Assembly: GCA_903921785.1 (NCBI GenBank)
Contig: CAIXRH010000129.1
Location: 1 to 43,732, forward strand
DNA from: an uncultured Pseudomonadota bacterium
GTDB lineage: Bacteria > Myxococcota_A > UBA796 > SXON01
Reading direction: 5' to 3'
DNA: 43,732 nucleotides
How positions within the stretch are numbered: the first letter of the stretch is position 1; each line of letters starts with the position of its first letter. Both the position numbers and the translations under genes were made by a program. Positions 1 to 43,732 of this stretch are shown here, in pieces. The notes beneath the pieces are model-generated. The model saw nothing but the letters and a program-made list of their open reading frames with translations, was not told the origin of the DNA and did not search any database.

Positions 1-1355
1 CCGTGGCGGCGGCACAGCGCGCAGACCTTGGCGAGGCGCGCTTCGCCGTCCTCCAGGTTGATGCTGTTCACGATCGGCTTGCCGCCGATCCGCTTGAGCG
101 CCGCTTCGAGCACCGGCACCTCGGTGCTGTCGATCACCAGGGGGGCCTGCACGCTCTGCACCATGCGCTGCACGAGCTCGTCCATGTCGGCGACCTCGTT
201 GCGCCCGACGAACGCCGTACACACGTCCACCGCGTGGGAGCCGCCCTTCACCTGCTCCTTGCCCATGCCGACCATGCCGTCCCAGTCCTGCGCGTCGAGC
301 AGGCGCTTGAACTGGCGGGAGCCGTTGGCGTTGGTGCGCTCGCCGACCGCGAAGATGTCCGCCTGCTGGCGGAGCGCCACGGGCGAGTAGAGGCTCGACG
401 CGGAGGGGATGAACTCCGGCACCCGGTGCTTCGGCTTCATCCCGAGGATCTTCGCCGAGACGGCGCGGATGTGGTCCGGCGTGGTGCCGCAGCAGCCGCC
501 GACGAGGTTCACGCCGTCCTGCTGCACGAAGCGTACGTGCCACTCGGCGAGCTCTTCGGGGTGCAGGGGGTAGCAGGTCTTCCCGTCGACGAGCTGGGGG
601 AGGCCGGCGTTGGGGAGCACGCTGATGCGGCGGCGGCTGTGGCGGCCGAGATAGCCCACGTGCGACGCCATCTCCTGCGGACCGGTGGCGCAGTTGAGCC
701 CGAGGATGTCCACCGGGTAGGCTTCAAGCACGGTCACCGCGGCGGCGATGTCGCTGCCGAGGAGCATCGTGCCCGTGGTCTCCATCGTGACCTGCGCCAT
801 CACCGGGAGCTTCTTCCCGAGCGCCTCGAGCTCGGCGTAGATCGCCGCGACCGCGCACTTGGTCTGCAAGAGGTCCTGGCAGGTCTCGACGAGCAGCACG
901 TCCACCCCGCCGGCCACGAGCCCGCGCACCTGGCGACGGTAGCCGGCGAACATCTCGTCCCACGTGATGTGGCCGAGGGTGGGGAGGCGGGTGCCCGGCC
1001 CGATGGAGCCGGCGACGAAGCGGGGGCGCGCGTCGGTGGAGAAGGAGGCGGCGGCCTCCCGGGCGATCTCGGCGGCCACCCGGTTGATGCGCTCCGTGTC
1101 GTCCTGCAGGCCGAACTCGGCGAGCACCCAGGGGGCGCCGCCGAAGCTGTTGGTCTCCACGATGTCGGCGCCGGCTTCGTAGTACCGGCGGTGGATGGCC
1201 CCCACCACGTCGGGCCGGGTGAGATTGAGGATCTCCGAGCAGTTCTCCAGCCCGTTGTAGTCGGACAACGGCAGGTTGAAGCCCTGGAGCTGCGTGCCCA
1301 TGCCCCCATCGAAGATGAGGATGCGGTCGTCGAGGGACTGGAGGAAGGTGCTCAT
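1..1355 (-). CDS. metH: Methionine synthase, cobalamin-dependent, N-terminal part (cut by window edge)
   Basis: This is the first ~451 residues of cobalamin-dependent methionine synthase, which moves a methyl group from 5-methyltetrahydrofolate to homocysteine in the cytoplasm. The protein starts MSTFLQSLDDRILIFDGGMG. The homocysteine-binding barrel shows its zinc ligands: Cys222 in GLNCATGP and the Cys288-Cys289 pair in GGCCGTTP. The pterin-binding domain then begins with VGERTNANGSRQFK. The reading frame is open from the ATG at 1355 to the window edge, so the rest of the pterin domain, the B12 domain and the reactivation domain lie outside. The gene is divergent from the TetR gene. The start has no clear Shine-Dalgarno sequence but has an AT-rich palindrome just upstream. 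Identification is firm; how complete the gene is cannot be seen. Confidence 0.95.
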   Translation of the reverse strand, partial: MSTFLQSLDDRILIFDGGMGTQLQGFNLPLSDYNGLENCSEILNLTRPDVVGAIHRRYYEAGADIVETNSFGGAPWVLAEFGLQDDTERINRVAAEIAREAAASFSTDARPRFVAGSIGPGTRLPTLGHITWDEMFAGYRRQVRGLVAGGVDVLLVETCQDLLQTKCAVAAIYAELEALGKKLPVMAQVTMETTGTMLLGSDIAAAVTVLEAYPVDILGLNCATGPQEMASHVGYLGRHSRRRISVLPNAGLPQLVDGKTCYPLHPEELAEWHVRFVQQDGVNLVGGCCGTTPDHIRAVSAKILGMKPKHRVPEFIPSASSLYSPVALRQQADIFAVGERTNANGSRQFKRLLDAQDWDGMVGMGKEQVKGGSHAVDVCTAFVGRNEVADMDELVQRMVQSVQAPLVIDSTEVPVLEAALKRIGGKPIVNSINLEDGEARLAKVCALCRRH

Positions 1356-1364
1356 GCGGTCGCT

Positions 1365-1376
1365 ATATCGCGATAT
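1365..1376 (-). promoter_or_regulatory. AT-rich palindrome and -10-like box before metH
   Basis: A perfect 12-nt palindrome, ATATCGCGATAT, lies 9 nt upstream of the metH ATG inside otherwise very GC-rich DNA. On the minus strand it merges into TATAGC, a -10-like hexamer ending about 7 nt before the start codon, which is the leaderless spacing seen at other genes here. It could be a promoter, an operator or both. Confidence 0.4.
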
Positions 1377-1530
1377 GGCGATGGAGGGCAAGAACAACGA
1401 ACATCGGGGCGATGGCCCGGGCCCGCTGCCGTGGTTCAGGCAGGGTCCGGCGGCCATCGCGGCGCCGCGGGGGCGGGGACTGAGGGGCGCGGCGCTACGT
1501 CCGCCACAGTCCCGCGCACGTCCGTCGTCG

Positions 1531-1590
1531 CTGTGGCGGCCCCGCGCCCTGCGCCCGCCGCTGTGGCGCCCCCGCGCCCGCCCGCCGCCG
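1531..1590. repeat. Imperfect 30-bp tandem repeat in the metH-tetR intergenic region
   Basis: Two adjacent 30-nt units both start CTGTGGCG and continue with very similar C-rich sequence ending in CCGCCG or GCCGCCG. They lie between the divergent metH and tetR genes. No coding role is apparent. Confidence 0.5.
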
Positions 1591-1602
1591 CTCCTGAACA
1601 AC

Positions 1603-1636
1603 TTTCATTGAAAATCTTTCAACGCTCCGCTACACT
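1603..1636 (+). promoter_or_regulatory. Candidate tetR operator and leaderless promoter
   Basis: Two overlapping inverted repeats sit directly before the TetR gene: TTTCA-T-TGAAA (1603-1613) and TTGAAA-ATC-TTTCAA (1608-1622). They form the most AT-rich stretch of the intergenic region. A -10-like TACACT (1631-1636) follows, 6 nt before the ATG, with no Shine-Dalgarno sequence. The arrangement fits a self-regulating TetR operator overlapping the promoter of the tetR-alkB pair. Binding by this regulator is inferred. Confidence 0.5.
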
Positions 1637-1642
1637 CCGCCC

Positions 1643-2191
1643 ATGACCCGTGCCGACCGTTCCGCCTCGCGGCGCGCCGAGCTGCTCGCCGTGGGCGTGC
1701 GGCTGTTCTCCACCCGCGCCTACGACGCCGTCTCCACCGACGATCTCCGCCGCGAATGCGGCGTCTCCGCGGGCCTGCTCTACCACTACTTCGGCGACAA
1801 GCGCGGGTTCTACCTCGCCGCCCTCGAAGCCTGCGCCGCCGAGCTCCTCGGCGCCATCGAGTTCGACCCCGCCGAGGCCGCCACCGCCATCGACCGCTTC
1901 CTCGACCACGCGCAGGCCCGCCCCGAGCTCTTCCGCGGCGTGCTCCGCGGCGGCGGCGGCGACGCGGAGGCCTACGCCATCGTCCGCCGCACCCGCACCG
2001 AGCTGGCGCGGCGCGTCCTGGCCGCGCTCGGCCGCCCGCTCGGCGGCTCAGCGGCGGAGCGACTGGCGGTCACCGCCTGGGTCGGGGGCGTCGAAGCGGC
2101 CACCCTGCACTGGCTCGACACCGGGGAGGTCGCCCGCGCCGACGTGACCGCCCTCGCTCTCTCCACCCTGCCCACCCTCGCTGCGGAGTGA
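1643..2191 (+). CDS. TetR-family transcriptional regulator
   Basis: A 182-residue TetR-type repressor. The N-terminal helix-turn-helix region (about residues 10-55) includes VSTDDLRRECGVSAG and the characteristic LLYHYFGDKRGFY recognition-helix segment. The rest is a variable all-helical ligand domain with no recognisable ligand signature. The gene stops 2 nt before alkB, so the two are almost certainly one transcript, and the likely job is control of alkane hydroxylase in response to substrate or a fatty metabolite. Palindromes overlap its promoter. The family is certain; target and ligand are inferred from position. Confidence 0.88.
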   Translation: MTRADRSASRRAELLAVGVRLFSTRAYDAVSTDDLRRECGVSAGLLYHYFGDKRGFYLAALEACAAELLGAIEFDPAEAATAIDRFLDHAQARPELFRGVLRGGGGDAEAYAIVRRTRTELARRVLAALGRPLGGSAAERLAVTAWVGGVEAATLHWLDTGEVARADVTALALSTLPTLAAE

Positions 2192-2193
2192 CG

Positions 2194-3216
2194 ATGCGCC
2201 TGCTGCTTCGGTTCCTGCCCGTCTTCGTCAGCCCGGCGATCGGCGCGTTCGTGCTCACCCAGGGCGGCTGGGGCCAGCTCAGCGGCTACCTGGTGATGTT
2301 CGGGATCATCCCGGTGCTCGACGCGCTGGTGGGCCTCGACACCGCCAACCCCGACGAGTCCAAGCCCGCCCGCTGGATGCGCGTGCTCCCGATGTTCTTC
2401 GTGCCGGCGCACCTCGCGCTGCTGGTGCTCATGCTCCAGCGGGCGTCCACCGCGGGGTGGAGCGTGGAGGCGGTGCGGCTGACCCTCGCGCTCGGGCTCG
2501 GCGGCGCCATCGCCATCGTCGTGGCGCATGAGCTGATGCACCGGAGCTCCAGCCTGGAGCAGCGGCTCGCGGAGTTGATCATGGCGAGCACCACCTACAC
2601 CCACTTCTGCGTGGAGCACGTGAGCGGGCACCACAAGCGGGTCGCCACGCCGGAAGACCCGGCCACCTCGCGCCTCGGCGAGTCGCTCTACGCGTACCTC
2701 CCGCGCACGATCCTCGGCTCCTGGCGGAGCGCCTGGGGGATCGAGGCGTCCCGGGCGGCGCGGAGCGGTCACGGGGCCTGGAGCGTGCACAACCGGCTGG
2801 TGCTCTACCTCGTGGCGCACGTGGCCATCTTCGGCGCCGTCTTCTTCGCCTTCGGGTCGGTGGGCCTCGCGGTGTTCCTCGGCCAGAGCGCGGTGGCGAT
2901 CTTCCTGCTCGAGACGATCAACTACCTCGAACACTACGGGCTTCGCCGGACCGAGAGCGCGCCCGGCCGCTACGAGAAGGTGCGGCCGGAACACTCCTGG
3001 AACGCCAGCCATGCGGTGAGCAACGGCCTGCTCCTCTCCCTGGCCCGCCACTCGGACCACCACGCCTACGTGCAGCGCGGCTACCACCAGCTCCGCCACT
3101 GGGACGGCGCGCCGCAGCTCCCCTACGGCTACGCGACGATGGTGCTCCTGGCGCTGGTCCCGCCGCTGTGGTTCCGGGTGATGGACCCGCGGGTTCGGGC
3201 GATCCCGGCGGCGTAA
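2194..3216 (+). CDS. alkB: Alkane 1-monooxygenase (AlkB-type membrane di-iron hydroxylase)
   Basis: A 340-residue integral membrane non-heme di-iron hydroxylase that would oxidise medium-chain n-alkanes to 1-alkanols. All the expected histidine boxes are present: HELMH from residue 112, HVSGHH from residue 142 and HSDHH from residue 286. The AlkB-specific signature NYLEHYGLRR lies near residue 243, which separates it from fatty acid desaturases and xylene monooxygenase. Several hydrophobic segments precede and separate the boxes. The start follows GGAG, which overlaps the tetR stop region. No rubredoxin or rubredoxin reductase gene is in this window, so the electron donors must be encoded elsewhere. 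Exact chain-length range cannot be read from sequence. Confidence 0.93.
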   Translation: MRLLLRFLPVFVSPAIGAFVLTQGGWGQLSGYLVMFGIIPVLDALVGLDTANPDESKPARWMRVLPMFFVPAHLALLVLMLQRASTAGWSVEAVRLTLALGLGGAIAIVVAHELMHRSSSLEQRLAELIMASTTYTHFCVEHVSGHHKRVATPEDPATSRLGESLYAYLPRTILGSWRSAWGIEASRAARSGHGAWSVHNRLVLYLVAHVAIFGAVFFAFGSVGLAVFLGQSAVAIFLLETINYLEHYGLRRTESAPGRYEKVRPEHSWNASHAVSNGLLLSLARHSDHHAYVQRGYHQLRHWDGAPQLPYGYATMVLLALVPPLWFRVMDPRVRAIPAA

Positions 3217-3284
3217 GCGCGAAGAAGCATGGGAAGGGGCGGGTGGCGCCCGACCGGCCTGCCCGGCGGCCTCCGTCGGCGGTC

Positions 3285-3309
3285 GAGGAGCCGCCGGGGC
3301 GAGAATGGC
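3285..3309 (-). repeat. Dispersed intergenic repeat, copy A
   Basis: Read on the minus strand this copy begins GCCATTCTCGCCCC, continues GGCGGCTCCTC, and is followed by GACCGCCG. The GGCGG and CCGCC parts can pair into a small stem-loop. It lies between the convergent ends of alkB and the small lipoprotein gene. Three related copies occur near 3577, 18693 and 32306. Confidence 0.65.
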
Positions 3310-3316
3310 ACGGGGA

Positions 3317-3502
3317 TCAGACGTCGCCGCTGTCGCCCGTGTCCGACGGGTCGGCGCCGCTCCCGGTGTCTGCGGTGTCGGTGCTGCCGCCGAGGGGGAA
3401 GCAGACCCCGTCCTCGTTGTAGGTGCCCGGGCCGCAGGGGGCTGCGCAGGCGAGCGCGAAGCCGAGCAGCGGAAGCGCGACGAGGAAGATGCGGAGGGTC
3501 AT
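3317..3502 (-). CDS. Small predicted lipoprotein with Asp/Thr-rich tail
   Basis: A 61-residue protein starting MTLRIFLVALPLLGFALAC, a lipoprotein signal peptide with a LAC lipobox. After lipidation the mature protein is about 43 residues: a short CGPGTYNEDGVCFPL element with two Cys that could bond, then a low-complexity tail rich in Asp, Thr, Gly and Ser (STDTADTG-type). The same type of acidic linker follows the lipobox of larger surface lipoproteins in this window. I chose the ATG at 3502 because a perfect -10 box, TATGAT, lies 7 nt upstream; an in-frame ATG at 3514 is possible. The gene is flanked by two oppositely oriented copies of the dispersed repeat. Function unknown. Confidence 0.6.
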   Translation of the reverse strand: MTLRIFLVALPLLGFALACAAPCGPGTYNEDGVCFPLGGSTDTADTGSGADPSDTGDSGDV

Positions 3503-3509
3503 GGCGTGG

Positions 3510-3515
3510 ATCATA
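3510..3515 (-). promoter_or_regulatory. -10 box TATGAT of the small lipoprotein gene
   Basis: TATGAT lies on the minus strand with 7 nt between it and the ATG at 3502, so transcription would begin at or next to the start codon. No Shine-Dalgarno sequence is present. Confidence 0.5.
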
Positions 3516-3576
3516 GCGCCGGGCGGGCGGAGTGCCCAGCTGTGCGCGCGGCGCCGGGGCAGCCCCTGCCCGCCCC

Positions 3577-3611
3577 GCCATTCTCGCCGACCGTGGCGCC
3601 TCGACCGCCGA
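3577..3611 (+). repeat. Dispersed intergenic repeat, copy B
   Basis: This is the most divergent copy. It begins GCCATTCTCGCC, differs in the middle, and rejoins the family with GCCTCGACCGCCG. It lies between the small lipoprotein start and the anti-sigma stop and points opposite to copy A, so A and B flank the lipoprotein gene as an inverted pair. Confidence 0.55.
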
Positions 3612-3664
3612 GGTTGCCGGCCGGGCACGCCGGCGCACCCGCGCCGCTCCCTGGACACCCTCGC

Positions 3665-5026
3665 CTAAAGGTACCCGAGCGCCCGCAGCTGCTCGGTCGC
3701 CTCTTCGCCGACCTTCCGCTGGGCGTCCGCGTCGTCCGGCTTGAGGTAGCCGAGCCGCTGGAGCCCCTCCTCCTCGTCGCCGTCGCCGGCGAGCTCGTCC
3801 ATCGCGGCCTTGGCGCGGAACTGCGTGCGGGTCTGGGCGTCGGCGTCCGCCGGGGCCGGAGTCAGGGCGAATGCGTAGAGCCGGTGCTGGGCGGCGCCGT
3901 CGTCGGTGGCCTGGGCCATCGCGGTGACGGCGACGTCGCCGACGGCGGGGTCGTGGCTCATCTGGTCGTGCACGGCCCGGAGCTGGTCGGTCCAGTCGTC
4001 GGCGGTCGAGGTGGTGGCGAGGACAGCCACGCAGGGGAACTCGTCGCAGTCCACCTCGGCGATCGCGGCGCCGGGCACGGTGCGCACCGCGGCCTCCAGG
4101 CGCGCCCGGAACGCCTCGGGCTTGTAGGCCGCCGGAGCGTCCAGCGGCCACGGCTGAGCCTTGCCCTCGTGCGCCTCCACGGCGCCGTGGCTGAGGCCCG
4201 CGTCGAGCTTCGCCACCGCGAGCTGACGTTCCAGGTCGTGGATCCGTGCCTGCGCCGAGGCGAGTTCCTTCGTGCCGGGGCCCTCCGCGCCCGACACGAG
4301 CGGCGCGCCTCCGCGCCCGCCGACCTGCACGGTGGTGCGCTCTCCGCCGACGAGCCCCACCGGCCCCGCGGCGTCGGCGCCGTCCACCCAGGCGCTCCCT
4401 TCCAAGACAACGACGGTGACGATGGCCCCCGCGAACGCGGCGGCGAGGTGACTTCGATCCATGGTGCTGATCTCCGCCCCCTTCTCACGCACACCCCCCG
4501 GCGGCGGTTCCACGGTGATGCGGGCGCGGCCGTCGATTCGTACGGGGACACTGCCGGCGAGGACGTCCACGGCGCCGTCGATGACGGTGGTCCCGGCCAG
4601 CACGCGGAGCTCGGCGGGCGGTGGGCGGAGGGCGAACATCGTGAGGGCAGCGAGGGCGGCGGCGGCGAGGGGGAGGAAGACCCTGGTGAAGCGTCCTCGT
4701 CCGCCGGTGATGAAGCGGGCCGTCGGGCGCACGGACGTCGTCGCTGTCGCGACGCGATCGTGAGTGGTTACGTTGGTCGCGACGCGTGGTGTTCGGTGCG
4801 CGTCCCGATCATCGGCGGCGGCCCCTGAACGGTTTGCCAGCGCCCTCGGCAGCCCGGGCGGCGCGAGGTCCATCGTGAGCCCAGAGAGCCCGGAGATCGC
4901 CGCCTGGAGCGTGGCGTAGCGAGCAGCGAGCGCCGGCTCTCCGGCGAGGCGGGCGCGGAGGGCGGCGGCTTCGTCGGCCGGGAGGTCGCCGTCGAGGAGG
5001 CGGGAGAGAGCGACGTCGTCGTTCAT
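3665..5026 (-). CDS. Anti-sigma factor-like membrane protein with FecR-like region
   Basis: A 453-residue protein whose N-terminus (LSRLLDGDLPADEAAALR) is typical of cytoplasmic anti-sigma segments, though no zinc-binding His/Cys motif is visible. One transmembrane helix lies near residues 116-134. A FecR-like beta region follows (LRVLAGTTVI to VVVLEGSAWVDG and GGERTTVQ, about 140-235), then a short coiled coil and a C-terminal domain with one Cys pair (DCDEFPC). The last ~25 residues carry two LxxLGYL motifs. Its ATG overlaps the sigma stop as ATGA, so the two are translationally coupled. It most likely holds the sigma factor at the membrane and releases it on an envelope signal; the signal is unknown. 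Confidence 0.72.
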   Translation of the reverse strand: MNDDVALSRLLDGDLPADEAAALRARLAGEPALAARYATLQAAISGLSGLTMDLAPPGLPRALANRSGAAADDRDAHRTPRVATNVTTHDRVATATTSVRPTARFITGGRGRFTRVFLPLAAAALAALTMFALRPPPAELRVLAGTTVIDGAVDVLAGSVPVRIDGRARITVEPPPGGVREKGAEISTMDRSHLAAAFAGAIVTVVVLEGSAWVDGADAAGPVGLVGGERTTVQVGGRGGAPLVSGAEGPGTKELASAQARIHDLERQLAVAKLDAGLSHGAVEAHEGKAQPWPLDAPAAYKPEAFRARLEAAVRTVPGAAIAEVDCDEFPCVAVLATTSTADDWTDQLRAVHDQMSHDPAVGDVAVTAMAQATDDGAAQHRLYAFALTPAPADADAQTRTQFRAKAAMDELAGDGDEEEGLQRLGYLKPDDADAQRKVGEEATEQLRALGYL

Positions 5027-5532
5027 ACGAGCGCCTCCAGGAGCGCGGCGCGGCCGCGGTGCAGGCGGGACTTCACGGTGCCCACGGGGACCCCTTCTTC
5101 GGCGGCGATGTGGTCCAGCGGCAATTCGTAGAGATGGTGGAGCACGACCACCCGCCGCCAGGGCTCGGGGAGGCGGGCGAGGGCGGCCTCCAGGGCGGCC
5201 CGGTCCTGCGCGGCCGCGAGGCGCACCGGCGCGCTCGGCCCGGGATCGAGCACGTCCTCGGACTCGGCCACGTCCCCGCGCACCCGCCGTCGCCGGTGCC
5301 GATCGACGAGGTGGCGGTGCACCACGGTGCAGAGCCAGGTGCGGAGGGTGGCGCTGCCGGAGGGGTCGAAGTCGGGGAGCGCGCGGAGGAGCTTCTCCCA
5401 GGCTTCTTGCCAGGCGTCCTCCGGCTCGGGGTCGAGCCGTCGGCAGAGCGCCCACACCAGCCCGCCGTAGTCGGCGACGACCCGTTCGGGAGCGGGGGCG
5501 GCGAGGCGCAGGGCAGGCACGGTCCGGTACAC
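5023..5532 (-). CDS. ECF (sigma-70 family) RNA polymerase sigma factor
   Basis: A 169-residue ECF sigma factor. Region 2 spans roughly residues 20-85 (DYGGLVWALCRRL, then AWQEAWEKLLRALP and TWLCTVVHRHLVDRHRRRR). Region 4 spans about 112-168 (LARLPEPWRRVVVLHHLYELP and the helix-turn-helix AAEEGVPVGTVKSRLHRGR). It is paired with the downstream anti-sigma gene by a 4-nt overlap. The start given is the GTG at 5532. An in-frame GTG at 5520 is also plausible, because an ECF-like promoter ends 7 nt before it, which would remove four residues outside any domain. Family certain, regulon unknown. Confidence 0.88.
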   Translation of the reverse strand: MYRTVPALRLAAPAPERVVADYGGLVWALCRRLDPEPEDAWQEAWEKLLRALPDFDPSGSATLRTWLCTVVHRHLVDRHRRRRVRGDVAESEDVLDPGPSAPVRLAAAQDRAALEAALARLPEPWRRVVVLHHLYELPLDHIAAEEGVPVGTVKSRLHRGRAALLEALV

Positions 5533-5554
5533 GCGGGAGCGGCGTCCAGGTTCC
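5528..5554 (-). promoter_or_regulatory. Candidate ECF-type autoregulatory promoter
   Basis: On the minus strand GGAACC (5554-5549) is followed after 15 nt by CGTGTA (5533-5528). This resembles the ECF-class pattern of a GGAAC -35 and a CGTC-like -10. The -10 ends 7 nt before an in-frame GTG at 5520. The match is partial and the assignment is an inference. Confidence 0.35.
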
Positions 5555-5612
5555 CACGTTTTTTCGGCGCTGGCATGATCTGTGCGACAGGGCGGTGCGT
5601 CCCCACCGCGCC

Positions 5613-5630
5613 TTGACTTGACACGTCAAG
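5613..5630 (+). promoter_or_regulatory. Palindrome and TTGAC elements upstream of the acyltransferase operon
   Basis: CTTGAC-AC-GTCAAG (5617-5630) is a perfect inverted repeat, and two overlapping TTGAC motifs (5613 and 5618) can act as -35 boxes. It lies 33 nt before the MBOAT start. No convincing -10 follows at the standard distance. It is either an operator or part of the promoter. Confidence 0.35.
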
Positions 5631-5662
5631 CGATACCGGCGAAAACGGGGCGGCCCCTCCCG

Positions 5663-7063
5663 ATGCTCTTCTCCACCTTCGACTACTTCTGCTTCCTGCC
5701 CCTGGTGGCGGTGGCGCATTGGAAGCTGGGGACCACGCGCGCCCGGGCGGCGCTGATCCTCCTCGCCAGCATGTTGTTCTACCTGGCCTGGAACCCGGTG
5801 GACTTCCTGGTGCTGGTGTACGTGGCGACCACCGGCTGGTTCGCCGCGAACCTCATGGCGGGGCTGCCGGAGGAGCGGCGCAACGGGGCGTCGTGGGGGG
5901 CGGCGGCGCTGATGCTCGCGCCGCTGTTGTTCTACAAATACGCACACTTCGCGCTATCGAACGCAGCAGCGGTGGTGCCGGGGCTGGAGCCGTGGGTGCT
6001 CCCCAAGCAGCACCTCCCCATCGGCGTGAGCTTCTACAGCTTCCAGGCCCTGGCCTACGTGCTCGACGTGCGGCGGGGGCAGGCGCCGGAGAAGGACCCC
6101 GTCCGCTACGCGGCGTTCCTCTGCTTCTTCCCGCACCTCGTGGCCGGGCCGATCCTCCGCGCGGCGAACCTGCTCGGGCAGCTCGCCCGCGACCGGAAGC
6201 TCACCCGCGAGGACGTCGGCTACGGCCTGTTTCGCCTCGGCGTGGGCCTCGCGAAGAAGCTCCTGGTGGCCGACGTGCTCCAACAGGGCGTGGTGGACTC
6301 GGTCTTCACCGACCCCTCGGCGTTCACCGGGCTGGAGGTGCTGGTTGCGCTGTACGCGTACACCCTCCAGATCTACGCCGACTTCTCCGGCTACACCGAC
6401 TTCGCCATCGGCTCCGCCCGGCTCCTCGGCTTCGAGATTCCCGAGAACTTCGACCGCCCCTACCAGGCCACCTCGGTCGCGAACTACTGGCGGCGTTGGC
6501 ACAAGACGCTGTCGGATTGGGTGCGGGACTACGTGTACTACCCGCTCGGGGGCAGTCGCGGCGCGGGGCTCCGGCCGTACATGAACACCATGGTGACCCT
6601 GGTGATCCTCGGGGTCTGGCACGGCGCGAACTGGACGTTCGTGGTCTACGGCGTGCTCCACGGCCTCGCGGTGGCGCTCAACCGGTGGTGGCGCAAGCGC
6701 CCGGGGTGGGCGGAGCCGTCCGGCGTGGGCCTGGTGTGGCGCTGGGCGCTCACGCTCCAGTTCGTGGTCGTCGCGCGCATCCTCTTCCGCGCCGACAGCC
6801 TCACGAACGCGGCCGAGGTGTGGACCGCCCTGATCTCCCGCTGGGACACCCTCTCCTTCCCCCGGTACTCGCACCACGCCTGGATCGTGCTCGTCCTCGG
6901 GTACGCGGTGCACCTCTCCCCGAAGGCCTGGGCCGTCGCGCTGCGGGCCCGCTTCCTCACCCTCCCCGCCGTCGCCTGGGGGGCGGCGCTCGCCCTCGTG
7001 GGCTGGGCGTGCGTCTACTTCGGCGTCGGCGACAGCCTGACGTTCATCTACTATGCCTTCTGA
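5663..7063 (+). CDS. MBOAT family O-acyltransferase (AlgI-like)
   Basis: A 466-residue polytopic membrane protein of the MBOAT family, close in pattern to alginate O-acetyltransferase AlgI and peptidoglycan PatA. It moves acyl groups across the inner membrane to a periplasmic partner. It shows the family's ordered motifs: LPIGVSFYSFQALAYVLDV, FFPHLVAGPILR, YADFSGYTDFAIGSARLLGF, NFDRPYQATSVANYWRRWH, and LGVWHGANWTFVVYG with the presumed catalytic His. I chose the ATG at 5663 because MLFSTFDYFCFLPL begins the first membrane helix, although an in-frame ATG 27 codons upstream exists. It overlaps the SGNH gene by 11 nt, so the two work together. The acceptor polymer is not indicated. Confidence 0.92.
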   Translation: MLFSTFDYFCFLPLVAVAHWKLGTTRARAALILLASMLFYLAWNPVDFLVLVYVATTGWFAANLMAGLPEERRNGASWGAAALMLAPLLFYKYAHFALSNAAAVVPGLEPWVLPKQHLPIGVSFYSFQALAYVLDVRRGQAPEKDPVRYAAFLCFFPHLVAGPILRAANLLGQLARDRKLTREDVGYGLFRLGVGLAKKLLVADVLQQGVVDSVFTDPSAFTGLEVLVALYAYTLQIYADFSGYTDFAIGSARLLGFEIPENFDRPYQATSVANYWRRWHKTLSDWVRDYVYYPLGGSRGAGLRPYMNTMVTLVILGVWHGANWTFVVYGVLHGLAVALNRWWRKRPGWAEPSGVGLVWRWALTLQFVVVARILFRADSLTNAAEVWTALISRWDTLSFPRYSHHAWIVLVLGYAVHLSPKAWAVALRARFLTLPAVAWGAALALVGWACVYFGVGDSLTFIYYAF

Positions 7064-8645
7064 GTCCTCCCCTCTCGGCGCGTTGATCGCGGCGTTCCTC
7101 ACGGCCGGCGCCCTCGCGGGCGTGGCGGTGGGCGCGCGGGTGCACGTGGACTCGCTCCCGGAGGACGCCGAGCGCCCCGCGCTGCTCACCGCCCTGGCCG
7201 ACGCCGCCCCCTGGACGCCCGGCGAGGCCCTCCCGGTGCTCCGCGTGCTCAACCCCTTCTCGCGTCCCGCGGTGGAAGAAGACGAGCGGACCGGGGCGGT
7301 GGTGGCGGTGGAGACCCCGGCCGAGCCCCCTCCCGACGCAGCGGCCCCGCCGACGGCGACGCCGGACGCCGCGCCTACGTCCAGCGCGACGGCCCCGGTT
7401 GGCGGCGCGGCCGCGGCGCCCCCCGTCGCCGGCGTCCCCGACCTCGCCTCCCGGCTCCCGTCCCGTCCGCCGACGCTCCCCACCCCGCTCGTGGACGCCG
7501 ACCACAAGGGCATGGCCCCGTTCTACGCCGCGTTGGCGCGGGGGACCGGTCTCGCGCGCGCCGCCCACTACGGCGACTCCACCATCGCCGCCGACGGGAT
7601 CACCGGCACCGTGCGCCGGCGCCTCCAGGCCCGCTTCGGCGACGGCGGCCCGGGCTGGGTGGACGCCGGCCTCGACCCCCAGTGGAGCGCCCGCCCCGAC
7701 CTGAAGACCCGCCGCTCCGGCGACTGGGAGACCCACTCCATCCTCCTCGCCGGGGGCAGCGGGCGGTACGGCTACGGCGGGGTGGTGTCCAAGGCGCCTG
7801 ACGGGGGCTCCCTCACCGTCTCGGCGCCGCCGCCCGAGGGAAAAGCCGCGAGCCCGCTCACCCACCTGGAGCTCTGGTACCAGGCCGGCGCCGGCCACGG
7901 CACGGCGTGGCTCAACGCGGACGGCGCGCGGGTCCAGGAAGCGGCGGCGGCGGCGGATCGCCGCGACGACCGGCGGATGGTGGCCGACCTCCCGTCGCCG
8001 GCCGCGAAGGTGAGCTTCGGCGCGTCCGGCGCGCCGGTGCCCTTTTACGGGGTGGTGCTGGAGACGGCGGGGCCCGGCGTCGTCTGGGACGCGCTCGGCG
8101 TCGTGGGCGTGGGCACCCGGTCGTTCACCACGTACTTCGACAAGGAGCACCTCCGTTCCCAGGTGGCGCAGCGCGTGCCCGACCTGGTGGTGGTGATGCT
8201 CGGCGGCAACGAGCTCGGGGTGCCGGTCCTTCAGCGCGGCGACGGTGCGGGCTACGCGACCGGCTACCGCGACACCCTCCACATGCTCCGAGCCGGCGCC
8301 CCGAACGCCGGTTGTCTCGTGGTCACGCCGCTGGACCAGGGCACCCGCGAGGGTGGCAAGCCGACGACCAAGCCTTCGCTCAAGCGCCTGGTGAAGGTGC
8401 TCCGCGGGCTGGCGGCCGAAGAAGGCTGCGCCTTCTGGGACGCCTACGCGGCGATGGGCGGCGAAGGCGCCATCGTCGCGTGGACACGCCGGAAGCCGCC
8501 CCTGGCCTGGACCGACCTCCTCCACCTCAGCGCCGACGGCCAGGACCTCGTCGGGCAGGCGCTCGCGGACGCGATCGAGGCCGGGTACGACGACTGGACC
8601 GCGCGTGGGGGCGCGGCTGCGGAGGCCGCGGCGCCGAAGGAGTAG
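7053..8645 (+). CDS. SGNH/GDSL hydrolase-like periplasmic acyltransferase, membrane-anchored
   Basis: A 530-residue protein with an N-terminal membrane anchor (residues 8-27), a Pro/Ala/Thr-rich linker to about residue 135, and an SGNH domain. The catalytic Ser is in AHYGDSTI (about 175), the Asn block is MLGGNELG (about 381) and the Asp-His pair is in DLLHLSADG (about 488-491). A middle beta-rich insertion (about 210-340) resembles the accessory domain of AlgX or PatB-type enzymes. It overlaps the MBOAT gene by 11 nt. The expected role is to take the acyl group exported by the MBOAT protein and attach it to a periplasmic or surface polysaccharide. It could instead be an esterase, but the operon favours transfer. 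Confidence 0.85.
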   Translation: MPSESSPLGALIAAFLTAGALAGVAVGARVHVDSLPEDAERPALLTALADAAPWTPGEALPVLRVLNPFSRPAVEEDERTGAVVAVETPAEPPPDAAAPPTATPDAAPTSSATAPVGGAAAAPPVAGVPDLASRLPSRPPTLPTPLVDADHKGMAPFYAALARGTGLARAAHYGDSTIAADGITGTVRRRLQARFGDGGPGWVDAGLDPQWSARPDLKTRRSGDWETHSILLAGGSGRYGYGGVVSKAPDGGSLTVSAPPPEGKAASPLTHLELWYQAGAGHGTAWLNADGARVQEAAAAADRRDDRRMVADLPSPAAKVSFGASGAPVPFYGVVLETAGPGVVWDALGVVGVGTRSFTTYFDKEHLRSQVAQRVPDLVVVMLGGNELGVPVLQRGDGAGYATGYRDTLHMLRAGAPNAGCLVVTPLDQGTREGGKPTTKPSLKRLVKVLRGLAAEEGCAFWDAYAAMGGEGAIVAWTRRKPPLAWTDLLHLSADGQDLVGQALADAIEAGYDDWTARGGAAAEAAAPKE

Positions 8646-8726
8646 CCGGGCGCCGGCGACGTCCAAGAGCTGCACGGTGAGGGGACACGCATCAGCAGAC
8701 GCAGGTGATGATCCGCGTGGTTATTG

Positions 8727-8773
8727 CCCTTCTCCCTCTGGGGGAAGGTGGCGCGTAGCGCCGGATGAGGGGC
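8727..8773. repeat. Double-hairpin repeat element between convergent genes
   Basis: Two stem-loops lie in tandem. The first has 9 bp, CCTTCTCCC with GGGGGAAGG around a TCT loop (8728-8748, one G-U pair). The second has 5 bp, GGCGC with GCGCC around GTA (8750-8762), followed by GGATGAGGGGCC. The layout resembles palindromic repeats found dispersed between genes in many proteobacteria. It lies between the convergent SGNH and small membrane protein genes and could act as a bidirectional terminator. Confidence 0.55.
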
Positions 8774-8820
8774 CTCCGCGCGCCCCAATTCCGTCCCGCC
8801 CGCCGATCTCAACGTTGGGC

Positions 8821-9375
8821 TCACCTCCCGGCCTGGCTCCACCCTCGCGAGCCATGATCGGCCTCGGTCTCGGCCTCGGCCTCGGCCCTTCCGCGGCCAG
8901 AGGCGAATTGTCGTAATACTGCGAGCGCACGGTCCATGTCCTCCGGGCTCGCGAACCACAGCTCGGGGAGCCGCCCGGTGCCCCCGGGCCACCGCACGCG
9001 CACGACGCGCCAGCGCCCGTCCTCCTCCTCGTCCACCGCCAGCTTCTCTCCCGCGGCGAGTCGCACCTGCCTGCGGAGCCCGAGCCCGTACGGAAGCACC
9101 ACGTAGTCGGTGCCGATCTCGAGCACCGCGGGCCGCAGCATCGCCCAGACCTTCACGGGAGCCAGCCCGACCAGAACCAGCTGGAGCCCCGCCATGACCC
9201 ACAGCACCCTCACCTTGACGTCGTCGCTCACCGGGAGGTCCCGGAGCCGGTAGATGTCCGTGTGCCGTGTCCACGCCATATGCGTGAAGAACAGGGCGCT
9301 TCCGGCGAAGCACACCAGGGCCAGGAGCGTGAGGATCACGGGCGGCTTGAGGGGGAAACGCTGCGGCTCGTCCAT
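8821..9375 (-). CDS. Two-helix membrane protein with PH-like domain, function unknown
   Basis: A 184-residue protein with two transmembrane helices (about residues 12-35 and 57-80), then a beta-rich segment (LEIGTDYVVLPYGLGLRRQV, KLAVDEEE, WRVVRVRWPGG, LPELWFASPEDMDRALAVLRQF) with the layout of bacterial PH-like domains. The C-terminal tail is low-complexity (Ala/Glu repeats) from a GGCCTC-type DNA microsatellite at 8860-8885 and is probably unstructured. It is divergent from the ABC-F gene and convergent with the SGNH gene. The PH assignment rests only on strand pattern. No pathway can be named. Confidence 0.65.
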   Translation of the reverse strand: MDEPQRFPLKPPVILTLLALVCFAGSALFFTHMAWTRHTDIYRLRDLPVSDDVKVRVLWVMAGLQLVLVGLAPVKVWAMLRPAVLEIGTDYVVLPYGLGLRRQVRLAAGEKLAVDEEEDGRWRVVRVRWPGGTGRLPELWFASPEDMDRALAVLRQFASGRGRAEAEAETEADHGSRGWSQAGR

Positions 9376-9490
9376 GGAGCCCGCCTATGCGGACCGCGCA
9401 CTACCCGGGCGTAACGCCGGGTAACGGCCTCCCCGCGGCTGGGGGCGCACGATGGCGCCGGCGCCACGGCGGCCACGCCTGGGGGTCGTT

Positions 9491-9511
9491 GCGGGGGGCC
9501 TCGCCCCCCGC
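9491..9511. terminator. Perfect GC hairpin upstream of the ABC-F gene
   Basis: GCGGGGGGC and GCCCCCCGC form a 9-bp perfect stem with a CTC loop, 49 nt before the ABC-F start. A short A-rich run (ATCAAAAAGGG) follows on the plus strand but there is no T run, so it is not a standard intrinsic terminator in either direction. It may be part of the ABC-F leader or insulate the divergent genes. Confidence 0.35.
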
Positions 9512-9560
9512 CCCAAGATCAAAAAGGGTGATAGACGCCGGCCGCGCCCGGAGCCCCCCC

Positions 9561-11141
9561 ATGATCGTCGTCGAAAACGTCTCGAAGAGCTTCGGTGGAA
9601 AGAAGCTCTTCGACGAGGTGAACACCAGCTTCGGCCCCGGCAAGCGGTTCGGCCTCACCGGCCCCAACGGCGCCGGCAAGTCCACCTTCATGAAGATCCT
9701 GATCGGGGACCTCGATCCGGACACCGGCCGCGTGCTGCGCCCCAAGCGCCTCGGCATCCTCCGCCAGGACCACACGTTGTACGACCACATGCGGGTGATC
9801 GACGTGGTGATCTGCGGCAACCCGCGGCTCTGGGAGGCCATGCAGCGCAAGGACGAGATCCTCGCCAAGTCCGAGCACACCGACGAAGAGGGCATGGAGC
9901 TCGGCGAGCTGGAGTGTGTGGTCGCCGAAGAAGACGGCTACTCCGCCGAGTCCGACGCCGCCGTGCTCCTGGAGGGCCTCGGCATCGAGCAGGCCAGCCA
10001 GGACAAGTCGCTCAGCGAGCTCAAGGGTGGCTTCAAGCTCCGCGTGCTCCTCGCCCAGGCGCTCTTCGGCCGCCCCCAGGCGCTGCTCCTCGACGAGCCC
10101 ACCAACCACCTCGACCTGGAGTCGATCGAGTGGCTGGAGGACTTCCTCCACAGCTTCGATGGCGTGCTCGTCGTGATCAGCCACGACCGCCACTTCCTCA
10201 ACTCGGTGTGCACCCACATCTCGGACATCGACTACGAGACGATCATCCAGTACACGGGCAATTACGACGATATGGTGCGGGCGAAGGCGCAGGTGCGCGG
10301 CCAGGTGGAGTCGTCCAACCAGAAGAAGATGGAGAAGATCAAGCAGCTCCAGGACTTCATCCAGCGCTTCGCGGCCGGCACCCGGTCGACCCAGGCCGCG
10401 AGCCGCAAGAAGGAGCTCGATCGCCTCCGCCCCGACGAGATCAAGCGCAGCAACATCCAGCGCCCGTTCATCAAGTTCGAGTTCGACAAGCCGGGCGGTC
10501 GGGACGTGCTGGAGGTCCACAAGCTCGCCGTCGGCCACAACGGCCAGAAGCTCTACGGCGGGCTGCACCTCACGGTGAGCCGCGGCGACAAGGTGGCGAT
10601 CATCGGCAAGAACGGCGTGGGCAAGACCAGCCTCATCGAGACGCTCCTCGGAAAGTTGGCCCCCATCCAGGGCAACATCAAGTGGGGCCACGAGGTGGAC
10701 GTGGGGTACTTCCCCCAGGAGCACGAAGGGGTCATCCCCCCGGGCTTCAAGATCTTCGACTGGATGTTCGAGCAGAAGCCCGCGGCGGGCAAGGAGGGCG
10801 TGCGCAGCGTCCTCGGCCGCATGCTCTTCTCCGGGGAAGACGGCGACAAGCCCACCGCCACCCTCTCCGGCGGTGAGCGTGTCCGTGCGCTCCTCTCCCG
10901 GTTGATGTTGCTCCGTCACAACACCCTGGTGCTCGACGAGCCCACCAACCACATGGACCTCGAGGCGATCTCCTCGCTCCGGGACGGCATCCAGAGCTTC
11001 GCGGGCACGTGCATCTTCGTCACGCACGACCGCGACCTCATCGAGAGCGTCGCCAACAAGATCGTGAGCGTGGAGACGGGTCACATCGACGTGTTCCCCG
11101 GCGGCTGGACCGAGTACCGGAAGGCGAAGCACAAGGAGTAG
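9561..11141 (+). CDS. ABC-F family ATPase (YbiT/EttA-like ribosome-associated factor)
   Basis: A 526-residue soluble protein with two ATP-binding cassettes and no membrane segment. The first has Walker A GPNGAGKST, a degenerate signature LSELKGGFKLR, and LLLDEPTNHLDL. The second has GKNGVGKTS, LSGGERVRALLSR and LVLDEPTNHMDLEAI. Between them lies the charged linker (about residues 245-305, with KKMEKIKQLQDFIQRFAAG) that in this family contacts the ribosomal E site. Start MIVVENVSKSFGGKK has GGAG upstream. Known relatives relieve translation stalls. Nothing nearby suggests antibiotic resistance, so a housekeeping role is likelier. A GC hairpin lies in the upstream region. Confidence 0.92.
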   Translation: MIVVENVSKSFGGKKLFDEVNTSFGPGKRFGLTGPNGAGKSTFMKILIGDLDPDTGRVLRPKRLGILRQDHTLYDHMRVIDVVICGNPRLWEAMQRKDEILAKSEHTDEEGMELGELECVVAEEDGYSAESDAAVLLEGLGIEQASQDKSLSELKGGFKLRVLLAQALFGRPQALLLDEPTNHLDLESIEWLEDFLHSFDGVLVVISHDRHFLNSVCTHISDIDYETIIQYTGNYDDMVRAKAQVRGQVESSNQKKMEKIKQLQDFIQRFAAGTRSTQAASRKKELDRLRPDEIKRSNIQRPFIKFEFDKPGGRDVLEVHKLAVGHNGQKLYGGLHLTVSRGDKVAIIGKNGVGKTSLIETLLGKLAPIQGNIKWGHEVDVGYFPQEHEGVIPPGFKIFDWMFEQKPAAGKEGVRSVLGRMLFSGEDGDKPTATLSGGERVRALLSRLMLLRHNTLVLDEPTNHMDLEAISSLRDGIQSFAGTCIFVTHDRDLIESVANKIVSVETGHIDVFPGGWTEYRKAKHKE

Positions 11142-11180
11142 TCGTTCGGCCCAGACGCGGCGCTTCGTCGCAGCTGGCGA

Positions 11181-11186
11181 TAGGCT
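11181..11186 (+). promoter_or_regulatory. -10-like box TAGGCT before the kinase gene
   Basis: GATAGGCT lies 5 nt before the GTG at 11192 with no Shine-Dalgarno sequence, consistent with a leaderless message. The ABC-F gene stops about 40 nt upstream. Confidence 0.4.
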
Positions 11187-11191
11187 GCGCC

Positions 11192-14100
11192 GTGCCCTCC
11201 GAGCTCACCGAGCCCGACCAGATCGAACGCTGGCGTGTCCTTCGCACGCTCGCTCGGGGCGGCATGGCCACGGTGTACGCCGTCGTGGACCCCGACACCG
11301 GCGAACGGCTGGCGATCAAGCTGCTCACCCAGCCGGGCGCCAGCATCCCCCGGCTGCTGCAGGAGTACCGCGCCCTCGCGCGCATCGACCATCCGAACAT
11401 CGTGAAGGTCTTCCGCTTTGGCGCCACGTCGGCCGGGATGCCCTACGTGGTGATGGAGTTCCTCGACGGCGTGCCTGCGCAGGTGCGGGTCAAGGCCACC
11501 GGTCGTCCGGGCGAGCCCGGCCGCACGGCCGACGCCGCCCGCATCGCCCGGGACGTGGCGTTGGCGCTGGGGCATCTGCACGCCCGCGGCATCGTCCACC
11601 GGGACCTGAAGTCGAGCAACGTGCAGGTGCTCTCCGACGGCACCACCAAGCTGCTCGACTTCGGCACCGCCCGCCTGCTCGACGCGTACGACCCCATCAC
11701 CCAGCTCGGCGAGTTCGTCGGCACGTTCGCCTACGCGAGCCCCGAGCAGCTCACCGGCGGCGCCGTGGACGCCCGCTCGGACCTCTACTCCCTCGGGGTG
11801 CTCCTGTTCCGCATGCTCTGCGGGCGCCGCCCCTTCGAAGGCGACGACCCCCACGAGCTCGCCCGAAACCACCTCGACACCGCCCCGCCCGACCCCGCCG
11901 TCCTCGTCCCCTCGCTCCCGCGCCCGCTGGCGGACCTCGTGCTCCACCTGCTCGAGAAGCTCCCCGCGGACCGCCCGCAGGACGCCCGAACGGTGGCGGA
12001 CGCGCTCACCCTCTTCGCCTCCACCACCGCCGCTCGGGGGCTCGGTCACGCGCCGATCCTCGGCCGCGACACGGCGTTCAGCCAGGCCCAGCGGTTCCTG
12101 GGGGAAGGCCGCGCCGGCGGGCTGCTCCTGGTTTCGGGCGACGAAGGCTCCGGCCGCCGCACCTTCGTGGAGCTCGTCGCCGAGGAGGCCGCCCGGCGCG
12201 GCGCTCGGGTCATCGCCGTCGCGGGCGACGAAGAGGCGTTTCGCCGCCTCGTGTGGGCCGTGAGGGACCTCCGCGGGGAGAACGAACCCGAGCCGCTGGA
12301 CAGCGATCCCGCCACGGCGTCGCCGCTCCCCCACACGATCGCCGAGGTGGCGCGGCTCTTGGCGAACCGCGCCAGGGTGGAGAAGAAGCCGACGCTCCTG
12401 GCGGCCCCGGCGTTCTGGGCGGTGCCCCCCGCCACGCGAGACTCGGTCTTTCGCGTGCTCGAGGCGGTGGCCGGCCTCGACGCCCCGGTGATGCTGGTCG
12501 CCGCGATGGCGCCTCTCTCCCGGTCGGTACGCGGGCCGGCGGCGCCCAACTCCACCACCGTGGAGCTGCGGCCGCTCTCGGGGGCGGAGGTCGCGACGAT
12601 CGCCGCCCATTGGCTGAACGTCTCCGGGGTGCCGCCCGAGCTGGCCCGCCGCCTCACCCGCGCGTGCGGGGGGATGCCGGGGCCGCTCACCGAGATCGTC
12701 CGTGCGCTGCCCGGCGCCCAGGCGAACACCCCCATCGTGATCCCGGTCGCGCTCCGCGACGACGCCCTCTCCCGGGTGGAGGCGCTCCCCCGCGCCGAGC
12801 TCCGCCTGCTGGAGGCGATCGCCCTCGCCGATCGTGAGTTCGACGACGTCCGCGTCGCCTGGTTGGTGGACCGCGAACGCTCCGCCATCCTCCCCGATCT
12901 CGACCACCTCGTGGAAGCGGGCCTGGTGGAGGAGTCCAGCACCTTCTGGCGCATCCGCGACGGCCTCCTCGGCGAGCTGGTGCGCACCCGTACGCTCCCC
13001 GCGCGTCGGCACCTGCTCGCGCGGAGACTCGCGGTGATCGCGGACGATCTTCCTCCGAGCGAGGCCGTGGCCGAGGCGTGCCGCCTGGCCGGAAGGCCGA
13101 AGGAGGCGGCGGAGGTGGCGGTGCGGTGGGCGTGGCCGCTCGTCCGGGCGGGCGGCTGGGCCGAAGCGCTCCCGCTCCTGGAGCGCATCGCCCAGTCCAA
13201 CCCCGAGCTCGACGCGGCGGTGGGCGTGCGGTTCTGGACGCTCTACGGCGAGTGCCTCGCGGAGCTGCGGCTCTCCCCGAACGACGCGGCCCAGGCGATC
13301 GGCCGGGCTTCGGCGCTGGTGCAGGACGCCTCGGACGCGGTGGAGGTGGAGCTCGCGGCGTCCCGCCTGGCGAGGGCGCGCTCCGACTCTCGGGCGGAGA
13401 AGGCGCTGCTTCAGACGGCCATCGCCCGCTTCGGCGACGACGGCGAGCGGGACTCCCGCGTGGCCGAGGGGCGCGCTCACCTCGCGGACCTGCTTGTGCG
13501 CTCCGGGGACCTCCCGGCGGCGATGTCGGAGGCCGGGCGCGCGCTCCGCGCCGGCGCGGACGACCTCGTGCGCTACGCCACGACCCTCGGCTACACCCAG
13601 CTCGCCTCCGGCGCGCTCTCCGATGCCGAGCTCACCTTCCGCACCGCCGAAGCGCGGGCCCGCGGGGAGAGCCGCACCGCGTGGCGGGCGGTGGCCGGGC
13701 TGGTGATCGTGCTCGGCACCCAGGGTCGCTACTCCGAGGCGCTGGAGCTCGGCGACGCTACCGAGCGGTCCGGTCGAGCCGGCGCCCCTGCGCAGCGGCT
13801 CGCCGCGTTGCAGTTGGCGATCTCCGAGGTCGACGTCGCGCTCCACCGCCACGGCCTCGCGCGCAAACGCCTGGACCAGGCGCTCGACGCGCTGCACGGG
13901 GAGATTCCCGCCCGCCTGGAGGTCCGCTTCGCGCTTTTGCGGGCGCGGCTGGACTGGGAGTCCGGGGAGGTCGACGCGGCGGTGACCGGCATTGAAGCGG
14001 CGCTCAAGAGCCCGGGAGTGGAGGTGGCCCGCGGGGGCGCCGCCGAGGTTCGCGGCGCCCGGGGCATCTACCTCTCGGCGGCCGGCTACGCGGACGTGGG

Positions 14101-14443
14101 CTGGATCGACCTCGCGGCCGCGGCCACCGCCCTGGTGGAGATGGGCGCGCTCGCCGCGCTCGCCCGCCTCGCGGAGCTGGCGACGGCCACCATCGAAGAC
14201 CCGGCGCTGGTGGAGCCGCTCTGGTCCCCGATCGACGACTGGGCCGCCGAGCAGGACGCCCGCCCCGCGCGCCTCGCCCGGGCGGTGAACCGCCTGAAGT
14301 TCGTGCGCTCCCGGGGCTGGGACGACGCCGCGGAGCGCGTGGAGGTCCGGGTCCGCTGGGACGATCTGTTGGCGCAGCTCGTGCCGTCGGACGTGGCGGC
14401 GCTGCAGGTGCACCCGTGGGCGCGGCTCGCGGGCGCACGGTGA
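11192..14443 (+). CDS. Ser/Thr protein kinase fused to ATPase-like and TPR region
   Basis: A 1083-residue cytoplasmic multidomain protein. The N-terminal Hanks-type kinase (about 14-285) has every key motif: glycine loop ARGGMATVY, Lys43 in LAIKLL, catalytic HRDLKSSNV, LDFGTAR and YASPEQLTGG. A STAND/AAA-like NTPase region follows (about 290-540, from PILGRDTAF); its P-loop reads SGDEGSGRRTF, with Arg where the Walker A Lys belongs. The remainder is helical with TPR-like repeats (about 620-1050). No membrane segment is seen. The start GTG at 11192 is chosen for its spacing from a -10-like box. Such fusions act as signalling hubs in myxobacteria and actinobacteria; partners are unknown. Confidence 0.88.
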   Translation: MPSELTEPDQIERWRVLRTLARGGMATVYAVVDPDTGERLAIKLLTQPGASIPRLLQEYRALARIDHPNIVKVFRFGATSAGMPYVVMEFLDGVPAQVRVKATGRPGEPGRTADAARIARDVALALGHLHARGIVHRDLKSSNVQVLSDGTTKLLDFGTARLLDAYDPITQLGEFVGTFAYASPEQLTGGAVDARSDLYSLGVLLFRMLCGRRPFEGDDPHELARNHLDTAPPDPAVLVPSLPRPLADLVLHLLEKLPADRPQDARTVADALTLFASTTAARGLGHAPILGRDTAFSQAQRFLGEGRAGGLLLVSGDEGSGRRTFVELVAEEAARRGARVIAVAGDEEAFRRLVWAVRDLRGENEPEPLDSDPATASPLPHTIAEVARLLANRARVEKKPTLLAAPAFWAVPPATRDSVFRVLEAVAGLDAPVMLVAAMAPLSRSVRGPAAPNSTTVELRPLSGAEVATIAAHWLNVSGVPPELARRLTRACGGMPGPLTEIVRALPGAQANTPIVIPVALRDDALSRVEALPRAELRLLEAIALADREFDDVRVAWLVDRERSAILPDLDHLVEAGLVEESSTFWRIRDGLLGELVRTRTLPARRHLLARRLAVIADDLPPSEAVAEACRLAGRPKEAAEVAVRWAWPLVRAGGWAEALPLLERIAQSNPELDAAVGVRFWTLYGECLAELRLSPNDAAQAIGRASALVQDASDAVEVELAASRLARARSDSRAEKALLQTAIARFGDDGERDSRVAEGRAHLADLLVRSGDLPAAMSEAGRALRAGADDLVRYATTLGYTQLASGALSDAELTFRTAEARARGESRTAWRAVAGLVIVLGTQGRYSEALELGDATERSGRAGAPAQRLAALQLAISEVDVALHRHGLARKRLDQALDALHGEIPARLEVRFALLRARLDWESGEVDAAVTGIEAALKSPGVEVARGGAAEVRGARGIYLSAAGYADVGWIDLAAAATALVEMGALAALARLAELATATIEDPALVEPLWSPIDDWAAEQDARPARLARAVNRLKFVRSRGWDDAAERVEVRVRWDDLLAQLVPSDVAALQVHPWARLAGAR

Positions 14444-14452
14444 CCCGATCCG

Positions 14453-14458
14453 GATAAG
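14453..14458 (+). promoter_or_regulatory. -10-like box GATAAG before the OmpA-like gene
   Basis: CCGGATAAGCC lies 8 nt before the ATG at 14467, with no Shine-Dalgarno sequence. A similar CCGGATAAGTCC occurs upstream of the secreted protein gene at 22903. Confidence 0.35.
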
Positions 14459-14466
14459 CCCCCCGC

Positions 14467-15729
14467 ATGTTGACCCTGCCGGTCCCGCCGATGCTCAAGC
14501 TGTTCTCGGCCGGCGTGGCGTTCGGCGGCTTCTGGACGCCCCCGGAGGACCACATCCCGTCGAGCCTCGGGCCGGTCTTCCGGTTCGGGCTGGTGGTCCC
14601 CGACTCGCCCCTGGAGCTCGACGCCAGCGTGCTGATGAGCTCCGGCGAGCTCCGGGAGGTGCCGTTTCGGGAGAACACCTCGCTCACCCACGCCGCGCTC
14701 CTGACGGAGGTGGTCGATGGGTACCGGATGGACGTGGCGGTCGGCGGCGGCATCGGCTGGCGACACCTCGCCATCCAGCAGGAAACCTACCAGGGGAGGA
14801 CCGCCGCGGAGTCCCTGGCGTACCTGCAAGACCCGGCGATCGACTTCCTGCTGGTGGCCGAGGCGCAGGCGAGGGTGTGGATCGCCGGCCCCGTGCACCT
14901 GCGGGCCGATGTGGCGGCGATGATGTCGGCGGGCAACCAGCCGGAAGACGGCAAGGACCACATCTACCCCCTGTTCATGGGCTCCCTCGGGCTCGATCTG
15001 CGCTACGAACCCCCGCCCGACCGCGATCACGACGGCGTACCCGACCGGGACGACCGCTGCGCCGACTCGCTGGAGGACCTCGACTTCTTCGATGACCAGG
15101 ACGGCTGCCTCGACCCCGACGACGACAAGGACTCTCTCCTCGACGTGGTCGACCAGTGCAAGGACGCCGCGGAGGACCTCGATGGGTTCCAGGACCAGGA
15201 CGGCTGCCCCGACCACAACAACGATCGCGACGCCTACCCCGACTCGATGGACGGCTGCCCGAACGAAGCCGAGACCGAGAACAGCTGGAAGGACGGGGAC
15301 GGCTGCCCCGACGCCGTCCCGGATGAGCTCGCCGCGGCCCTCGGCGTCCGCCGGGACATCGTGTTCCACGGGGAGGAGCTCGATCCTTCCAGCGAGGTGG
15401 CGCTCGCGGGCCTCCGGGCGCTGCTCGACCGCTACCCCGACATCGTGATGATCTTCCGGGTGTACACCGACGGGGAGAACGGCGCGACCGCCGCCAGCGC
15501 GCTCACGCAGGCGCAGAGCCGCGCGCTCTACGCCTGGTTCACCCGCCGCGGGGTGGACTTCCACCGGCTCGACTTCCGATGGGTCGGCGACAACCTCCCG
15601 CTCAACGCGGACAAGACCGAGGCGGAGCACGCCGAGAACCGCCGGGTGGACGTCGGCCTGGTCGACAACGTGGGCGCCGACGGAAAGCCCATCGAGTTCA
15701 ATCCCCTGCCGTTGGAGCAGTGGCGGTAG
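14467..15729 (+). CDS. OmpA-like outer membrane protein with thrombospondin type 3 repeats
   Basis: A 420-residue protein in three parts. Residues 1-180 form a beta-rich barrel-like domain. Residues about 182-280 carry calcium-binding thrombospondin type 3 repeats (DRDHDGVPDRDDRC, then DDQDGCLDPDDDKD, FQDQDGCPDHNNDRD and DGDGCPD). The C-terminus (about 285-405) is a degenerate OmpA peptidoglycan-binding domain: ALTQAQSRALYAWFTRRGV and ENRRVDVGLV keep the spacing of the family helix and NRR motif. The N-terminus MLTLPVPPMLKLFSAG is a poor signal peptide, so export is not obvious. It follows the kinase by 23 nt. It probably tethers the outer membrane to the cell wall. Confidence 0.78.
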   Translation: MLTLPVPPMLKLFSAGVAFGGFWTPPEDHIPSSLGPVFRFGLVVPDSPLELDASVLMSSGELREVPFRENTSLTHAALLTEVVDGYRMDVAVGGGIGWRHLAIQQETYQGRTAAESLAYLQDPAIDFLLVAEAQARVWIAGPVHLRADVAAMMSAGNQPEDGKDHIYPLFMGSLGLDLRYEPPPDRDHDGVPDRDDRCADSLEDLDFFDDQDGCLDPDDDKDSLLDVVDQCKDAAEDLDGFQDQDGCPDHNNDRDAYPDSMDGCPNEAETENSWKDGDGCPDAVPDELAAALGVRRDIVFHGEELDPSSEVALAGLRALLDRYPDIVMIFRVYTDGENGATAASALTQAQSRALYAWFTRRGVDFHRLDFRWVGDNLPLNADKTEAEHAENRRVDVGLVDNVGADGKPIEFNPLPLEQWR

Positions 15730-15784
15730 GGTGCGTTACCCGCCTCCGCCCGCCCGCCCGGCTACCCTCCGTTGAGGTGACCCC

Positions 15785-17284
15785 ATGCGCATCACGCTCG
15801 TGAACCCGCCCCTGGACTCGGTGCTCGCCAACGGCAGCGTCAGCCCCGTCACGGCCTACCTCTTCTACAACTCCGCCCCGCTGGGCATCCTCTACGTGGC
15901 CGCCATGCTCGAGCAGGCCGGGCACAAGGTGGCGGTGATCGACGCGGCGGCCGAGAAGCTCGACGTGGCGGGCACCGTGCGCAGCATCGAGAGCACCCGG
16001 GCCGACGTGGTGGGCATCGGCAGCACGACCGTGGTCTTCGAGACCGCGAAGATGCTCGCGACCGCGATCAAGGGCGCGATGCCGAGCGTGCCGGTGGTGC
16101 TCGGCGGCTACCACGTGACGCTCCTGCCCAACGAAGCGATGGCCCACCCCGCCTTCGACGTGGGCGTGATCCACGAGGGCGAGTTCACGATGGTGGAGCT
16201 GGTGGAGCACTACGCCGGCCGCCGTACGCTCGACGACGTGCAGGGCATCGTCTACCGGAAGCCCGACGGGACGATGCACTTCACGCCCGCGCGTCCCCGC
16301 TTCAAGGACCTCGACGGGCTGGCGTTCCCCGCCCGTCATCTGCTCCCCCACGACCTCTACAAGCCCATCCCGATCGACGAGCACGCCTCGCCGAAGTTCG
16401 CGATGATCACCTCGCGCGGCTGCCCGCACGCCTGCGCCTTCTGCCAGAAGGCGAAGAGCGGCTACCGCAGCCACAGCCCCGAGTACATCGCCGACGAGGT
16501 GGAGTACCTGGTGCGCGACTTCGGCGCGCGGGACATCGCGTTCGTGGACTCGCTGTTCTGCGCCAGCAAGAAGCGGGTGATGGGGATCATGGAGGAGTTC
16601 AAGCGCCGGGACATCGCCAGCAAGGTGTCGTGGACGTGTTCGTCCCGCGTGGAGGTCGTCGATCGTGAGCTGCTCCAGGCGATGAAGGACGCCGGCTGCT
16701 GGCGCACGCGCTTCGGCATCGAGAGCGGCTCCGACCGGGTGCTCGACTTCATCTCCAAGGGCATCACCAAGGAGAAGATCCGTGCGGCCGTCACCGCGGC
16801 GCACGAGGTGGGGCTCCGCCCCAAGGCCTTCTTCATCGTGGGCCACATGCCCGACACGAAGGAGACCATCGAAGAGAGCATCGAGTTCGCCAAGTCGCTG
16901 CCGCTGCACGACGTCACCGTGCAGATCAACACGCTGTTGCCCAAGACCCCCCAGATGGAGATCTGGGAGCGCGAAGGCACCAAGTGGGGCCGGCTGGTGA
17001 ACGCGTCGACGGACGAGAAGAGCTTCTGGGAGCCCACCTTCGTGCCCTGGGGCCTCGAGACGGAGGACGTGATCGAGCTCCACCGCCGCTTCTACCGGGA
17101 GTTCTACTTCCGGCCGATCACCCTCGCGCGGCACCTGGAGACCATCAAGAGCTGGCGGGACGTGTACAAGTACGCGAGCGCCTCCTCCCTGTTCTCCTTC
17201 TTGTTCTACAACCAGGACAAGATGTCGCTCGACACCATCAAGAGCGCCTTCGGGGTCGCGTCGAGCGCGGACGAAGCGGCCTGA
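15785..17284 (+). CDS. B12-binding domain radical SAM protein
   Basis: A 499-residue enzyme with an N-terminal cobalamin-binding-type Rossmann domain (about 1-140: MRITLVNPPLDS, PLGILYVAAMLEQAGHKV, VVLGGYHVTLLP) and a radical SAM domain whose 4Fe-4S cysteines are Cys213, Cys217 and Cys220 in RGCPHACAFC. GIESGSDRVLDFISKGI is the usual later barrel motif. The overall pattern is that of BchE/HpnP-like methylases and cyclases. The classical DxHxxG B12 motif is not evident, as is common in this class. A good ribosome site GAGGTGA lies 4 nt before the ATG. The downstream membrane glycosyltransferase suggests a lipid or glycan target, but this is only context. Substrate unknown. Confidence 0.87.
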   Translation: MRITLVNPPLDSVLANGSVSPVTAYLFYNSAPLGILYVAAMLEQAGHKVAVIDAAAEKLDVAGTVRSIESTRADVVGIGSTTVVFETAKMLATAIKGAMPSVPVVLGGYHVTLLPNEAMAHPAFDVGVIHEGEFTMVELVEHYAGRRTLDDVQGIVYRKPDGTMHFTPARPRFKDLDGLAFPARHLLPHDLYKPIPIDEHASPKFAMITSRGCPHACAFCQKAKSGYRSHSPEYIADEVEYLVRDFGARDIAFVDSLFCASKKRVMGIMEEFKRRDIASKVSWTCSSRVEVVDRELLQAMKDAGCWRTRFGIESGSDRVLDFISKGITKEKIRAAVTAAHEVGLRPKAFFIVGHMPDTKETIEESIEFAKSLPLHDVTVQINTLLPKTPQMEIWEREGTKWGRLVNASTDEKSFWEPTFVPWGLETEDVIELHRRFYREFYFRPITLARHLETIKSWRDVYKYASASSLFSFLFYNQDKMSLDTIKSAFGVASSADEAA

Positions 17285-17321
17285 GCCTCCGAACGGCGGT
17301 TCGGGCGGTTAGCCGTCGGCG

Positions 17322-18599
17322 GTGACACGCCCCTCGTGGTTGCGACTCCCCGAACCCTTGCGGCGGCTTTTGCCTCTCGTGGCCACGCTCGTGCTGCTCG
17401 GCAACGGCGTGTACTTCGGCTTCGTCGGGGAGGACCCCACCAGCCCCACCCCCCTGCGGATCCGGGGGATGGACCTCGTCTCCTACTGGGTGGGCGGGGA
17501 GATCCTCGCAGAGGGCCACGGCGATCGGCTCTACGTCCCCGCGGAGAACCACCCCCACTTCAAGCGGCTGTACCCACCGCGCCCGCCGCACTACCCGATC
17601 GGCTACCCGCCCCCCATCTACCAGGTGTTCCAGGCGCTCACCGGGTTTGACTACTTCTCGGCGATCAAGGTGGTGCTCATCGCCCTCGCGGCGCTTCACG
17701 CGCTCGGGGCCCGCTGGTGTGTGGACGCGCTGCCCGCCCTCAAACCTTGGCGGAGGGAGGCGCTCGCGGCAGCGCTCCTCCTCCCCGGCGGGCTCTCCGC
17801 GGTTTCGACGGGGCAGCCCGGCGGGGTGTGGACCGCGGCCCTCGGCGCCGCCATGGTCCTCCGTCTACGTGGAAATCGGGGTCTGGCGGGCGGCGTGCTC
17901 TCGCTGCTGTTCCTCAAGCCTACGCTCGCCGCACCGCTGATGTTCGCGCTGGCCCTCACCGGGGAATGGGCGATGGTCGGGGGGATGGTCGCGGGCGGCG
18001 TGGGGATTCTCGGCCTCTCGCTGCTCGCAGGAGGGCTCCCCGCCTGGGAGGCCTACCTGGAGAAGCTGGCGAACCCCGGGAAGTTCATGGCCAGCTTCTG
18101 GATCTGGTGGTCGCGACAGATCACCTTCCGCTCGTGGTTGCCCAAGTTCTTCGAGAACACCCCCTGGGCCGACCGGGTGGGATGGGCGTGCATGGCGCTC
18201 GCCGCGGGCTTCCTCGGGTGGGTCTCGGTCCTGGCCGCCCGGGTGCGGCGTCGGGGGGAGGCGATCTCCACGGAGTTGGCGTTCGGCGCGATGATCTCCG
18301 CGGCGCTGTTCGCGGCGCCCCACATGCTCGACTACGACTTCGGGCTGCACCTGCCGGCGCTGCTCGCCGCGGGCCTCTGGCTCCTGAGCGGCCGAGCGCG
18401 TTGGCCCAAGACCGGCTGGGTGCTCCTCGCCCTGACCTGGAGCGCGGCGTGGTACCCGCCCGCCAACCGGATCGTCCTGCTCAACCTCTGCGTCACCGCC
18501 ATCGCGGCGTGGTTGATCTGGTTGGCCCTGGAGCTTCGGGCGGAGGGGCGTGAGGGCGGGGCCCCAGCGGTGACCGCGCCGACGGCGGAGCCGGCGTAG
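17322..18599 (+). CDS. GT87-like (DUF2029) membrane glycosyltransferase
   Basis: A 425-residue polytopic membrane protein with about nine to eleven hydrophobic helices. The conserved first-loop acidic motif typical of GT-C enzymes appears as GMDLVSYWVGGEILAEG, followed by DRLYVP and a Tyr/Pro-rich segment YPIGYPPPIYQV, which matches the GT87 family of polyprenyl-phosphate-mannose-dependent mannosyltransferases. The charged C-terminal tail (AEGREGGAPAV) is cytoplasmic or disordered. It begins with GTG 37 nt after the radical SAM gene, with a weak TTAGCC -10-like box 7 nt upstream. It likely adds a hexose to an envelope lipid or glycan outside the membrane. The donor and acceptor are inferred from family only. 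Confidence 0.75.
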   Translation: MTRPSWLRLPEPLRRLLPLVATLVLLGNGVYFGFVGEDPTSPTPLRIRGMDLVSYWVGGEILAEGHGDRLYVPAENHPHFKRLYPPRPPHYPIGYPPPIYQVFQALTGFDYFSAIKVVLIALAALHALGARWCVDALPALKPWRREALAAALLLPGGLSAVSTGQPGGVWTAALGAAMVLRLRGNRGLAGGVLSLLFLKPTLAAPLMFALALTGEWAMVGGMVAGGVGILGLSLLAGGLPAWEAYLEKLANPGKFMASFWIWWSRQITFRSWLPKFFENTPWADRVGWACMALAAGFLGWVSVLAARVRRRGEAISTELAFGAMISAALFAAPHMLDYDFGLHLPALLAAGLWLLSGRARWPKTGWVLLALTWSAAWYPPANRIVLLNLCVTAIAAWLIWLALELRAEGREGGAPAVTAPTAEPA

Positions 18600-18928
18600 G
18601 CCGAACGCGCCTGAACGACACGATCATCCTCCATGATCACGGGAAGGGGGTGGAGCTCGAGCCCGGCCTTGCCCAGTACGGCCGCCAGCCCAGAGGAGCC
18701 GCCGGGGTGAGAATGGCGTGATTGGGCACCTCCTCGCAGGGCTTCGGCGGCCGCGGCGACCCTGACCGCTGGGGGGGCCCGGCTGGCGGGGGTGGAACCG
18801 GGCGATGACGGTCGTTGCGCCTGGGCCTGCGGTACCGGGCGCCGAGGGTGGATGGCGCCCCTACCCCCGTCGCGAACCGGAACGACCGGGCCGCCGTGCG
18901 GTGACGGCGACCCGGCCACCCGGATCGA
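18600..18928. other. Gene-less stretch between convergent genes
   Basis: This stretch separates the convergent ends of the glycosyltransferase and mgtE genes. I see no convincing coding frame. It holds one copy of the dispersed repeat (18693-18717). I found no T-tracted terminator hairpin. Confidence 0.6.
18693..18717 (-). repeat. Dispersed intergenic repeat, copy C
   Basis: Read on the minus strand it begins GCCATTCTCACCCC and continues GGCGGCTCCTC, differing from copy A at one base in 25. The GACCGCCG that follows in the other three copies is absent, so 25 bp is the shared core. Confidence 0.65.
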
Positions 18929-20278
18929 TCAGAGGATCGTCCCCCGAAGCACTGCGCTCGCGACGCTGAAGTAGATGATCAACCCCGTGACGTCCACCAA
19001 CGTGGCGACCATCGGTGCCGAGGCCGTGGCGGGGTCGAGCTTCAGGCGCCGGAGGAGGAACGGCAGCATGGCGCCGGAGATTGTGCCCCAGGCCACGACC
19101 CCCACGACGGAGATGCTCACCGCAGCGCCGATGAGCATGTAGTGCGGCCCATACAGGGAATCCCGGGTGGGCCAGAGCACGATGCGAAGGAAGCCGATGG
19201 AGGCGAGGACGCAGCCGAGCGCGAGCCCGCTGAGCACCTCGCGACGGAGCACCCGCATCGCGTCTTCCATGCGCACGTCGCCCACGCCGAGCGCGCGGAC
19301 GATGAGCGTGGTGGCCTGTGATCCGGCGTTTCCACCCGAGGAGATGATGAGCGGAATGAACAGGGCGAGCACCACTGCCTTCGCGATGGCGTCCTCGAAG
19401 TACGCCATGGCCGTGGCGGTGAGCATCTCGCCCACGAAGAGCACGGTGAGCCAGCCTGCGCGCTTCTTGAGCAGGTCGAAGAAGTCGACCTGGAGGTACG
19501 GCGCGTCGAGGGCCTCGGTACCGCCGAGCTTCTGGATGTCCTCGGTGGCCTCTTCGGTCATGACGTCGATCGCGTCGTCGACCGTGACGACGCCCTTCAT
19601 GCGCCCCTCGGCGTCCACCACGGGCAAGGCGAGGAAGTCGTAGCGGGCCATCATCCGCGCCACCTCCTCCTGATCCGCGTCTTCCCGTACGGAGAGCACC
19701 TCGCGCGTCATGATCTCGCTCACCTTCGCGCGGCCGGCCGCCCGGATGAGCTCGCGCATGGTGACCACCCCGACGAGCCGGTGATCCGCGCTGAGCACGT
19801 AGGTGTAGTAGGTGGGATCTTCGCGGGCGGCATACTGGCGGCGGAGGTAGGCGATCGCCTCATCGACCGTGAACTCTGGGCGGAGCACGGCATAGCGGGG
19901 ATCCATGAGGCCGCCGGCCTCGTCTTCGCGGTAGGCGAGGAGCGCCTGCACCTGGGCGCGGGTGGGGGCGTCCAGCGCGTCGAGGAGCACGGCGGCGTCG
20001 GCTTCCAGGGACTGGGCCACGTCCACCGCGTCGTCGGGTGCGAGCAAGCGGGCCCAAAGACGGCGGGCACCGACGGCGAGGCCGGAGAGGAAGCTCCCCT
20101 GATCGGCCGCGGACAAAGCCAGGAACAGGTCGGTGGCCTCTTCGTCGTCGAGGGCGGCGAAGGTGGCGGCGCGCTCGGGCGCGTCCATGGACGGCCAGGC
20201 GTCCAGCAGCTCGCCGAGCGTGGGGTTCGGGGTGGCGGCGGTGGTCATGGCCGCTCCAACTTCAGGAACATGGTTCAC
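18929..20278 (-). CDS. mgtE: Magnesium transporter MgtE
   Basis: A 449-residue Mg2+ channel of the MgtE family. The cytoplasmic N domain (about 25-135) includes EDEAGGLMDPRYAVLRPE, and two CBS domains follow (about 137-262: YVLSADHRLVGVVTMRELI and MTREVLSVRED, DFLALPVVDAEGRMKGVVT). The C-terminal pore has about five helices with the family motifs IISSGGNAGSQATTLIVRAL and DPATASAPMVATLVDVTGL. The Mg2+-binding N and CBS domains gate the pore. The ATG at 20278 has a strong GGAGGAG 6 nt upstream; an ATG at 20248 with GGAG is an alternative. That GGAGGAG is paired within a hairpin, suggesting translational control. Divergent from ychF. Confidence 0.95.
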   Translation of the reverse strand: MNHVPEVGAAMTTAATPNPTLGELLDAWPSMDAPERAATFAALDDEEATDLFLALSAADQGSFLSGLAVGARRLWARLLAPDDAVDVAQSLEADAAVLLDALDAPTRAQVQALLAYREDEAGGLMDPRYAVLRPEFTVDEAIAYLRRQYAAREDPTYYTYVLSADHRLVGVVTMRELIRAAGRAKVSEIMTREVLSVREDADQEEVARMMARYDFLALPVVDAEGRMKGVVTVDDAIDVMTEEATEDIQKLGGTEALDAPYLQVDFFDLLKKRAGWLTVLFVGEMLTATAMAYFEDAIAKAVVLALFIPLIISSGGNAGSQATTLIVRALGVGDVRMEDAMRVLRREVLSGLALGCVLASIGFLRIVLWPTRDSLYGPHYMLIGAAVSISVVGVVAWGTISGAMLPFLLRRLKLDPATASAPMVATLVDVTGLIIYFSVASAVLRGTIL

Positions 20279-20301
20279 TCCTCCCGCGTGAGCGGAGGGA
20301 G
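20278..20301 (-). promoter_or_regulatory. Hairpin covering the mgtE ribosome binding site
   Basis: In the mgtE message, CTCCCTCCGC pairs with GCGGGAGGAG around a TCAC loop: eight Watson-Crick pairs, one G-U and one C-A mismatch. The 3' arm contains the whole Shine-Dalgarno sequence GGAGGAG, and the paired region ends next to the start codon. A stem this strong should block initiation unless opened. It does not match the M-box magnesium riboswitch as far as I can see. Confidence 0.5.
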
Positions 20302-20498
20302 ACCCTCAGATCACGCGGAGAACGTCGCGGATGGGCAGGGTTCGGAACTCAGGCGGGGACCCGGGGAACGAGAACGTTGGCCAGCTCCTGCTGGCGGGGG
20401 GCATCTATCACGCACCCTCGCGGAGGGGAAGCACGTCGCGCGATCGTCTGCGCATCGGTCGTCCGACCTTGTTAGCCGGCGGGCCTCCCGAGGACTCC

Positions 20499-21593
20499 AT
20501 GGCGCTCCAGGCAGGCATCGTCGGCCTCCCCAACGTCGGCAAGAGCACGCTGTTCAACGCCCTGACCGCCGCCGGCGCCGCCGCGGCGAACTTCCCGTTC
20601 TGCACGATCGACCCCAACGTGGGCGTCGTGCCGGTGCCGGACGGGCGCATGGAGCAGCTCCACGCCATCATCAAGACCAACGTGATCATCCCGGCCGCGG
20701 TCGAGGTGGTGGACATCGCGGGGCTCGTGCGCGGCGCCAGCACCGGCGCCGGCCTCGGCAACAAGTTCCTCGGTCACATCCGCAGTGTGGACGCCGTGCT
20801 TCACGTCGTCCGCTGCTTCGACGACGGCGACGTGGTGCATGTGGACGGCCACCCCGACCCGCTGCGCGACATCGACACGATCGACACCGAGCTCGCCCTC
20901 GCCGACCTCGAGAGCATCACCCGCCGGGTCGACCGCTTCCGCAAGCAGAGCAAGGGTGGCGACAAGGAGTCGCTGTTCCAGCTCGGCGTGGCCGAGCGCC
21001 TGGAGAAGCTGGTGAACGAGGGCAAGCCCGCCCGCCACGGCACCTGGACGGCGGACGAGTGGGTCAGCGTGAAGGACGCGCAGCTCATCACCGCCAAGCC
21101 GGTCCTCTACGTCTGCAACGTCGATGAAGCCGGCCTCTCCGGCGACAACGCCTACGTGAAGTCCGTGCGTGCACGCGCGGCCACGGAGGGCGCCCAGGTC
21201 GTGGTGCTCTGCGCCAAGATCGAGGCCGAAATCCAGGAGCTCCCCGCCGAGGACCGCCCGGCGTTCCTCGCGGACATGGGGCTGCCCGAGCCCGGTCTCG
21301 CCAAGCTCGCCCGCGGCGTGTACGCGCTGCTCGGGCTGCAGACCTACTTCACCGCCGGCGTGAAGGAGATCCGCGCCTGGACGATCCCCGTGGGCGCCAA
21401 GGCGCCGCAGGCCGCCGGTGTCATCCACACCGACTTCGAGAAGGGCTTCATCCGCGCCGAGGTCTACACGGTGCCGGACCTGGTGGCCGCGGGGTCGGAG
21501 GCGGCGCTCAAGGCCGCCGGGAAGATGCGGGTGGAGGGGAAGGAGTACGTGGTGCAGGATGGGGATGTGATGCACTTTCGGTTCAACGTCTGA
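20499..21593 (+). CDS. ychF: Redox-regulated ATPase YchF (OLA1 family)
   Basis: A 364-residue cytoplasmic P-loop protein of the Obg-like YchF family. It has G1 GLPNVGKS (residues 9-16), the switch region [12 protein letters not shown]3 [10 protein letters not shown], and the altered G4 motif NVDE (207-210) that gives this family ATP rather than GTP preference. The coiled-coil arm (around [14 protein letters not shown]) and the C-terminal TGS domain ([32 protein letters not shown]) are complete. GAGGA lies 4 nt before the ATG. Relatives bind ribosomes and modulate stress responses. It is divergent from mgtE, and a cluster of large hairpins begins at its stop codon. Confidence 0.95.
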
Positions 21594-21710
21594 ATCGCGG
21601 ACGGCGGAGCCGCCGCGATTCAGCGCGGAATTGCAGCCGATGAGCTGCGCTCACGGCTGAATTCCGCGGGTTCGCGCGGCCTCGCCGGTGAGCTGCGCTC
21701 ACGGCGGGGC
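21591..21710. repeat. Three tandem hairpins directly after ychF
   Basis: Hairpin 1 (21591-21622) pairs TGAATCGCGG with CCGCGATTCA, with an inner CGGC/GCCG stem, and starts at the ychF stop codon. Hairpin 2 (21624-21668) pairs CGCGGAATT with AATTCCGCG and CAGCCG with CGGCTG. Hairpin 3 (about 21680-21710) pairs CGCC with GGCG. Hairpins 2 and 3 share the same tip, TGAGC-TGC-GCTCA, followed by CGGC. There is no T run, so these are not standard terminators. Confidence 0.7.
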
Positions 21711-21843
21711 TCGGGACCCGGCGACGGCTGGCAGCGCGCGGCGGGTCGCTTTCTTTGTCGACGTCGGTCGTGGCTCGCGACGGTTGAGGAGTCAGCGGTC
21801 GGGCGCGGGCGTGAGCTCACGGATAGGCGCGAGAAAGGTCCGG

Positions 21844-22797
21844 ATGCCCCCCATGTGGAACGATGTGACCCGCCCCCTGGCGGTCGGTCTGCTCTGCGCA
21901 GCCTCGGCCTGCTCGACCCCGCCGGCCTGCCCCGGTGCCGCCTTCGACGAGGCCGCGATGACGGACGACGTGACGTGGCTCGCTTCGCCCGCGCTCGATG
22001 GTCGGGCACCCGGGAGCGCGGGCGACGAGGAGGCCCGGGCGTTCGTCGAGGACCGGTTCGCGTGTCTGGGGCTGGAGGCGCCCGCCGAATTCGAAGGGTA
22101 CCAGCAGCCGTTCACCGATTCGGAGGGCAACGAGACCGCGAACGTGATCGGGTACCTTCCCGGCGCGGACGCCACCGTCGGCGGCGACATCCTGGTGGTG
22201 TCCGCGCACGTCGACCACTTCGGCGACGGACGGCTCGGCGCGAACGACAACGCCTCGGGCATCGCGGGGCTCCTGGCCATCGCCCAGGCGTTCTCCGAGG
22301 GAGAGTCGACGTCCCGCACCGTCGTCTTCGCCGTGTTCGGCGCGGAAGAGTCGGGGGATGAGGGCTCGGCGAGCCTCTACGCCGGGGCGCCGGATGAGCT
22401 CCCGACCGACGACTTCGTGTACGACGTGAACATGGACATGATCGGGAGCTACACCCAGACCGGGACGGTGTGGGCCTTGGGCTCGATGGCGGGGACGCCC
22501 GGACGCGCGAGCCTGGACCTCCTCGTCGAGGACTACCCCGACCTCGACGTGGGCCTGGGTGAGCCGAGCGACCAGTCGGACAACCAGGAGTTCTGCCTCG
22601 CCGGGGTCCCCTACGTGTTCTTCTGGACGGAGGACCCCGACTGTTACCACCGGAAGTGCGACACGGCGGATCGGATCGACTACCCGGAGCTGGTGGAGAT
22701 CGCCGAGCTCACCGGCGATCTGGCGGAGGATCTCGCGAACACCTCTGCGGACCTGCGTGCCGCCGTGGAGCCGGGCACCGACGTCTGCGGAATGTGA
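21844..22797 (+). CDS. M28-family zinc peptidase, predicted lipoprotein
   Basis: A 317-residue secreted metallopeptidase. The N-terminus has a hydrophobic signal ending in SAC (lipidated Cys23), so it should be anchored to a membrane. The M28 metal and catalytic residues are in order: His122 in SAHVDHF, Asp135 in GANDNASG, Glu168-Glu169 in FGAEES, Asp197 in NMDMIG and His269 in CYHRKCDTADRID. Two Cys pairs may form disulfides (Cys251-Cys267 is plausible). The family includes aminopeptidases and glutaminyl cyclases; an aminopeptidase role is likeliest. ATG 21844 and 21853 are both possible starts. It is preceded by the hairpin cluster and has no visible operon partner. Confidence 0.87.
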   Translation: MPPMWNDVTRPLAVGLLCAASACSTPPACPGAAFDEAAMTDDVTWLASPALDGRAPGSAGDEEARAFVEDRFACLGLEAPAEFEGYQQPFTDSEGNETANVIGYLPGADATVGGDILVVSAHVDHFGDGRLGANDNASGIAGLLAIAQAFSEGESTSRTVVFAVFGAEESGDEGSASLYAGAPDELPTDDFVYDVNMDMIGSYTQTGTVWALGSMAGTPGRASLDLLVEDYPDLDVGLGEPSDQSDNQEFCLAGVPYVFFWTEDPDCYHRKCDTADRIDYPELVEIAELTGDLAEDLANTSADLRAAVEPGTDVCGM

Positions 22798-22902
22798 CCG
22801 TCGGGCTTCCGCGGCACGCGGGGAGGGCGCCGGAGGAGGACCGGGGCCGGCGGCGTGTCCGCCCTCAGCCGGATAAGTCCGCTGTAGACAGGCACTTCCT
22901 CG

Positions 22903-23976
22903 ATGATTTTTTCCGCACTCTGCTCTGCGGCGCTGGCCGGATCCGTGGAGGCCTGGAGCCCCGGACCGTTCAAGGAGGACTACCTCGGCGGTTCTGGCGG
23001 CTGGGAGAACGGCTGGGACGACGACCCTTGGTTCGGACTCGAATACCAGGGGCAGACCTATGCGAGCCCGGTGCTGGACGAGACCGACGCTGGCCGGCTT
23101 GGCGACGGCGGCGCGCACGACGACTGGCTGGTCAACTCCGCCGAGGACGTCACGCAAGGCGAGCTCTCCGTCTTGACCTATGCAGACGACGATGACGCCT
23201 GGGGCGTGATTTTCGGAGCGACAGAAGCACGGTACTTCATGCTCCTCTTCTGTGGCCCCGACCGTGGCGCGAGCACCATCGAATGCCCGACCGACCTCGT
23301 CGACAGCCCCGGCTCCGCGCTGCTGGAGGTGCAAGGCAAGAGCGTGGAGGTGATCGACGCCAGCGGCGCCGGCTTCACGCTCACGGACGAGGTGGAGGTG
23401 ACCATCGTAAGCCAAGATGGCACCGTCACCGTCACCTACGACGGCATCGAGTACTCGATGCTGGCGCCGTCGGACTTCGCGCTCAACGGTGTCGGCTTCT
23501 ACGCCTACAACGAAGGGCCCTACGAAGCCGGCCAGGACGATGGGAGCTCGGTGTACTTCTACGAGCCAGTCCTGAGCTGGTCCGACGACGACGACGACGG
23601 CGTGGTCGACGACGACGACAACTGCGAGAAGGTCAATAACCCTGACCAAACGGATCGCGACGGCGATGGGATCGGCACGGCGTGCGACAACGCGGAGGGC
23701 GCTGACGACACGGCGAACCCGGGCGACACGGGGCCGGACGAGGGCGAGGGGACCCTGGGCACCGCCGATCCAGCGACGTCCGCGCCAGCTCTGTGTTCGT
23801 GCAGCGTCGCCAACCCTTGCTCAGGCGCCGCATTCGTCGCGCTCATCGGCCTGGCGCAGGGGATGCGGCGGCGAGCTCCGCGTGAGCCCGGCGCGCCGAC
23901 GGGTGCCCCGGCGCGGTCCCTGTCATCCAGCGCCGGTAGAAACGTTCGCGGTCGGAAGGCCGATCCGTTGCGCTGA
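22903..23976 (+). CDS. Secreted protein with Ca-binding repeats and C-terminal anchor-like segment
   Basis: A 357-residue protein with a short signal peptide (MIFSALCSAALAGSVEA). Residues about 20-225 form a beta-rich domain resembling lectin/glucanase folds (WENGWDDDPWFGLEYQG, YADDDDAWGVIFGA, VTVTYDGIEYSM). One thrombospondin type 3 repeat pair follows (DDDDDGVVDDDDNCEK and DQTDRDGDGIGTACDN), then an Asp/Thr/Gly linker. ALCSCSVANPC, a hydrophobic stretch and GMRRRAPR form a Cys-hydrophobic-Arg segment like MYXO-CTERM signals. Unusually, about 32 further residues follow the Arg cluster, which could mean a late frameshift or a variant anchor. Binding target unknown. Confidence 0.7.
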   Translation: MIFSALCSAALAGSVEAWSPGPFKEDYLGGSGGWENGWDDDPWFGLEYQGQTYASPVLDETDAGRLGDGGAHDDWLVNSAEDVTQGELSVLTYADDDDAWGVIFGATEARYFMLLFCGPDRGASTIECPTDLVDSPGSALLEVQGKSVEVIDASGAGFTLTDEVEVTIVSQDGTVTVTYDGIEYSMLAPSDFALNGVGFYAYNEGPYEAGQDDGSSVYFYEPVLSWSDDDDDGVVDDDDNCEKVNNPDQTDRDGDGIGTACDNAEGADDTANPGDTGPDEGEGTLGTADPATSAPALCSCSVANPCSGAAFVALIGLAQGMRRRAPREPGAPTGAPARSLSSSAGRNVRGRKADPLR

Positions 23977-24170
23977 ACGCACGTGCGCCCGTTCCCCCTC
24001 GGCGAAGTAAACGGATGGCACGGGTGGCATCGACATCGGCGGTACGCCGGAGGCCGATCATGCGGCGAAGGTGCAATCGATGACTGACGGGGAGCTCGCC
24101 GACGTCATCCCGCCCCCCGCCCTCCCCGGGCGCTGTGCCCCGGCGAGGTGCTGGGTGTCCTCCTCGTCCC

Positions 24171-24866
24171 TCACCCCCCGCCCCTCACCCAGTCCGCCAC
24201 CAGCACGCCCTCCCCCTCGGCCTCCCGGGAGTTGAGGCTCCGATTCACCTCCACCGGCGACAATGTGCCGTCGGGCGCCGGGTGCAGGAAGGTGGCAACA
24301 TCCGCGCCCGGCTCGAGCCACGCATCCTCGTCTTCGGGGCGGAGGAGCACGGGCATCCGGTCATGCACGCCGGCGAGATCGCCGTTGGGCGCGGTGGTGA
24401 GGATCGCCACGCACGGCCAGCCCGCCTTCTCGCCCCACTCGAACGGCCCCCACACCCCGGCGAACGTGAGCGTACGCCCGACGGCGGGGCGGAACCACAG
24501 CGGCAGCCGCTCTCCGTCCCGGGTGAGCCACTCGTAGAACCCGGTGCTGGGCACCAGGCACCGGCGCTCCCGGAGCGCCTTGCTCCAGGTCGGCTTCTTC
24601 GCCGCCTCCTCGCCCTTGGCGTTGACCAGCGGCGGCGCGTTGAAGGGGTCCTTGCCCTCGCGGGCCACCCAGATCGGCGGGAAGCCCCAGCGCATCGTCA
24701 CCCCGGCGCGGCGCCCCTCGCCGTCCCGGACGATGACCGGCACCGACTGCCGCGGGGCCACGTTCCAATTGGGGAGCTTCGCGGGCCGACCCCAGGCTTC
24801 GGCCTGGATGCGGTAGAGCTCCACGAGCTCGGCGGGTTCAAGGGCGTTCTGGTACCGGCCGCACAT
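24171..24866 (-). CDS. SRAP-domain abasic-site-binding protein (YedK/HMCES family)
   Basis: A 231-residue protein of the SOS-response-associated peptidase family, which forms a covalent crosslink to abasic sites in single-stranded DNA. The essential features are visible: Cys2 exposed after Met removal (MCGRYQ), Asn35 in LPNWNVAPRQ, Glu112 in STGFYEW and His168 in AGVHDRMPVLL. RWGFPPIW and the closing EVNRSLNSREAEGEG fit the family. Length is normal. Its ATG shares one base with the stop of the TfoX-N gene upstream, so the two are co-translated. A role in replication-coupled DNA protection is expected from the family. Confidence 0.93.
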   Translation of the reverse strand: MCGRYQNALEPAELVELYRIQAEAWGRPAKLPNWNVAPRQSVPVIVRDGEGRRAGVTMRWGFPPIWVAREGKDPFNAPPLVNAKGEEAAKKPTWSKALRERRCLVPSTGFYEWLTRDGERLPLWFRPAVGRTLTFAGVWGPFEWGEKAGWPCVAILTTAPNGDLAGVHDRMPVLLRPEDEDAWLEPGADVATFLHPAPDGTLSPVEVNRSLNSREAEGEGVLVADWVRGGG

Positions 24867-25234
24867 CAGCGCGCCGCCTTGGGCGCCGCCTTCGCCGCCT
24901 TCGTCGCCTTCGGCGGCAGGGCCGCAGTGTGGGCGAGCGCCTCCCGGGCGAGCGCGACGAGGTCGCCCGGCGGGCGCTCCGGTCCCACCCGCACGTAGTC
25001 CCGCCAGGGCCGCCCGGGCATCGGCTCGAAGGCCTCGGCCGCGCCCTCGGCGAGCAGCGACGCGGTCCGCGCTTCGCCCACCCGCGCCACCAGCGACTGC
25101 GCGAACGTGCCGAAGAACATGTTCCCGTTCACGAAGGCGCACGGGTGGCCGAACATCTGGCTGCGGACCACGCGCGGGTCCGCGGGCAGGGCCGCCTCGT
25201 AGGCGGCGACGGTCGCGGGGGTCGGTCGTTCCAC
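24866..25234 (-). CDS. TfoX N-terminal domain protein with Lys/Ala-rich tail
   Basis: A 122-residue protein matching the TfoX N-terminal domain: VVRSQMFGHPCAFVNGNMFF, then LVARVGEARTASLL and FEPMPGRPWRDYVRV. The competence regulator TfoX also has a C-terminal domain, which is absent here; stand-alone N domains are common and mostly uncharacterised. The last ~18 residues (PPKATKAAKAAPKAAR) are Lys/Ala/Pro-rich, like histone H1 tails, and may bind nucleic acid. It starts with GTG and overlaps the SRAP start codon by one base. The pairing with a DNA-protection gene hints at a DNA-linked role, which is an inference. Confidence 0.82.
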   Translation of the reverse strand: MERPTPATVAAYEAALPADPRVVRSQMFGHPCAFVNGNMFFGTFAQSLVARVGEARTASLLAEGAAEAFEPMPGRPWRDYVRVGPERPPGDLVALAREALAHTAALPPKATKAAKAAPKAAR

Positions 25235-25393
25235 GGAGGCTCCGGCTCCCAGGGAGCGTACCGCGCCGCGGCCACGGGCGCAGCGGGGGCCAGGGACTCG
25301 CGGACGCGGTCACCGCCGCCGTGGCGCCCCCGCCCCGCGAGCCACGCCCTCGGGGGAGCGGGAGCGACCGGCAGGGTGTCGCGCACCCGGACC

Positions 25394-25436
25394 CTGCATC
25401 CAAAAAAAACAAAGCCCAAAGGCGCAGAAAACCCGT
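25394..25436 (-). terminator. Possible terminator after the TolC-like gene
   Basis: Just beyond the TolC-like stop codon the minus strand reads GCGCCTTTGGGC then TTTGTTTTTTTT. The T run is striking in such GC-rich DNA, but the preceding stem is only three to four pairs. It is the only T-tracted terminator candidate I found. Confidence 0.3.
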
Positions 25437-25441
25437 CGTCC

Positions 25442-26716
25442 CTAGAGTCGCCCGACCGCCACCAACAGATCGATCGCCGCGAGGTCGCGGGTCATCTCCT
25501 CCTGGAGCACCCCGAGGCGGGCCGCGGCTTCGCCGACCCGCGCGTCTTCGAGATCGAGGAAGGTGATCGAGCCGGCCTCCAGCGCCACCTCCGCGATCCG
25601 GAGGTTCTCCTTGGCCAGCTCCTCCTCATGGATGACCGTGACCAGGCTCGCTTCGGCCTTGGCGTGTTTCTCCCAGAGCTTGCGGATCTCGGCGTCGCTC
25701 TCGGCCACCGCGCTGGTCTGGGCGAGGAGCGCCATGCGCCGCTCCGCCGCCGACTTCTCCTGCTGAGCGAGGCGGTAGCCGCCGTCCCAGAGCACCCAGC
25801 TCCCTTCCACCGCGATCATCCAGAACTCGCTGCGGTCGTTGAACGCGCTCTGGTTCTCGGTCCACACGTAGGTGAAGCGCCCGTTCACATCCGGCAGCCA
25901 GTCGAGCGCCCGCGCGACCGCCGCCGAGTTCGCTGCTTTCACCCGCTCCCCGGCCGCGCGGATCGCCGGGCGCCGGGTGTGTGCTTCGTCCAAGGCTTCG
26001 TCGAGGCTCGCCCACGGGAGCACGCGGGGGGCCGGCCGCTCCACCGGCGTGTCCCCCGAGAGCCCTGTGAGCCCTTGGAACGCCGACTCCGCGATGACCC
26101 GCCCCTCCTCGGCCGCCGCCACGCCCCGCACCGAGCGGGACTCGGCGATCTGCGCCTGCAGCTTCGCCGTAGGGGCCGCGAGCCCGACCTCCGCCGAGGT
26201 CTCGATGATCTTCCGGTGTTTCTGCGCGCTCGCGAGCGCGTCCTTGGCGATGACCTCGCCCTCCCGCGCCACCAGCACACCCCAATACGCCAGGGCGACC
26301 CCGGAGCGGATCTTGCCCTCCAGGGCCCGTTCGTCTTCCCGGGCGGCGTCCACCTGACCGTAGGCGGCGCGGAGCAGCGGGATCGCCTCGCCCGAGAACA
26401 GCGGCTGGATGACCGAGACGTTCGCGTCGAAATAGCTGAGCTTCTGCATCACCAGGGGATCACCCGTCTCGACGAGGCCCTGGAGCGACTCGGGGATCAG
26501 CGCCGACGTGTCGAAGGTGATCTCCTTGTCGTTGCGCGTCCAATTCCCCTTGAGCACCAGCTTCGGCGAGACCAACGACCACGCGGCGCCGGTGAGCGTG
26601 CGGGTGGCGTTGAACTGCTCGCGCACGAGCTGGGTCTCGACGCCTCGGTGGTCGGCCGAGTCCCAGGCTTCGTCCAGGGTGAGCGCGTGGGCGGCGACGA
26701 CGAGCGCGAGCAGCAT
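25442..26716 (-). CDS. TolC-like outer membrane efflux protein
   Basis: A 424-residue protein with a short signal peptide (MLLALVVAAHA, then LTLDEAW, the typical start of mature OEP-family proteins). It has two halves of long amphipathic helices separated by beta segments (SPKLVLKGNWTRND; INGRFTYVW-like DVNGRFTYVWTE), as expected for trimeric TolC channels: LLRAAYGQVDAAREDERALEGKIRSG and later AEIRKLWEKHAKAEAS. Residues GSITFLDLEDARV match the conserved C-terminal motif. No inner-membrane pump or periplasmic adaptor gene is adjacent. It follows a radical SAM gene by 29 nt and GAGG precedes the ATG, so co-transcription is likely. Cargo unknown. Confidence 0.85.
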   Translation of the reverse strand: MLLALVVAAHALTLDEAWDSADHRGVETQLVREQFNATRTLTGAAWSLVSPKLVLKGNWTRNDKEITFDTSALIPESLQGLVETGDPLVMQKLSYFDANVSVIQPLFSGEAIPLLRAAYGQVDAAREDERALEGKIRSGVALAYWGVLVAREGEVIAKDALASAQKHRKIIETSAEVGLAAPTAKLQAQIAESRSVRGVAAAEEGRVIAESAFQGLTGLSGDTPVERPAPRVLPWASLDEALDEAHTRRPAIRAAGERVKAANSAAVARALDWLPDVNGRFTYVWTENQSAFNDRSEFWMIAVEGSWVLWDGGYRLAQQEKSAAERRMALLAQTSAVAESDAEIRKLWEKHAKAEASLVTVIHEEELAKENLRIAEVALEAGSITFLDLEDARVGEAAARLGVLQEEMTRDLAAIDLLVAVGRL

Positions 26717-26745
26717 GGGAGCCTCGGCGGGAAAGGGTGCGCACC

Positions 26746-27654
26746 CTACCGCGTTCGTCCAGCCCCGCCGAGGGCAACGACCTCTCCGGCGTAGGCGACG
26801 ACGACGCCCGCGCAGCGCTCCCGGGCCGTACATCCGTCGCAACCCGGACCGAAAGCGAGGGCCTGGCTGCGGAAGTACAGGTCCGCGACCAGGGGAGGGG
26901 GCTCGGGGTGGGTGGGCAGACACGGCGGGGTGCCGATCCCCAGCGGGCGGGCGGCCTCGCGGATGGCGGTCAGCGCGGCGACGGCGGCCGCGAACGGGGG
27001 GGCTTCGGCGGCGAAGGCGAAGGAGCCCTTGTCGCGCAAGAGGGCGACACCCAGGCGGGTACGCCAGCGGGCGCGCACGAGGTCGTTGAGGGCGGCGAGC
27101 TCGTTGAGGGTGCGGCGCAGCAGGAGCGTGTGCACGGAGACGCGGATCCCGGCGGCCGCGGCGGCGTCGAGCCCGGCGACGACGTGGTCGAAGGACGGAA
27201 CTCCGGCGACACCGTCGTGGGAGGCGGGGGCGACGCCGTAGAGCGGCACGATCACCTCGACGACACCGAGCGCAGCCCACTCCGCGGCGTTCGCGGCGAG
27301 GTCGGCCCCGTTGGTCATCAGCTCGACCGTGGCGAACCCGGCCGGTCGCACGGCGCGGAGCAGCTCGGGGAAGTCGGGGTGCAGGGTGGGCTCGTTCCCC
27401 CCGATCATCAGCCGGGTGACGCCCTCGGGGCGCGCCGCGAGCTGGGCCAGCCCGGCCGCGCGCGGGGTGCGCTCCCGGTCGGGCACCGACACGGTCCCCG
27501 GGCCGGCGCAGAAGAAACACCGCTGGGCGCAGGCGTTGTGCAGCGCCAGGAGGGTGGCCGGCGGGAGGCCGCGCTCGGTGAGCCAGGCCAGCTGCGTGGC
27601 GGGGTCGCCGCGGAGGAACGTGTGGAGGGCGACGTCTTCGTGGGCGGGCGGCAC
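26746..27654 (-). CDS. Radical SAM protein with C-terminal Cys cluster
   Basis: A 302-residue radical SAM enzyme. The cluster-binding cysteines are Cys42, Cys46 and Cys49 in NACAQRCFFC. RLMIGGNEPTLHPDF is the usual GGEP-like motif with Asn in place of Gly or Glu, and ELMTNGADLA is the next barrel strand. The C-terminus has GCDGCTARERC, resembling a SPASM or twitch auxiliary-cluster motif. It starts with GTG. It lies 38 nt from a divergent 2-oxoglutarate oxygenase and just upstream of a TolC-like gene. No small peptide substrate gene is visible nearby. The reaction cannot be named. Confidence 0.85.
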   Translation of the reverse strand: MPPAHEDVALHTFLRGDPATQLAWLTERGLPPATLLALHNACAQRCFFCAGPGTVSVPDRERTPRAAGLAQLAARPEGVTRLMIGGNEPTLHPDFPELLRAVRPAGFATVELMTNGADLAANAAEWAALGVVEVIVPLYGVAPASHDGVAGVPSFDHVVAGLDAAAAAGIRVSVHTLLLRRTLNELAALNDLVRARWRTRLGVALLRDKGSFAFAAEAPPFAAAVAALTAIREAARPLGIGTPPCLPTHPEPPPLVADLYFRSQALAFGPGCDGCTARERCAGVVVAYAGEVVALGGAGRTR

Positions 27655-27678
27655 CGCGTCCCGGTAACCGGCCCGCCG

Positions 27679-27686
27679 GATACATC
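27679..27686 (+). promoter_or_regulatory. -10-like box before the oxygenase gene
   Basis: GATACATC lies 6 nt before the ATG at 27693 in the 38-nt gap shared with the divergent radical SAM gene. There is no Shine-Dalgarno sequence, so a leaderless message is likely. Confidence 0.4.
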
Positions 27687-27692
27687 GCGGCG

Positions 27693-28214
27693 ATGCTCAC
27701 CGCGTCCGACCTGCCGATCCTGCCGGACCTCCTGGCCCTCGCGCCCACGCTCCTCCCCCGCGTGCTGGAGACCCCCGCGTCCGCGTGGGTGCCCATGCCC
27801 GCGACGACGATGTACCGAGGCGACTGGGTCGCGCTCCTGTTCTCGGCCGGTCCGTGGGCGCGCGAGTTCCCCGCGGCGAACATCGCGGCCAACCTGGAGC
27901 GGTTCCCCGAGGCGGTCGCGCTGCTCGCGTCCCGCCCGGAGCTCTCCGTCTTCGGCGTCCTGCGGCTCGCGCCCGGAGCGGAGCTGCTCCCCCACCGGGA
28001 CAAACGTGCCGACGAGGAAGTGCGCGTGCACATCCCGATCCAGCTCGGCGGCGCGGAGGGCCCGGAGTGGGCGCTCCACGCGCCGCGCCTCCTCGACATC
28101 CGCAGCCTCCACCACTCTGCGAACCACGGATCCCTCCCCCGCTACACCCTGGTGGCCGACGTCAACGTCGGCCGGGTGGTCGCGGAGGGGGAGGTGGCGG
28201 GGTGGAACCCCTGA
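27693..28214 (+). CDS. Aspartyl/asparaginyl beta-hydroxylase-like 2-oxoglutarate oxygenase
   Basis: A 173-residue Fe(II)/2-oxoglutarate-dependent oxygenase resembling the AspH family. The iron-binding HxD is His101-Asp103 in LLPHRDKRADEEVRVHIPI, and the distal His and 2-oxoglutarate Arg are in HHSANHGSLPRYTLVADV (His145, Arg150). The segment LSVFGVLRLAPGAE is the preceding core strand. It is a compact soluble enzyme with no signal peptide. It is divergent from the radical SAM gene and convergent, with a 3-nt gap, with nrdJ. Relatives hydroxylate Asp or Asn in proteins, or free and carrier-bound amino acids. Substrate unknown. Confidence 0.8.
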   Translation: MLTASDLPILPDLLALAPTLLPRVLETPASAWVPMPATTMYRGDWVALLFSAGPWAREFPAANIAANLERFPEAVALLASRPELSVFGVLRLAPGAELLPHRDKRADEEVRVHIPIQLGGAEGPEWALHAPRLLDIRSLHHSANHGSLPRYTLVADVNVGRVVAEGEVAGWNP

Positions 28215-28217
28215 CGC

Positions 28218-31200
28218 TCAGCTACACCCGCTCGTGCCCCCGCAGCTCACACACTTCAGGCACGAGCCGTTGCGCACCATGGTGAGGGCGCCGCACTCGG
28301 GGCAGGAGTCGCCCTCGTAGCCGCGGGCCTTGGCGTCGCGGATGAGCTGGAGCTTGAGCTTGGCCGGGGCCACCTTCACGGAGGCGCCGCCCGCCGCGAG
28401 CTGAGCGGGCGCCGGCGAGGTGATCGCGCCGCCGCCCATCGCGCCGGGGTGCATCGGCGCCGCGTCCACGTCCACCGCCTTGTCGGACAGCATGACGTTG
28501 CGGACGCCGACCTCCTCCTCTTCGTTCCAGCGGGTCTCCTCGCCGGACTTGTGGAGGGTGTCGTGGCGGAGCTGCTCCTCGTCGATGTGGGCGAGGTCGT
28601 TGCGGCCCAGGTAGTTCACCGCGAGGTCGCGGAACATGTAGTCGATGATCGACGTGGCCATCTTGATGCGGTCGTGGCCGCGCACCGGGCCGTTCGGCTC
28701 GAAGCGGGAGAACACGAACTGGTCCACGAACTTCTCCAGCGGCACGCCGTGCTGCAGGCCGATGCTCACGGCGATGGCGAAGCTGTTCATCAGGCTGCGG
28801 AAGGCGGCGCCTTCTTTGTGCATGTCGACGAAGATCTCGCCGATCGTGCCGTCTTCGTACTCGCCGGTGCGGAGGAAGACCTTGTGGCCGCCGACGATCG
28901 CCTTCTGGGTGTAGCCCTTGCGACGATCCGGGAGGCGGCGGCGCTTGGCGAGGTACCGCACGACCAGCTTCTCCGCGACCTGCATCACCTGCTCGGTCTG
29001 GGGCACCGACGGCGCCTGCACCGGGGCCTGGTTGGTGCCCGCCGCTTCGTCCGCCGCGTCGAGCGCGGTGAGGAGATCATCGGCGAACATGCTGGAGAGC
29101 GGCTGGGAGAGCTTGCTGCCGTCGCGGTAGAGCGCGTTGGCCTTGATGCCGAGGCGCCAGGAGAGCAGGTAGGCGTTCTTCACGTCGGCGACGGTGGCGT
29201 CGTTCGGCATGTTGATCGTCTTGCTGATGGCGCCGGAGATGAAGGGCTGGCAGGCCGCCATCATGCGGATGTGGGCCTCCGCGCTGATGAAGCGGGTGCC
29301 GTTGCGGCCGCAGCGGTTCGCGCAGTCGAACACCGGGAGGTGCTCGGCCTTCAGCGCGGGCGCACCCTCGATCGACATCGTGCCGCAGGCCCAGGCGTTC
29401 GCCGCCTCCACCTGCGCCTTGGAGAAGCCCAGGGCGGCGAGGACGTCGGGGGCGTCGGGGTCGATGCCCAGCACGTCGCGGCAGAAGGTGGCGCCGAGGT
29501 TGAACTTCGAGAACGCGAACTTGATGTCGAACGCGGTGGGGAGCGCCTTCTCGATCTTGGCGATCGTCACGTCGTCGAAGCCCTTGGCGCGCAGCGACTC
29601 GTGGTTGATGCCCGGGGCGCCCTTCAGGGAGCCGCGGCCGCGCGCGTAGTCGATGATCGCGATGATCTGGGCGTCGGTGTAGCCGAGCTTCTTGAGCGCG
29701 GGCGGCACCGACTCGTTGACGATCTTGAAGTACCCGCCGCCGGCGAGCTTCTTGAACTTCACCAGGGCGAAGTCGGGCTCTACGCCGGTGGTGTCGCAGT
29801 CCATCACCAGGCCGATGGTGCCGGTGGGGGCGATCACGGTGACCTGGGCGTTGCGGTAGCCGTGGGCTTCGCCGAGGGTGAGCGCGTCGTCCCAGGCCTT
29901 CTTGGCGGCGACCAGCAGGTCCACCGGGGCCTTGTCGGGGGTGAGGCCGACCGGCTTGATCGAGAGGGCCTCGTACTCGGTGGTGGAGGCGTTGTACGCC
30001 GCCCGACGGTGGTTGCGGATGACCCGCAGCATCGACCCCCGGTTCTTCTTGTACCCGGGGAACGGCCCCTTCTCGGCCGCCATGCGCGCGGACTGCGCGT
30101 AGGACTCGCCGGTGAGGATCGCGCTGAGCGCGCCGCACACCGCGCGGCCTTCGGCGCTGTCGTAGGGCACGCCCATGACCATCAAGAGCGCGCCGAGGTT
30201 GGCGTAGCCGAGGCCGAGGGTGCGGAACTTCCAGGAGAGCTCGGCGATCTTCGGCGAGGGGTACTGCGCCATGCCCACGCTGATCTCGAGCACGGTCGTC
30301 CAGATGTGGATGCCGTGGACGTAGCCGTCGAGGTCGAACTTGCCGGTGACCGGGTCGAAGAACCGCATGAGGTTCAAGGACGCGAGGTTGCACGCGGTGT
30401 CGTCGAGGAACATGTACTCGGAGCAGGGGTTGCTCGCGTTGATCCGGCCATCCTCAGGGCAGGTGTGCCACTCGTTGATGGTGGTGTCGAACTGCACGCC
30501 GGGGTCGGCGCAGGACCAGGCGGCCACGGCGATGGTGTCCCACAGGTCAGAGGCCCGGAGCGTGCGCACGGTCTTGTTGGTGGTGCGGTTGGTGAGCTTC
30601 CACTCCTCATCCCGCAGCATCGCGTCCATGAAGTTGTTGGGGATGCGCACCGAGTTGTTGCTGTTCTGGCCGGCGACGCTGGAGTAGCCCTCGCCGTCCC
30701 AGTCGGTGTCGTACGCGTCGAAGCGGATGGCGGTGAACCCCTGCTTGGCGAACTGCACGGTGCGGACGATGTAGTTGTCGTGCACGCCGGCGTTGCGGGC
30801 CTCGCGCATGGAGTTGCGCAGGGCGAGGTTGTTGCGGGGATCGAAGCGGTGCGCCTCGGGGAGCCCCTCGGCCGGCTTGGTGGCGGCGAGGATCTGGTTG
30901 AGGTGCTTCTGGTTGAGCTTGCTGCCGGTGACCAGCGAGGCGACCTTCGCCTCTTCCACCACCTTCCAGTTGATGAAGGTCTCGACGTCGGGATGATCGA
31001 GGTCGAGGCAGACCATCTTCGCCGCGCGGCGGGTGGTGCCGCCGGACTTGATGGCGCCCGCGGCGCGGTCGCCGATGCGGAGGAAGCTCATGAGGCCGGA
31101 GCTGCGGCCGCCGCCCGAGAGCTTCTCGCCTTCGCCGCGGAGCTTGCTGAAGTTGGTGCCCGTGCCCGAGCCGTACTTGAAGAGGCGGGCTTCGCGCGTC

Positions 31201-31853
31201 CACAGGTCCATGATGCCGCCGTCGTTCACCAGGTCGTCGGTGACGGACTGGATGAAGCAGGCGTGGGGCTGCGGGCGCTCGTAGGAGGAGGTGGAGGCCA
31301 CGACCTTTCCGGTACGGTCATCCACGTAGTGGTGACCCTGGGCCGGGCCGTCGATCCCGTAGGCCCAGTGCAGGCCGGTGTTGAACCACTGGGGGCTGTT
31401 CGGCGCGCACATCTGCGCGGCGAGCATGAAGCGCAGCTCGTCGTAGAAGGTCTGCGCGGCGGCCTCGTCGGAGAACAGGCCGTCCTTCCAACCCCAGTAC
31501 GTCCAGCAGCCGGCGAGGCGGTCGAAGACCTGACGCGCGTCGCGCTCGGGGCCGAAGCGACGATCGGCCTGCAAGGTGGCGAGCTTCTCCTCGTCCGGCA
31601 CGCGGCGCTGCAACCACTCGGGGACGCCCTTCTCCGCCACGGCCTTGGTCGCCGCGGGAACCCCGGCCTTGCGGAAGTACTTCTGCGCGAGGATGTCCAC
31701 CGCCACCTGGCTCCAGCCGTCGGGCACCTGCACGTCGTCCGCCTCGAAAACGAGGGAGCCATCCGGGTTCCGGATCTCGGAGCGCCGACCCGCCCACTTC
31801 ATGGCGGAGTAGGGAGTAGCGGAAGAATCGGTGAAACGGCGGGAAATCTGCAT
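28218..31853 (-). CDS. nrdJ: Adenosylcobalamin-dependent (class II) ribonucleoside-diphosphate reductase
   Basis: A 1211-residue class II ribonucleotide reductase, which makes deoxynucleotides using adenosylcobalamin and needs no oxygen. Motifs include [31 protein letters not shown] with a redox Cys, [16 protein letters not shown], and the active-site [20 protein letters not shown]. The C-terminus has a zinc-finger-like CPECG and CLKC-VSCGG followed by a terminal Cys-Ser, the usual shuttle for this long form. Length fits the long NrdJ type. The ATG at 31853 is preferred (GGAG 10 nt upstream); a TTG six codons upstream is possible. An unusually elaborate control region lies upstream. With metH it shows the cell uses B12. 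Confidence 0.95.
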
Positions 31854-31922
31854 GGGGTGTTGACTCCGCAAGAGCTGCGCGTCGGGGGGAGGGCGGTGCC
31901 ACGAGCGCGCCGCCGCCCCATG

Positions 31923-31951
31923 ACTGTAGTAAAGCTGTCACCCGCGGTCAA
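31923..31951 (-). promoter_or_regulatory. Sigma-70-like promoter of nrdJ
   Basis: On the minus strand TTGACC (31951-31946) and TACAGT (31928-31923) are separated by exactly 17 nt, close to the vegetative consensus. Transcription would begin near 31916, giving a leader of about 60 nt before the ATG at 31853. Confidence 0.6.
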
Positions 31952-31960
31952 GAGCCAGAC

Positions 31961-32006
31961 CCACAAGATCTTGGGGTTGTTTTCGGTCCCGCCTACTACA
32001 TAGTGT
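31961..32006 (-). promoter_or_regulatory. Two candidate NrdR boxes upstream of nrdJ
   Basis: Two 16-nt elements lie 30 nt apart: CCCCAAGATCTTGTGG (31976-31961) and ACACTATGTAGTAGGC (32006-31991), read on the minus strand. Each matches about 11 of 16 positions of the NrdR consensus ACACWATATATWGTGT; the second has a near-perfect first half and the first is strongly palindromic. Paired boxes about three helical turns apart are the known NrdR arrangement. They sit just upstream of the -35. Confidence 0.5.
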
Positions 32007-32046
32007 GTCCATAAGTTCTCCACAGGTGACGGCCGAGTTATCCATA
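32006..32046. promoter_or_regulatory. DnaA-box-like sites upstream of nrdJ
   Basis: TTCTCCACA (32016-32024) and TTATCCATA (32038-32046) each differ by one base from the DnaA box TTATCCACA and are in the same orientation. A weaker inverted match, TTATGGACA, lies at 32014-32006. DnaA is known to act on the E. coli nrdAB promoter, so a similar link is plausible here. Confidence 0.4.
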
Positions 32047-32305
32047 GGGTGAAGTCCCAAAGCTCCAAGAGGTCCAAAAACGGGGGCGGGGACGACGACG
32101 AGGGCGGCGCGGCGGACGCCGCCGGCCTCCTTCCACGGTCGGCGCGGGGCGCCTCCGTCGCGGGCCTGCGCGGCCCGCGACCGTCCGGCCGGGTTCGGCC
32201 CAGGCCGCCGGGGAACTCTGTCGGCCGGCCGCGTTCCAGTCCGCCTGCCGCGCGCGCTGCCGCGCGCTCCGAGGCGCTTCGCGCCTCGCGACGGGCGCCC
32301 GCCGC

Positions 32306-32338
32306 GCCATTTTCACCCCGTCGGCTCCTCGACCGCCG
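32306..32338 (+). repeat. Dispersed intergenic repeat, copy D
   Basis: It begins GCCATTTTCACCCC and continues GTCGGCTCCTC, followed by GACCGCCG as in copies A and B. It differs from copy C at only two positions of the 25-bp core. It follows the CGAGGCGC hairpin. Confidence 0.65.
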
Positions 32339-32457
32339 GCGGGTCCGGGGGGAAGGTCGGTGGGGGGCCGCCAGCCCTTCGACAGGTGGGTCCGGGGGCG
32401 ACGCGACCGTCTTCCCCAGCGCTGGCTGCCGAGGCCCCGCACACCGCTCCGCCACCG

Positions 32458-32471
32458 CGCTACACTCCGCC
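32458..32471 (+). promoter_or_regulatory. Leaderless-type promoter shared in sequence with tetR
   Basis: CGCTACACTCCGCC is identical to the 14 nt at 1628-1641 before the TetR gene. TACACT ends 8 nt before the ATG at 32475 and there is no Shine-Dalgarno sequence. Confidence 0.5.
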
Positions 32472-32474
32472 GCG

Positions 32475-34184
32475 ATGTTCGCGCTCCTCGCCTCCCTCGC
32501 CCTCGCCGACGATCGGTTCTTCCTCGACGCCGGACCGGAGCAGGCCTCCCTGGCCGACCTGGAGGCACGCGGCGCCGTCCACGGGCGCACGGGCGCGCTG
32601 GTCGTCGCGCTCGACGACCCGCACGCCCTCGACGGCGATCCGCGGATCGCCCGCGTGGAACGCCGCCGCGGCCGGGTGGTGCGCGTCGTTCCCGCCGCGG
32701 GCGTCGACGATCTGGCCCTCGCGCGCGACCTCCACGGGCGCCCTGGCGTGGCCTGGGTGAACCCCGACCTCAAGCTCCGCCTTCGCCCCGCCTCGATCCC
32801 GAATGACCCGCTCTACCCGGACGAATGGCACCTCGACGACACCGAGCAGGGCGGGCGCACCAACGGGATCGACATCAACGCGCCCGAAGCCTGGGAGACG
32901 GCCACCGGCGCGGGGGTGACCATCGCGGTGATCGACTCCGGCGTGCAGCTCGACCACCCCGACCTCGTGGTGACCCCCGGCCACGACTACATCGACGACG
33001 ACGACGACCCCACGCCCGGCACCGACAGCTCCTCCCCGCACGGCACCGGCGTGGCCGGGATCGCGGCGGCGCGAGGCAACAACGGCATCGGCGTGGCGGG
33101 CGTGGCCTGGGAGGCGGATATCTACGCGATCCGCCTCATCGGCGGTGACTCCTCCACCAGCGACCTGTACGACAGCTTCGCCGAGGCGGTGGACGCCGGC
33201 GCCGACGTCCTCTCGAACTCCTGGGGCTTCTACGGCTGCGAGGGCGTGCCCTCGATGGCCACGTTCCAGGAGATGTTCAACTACGCGGAGAAGCACGGGC
33301 GCGGCGGCCTCGGCTCGGTGGTGGTCTTCGCCGCCGGCAACGACGACTGTGACAACTCCGACGACGCGATGCTCGACAACCGCTACGCGTTCGTGGTGGC
33401 GGCGCTCGAGTGGAACGACGTGCGCGCTTCCTACAGCAACTATGGCGAGAACATCGACATCTCGGCGCCGACCAGCGTGCTCACCACCGACATGAGCCCC
33501 GGCGGCTACGGCAGCTACGGCGGGGATGACGCCTACTCGGACGGCTTCTCCGGCACGAGCGGGGCCACTCCGGTCGTCAGCGGGGTGGTGGCGCTCATGA
33601 TCGAGGCCAACCCCCGCATCACCGCCAAGCAGATCCGCACCGCGATCTGCGAGAGCGCCGTGCGCAACGACCTCGAGCTCGCCGAGTACGACAAGTACGG
33701 CTGGAGCCCCTACTACGGCTATGGCCGGATCGACGCCGCCGCCGCCGTGAACCTCGTCGCCGACACCGCCCCGGCCGCCCCGGTCCTCACCGCCGCCACC
33801 GAGGCCTACCCGGATCGCGTCTTCCTGAGCTGGGAGGCGGCGATCGACCCCGACGGCGACGTCACCGAGTACGTGGTCCACTGGTGGCTCGACGGGGAGG
33901 ACGGCGGCGCGTCGGACGGTCACGTCACCTCCGACCTGCGCTACGACCTCACCGGGAAGGTCGCCGCGGGGGACGTGGTGCACTGGACCGTGGTGGCGGA
34001 CGACCCCTGGGGCGCGGGTGAAACCAGCGTTGAAGGAACGCTCACCGTCCTCGAAGTGCCGGAGGCACCCGCGGATACGGGCGAGGCCCCGACCCCGTCC
34101 ACCTGCGCGACGGCCGAAGGCAGCGCGGCGGCGGGGCTGCTGGCGGTCGCGGCGCTGTTGGGGCGGCGGCGCCGTCGAGCGTAG
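32475..34184 (+). CDS. Subtilisin-like serine protease (S8) with C-terminal sorting-like tail
   Basis: A 569-residue secreted protease. A short signal peptide (MFALLASLALA) is followed by an inhibitor-like propeptide (to about residue 110), then the S8 domain with the full triad: Asp154 in AVIDSGVQLDHPDL, His189 in SSPHGTGVAGI and Ser362 in FSGTSGATPVVSG. The oxyanion Asn lies in VVFAAGNDD. A fibronectin type III-like domain follows (about 435-530). The end reads TCATAEGS, a hydrophobic stretch and GRRRRRA, which matches the Cys-hydrophobic-Arg pattern of MYXO-CTERM signals and suggests cell-surface retention. The -10 TACACT lies 8 nt upstream. It probably degrades extracellular protein. Confidence 0.93.
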   Translation: MFALLASLALADDRFFLDAGPEQASLADLEARGAVHGRTGALVVALDDPHALDGDPRIARVERRRGRVVRVVPAAGVDDLALARDLHGRPGVAWVNPDLKLRLRPASIPNDPLYPDEWHLDDTEQGGRTNGIDINAPEAWETATGAGVTIAVIDSGVQLDHPDLVVTPGHDYIDDDDDPTPGTDSSSPHGTGVAGIAAARGNNGIGVAGVAWEADIYAIRLIGGDSSTSDLYDSFAEAVDAGADVLSNSWGFYGCEGVPSMATFQEMFNYAEKHGRGGLGSVVVFAAGNDDCDNSDDAMLDNRYAFVVAALEWNDVRASYSNYGENIDISAPTSVLTTDMSPGGYGSYGGDDAYSDGFSGTSGATPVVSGVVALMIEANPRITAKQIRTAICESAVRNDLELAEYDKYGWSPYYGYGRIDAAAAVNLVADTAPAAPVLTAATEAYPDRVFLSWEAAIDPDGDVTEYVVHWWLDGEDGGASDGHVTSDLRYDLTGKVAAGDVVHWTVVADDPWGAGETSVEGTLTVLEVPEAPADTGEAPTPSTCATAEGSAAAGLLAVAALLGRRRRRA

Positions 34185-34253
34185 CGCCGCAGCGGTGCAC
34201 GGCGCGGGCGGGGCGGATTTCGGGGTAGGGTGGCGGCGACCCCCGGATTTCCC

Positions 34254-36212
34254 ATGCGCCTGCTCCCCGTCTGCCTGCTGGTCGGCTGCGTCATCGACAG
34301 CGGTCTGAACGCAACCAAGACCCCGCGCGAGTTCGACACAGCAGACTCCGGGTTCGACCCCAACGGGGACACCGACACCGCCGAGCTCACCGACGAAGCG
34401 TGCAACGGCAAGGACGACAACGGCGACGGGCAGGTCGACGAGGGCTTCCCCGACGAAGACGGCAACGGCCGCGCCGACTGCCTGGACAGCTCCTGTCCGG
34501 CGCTCGACCTCGGCACCGCCGGCGCGGTCACGGTCGACCCGGTCTGCGAAGCGACCTCCGGTGGCGCTGTCGCGGACGCATGGAACGTGAAGGTGAAGTG
34601 GACGGTCGACCGCGTCACCGGCGGCCTCAGCGAGGCGGCGACCACGCCGGTGATCGGCAACCTCGACGACGACGACGGCGACGGCGACATCGACGAAGAC
34701 GACACCCCCGATGTGGTCACCGTGATGATCAACACCACCACGGCAACCGCCGCCATCGCCGCGTTCGACGGCGCCAGTGGCGCCGAGAAGTGGGTTTATG
34801 CCGGCGCGGGCTTCGCCACCGGCGTGGCCATCGCCGACGTCGACGCCGACGGCACCCCCGACGTCGTCGGCTACGACTCCGCGGGCCATCCGATCGCCCT
34901 GTCGAACACCGGCACGCTGAAGTGGACGGGCAACGCCGTGATCGACCTCAACGTGCTCCCGCTCCTGAGCGTCGCCGACCTCGACGAAGACGGCATGCCG
35001 GAGGTGATCGCCTACGACACGGTCTTCGGCGGGAAGAACGGGAAGAAGCAGTTCCAGATGGCGGGCGGCGGCGGCACCTACGCGATGGCCGCGGTCGGCG
35101 ACGTGGACCTCGACGGCGACCAGGAGCTCGCCTTCGCGGGCCGCCTCTACGACAGCGACGGCACGCTGCTCTGGAACAGCGGCGAGACGGGGTCCTACGG
35201 GATGTGGCCGATCATCATCCAGGCGGACGGCGATCCGGAGGCGGAGATCGGCTTCGTCGGCAGCCAGTGGACCCTCTGGGACCACGACGGCACCAACATC
35301 TACAAGCGCACCTACGGCACCGCGCAGCCGGGGCCCCCCTGCGCCGGCGACTTCGACGGCGACGGGATGGCCGAGGTCGCCTGGGGCGCCAGCGCGACCT
35401 TCGTCGAGTACGAGCTCGACGGCACCAAGGTGTGGTCGGTGCCGATGGACGACTCGTCGGGGCTCGCCGGCTGCTCCGGCTACGACGTCGATGGCACCGG
35501 CGGGCTGGAGATCCTCTTCGCCGACCAGACCACGTTCAAGATCTTCGATGGTCGCACCGGCGCCACGAACTACACCAACTCGCGCCACTCCTCCGGCACC
35601 GCGTTCGAGTACCCCTCGGTCGCGGACATCGACCACGACGGCCACGCCGAGATCGTCTTCGTGAGCAACTCGGTGATCAAGGCCGCTCCGCACGCGGTCA
35701 CGGTCCTCGCCCACAACGGGGGCGGCTGGCCCGCCTCGGGGAGCACCTGGGGCATCCACGACTTCGCCATCACCAACCTCAACCCCGACGGTTCGGTGCC
35801 CGCCAGCCCGGACCCCTACTGGAACAAGTACAACGTGTACCGGGCGCGCGTCGCCGCCGACCAGCCGGGCACCCCCGACCTCGTCGCGGACATCACCGAC
35901 GTGTGCGTCGCCGACTGCGACTACGGGCCCGCCGCGGTGGGGGCGTGGGTGTGGAACAAAGGCTCGGTGGACGTGGCGGCGGGCGCCACGCTGGAGCTCT
36001 ACGCCCTCGATGGCGGCAGCGAGCGCCTCGTGGCGAGCAGCACGCTCCCGGCGCTCCCCGCCGGCACCTCCCTCGACGGTGTCCAGTTCGACCTCGTCAT
36101 CGGCGACGTCGGCGCGGACGGCTTCCGCGTGAAGGTCGACACCGGCGCCTTGGTCGCTGAATGCGACGAGAGCAACAACGAGGCGGACTGGCTGGACACG
36201 ACCTGCCCGTGA
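34254..36212 (+). CDS. FG-GAP/VCBS-repeat surface lipoprotein with CARDB-like domain
   Basis: A 652-residue predicted lipoprotein (MRLLPVCLLVGC, lipobox LVGC). An Asp/Thr-rich linker (FDTADSGFDPNGDTDTAE) leads to a metal-binding motif of MopE type, EACNGKDDNGDGQVDEG. The main body (about 110-520) has repeated calcium-binding FG-GAP blades: DVDADGTPDVVGYD, DLDEDGMPEVIAYD, DVDLDGDQELAFAG, DFDGDGMAEVAWG, DIDHDGHAEIVFV. These should form a beta-propeller. The C-terminus (about 545-650) resembles a CARDB adhesion domain ending EVCDESNNEAD-like (AECDESNNEADW). It probably acts in surface binding. It is convergent with the oxidoreductase gene. Confidence 0.83.
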   Translation: MRLLPVCLLVGCVIDSGLNATKTPREFDTADSGFDPNGDTDTAELTDEACNGKDDNGDGQVDEGFPDEDGNGRADCLDSSCPALDLGTAGAVTVDPVCEATSGGAVADAWNVKVKWTVDRVTGGLSEAATTPVIGNLDDDDGDGDIDEDDTPDVVTVMINTTTATAAIAAFDGASGAEKWVYAGAGFATGVAIADVDADGTPDVVGYDSAGHPIALSNTGTLKWTGNAVIDLNVLPLLSVADLDEDGMPEVIAYDTVFGGKNGKKQFQMAGGGGTYAMAAVGDVDLDGDQELAFAGRLYDSDGTLLWNSGETGSYGMWPIIIQADGDPEAEIGFVGSQWTLWDHDGTNIYKRTYGTAQPGPPCAGDFDGDGMAEVAWGASATFVEYELDGTKVWSVPMDDSSGLAGCSGYDVDGTGGLEILFADQTTFKIFDGRTGATNYTNSRHSSGTAFEYPSVADIDHDGHAEIVFVSNSVIKAAPHAVTVLAHNGGGWPASGSTWGIHDFAITNLNPDGSVPASPDPYWNKYNVYRARVAADQPGTPDLVADITDVCVADCDYGPAAVGAWVWNKGSVDVAAGATLELYALDGGSERLVASSTLPALPAGTSLDGVQFDLVIGDVGADGFRVKVDTGALVAECDESNNEADWLDTTCP

Positions 36213-36233
36213 GGGCGGGGGCCCGGCCGAGCC

Positions 36234-37646
36234 TCAGCCCTCCAGCCCCCACCGCGCCGCGAGCTCCGTCCGCAAGAGCCGGTCGGGGTCGACCATCTTG
36301 CGGAGCGTGTCGAACCGCGCGAGGCGCTCCTGGCCCCACGCGCGCTGCACGTGATCGGGGCGGATCATCCCGTCCTTCGCCGGGTAGAACCGGCCGCCGG
36401 CCTCGCAGACCATGTCGCTGATCTCGTGCAGCGTCTTGGTCAGGGTGGCGCGGTTGCTCGGGGTGATCGGGAAGTCGAGCGCGAGGCTGTAGCCATCCAG
36501 CCCGTGGGAGAGCAGGTAGGCGTCCGGCCGGTGGCGCTTCATCACCCCGAGGTAGCTCGGCACGTCGCGGGCCTGGGTGAGCCGGAGGATGTTTCGGAAG
36601 ACCTCCTCCGCGTTCTCCTTGGGCACGAACGGCTGGTACTGCACGAACCCATGGGGCCGGTAGGCGTCCCGGAAGGTGGGCACGTAGTCGAGGAGGAAGT
36701 TGAACGCGACGAGCCCCTGGTCGTACTCGCCCTTCGGCCCGAAGCGCGCGACGGTGCTCTTGGCGAAGTTCACGAAGCGCATGCCCCAGTTCGTGTTGAA
36801 CTTGGCCAACAACGTGCCGACCAGCGCCTTGGGGACGCCCATGATGTGCCCGGGGAGGTCCTGGTGGGCGGGCTCGAAGTCGGGCGAGGGGTCTTCGCCT
36901 TCGTGCAGGTAGTTCGCCGAGTGGGGCTCGCCGCGGCCGAGGGCGGCGCCGCCGACGGTGCAATCCAGCCAGCTCACGCAGTAGTCGGACTTCTGGGTGT
37001 ACTCCTCGAACCACTGGAACTGTTCGCGGAGGTTCGCCGCGTAGTGGCCCTTCACCCGCAGCTTGGTGCTGTGGAGCCGCTTGAGCTTCACCCGGATGCG
37101 GCGCCAGGCGCCGAGCATCCCGAAGCCGCCGATGGCGGCGTTGAACAGGTCGGCGTTCTCGTCGCGGTTGACGAGGTAGACCTGCCCGTCGGGCGCCACC
37201 AGCTCGCCTTCGAGGATGTGGTCGCCCCAAGGCCCCACCTTGAAGCAGTTCTTTCCGTGTACGTTCATCGACGCGATGCCGCCGATGGTCGGGAACATGG
37301 TGCCGGGCACCACCGCCGGCCAGTAGCCATCCTTGAGGAAGGTCCGCCACATCTGCTCGATGGTGACGCCCGGCTCCAGGTCGGCGATGCCGGTGTCGGG
37401 GTTCCAGGCCAGCACCTTGCGCATGCTGCGGGTGTCGACCACGAGGCCGCCGCCGTTCATCGCGGCGTCGCCGTAGGAGCGGCCCGAACCACGCATGGCG
37501 ATCGTGAGGCCGTGCTCACGGGCGTAGCGGAAGCTCGCGGCGAGCTCCTCGCCGTTCTTCGGCTCGGTGAACACCGAGACGGAGCACGACGCATAGCCGA
37601 AGCCGTCGAAGACTTTACGGGGAAGTACGGTGGAGGCGGGGAGCAT
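36234..37646 (-). CDS. FAD-dependent oxidoreductase, DprE1-like
   Basis: A 470-residue flavoenzyme of the vanillyl-alcohol-oxidase superfamily. The FAD-binding motif MRGSGRSYGDAAMN (51-64) and the DprE1-type FPTIGGIASMNVHGKN (His130) are clear, and the C-terminal KDGMIRPDHVQRAWG and FDTLRKMVDPDRLL fit. In actinobacteria DprE1 oxidises decaprenylphosphoryl-ribose at C2', and a short-chain dehydrogenase (DprE2) reduces the keto product to arabinose. Exactly such a dehydrogenase lies 7 nt upstream, and its stop overlaps GAGG before this ATG. The pair likely epimerises a polyprenyl-linked or free sugar for the envelope. The substrate may differ from that in mycobacteria. Confidence 0.85.
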   Translation of the reverse strand: MLPASTVLPRKVFDGFGYASCSVSVFTEPKNGEELAASFRYAREHGLTIAMRGSGRSYGDAAMNGGGLVVDTRSMRKVLAWNPDTGIADLEPGVTIEQMWRTFLKDGYWPAVVPGTMFPTIGGIASMNVHGKNCFKVGPWGDHILEGELVAPDGQVYLVNRDENADLFNAAIGGFGMLGAWRRIRVKLKRLHSTKLRVKGHYAANLREQFQWFEEYTQKSDYCVSWLDCTVGGAALGRGEPHSANYLHEGEDPSPDFEPAHQDLPGHIMGVPKALVGTLLAKFNTNWGMRFVNFAKSTVARFGPKGEYDQGLVAFNFLLDYVPTFRDAYRPHGFVQYQPFVPKENAEEVFRNILRLTQARDVPSYLGVMKRHRPDAYLLSHGLDGYSLALDFPITPSNRATLTKTLHEISDMVCEAGGRFYPAKDGMIRPDHVQRAWGQERLARFDTLRKMVDPDRLLRTELAARWGLEG

Positions 37647-37653
37647 GGGCGCC

Positions 37654-38391
37654 TCAGATGTTGGTGCGGCGGAAGATCACCGACGGCACGTGGCGGATGG
37701 TGAGCATGATGGGCTTCCAGGCGATGGGCACGTAGCCCTCCCCCGTTCCGCCCTTGGCGAGGGCGATGGCGCCGCGAGCGGCCTCTTCTACCGGGATGAT
37801 CAGCGGGAGCTTCAGCCCCTCGGTCATCGCGGTGGAGACCGGCCCGGGCTTCACCGTGACCACGTGCACGCCGTAGCGGAAGAGGCGGTTGCGCAGCGCC
37901 TCCAGGTAGGTGGTGAGCGCGGCCTTGCTGGTGTGGTAGGCGGGGTTTCCGCGCCGGCCGCGGTCGCCGGCGACGGAGGAGATGCCGACCAGTGTCCCGG
38001 CGCGGCGGGCCTCCATGAACGCGCCAGCAGGGTTGAACCACGCCATGGCGCCGAGGAGATTCACCTCGATGATCTCGCGGTCCTTCCCGAAGTTGTACTC
38101 GCTCTCTTCCACCCGGGGCATGATGCCCGCGTTGTAGATGAGGCAGTCGAGCCCGCCGAGATCGGCGACGATGCGGTCGAAGAGCCCGGGCGCTTCGTCA
38201 TAGTTCTTCACGTCGTGGGCGTAGACCAGCACCTTCTCGGGCCCGCCGCACGCGGCCTGGAGCGCCTCCAGCTCCGGCAGCCGGCGGGACACCGCGGCCA
38301 CGCGCACGCCTTCGGCGGCGAGCTGTCGGACCATCTCGGCGCCGATCCCCGTCGATGCCCCGATGACGGCGGCGGTGCGGAATGCGGCCAT
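37654..38391 (-). CDS. Short-chain dehydrogenase/reductase, possible DprE2-like partner
   Basis: A 245-residue classical SDR with the NAD(P)-binding GASTGIG (11-17), YNAGIMP, and the catalytic Ser138/139, Tyr152 and Lys156 (ISSVAG, then YHTSKAA). A helix-rich C-terminus (LPLIIPVEEAARGAIALAKG and a hydrophobic end with RHVPSVIFRRTNI) fits enzymes acting near the membrane. GAGGAG lies 7 nt before the ATG. It sits 28 nt after the anti-sigma stop and 7 nt before the DprE1-like gene. Acting together, the two would invert a sugar hydroxyl by oxidation and reduction. The DprE2 role is inferred from pairing, since SDRs are too general to name alone. Confidence 0.82.
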   Translation of the reverse strand: MAAFRTAAVIGASTGIGAEMVRQLAAEGVRVAAVSRRLPELEALQAACGGPEKVLVYAHDVKNYDEAPGLFDRIVADLGGLDCLIYNAGIMPRVEESEYNFGKDREIIEVNLLGAMAWFNPAGAFMEARRAGTLVGISSVAGDRGRRGNPAYHTSKAALTTYLEALRNRLFRYGVHVVTVKPGPVSTAMTEGLKLPLIIPVEEAARGAIALAKGGTGEGYVPIAWKPIMLTIRHVPSVIFRRTNI

Positions 38392-38419
38392 GTTGCGCTC
38401 CTCGAAGGGCGGGCAACTA

Positions 38420-39322
38420 TCACGGGGCGGGGGCGTCGCACCGCCGGAGGGCCGGCTCCTCCTCGCCCAGCCGCCCAAGGGCGGAGAGGGCCTGGAGGTG
38501 GGGCAGCGCGCCCGCACAGTCGCCGACCGCGAGGCGCAGCCGGGCGGCCATCCGGTGGAGCTCCTCGGCGCGGGTCACGTCGGGGGCGGTGAGCGCGCGC
38601 TCCGCGGCGGCGAGCGCCTCCGCGTCGCGTCCGGCTTCGAGGAGCGTCCCGGCGCGGAGCGCCAGGAGCTCCGCGGCGACCGCGCCGTCGGCGTCCGTCC
38701 GACCGAGCGCCCCGTCCACCTCGACGAGGAGCGCCTCGGGGGAGACGACGCCCTGCAGGGCGAGGGTGCGGCGGAGGGCGCCGGCGGCGCTCACCGGCTC
38801 GCAGGTGCGGCTCTCCCCGACGGTGAGGTAGCTGAGCCCGCCGCGCACACAGTCGACCGAGACCTTCCCGTGCCTCACGGTGACGGTGGTGCCGAGGGCG
38901 CCCCGATCCACGTCGAAGCCGGTGCCGACGACGCGCACGGTGCCTTCGTCCGTCCGTACCGCGAGCTGCACACCCTGCTTCGGCTCGACCTCCACGCTGA
39001 GCTTGCCGCGGCGCCAGTCGAGCGTCATGTCGCGCGCGTAGCCCACCACCGCGCCTTCCCCCTCGGCGTCCACCTGCACCTTGTCGCCGAGGGCCACTGC
39101 GCCGGAGTGGTCGAGCGGACGCGCCACATCGGTGGGCGCACGGAGCGCGAACAGCGCGGCCGCGGCGAGCGCCAGCGCCACGCCGGCGCCGGCGACCCAA
39201 CGCGTGCGCGCCGGACGCCGCCCCTGCCGCCGGGCGAGCTCGGCCTCCACCCGGGCGAGCTGCTCCGCCGAGGGCCGGGTGGCGTCGCGGGTCTCCGCGA
39301 GGACGTCGTCGTAATCACGCAT
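38420..39322 (-). CDS. FecR-like transmembrane anti-sigma factor
   Basis: A 300-residue protein: a short cytoplasmic N-terminus (MRDYDDVLAETRDATRP), one transmembrane helix (about 43-61) and a periplasmic FecR domain (about 75-185) with LAVRTDEGTVRVVGTGFDV, VTVRHGKVSVD and LTVGESRTC. The C-terminal third is helical with TPR-like pairs (AAELLALRAGTLLEAGRDAEALAAAERAL). The gene overlaps the ECF sigma gene by 8 nt, the usual sigma/FecR coupling. Known FecR proteins relay a signal from an outer-membrane partner to the sigma factor. Here no TonB-dependent receptor is nearby; surface lipoproteins are. Confidence 0.83.
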   Translation of the reverse strand: MRDYDDVLAETRDATRPSAEQLARVEAELARRQGRRPARTRWVAGAGVALALAAAALFALRAPTDVARPLDHSGAVALGDKVQVDAEGEGAVVGYARDMTLDWRRGKLSVEVEPKQGVQLAVRTDEGTVRVVGTGFDVDRGALGTTVTVRHGKVSVDCVRGGLSYLTVGESRTCEPVSAAGALRRTLALQGVVSPEALLVEVDGALGRTDADGAVAAELLALRAGTLLEAGRDAEALAAAERALTAPDVTRAEELHRMAARLRLAVGDCAGALPHLQALSALGRLGEEEPALRRCDAPAP

Positions 39323-39869
39323 CGTCGGGGTCCTCCACGAGGTGCAGCACGCCGAGCCCCACGCGCCCGGCCTCCGCCCGAAAACTCTCTCTCGCCAGCC
39401 GGAGCCGGCTGCGCACCGTGCCCTCTGGGAGACCCAGGATCGTCGCGACCTCCGAGGCGGCGCGCTCCTCCAGGTCCATCAGCACAATGACCTCCCGGTG
39501 GGCCTCCGAGAGGGCGTCGAGCACCCGGTAGACCAGGCGGACCCGCTCGCGCTGGGCGGGAGAGTCTGCCGAGGGGGGCGCGGCGTGCTCCATCGGCGCG
39601 CCGGGGACCCACTTCCGCCACCACGCGCGGCGGCGATGCTCCCGCACCACCCGGGTCGTCACCCCCCAGGCGAAGGCCTCGATCGGCGAGTCCGGCTCGA
39701 CGTCGTCGAGCCGGCGCAGCACCACCATCAGCGCGTCGGACGCGGCGGCCTCCGCGTCGATCTGCCCCGCGCCGAGGCGCGTGCACCACCCGGTGACCAG
39801 CGGCAAGAGCCGCCCGAACACCGCTTCGCGGTCGTTCGAGGTCGGGGTCGGGTGGGGCACGACACGCAC
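39315..39869 (-). CDS. ECF sigma factor
   Basis: A 184-residue sigma-70-family factor. Region 2 covers about residues 15-80 (VFGRLLPLVTGWCTRLGAG, DAEAAASDALMVVLRRLDD, IEAFAWGVTTRVVREHRRR). Region 4 covers about 110-165 (VLDALSEAHREVIVLMDLEE and the helix-turn-helix ATILGLPEGTVRSRLRLARE). It starts with GTG; GGAGG about 10 nt upstream overlaps the end of the FG-GAP lipoprotein gene, which stops 6 nt before. Its 3' end overlaps the FecR-like gene. Translational coupling to both neighbours is likely. The regulon is unknown, but the downstream DprE1/DprE2-like genes are in the same run. Confidence 0.87.
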   Translation of the reverse strand: MRVVPHPTPTSNDREAVFGRLLPLVTGWCTRLGAGQIDAEAAASDALMVVLRRLDDVEPDSPIEAFAWGVTTRVVREHRRRAWWRKWVPGAPMEHAAPPSADSPAQRERVRLVYRVLDALSEAHREVIVLMDLEERAASEVATILGLPEGTVRSRLRLARESFRAEAGRVGLGVLHLVEDPDDA

Positions 39870-39875
39870 GTCCGT

Positions 39876-41234
39876 TCAGCCTCCGCAGACGCCGAGGACG
39901 AAGTGTACGTTGGTGTACGCGTCGAAGAAGGCCACGTCGCCGCAGCCATCCGCGTTCACGTCGCCGGCGGCGAGGTTCGCCCCGTAGGACGAGCTCCACG
40001 GCGCGATGTCGAAGTCGGTGTGCTCGGCGGCCGCGAACCCGTCCGCCCCCCGCAGCGACCAGGAGAGCCGGGCCGCCGAGTAGTAGCTGTGGTTGGTGGT
40101 CTCGTAGTGGTACAGGCTCTCCAACGCGTCCTTGGTGCCGTCGCCATCGAGGTCGTAGCCGACCACGCCGATCGGGTAGTTCTCGAAGTCGCTGATGCGC
40201 AGGAACTCGGCGTGCCCCACGCTCGGGTCGTAGAACTGCAGGCCGTCGGTGCCGCCGCTGACCAGCTCATCGGTCCCGTCGCCGTCGTAGTCGGTGTTGA
40301 ACCCGAAGAGCACGCCGTCGGCGGAGAAGCGCAGGTTGGCATAGGCCGTGAGGTAGAGGTACTCGGTGCCCCAATTGTCGTACAGCTCAATGGAGTAGTC
40401 GAAGCCGCCGCCGTAGGCGTCTGCGAAGATGGCCGACTGCCGGCCGTTCCCGTCGAGGTCCGCGGCGACCATCGCGTAGGCGTACAGGTAGGTGTAGGCC
40501 ACGTAGGACCACGTGAACCCGAGCGCGCCCGCGCTATCCCGACCGAGCACGTCGATCCGGCCGGTGCCGTCGTAGCTCTGTCCGGCCACGATCACCTCCG
40601 GCGCGCCGTCGCCGTCCAGGTCGGCGGAGCTGAGGGTCATCGGGTAGGAGCCGTCCGGCGGAGACCAGTTCACCTCGGCGTCGAACCGACCGGAGGCGCC
40701 CGCGAACAGCGAGATGGTGGTGCTGGAGGCCGCGACGATGTCGGGGGTGCCGTCGTCGGTGAGGTCGACCAGGATGGGCGAGCTGTAGTACCCGTTCGCC
40801 GCGCTCGTGGTCACCGTCGGGGTGCCGAACGTGCCGTCGCCGTTGCTCGGGTAGACCGAGATGGTGAGCAGGTACGCGGTGCCGTCGGAGGTGATCTCGG
40901 GCAGGGTGACGATGAGATCGTCGAGCCCGTCGCGGTTCATGTCGGCGAGCCACACCCCGGTGGCCATGCCGTAGATCCCGCCCTCGACCACGGTGCCGTC
41001 CGCTCCCGGGGCCCAGGCCGGGGCCGGCGCGCCCGAGTCGGTGTCGGTGTCGGTGTCCGTGTCCACGGCGGTGTCCCCGCCGGAGTCGACGGTGTCGTCG
41101 CCGGAGTCGTCCGTCGCGGTGTCGACCGCGTCGCCCGTGTCGCAAGGCTGGGACGGGGCCGCTTCCGGGGAAGCCGGGAGGTTCAGCTCGACGACGCTGC
41201 AGCCGTTGAGGGCGAGGGACAGAAGAAGGCTCAT
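39876..41234 (-). CDS. FG-GAP repeat surface lipoprotein, sigma-linked
   Basis: A 452-residue predicted lipoprotein (MSLLLSLALNGC). A striking acidic linker follows (residues about 30-68, runs of Asp-Thr and Asp-Ser-Gly such as DTDTDTDTDSG). The body has FG-GAP calcium-binding blades: DMNRDGLDDLIVTLP, DLTDDGTPDIVAAS, DLDGDGAPEVIVAG, DYDGDGTDELVSGG, DLDGDGTKDALESL, ending DVNADGCGDVAFFD and VLGVCGG. It is predicted to fold as a beta-propeller. It is a paralogue of the next gene upstream, sharing the HY-T-HS and GC-D-A-D-VGVC endings. It stops 6 nt before the ECF sigma gene. A sensory role for the sigma system is a hypothesis from gene order. Confidence 0.82.
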   Translation of the reverse strand: MSLLLSLALNGCSVVELNLPASPEAAPSQPCDTGDAVDTATDDSGDDTVDSGGDTAVDTDTDTDTDSGAPAPAWAPGADGTVVEGGIYGMATGVWLADMNRDGLDDLIVTLPEITSDGTAYLLTISVYPSNGDGTFGTPTVTTSAANGYYSSPILVDLTDDGTPDIVAASSTTISLFAGASGRFDAEVNWSPPDGSYPMTLSSADLDGDGAPEVIVAGQSYDGTGRIDVLGRDSAGALGFTWSYVAYTYLYAYAMVAADLDGNGRQSAIFADAYGGGFDYSIELYDNWGTEYLYLTAYANLRFSADGVLFGFNTDYDGDGTDELVSGGTDGLQFYDPSVGHAEFLRISDFENYPIGVVGYDLDGDGTKDALESLYHYETTNHSYYSAARLSWSLRGADGFAAAEHTDFDIAPWSSSYGANLAAGDVNADGCGDVAFFDAYTNVHFVLGVCGG

Positions 41235-41336
41235 CGGGGATCTCCGGGGGTTGGGGGCTTCGGGAGCGCCGCGACGCTCCCTTCTCCCTCTCTTGGCGGC
41301 AGCGCCGCGATCCGATCACAGGTGGTCAGGAAAATG

Positions 41337-42683
41337 TCAGGGGGTCGGGGTGGGGCACACGCCGACGGCGAGCCAGGGCTCCAGGCTGGTGTCGAGATAC
41401 GCCGCGTCTACGCAGCCATCTCCAGTGAAGTCGGCCGCGGTGAGGACCTCACGGAACTGCCCCATGGTCGGAGGTCCCTGGTCGTACTCCGCAGGCACCA
41501 AGGGGCTGAGGCCACCGTCGGCGAGGCTGGGCTGGAGCTGGAGGCGGCTCGACGAGCTGTGGTCCGTCGAGACGTAGTGGCCGAGGAGCTCCAGGGCGTC
41601 GGGGACGCCGTCGCGGTCGAGGTCGACGCCGGAGAGGCCGTAGGCGCCGATGGTGTTGGGGTCCGAGCTCCGCGCCACGGTGCGCGTGTCGGTCGCGGGG
41701 TTCCAGGTGACGAGGCCGAGGCTCCCGGTGGTCACCACCTCGGCGAGCCCGTCGCCGTCGAGGTCGGCGCCGAAGCCAGCCACGGGGACGTCGTTGGCCG
41801 CGCGGATGAGCCCGAGGGTCCCGAAGGACGCGGGCGAGGCGGCAGCGGGGTCGACCGCGAGGTAGCGGCTGGAGGTCGGGTCGGCGGAGACCTCCGCGAG
41901 GATGGCGACAGACCGGGGGGAGTCGGGCACGGTGTAGGCGAAGATCGCCCGCAGATCGGTCGGCGCGTCGTCCTCGACCTCCACGTACAGCGCGGGCGTC
42001 GCGCTCCCCTGCATCGACCACACCTGGAGGACGTAGGCGCCCTTCACCCAGGTCCATGCCACCAGATCGTCGACGCCGTCGCCGGTGAGGTCCATCACCG
42101 CGAGGAGCGGGGAGGACTCCACGAGGCCGAGCACCTTCGAGGCGCCGAAGCCCGCGCCATCGCCGGGGAACCAGACCAGACCTTCGTTCGCGCGCGCGAT
42201 CAGGTCCACGAAGCCGTCGCCGTCGAGGTCTCCGAGGATGGCCGCGTAGAGCAGCGTGTCGGGAGCGGACTCGGCGCCGGCGCCGAGCCCGGTGGCGGTG
42301 CCGTGCCAGATCGAGAGTCGGTCGGCGGTCCCCCCGCTGTTCACGTCGAGGTAGACGAGGTCTTCGTACCCGTCGTGATCGAGGTCGGCGCTGGACAACC
42401 ACGCGGCGCTCAGGGTGCCCCGGCTCGCCAGCCGCGTGGGCTCCCCCACGGACCACGCCGGTAGGGCCGGCCCGGTGTCGACGGCGGTGTCGCCGCTGTC
42501 GCCGCCACCAGGGTCGGCGGTGTCCAGGAGGACCGCGGTGTCGTCCCCGCCGGTGTCGACGGCCGCGGTGTCCGCTGCGGCGGGGTCCACGCCCACCTCG
42601 GCGCTGTCGAGCAGGGTGACGCGGATGTCCTCGCAGCCGATGAGGAGCGGGAGCAGGGGCAGGGCGGAGCGCACCGTGATCAC
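41337..42683 (-). CDS. FG-GAP repeat surface lipoprotein, paralogue
   Basis: A 448-residue predicted lipoprotein. Its N-terminus reads ITVRSALPLLPLLIGC after the GTG at 42683 (GTG 42674 is an alternative), with lipobox LIGC. An Asp/Thr/Gly linker follows (AADTAAVDTGGDDTAV and DSGDTAVDTG). FG-GAP blades include DLDHDGYEDLVYLD, DLDGDGFVDLIARA, DLTGDGVDDLVAWT, DLDGDGLAEVVTTG and DLDRDGVPDALELL, and the end is DFTGDGCVDAAYLD with AVGVCPTPTP. Domain order, blade spacing and the terminal motif match the downstream gene, indicating tandem duplication. No enzyme domain is visible. It follows the Pro/Ala-rich gene by 23 nt and is probably co-transcribed with it. Confidence 0.78.
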   Translation of the reverse strand: MITVRSALPLLPLLIGCEDIRVTLLDSAEVGVDPAAADTAAVDTGGDDTAVLLDTADPGGGDSGDTAVDTGPALPAWSVGEPTRLASRGTLSAAWLSSADLDHDGYEDLVYLDVNSGGTADRLSIWHGTATGLGAGAESAPDTLLYAAILGDLDGDGFVDLIARANEGLVWFPGDGAGFGASKVLGLVESSPLLAVMDLTGDGVDDLVAWTWVKGAYVLQVWSMQGSATPALYVEVEDDAPTDLRAIFAYTVPDSPRSVAILAEVSADPTSSRYLAVDPAAASPASFGTLGLIRAANDVPVAGFGADLDGDGLAEVVTTGSLGLVTWNPATDTRTVARSSDPNTIGAYGLSGVDLDRDGVPDALELLGHYVSTDHSSSSRLQLQPSLADGGLSPLVPAEYDQGPPTMGQFREVLTAADFTGDGCVDAAYLDTSLEPWLAVGVCPTPTP

Positions 42684-42706
42684 TTGGCGCCACGCGCCCG
42701 GATCGA

Positions 42707-43732
42707 TCACTGCCCGAACCTCAAACCCAGCGAGGCGCGCGTGGAGAGCGCGGATGGCTGCTTCGTTGCGGCGTCGATGGTGAGGTCCTGGAGGTCCTGC
42801 GTGCCCACCATGCCCAGGTCGACGGCGAGGCCCGGGAACAGCCGCCGCTCCACCCCGAGCTCCGCCTCCACGCCGACGCCCCAGGCTTCTCGCTCGCCGA
42901 GGACGTCGACGATGGCCCAACGCTCCGCCACGACGCCGCCCCCGGCGCGCACGGCCCACCCGTCCGCGGGAGCCCAGCGCCCGCCCAGGTGGACGGCGCC
43001 GGAGGCGAGCCCGAGGCTCCCCTCGGTCCCGGCGAACTCGGTCGGCTCGAAGAGGTTGGCCGCGACGGCCAGCCACGTCATGCCGAAGCCGACCCGCACG
43101 GACGCCTCCCCGCCGGGGTTGACCGCCAGGTCGGGGCGATAGACGGCGGCTCCGGCGAGGGTGCCGCTGAGGGCGATGGGGACGCGGGCGGGCGGCGCGG
43201 AGGACGCGGCGGGGACGGCCCCCTCCGCAGGAACCGCTTCGGACGATGCGCGGCCCTTCGCCATGGACGACGCCGCCTTCGGATCGGGCGACGCCGGCAT
43301 CGGCGCGGGGGACGCCGGCATCGGCGCGGGGGAAGTAGCGGCCACGGACGCGGAGGATGGCGACGCGCTCACCGCCGCAGGGGACGGCGCGCCGGTGGGC
43401 GCGGGAGCGGGGGCGGAAACGGCGGGCACCGCGACGGTGGACGCAGAGCCCGGGTTGGACGTGGTGGGTACCGCGACGGTGGACGCGAGCGCGGCGGTGG
43501 CCGCCGCCGCTCGCGGGTTCGCGCCGGAGGCGCTGGGCGCCGCGGGCGGGTTCGAGGCGGAGGCCGGAGCGGGCGCCGACTTCGTTGCGGCGTTCGCCGA
43601 CTTCGACGCGGCGGCGGCGTACGGAGCGGCCGCCGACTTCGTTGCGGCGGCGGCGGGCGGGGACTTCGACGCGGTAGCGGCGGAGGCGGGGGCGTCCGGC
43701 GTCCGGCTAACTCTATTCGACGAAGCGGCCGA
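42707..43732 (-). CDS. Outer membrane barrel-like protein with Pro/Ala-rich linker (cut by window edge)
   Basis: The reading frame is open from the stop at 42707 to the window end, so the 5' end is missing; at least 341 residues are present. The upstream part is a long low-complexity region rich in Ala, Pro, Ser and Lys with small repeats (AATKSA twice, STVAVP twice, SPAPMPA twice). The last ~165 residues (from about VPIALSGTLAGAAVY) alternate hydrophobic and polar residues in beta-strand fashion and end in RASLGLRFGQ, as outer-membrane barrels often do. A start inside the repeat region (GTG 43429) is possible but unlikely. It may span the periplasm through the linker. Function unknown. Confidence 0.6.
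   Translation of the reverse strand, partial: SAASSNRVSRTPDAPASAATASKSPPAAAATKSAAAPYAAAASKSANAATKSAPAPASASNPPAAPSASGANPRAAAATAALASTVAVPTTSNPGSASTVAVPAVSAPAPAPTGAPSPAAVSASPSSASVAATSPAPMPASPAPMPASPDPKAASSMAKGRASSEAVPAEGAVPAASSAPPARVPIALSGTLAGAAVYRPDLAVNPGGEASVRVGFGMTWLAVAANLFEPTEFAGTEGSLGLASGAVHLGGRWAPADGWAVRAGGGVVAERWAIVDVLGEREAWGVGVEAELGVERRLFPGLAVDLGMVGTQDLQDLTIDAATKQPSALSTRASLGLRFGQ
43290..43331. repeat. Exact 21-bp tandem duplication in the Pro/Ala-rich region
   Basis: Two identical 21-nt units, 43290-43310 and 43311-43331, each starting GACGCCGGCATCGG, encode the SPAPMPA repeat. They are in frame, so copy number could vary without disrupting the protein. Confidence 0.7.

Follow-up and report, generated by a model that had tools for sequence, protein, structure and literature searches.

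A predicted hairpin over the ribosome binding site of a short leader ORF that overlaps the mgtE start in an uncultured Myxococcota_A bacterium

Upstream of the Mg2+ channel gene mgtE in an uncultured bacterium of the GTDB phylum Myxococcota_A, a strong SD sequence is located within a predicted hairpin, which raises the question of which start codon this SD serves and whether its pairing controls the synthesis of the channel. The DNA analyzed here is a stretch of 43,732 nucleotides (contig CAIXRH010000129.1 of assembly GCA_903921785.1) and is referred to as the window. A first-pass annotation had assigned the SD to mgtE and regarded its pairing as a block of translation that would have to be melted by an ion, a protein, temperature, or upstream RNA pairing. 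The reading preferred here, with a probability of roughly 0.58, is that the hairpin gates the SD of a short leader ORF, which would pass its ribosomes on to mgtE via the coupled stop and start codons. The arrangement of hairpin and leader ORF probably controls the amount of channel made.

The start codon of mgtE and the leader ORF

The gene mgtE (18929..20248, minus strand) encodes an MgtE-type Mg2+ channel of 439 aa, which contains the domains MgtE_N, CBS, and MgtE (Pfam PF01769/PF00571/PF03448) and passes the NCBI MgtE equivalog TIGR00400 with 345.9 bits. The ATG at 20248 is taken as its start because the aligned codon forms the N-terminus in the related genomes G011 and G020. The sequence also contains a GTG in frame with mgtE (20276..20278, minus strand), which would permit an extension of 10 residues; located 1 nt from GGAGG, this GTG is considered an unlikely start. 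Four of the ten codons of the possible extension end in G or C according to a hand count.

Directly upstream of mgtE, the sequence contains an ORF of 8 codons (20245..20271, minus strand), which reads ATG TTC CTG AAG TTG GAG CGG CCA TGA, would encode the peptide MFLKLERP, and uses a different reading frame from mgtE. The TGA of this ORF (20247-20245) and the mgtE ATG at 20248 share nucleotides in an ATGA junction (20248-20245), and the ORF has an initiation signal of its own, the SD GGGAGGAG (20278..20285, minus strand), in which GGAGG (20284-20280) precedes the ATG at 20271 by 8 nt. The SD covered by the hairpin is thus not the one of mgtE, since the adjacent ATG at 20271 opens the out-of-frame leader ORF and the relatives support 20248 as the mgtE start. 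An assembly frameshift behind this layout is unlikely because G011 and G020 share the out-of-frame arrangement.

A weak SD belonging to mgtE itself, GGAG (20254..20257, minus strand), is present in the window genome inside the leader ORF, 5 nt upstream of the mgtE ATG. This GGAG is in keeping with the main rival explanation, chance burial of the SD. According to this explanation, the hairpin results from the GC-rich surroundings of a purine-rich SD, translation of mgtE simply begins at 20248 via its own GGAG, and neither the hairpin nor the short ORF has a role. Initiation at 20248 independent of the stem had also been named in the first-pass annotation as a finding that would speak against its proposal. 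The start codon and the GGAG of the window agree with such initiation, but no SD of at least 4 nt was found for mgtE itself in the three related genomes G011, G020, and G021.

In all three of these relatives, as in the window, a short out-of-frame ORF that is preceded by an SD ends with a stop overlapping the mgtE start, in ATGA, GTGA, or TTGA junctions. The peptides of G011, G020, and G021 would be MNMTQREFSRTRWLP, MNANPSTIAPDLRASARP, and VNTRNQTRSPHARMGLGGCA, respectively, each followed by the stop; the last of these leaders begins with GTG, 10 nt from GAGG. With lengths of 8, 15, 18, and 20 codons, the four leaders maintain the stop-start overlap, and their peptides are not conserved. In each of the four leaders, the leader frame receives the highest codon score of the three frames, albeit weakly (+0.5 in the window and negative in the others). 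A well-formed sigma-70-like promoter, TTGACG-17-TAATTN, is found by eye upstream of mgtE in the loci L003, L004, and L006 and is common to G011, G020, and G021.

The MgtE type of the window is encoded at E 1e-100 or better in 7 of 71 genomes of the class, including the window's own, and appears to be patchily distributed in its genus; G018 contains only an MgtE fragment without a start. Nine of ten genomes of the same genus have only MgtE copies with 39% identity or less, and G002 shows none. The window genome itself encodes a second MgtE (L002, G000:C84:45785-46942), which is 35% identical to the first. In a tree of 118 proteins calculated with a quick method, the protein of the window groups with those of G011, G020, and G021 (SH-aLRT 87), while those of G036, G052, and G027 belong to another group. 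Same-phylum entries of this tree that are identical to named Myxococcota loci would place the phylum as Myxococcota. In G052 and G027, the "leader" consists of a bare ATG-TGA, and an overlapping GTG, preceded by AGGAGG at a distance of 6 nt, can itself serve as the mgtE start; in G036, no leader ORF was found before mgtE. Altogether, an overlap ORF of any such kind precedes mgtE in 12 of 142 distinct loci, comprising six class relatives (window included) and 6 of 136 others. None of these latter six is from the class, and no conservation is seen across the mgtE genes of other groups.

The background frequency of such ORFs was determined with gene calls from a simple in-house codon and SD model, covering 685,114 bases of the window genome (G000; 561 genes), 200 kb of G011 (197 genes), and 80 kb of G020 (65 genes). 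The rule required an ATG start, at most 20 codons, an SD of at least 4 nt, and an xTGA junction, with the 20-codon limit chosen after the relatives were known. Among non-operon genes, the rule fits 2/285 in G000, 1/98 in G011, and 1/36 in G020, which amounts to 4/419; mgtE accounts for three of these four, once in each genome. Of the genes that have another gene close upstream, 0/254, 1/89, and 0/27 fit the rule, respectively. With a limit of 30 codons, the non-operon counts are 5/285, 1/98, and 1/36; with an SD of at least 5 nt and 20 codons, they are 2/285, 1/98, and 0/36, so that G020 drops out.

Since the ORF was first noticed in the window, G011 and G020 serve as the test; they share ancestry, and their counts are therefore not independent. 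Taken as one event, their agreement corresponds to about 1 in 400 when at most 20 codons are allowed (1/416 other genes) and to about 1 in 100 when the limit is 30 codons (4/416). That, of the non-operon genes in the three genomes, hardly any but mgtE have the overlap ORF argues against a chance arrangement. Four other non-operon genes of the window genome (L175, L166, L177, and L194) are preceded by an SD-led ATG ORF of 17-28 codons with a stop overlapping the gene start.

The SD hairpin in the window and in related genomes

The hairpin over GGAGGAG described in the first-pass annotation is present in the sequence as CTCCCTCCGC-TCAC-GCGGGAGGAG (20278..20301, minus strand, read from 20301 to 20278). 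This compact stem contains one C.A mismatch, one U.G pair, and a 4-nt loop, and reaches -13.0 kcal/mol when folded alone. A rival longer stem, UUCUCCGCGUGA ... UCACGCGGGAGGA with the inner hairpin GAGGG-UCU-CCCUC (20279..20322, minus strand), also covers the SD and is predicted at -26.0 kcal/mol including the inner hairpin. In MFE predictions, about 20 nt of additional leader suffice for the stem 20322-20279 to displace the compact one. For the seven tested transcripts that begin between 20499 and 20314, the mean pair probability of the compact stem is 0.00-0.03, with 0.00-0.02 for the six of them that begin between 20499 and 20318; for the three that begin between 20310 and 20301, it is 0.50-0.93. 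The outer dyad of the rival stem has mean pair probabilities of 0.36-0.98 in the six tested transcripts containing it. As the fold of the leader, the originally named stem thus holds for 5' ends from 20310 to 20301 and gives way to its longer rival in longer leaders.

By these fold models, the predicted hairpin, be it the compact stem or the longer rival, contains the SD in its 3' arm. In the tested transcripts that begin at 20325 or upstream of it, the GGAGG bases have pair probabilities of 0.57-0.99; in those that begin at 20318 and 20314, two or three of these bases are mostly open (0.02-0.31). A scan between 20100 and 20650 found no sigma-70-like promoter and no terminator-like site.

The competing folds (20301-20278 and 20322-20279) share the segments CCCUC and GCGGGAG, which could suggest a regulated switch, in which two mutually exclusive stems, or a change of ligand, ion, or temperature, toggle access to the SD as in translational riboswitches or thermometers. 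Alternative stems together with a short ORF have a precedent at a Mg2+ transporter gene, as described for Salmonella (PMC8092293). However, the SD is mostly paired in both predicted folds, and its predicted pairing changes little with temperature, from 0.74-0.93 at 25 C to 0.59-0.91 at 45 C in the -60..+40 fold, a computed result with no clear melting. No Rfam family reaches its gathering score in the window, and the M-box (RF00380) is absent from the window and from all 22 family genomes searched (0/22), with 2 of 14 control genomes positive, in line with the earlier remark that no known M-box is recognizable. An NLPC-P60 match on the plus strand (21.4 bits compared to a gathering score of 53.7) is taken as chance. 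Nothing examined points to Mg2+, temperature, or a ligand, and a switch of this kind is regarded as improbable.

The extent to which the SD is buried is ordinary. Opening the leader SD costs 5.9 kcal/mol, and of 233 SD-bearing genes, 24.5% require at least this much; burial of such degree is common in the GC-rich genome of the window, which is in favor of the chance explanation. Stable 45-nt structures reaching -26.0 are likewise not rare near starts, as they occur close to the start of 18/538 genes and within the wider leader of 86/538. Under the rule used for comparison, the compact SD-covering hairpin of the window has a value of -14.8, and hairpins of the same strength are found in 9/302 SD control genes and in 6/98 with a strong SD. 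These 302 control genes were drawn from the window genome, G011, and G020, and none from G052. Compared to composition-matched shuffles of the upstream 30 nt, the window hairpin is not unusual alone (p = 0.18), which also fits the chance explanation. The hairpin of this single sequence thus does not carry the case.

In the relatives, compact hairpins on the leader SD reach -15.8 in G011 and -15.4 in G020 (each equalled in strength by 8/302 control genes) and -17.7 in G052 (4/302, with controls from other genomes, namely G000, G011, and G020). The SD hairpin of G021 is weak (-4.8, with 128/302 control genes as strong), and a start-codon hairpin guessed for this genome does not form in the full leader. 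Compact SD hairpins are therefore predicted in four of five lineages, and in each of the four, no more than 3% of the 302 control genes have a hairpin as strong. The corresponding shuffle p values are 0.09 for G011, 0.04 for G020, and 0.04 for G052, and the value is 0.08 for G021 even though its hairpin is weak. When folded from the start predicted by the TTGACG-17-TAATTN promoter, the stems of G011 and G020 have pair probabilities of 0.71-0.99; the stem of G052 reaches 0.90-0.98 at three leader lengths, except for its C.A mismatch.

The SD hairpin recurs in G011, G020, and G052/G027 despite changed sequence, and translational control at the mgtE leader, as had been proposed, is plausible. Absence of pairing in relatives, which the first-pass annotation had named as an argument against its hairpin, applies to G021 and not to the three other lineages. 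With regard to compensatory change, a plain alignment of G011 and G020 shows five of the seven outer pairs of G020 unchanged, one with a one-sided change (C-G/U.G), and one that meets a gap; the three inner pairs of G011 are not kept in G020 and match only after structural re-alignment. That compact hairpins of such strength cover the SD in most of the lineages, four out of five, speaks against chance burial. With its evidence on both sides taken together, this explanation is unlikely but the most serious competitor of the preferred reading.

Across mgtE loci in general, a shuffle p of 0.1 or less is found in 7/27 loci with a strong SD, compared to 7/51 neighbor genes (Fisher 0.15) and 5/98 genome controls (Fisher 0.004). 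At shuffle cuts of 0.05 and 0.2, the Fisher values against the neighbors are 0.046 and 0.042, respectively. When all SD strengths are included, nothing reaches 0.05, and the proportions at the 0.1 cut are 8/60 for mgtE, 13/119 for neighbors, and 20/302 for control genes. The loci L001 and L008 were excluded from the comparison between mgtE and neighbor genes, and no claim is based on this count. Strong SD-covering hairpins are also located before the distant mgtE genes L047, L131, L143, and L045, with an enrichment over neighbor genes that is not firm. The hairpin of L047 is CUCUCCCUCCGC-GUA-GCGGAGGAGG, and its start candidate precedes the position expected for the mgtE start by 25 codons.

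Proposed route of translation and known systems

Short ORFs that stop on the start codon of the next gene have been recognized as ribosome-delivery devices in a small number of thoroughly studied cases. The anatomy of the mgtE leader and its recurrence in relatives can be read directly from the DNA, and the following route, including translation of the leader ORF, reinitiation, and a role of the hairpin as a brake, is proposed on this basis. Ribosomes would enter mainly at the leader ORF once the hairpin opens. Termination at the leader UGA would then be followed by re-initiation at the overlapping mgtE AUG, so that the hairpin would set the output of mgtE indirectly, via the leader ORF. In G011, G020, and G021, termination-reinitiation would be the main route because their mgtE genes have no SD. 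In the window genome, independent initiation at the weak GGAG could add to the coupled route. Since the leader peptide is not conserved, the act of translation rather than its product should matter.

The simplest view of the hairpin is that of a fixed brake keeping the channel low, with a regulated switch as a possible alternative. A further and rather doubtful idea is that the ribosome itself acts as the Mg2+ sensor. Entry at the hairpin-covered leader SD, or reinitiation after so short an ORF, would vary as Mg2+ alters the state of the ribosome and the fold of the leader, and the gate would require neither a protein nor an aptamer. If this were true, the channel would be made at low Mg2+ in a lineage in which no M-box was found.

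Individual elements of this route have been described for other leaders. Neighboring genes frequently overlap at their stop and start codons, and such an overlap can couple their translation (PMC6728339), and ribosome delivery by a short upstream ORF has been discussed (PMC12548453). In the iraD leader of E. coli, the stop of a short leader ORF overlaps the start of the main gene, and control at the leader SD reaches this gene by translational coupling (PMC5574718). The window leader has the same overlap and the same placement of control, but in iraD the leader SD is bound by CsrA according to the account in this source, whereas in the window it is covered by RNA pairing and the gene is a different one (PMC5574718). 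No CsrA match was found in the window's genome, which is 96% complete, with 3 of 14 control genomes positive.

A close counterpart is the B12 riboswitch of ppe2 in M. tuberculosis, where the out-of-frame uORF uPPE2 overlaps the main ORF in an AUGA and the main ORF has no SD (PMC11260477). The SD of this uORF is masked by an anti-initiation stem, and the main ORF is made mainly by termination-reinitiation (PMC11260477). The out-of-frame, AUGA-overlapping uORF with a stem-masked SD is shared with the mgtE leader, which differs from the B12 aptamer system as described there (PMC11260477) in that no Rfam match at gathering score was obtained and that mgtE of the window has a weak SD.

Among leaders of Mg2+ transporter genes, mgtQ-mgtB of Salmonella combines an 8-codon ORF with alternative stems that control translation of the transporter (PMC8092293). 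The mgtE leader of the window resembles it in both respects. According to the account given there (PMC8092293), mgtQ is an intra-operon ORF situated in a gap of 219 nt, and its acidic codons are important; the ORF of the window, in contrast, overlaps the main start, and its peptide is not conserved. The M-box (RF00380) is likewise an RNA leader before Mg2+ transporter genes, and the translational M-box described for M. tuberculosis shows SD masking together with a small ORF (PMC12810186), as does the leader studied here, although neither the window nor the 22 family genomes contain an M-box. The mgtE motif of Thioalkalivibrio, a riboswitch candidate reported only from this genus, similarly places the SD and the AUG of an mgtE-labelled gene within a stem, but no short ORF is mentioned in the available part of the source (PMC11109978).

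The titles and abstract openings of the listed open-licence papers yielded no case of mgtE controlled by a layout of this kind. In two genera of a single family, the overlap ORF seems to be associated with mgtE and to be accompanied by an SD hairpin, and no M-box was found in this family. If confirmed, this would represent a compact means of limiting a Mg2+ channel at the level of translation.

The divergent ychF side

The divergent neighbor of mgtE is ychF (20499..21593, plus strand; TIGR00092). The intergenic region between both genes contains an inverted repeat with perfect 8-nt arms, CCGCGTGA-N19-TCACGCGG, which could be read as a DNA-level operator or as part of the divergent ychF promoter. 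Several observations make this reading highly improbable. By eye, no counterpart of the hairpin was recognized upstream of ychF in 16 family loci, so that the ychF leader was also rejected as owner of the hairpin. Compared with 67 class genomes, the intergenic DNA gives only short matches outside its own place, and the three same-genus matches beside ychF span only about 50 nt next to this gene. Furthermore, the SD hairpin recurs in relatives with other neighbors, which points to RNA; ychF and mgtE are located on separate contigs in G011, G020, and G021.

Other stable stems are located upstream of ychF in some family loci, such as L231 (-30.1) and L229 (-26.9). In the window, the ychF ATG is closely preceded by an element resembling GTTAGCC and by a short run rich in purines (20455-20499), and inspection by eye shows both at many of the 16 ychF loci of the family (L221-L236). 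They may represent the promoter and the SD of a very short ychF leader.

Follow-up and report, generated by a model that had tools for sequence, protein, structure and literature searches.

Signal transfer from the periplasmic head of an outer-membrane receptor to a FecR-type regulator, which then releases a sigma factor, has been well studied in the FecA/FecR/FecI and PupB/PupR models (PMC7186176). The locus described here has in common with such FecIRA-type systems (FecA/FecR/FecI, PupB/PupR, FpvA) an ECF sigma factor and a FecR-domain inner-membrane regulator encoded in one operon, together with an outer-membrane barrel from the same operon that carries an N-terminal periplasmic domain. It differs in that the FecIRA-type barrel is a TonB-dependent receptor, whereas the barrel considered here is predicted to have eight strands and no plug; in that its N-terminal domain (N domain) has the right size and place for an STN domain but no detected STN similarity; and in the lack of iron-uptake genes. 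The closest known unusual receptor is VreA of the PUMA3 system (VreA/VreI/VreR) of Pseudomonas aeruginosa, a cell-surface-signalling (CSS) system in which, as here, a small receptor of non-TonB type adjoins the sigma factor (PMC2729926). VreA also substitutes for a TonB receptor and lacks a barrel, consisting of an N-terminal STN domain and a TolA/TonB-like C-terminal domain (PMC2729926), whereas the C-terminal part of the protein described here is a predicted small barrel and its N domain differs from that of VreA. FecR-type regulators that lack a TonB-dependent receptor have precedents, for example in Leptospira: the FecR-like member of the ECF/FecR-like pair LIC_12757/LIC_12756 has, as at our locus, no identified TonB transducer, but whereas an outer-membrane partner is conserved here, none is known for that pair (PMC12155086). 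In the literature searched, which covered FG-GAP proteins together with ECF/FecR as well as FecR of Myxococcota, we found no description of this barrel cassette.

The stretch of DNA that was analysed (43,732 nt; hereafter the window) is the whole of contig C129 from a 7.48-Mb bin of 362 contigs. The nearest named relatives, judged by contig, are environmental metagenome-assembled genomes (MAGs) labelled Deltaproteobacteria or uncultured proteobacterium, and 284 genomes of the phylum, which we infer to be Myxococcota, were searched. All seven ORFs that a first-pass annotation had placed on the minus strand between 43732 and 36234 were found again, with the spacing given there (Table 1): the barrel gene overlaps that of the first FG-GAP lipoprotein (FG-GAP1) by 4 nt (GTGA), a gap of 102 nt separates the latter from the second (FG-GAP2), the sigma factor gene follows after another 6 nt and overlaps the FecR ORF by 8 nt, and gaps of 28 and 7 nt precede the genes for a short-chain reductase (SDR) and a DprE1-like oxidoreductase, respectively. 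All named domains except the barrel are backed by Pfam and NCBIfam; an Rfam search of the region yielded no match. As judged from the comparisons below, the seven genes form two separate units lying side by side in this genome, not one conserved operon. We consider it probable, from sequence comparison, structure models and analogy, that positions 38420-43732 hold a copy of a conserved CSS cassette in which a small barrel replaces the TonB-dependent transducer, the adjoining SDR-DprE1 pair being unrelated to it.

Table 1. Features of the two gene units at the end of the window
Feature	Coordinates	Strand	Basis
Two-part outer-membrane protein (predicted), C-terminal part: Ala/Pro/Ser linker and 8-stranded barrel	<43732..42707	-	Profiles, orthologue model, Foldseek
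FG-GAP lipoprotein 1 (FG-GAP1)	42710..41337	-	Lipobox LLIGC, Thr/Asp linker, FG-GAP repeats; PF13517 60.5 bits, PF01839
FG-GAP2 leader: TGATCGG-N12-CCGCCAAG box, hairpin (GGGAGCG/CGCTCCC), GGAG-rich start region	41318..41235	-	Conserved
FG-GAP lipoprotein 2 (FG-GAP2)	41234..39876	-	Short signal ending LNGC; PF13517 90.2 bits
ECF sigma factor, GTG start	39869..39315	-	TIGR02937, Pfam sigma regions 2 and 4
FecR-type anti-sigma	39322..38420	-	PF04773, orthologues 52-62%
Junction of signalling cassette and oxidoreductase pair	38419..38392	-	Length class shared with the gluQ-SDR gap of relatives
DprE2-like short-chain reductase (SDR), putative separate unit	38391..37654	-	Pfam adh_short; best PDB match DprE2
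DprE1-like FAD oxidoreductase, putative separate unit	37646..36234	-	Full-length PDB DprE1 match

The regulatory core of the locus could be assigned with curated models. The sigma factor scored 57.6 bits against TIGR02937 (cut-off 42.9) and matched PF08281 and PF04542, and the FecR domain scored 31.2 bits against PF04773 (cut-off 24), confirming the initial annotation of an ECF sigma factor directly behind the second lipoprotein and overlapping a FecR-like gene; the overlap of 8 nt is kept in the well-called copies of the pair. The FecR-type protein consists of a cytoplasmic N terminus of ~41 residues, one transmembrane stretch (hydrophobic residues ~42-62, by inspection), the FecR domain (residues 96-154) and a C-terminal helical region, and gave no match to STN. 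No TonB-dependent receptor, with its plug and 22-strand barrel, was found by Pfam and NCBIfam among the proteins of the operon, and bipartite word counts 5' of the barrel genes did not exceed those of shuffled sequences, that is, no shared ECF promoter motif was detected there.

The first-pass annotation had concluded that no outer sensor is encoded at this locus. Only the C-terminal half of the barrel protein was visible to it, because the contig ends inside the linker and the periplasmic domain was thus hidden; the barrel itself corresponds to residues ~180-341 of the visible frame. Complete copies in genomes G014 and G017 begin with a signal peptide and an N domain of ~80 residues, whose signature is LP.GE....W..AL..AGL ... 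W.L ... P....RE.VA.LAASL.R, and continue through a long Pro/Ala linker into the C-terminal barrel. Comparison of the barrel protein and its relatives, N domain included, with Pfam produced no credible match. In the AlphaFold2 model of the G014 orthologue (L098), computed at an alignment depth of 5 sequences, a signal helix and a folded N domain are followed by a linker without order and by a barrel of exactly eight strands, whose pLDDT values are mostly 83-96. Foldseek searches with this barrel retrieved the OmpA domain, NspA and OmpX (E 3e-8 to 3e-6; TM 0.63-0.74 by target), and the gene product is predicted to be an 8-stranded outer-membrane barrel of the OmpA/NspA type. Modelled alone, the N domain reached a pLDDT of 89, with the order short strand-helix-strands-helix; alignment depth was 5 and 2 sequences in the AlphaFold2 runs, being kept shallow by a sigma-alignment scan of contigs that yielded no more than six loci. 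Foldseek found nothing below E 0.07 for the N domain among solved structures, and its best VIA-align hit (Z 5.6, to PqiC) lies in the range of common arrangements; there was no clear match to STN, an absence that is no evidence for a difference in fold.

In the window's own genome, contig C29 begins with a truncated N-terminal half that is closest to the N domains of G014 and G017, and this half, picked by that similarity only, is probably the missing part of the window barrel. The end of the window shares no 25-mers with C29 or with C289, both of which carry truncated N-terminal halves. The linker is the site of the contig break in many relatives as well, several other barrel copies being cut there; these relatives are MAGs, and their quality limits the case for the cassette.

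Conservation of gene order sets the first five genes apart from the last two. The arrangement barrel-FG-GAP-(FG-GAP)-sigma-FecR recurs at five other loci (L074-L078), located in G017, G014 and G009 and on contigs C35 and C21, the last two being further copies in the window's own genome; the SDR-DprE1 pair follows the cassette at none of the five. Co-linearity exceeds chance for the first five genes, whose order is kept elsewhere, and not for their link to the last two. Across the wider taxonomic order, a barrel/N-domain gene lies upstream of the sigma factor gene on the same strand at 33 of the 38 FecR-selected loci with upstream sequence, as counted with barrel and N-domain profiles for which some of these loci had themselves supplied the sequences, and these profiles match nothing else within the FecR-selected loci; at the other 5 of the 38, a recognisable barrel gene is missing within the fetched flank. 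The conclusion that an outer sensor is lacking is at odds with this distribution. The N domain was detected in 31 of the 284 genomes, all within the order save two in the class, and sigma/FecR adjoins the strong matches wherever enough downstream sequence is present, with approximately nine weakly matching N-domain genes lacking sigma/FecR. Distances of the barrel, N domain, sigma factor and FecR correlate (r 0.48-0.66, permutation p 0.0005), with r of 0.63 for barrel-FecR versus 0.60 for sigma-FecR, although such correlations are also expected for genes merely inherited together. The constant partner of sigma/FecR is the barrel gene. Comparison of the loci and the structure models show the predicted barrel with its periplasmic head, the sigma factor and the FecR-type regulator as one inherited cassette of the order.

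The FG-GAP lipoproteins are less regular companions. Their repeats exceed the curated cut-off in both proteins (PF13517, 90.2 and 60.5 bits). Orthologues of FG-GAP2 occupy the same position in G017 and G014 (44-50% identity), where the arms of the leader hairpin covary; the TGATCGG box of the leader is seen again at the C21 cassette, and the 4-nt overlap between the barrel and FG-GAP1 genes is also present in G017. Of the 52 sigma/FecR cassettes, 21 (40%) have an FG-GAP ORF on the same strand at a distance of up to 4 kb, versus a background of 8% for random intervals at unrelated loci in the same family of genomes, and in the wider order another FG-GAP protein is often encoded after sigma/FecR (L080, L081, L083, L084, L087, L088, L093, L126, L134). 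The suggested link of the lipoproteins to sigma/FecR therefore holds as a linkage, borne out by L074-L078 and by the excess over background, and fails as a constant feature, more than half of the cassettes having no FG-GAP gene nearby. For the latter reason, we rejected FG-GAP proteins as the essential sensor. The linkage is genuine without being obligatory, with the lipoproteins best described as frequent, variable add-ons that are inserted or appended; they may present a ligand or may be products of the response.

This variability bears on an alternative in which the barrel and the lipoproteins are only targets of the sigma factor, in a conserved envelope-remodelling operon that encodes its own sigma/anti-sigma pair, and FecR directly senses something in the periplasm. 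Autoregulated ECF operons that carry their own targets are common, FecR carries its own helical region at the C terminus, and the N domain has no detectable similarity to STN, all of which would fit such an arrangement. We nevertheless regard it as unlikely: in contrast to the FG-GAP genes, the barrel gene hardly varies and is always placed 5', and a protein with a periplasmic domain before a long linker is built as one would expect of a transducer, not of a passive surface protein.

The oxidoreductase pair belongs to a different context. The alignment of the DprE1-like protein with Mycobacterium tuberculosis DprE1 in the PDB spans its full length (E 3e-50), and the closest solved structure to the SDR is DprE2 (E 1e-21); both fall below the NCBIfam equivalog cut-offs (261 bits against 500 for DprE1 and 110 against 250 for DprE2). 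The FAD-site and catalytic residues H130, K132, Q338 or Q336 (QYQ motif) and K424 are kept, the key residues of M. tuberculosis DprE1 being His132, Lys134, Gln336 and Lys418, and Cys387 of DprE1 is replaced by Ala389. The window pair thus shares with the DprE1/DprE2 epimerase of mycobacteria and of Gram-negative arabinofuranose (Araf) systems the full-length homology, the adjacency of the genes and the catalytic residues, and differs from it in the sub-threshold scores, in the cysteine-to-alanine replacement and in its usual position after gluQ instead of among arabinan or sigma genes. Homologues of DprE1/DprE2 have already been published from Gram-negative Araf systems (PMC11127046), and DprE1-like proteins (E <= 1e-40) occur in 155 of the 284 genomes of the phylum; the pair is therefore ordinary and widespread there, and its presence in a Gram-negative bacterium is not the notable feature for which it had been taken. 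In nine relatives, gluQ, encoding glutamyl-Q tRNA(Asp) synthetase, lies upstream of SDR-DprE1, mostly 19-28 nt before the SDR gene, and in none of the relatives examined is sigma/FecR found beside the pair.

These observations weigh heavily against the proposal that the whole run is one operon, with sigma/FecR receiving its signal from the FG-GAP lipoproteins and with sugar-lipid epimerisation of the DprE1/DprE2 kind as the output. The short gaps of 28 and 7 nt on one strand make co-transcription plausible here, and a decaprenyl-phosphate phosphoribosyltransferase of the DPPRS type is encoded on contig C75 (NCBIfam NF008977, 265 bits against a cut-off of 234), so that a pentofuranose pathway is plausible in this genome. 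The pair is, however, unlinked to sigma/FecR in all nine relatives that have it behind gluQ; it is missing from five signalling cassettes that are orthologues or paralogues of the one here; and every relative examined keeps sigma/FecR without the oxidoreductases, an outcome that the first-pass annotation itself had named as refuting its reading. We consider a single operon with this output very improbable. SDR-DprE1 rather appears, by homology and genomic context, to be a conserved polyprenyl-phosphate-sugar epimerase-like unit that is unrelated to the signalling system and stands after FecR in this genome alone, even if it may be co-transcribed with the cassette in this genome.

How the two units came to adjoin admits a technical explanation, namely, that the FecR-SDR join was created in assembling the metagenome bin, an artefact that would make the physical linkage false. 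The bin is fragmented (362 contigs), gluQ precedes SDR in relatives, and the FecR stop codon, at which the junction falls, takes the position of the gluQ stop codon in relatives. Set against this, the genome's own gluQ is internal to contig C34 and not at its end, other genes, among them that of an unrelated lipoprotein, being found behind it, and no repeat of the junction exists elsewhere in the genome, the best other match being 22 nt. Because of the latter result, the junction is taken as a real, lineage-specific rearrangement, which leaves a small share of probability to the artefact.

For the signalling cassette proper, we propose a lineage-specific mechanism in which a Pro/Ala-linked 8-stranded barrel with a previously undescribed periplasmic domain acts on an ECF sigma factor via FecR, with exchangeable FG-GAP lipoproteins as surface-side ligand or adaptor; our confidence in the full scheme is evenly divided. 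A surface ligand or state would be sensed, possibly as presented by an FG-GAP (Ca-propeller) lipoprotein, and the signal would pass through the linker-tethered N domain to the periplasmic domain of FecR. FecR would then release the sigma factor, which, once free, would at least drive renewed expression of the lipoproteins and of the cassette to which it belongs. The route from the N domain to FecR is suggested by position and architecture and is modelled on FecA/FecR/FecI and PupB/PupR.

The comparison removes a false lead, in that the DprE1/DprE2-like enzymes do not appear to be a conserved sigma-controlled output here. In their place, the conserved small barrel with its own predicted periplasmic domain offers a concrete, testable candidate for the outside sensor throughout an order of uncultured bacteria. 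Should the barrel indeed signal, a barrel of OmpA size would suffice to build surface sensing.

The leader preceding FG-GAP2, the second FG-GAP gene of the FecR cassette, is conserved in relatives. It contains a TGATCGG-N12-CCGCCAAGAG box, found again at the cassette copy on contig C21 of the window's own genome bin (G000), and this box is followed by a hairpin whose arm sequences vary while their pairing is kept (GGGAGCG/CGCTCCC in the window, GGAGGC/GCCTCC in the relative G017, and GGAAGCC/GGCTTCC in the relative G014). The leader may act as a promoter, as an attenuator or at the level of translation.

The Pro/Ala linker of the barrel genes is a recurrent contig break point, both in G000 and in contigs of its relatives. 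In G000, the breaks fall on C29 (L203), C289 (L171), C35 (L077) and at the window end, and two N-terminal and two C-terminal halves were left unjoined. Lower-scoring N-domain genes were also observed at loci L172, L189-L192, L194, L195, L198 and L199, with sigma/FecR not nearby; part of this set carries a barrel, and these genes may form a side lineage of the family, either orphan or divergent.

Coordinates of the features discussed
Feature	Contig	Position	Strand
FG-GAP2 leader	window	41235-41318	-
Subtilase and FG-GAP/CARDB lipoprotein	window	32475-36212	+
Second sigma/anti-sigma pair	window	3665-5532	-
ECF sigma gene	window	5532-5023	-
Likely anti-sigma gene	window	5026-3665	-
UbiA-family gene (L139)	C75 (G000)	1396-2298	

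The window contig encodes a further ECF sigma factor, whose gene overlaps that of a likely anti-sigma factor; this pair has no relation to the FecR cassette. The genes for a subtilase and an FG-GAP/CARDB lipoprotein converge on the DprE1-like gene, and the subtilase has an Arg-rich, sorting-like C-terminal tail.

Synthesis of polyprenyl-phosphate pentofuranose is entered through decaprenyl-phosphate phosphoribosyltransferase, and a UbiA-family protein of G000, encoded by a gene not linked to the SDR-DprE1 pair, exceeds the NCBI cut-off for this enzyme. Among the DprE1-like proteins of the phylum, identity to the window protein falls at two levels, >40% and about 30%, and higher scores on the NCBI DprE1 model (345 and 441 bits) were obtained for two proteins at the 30% level. 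These sequence comparisons suggest that the DprE1-like proteins of the phylum form two paralogous subfamilies.
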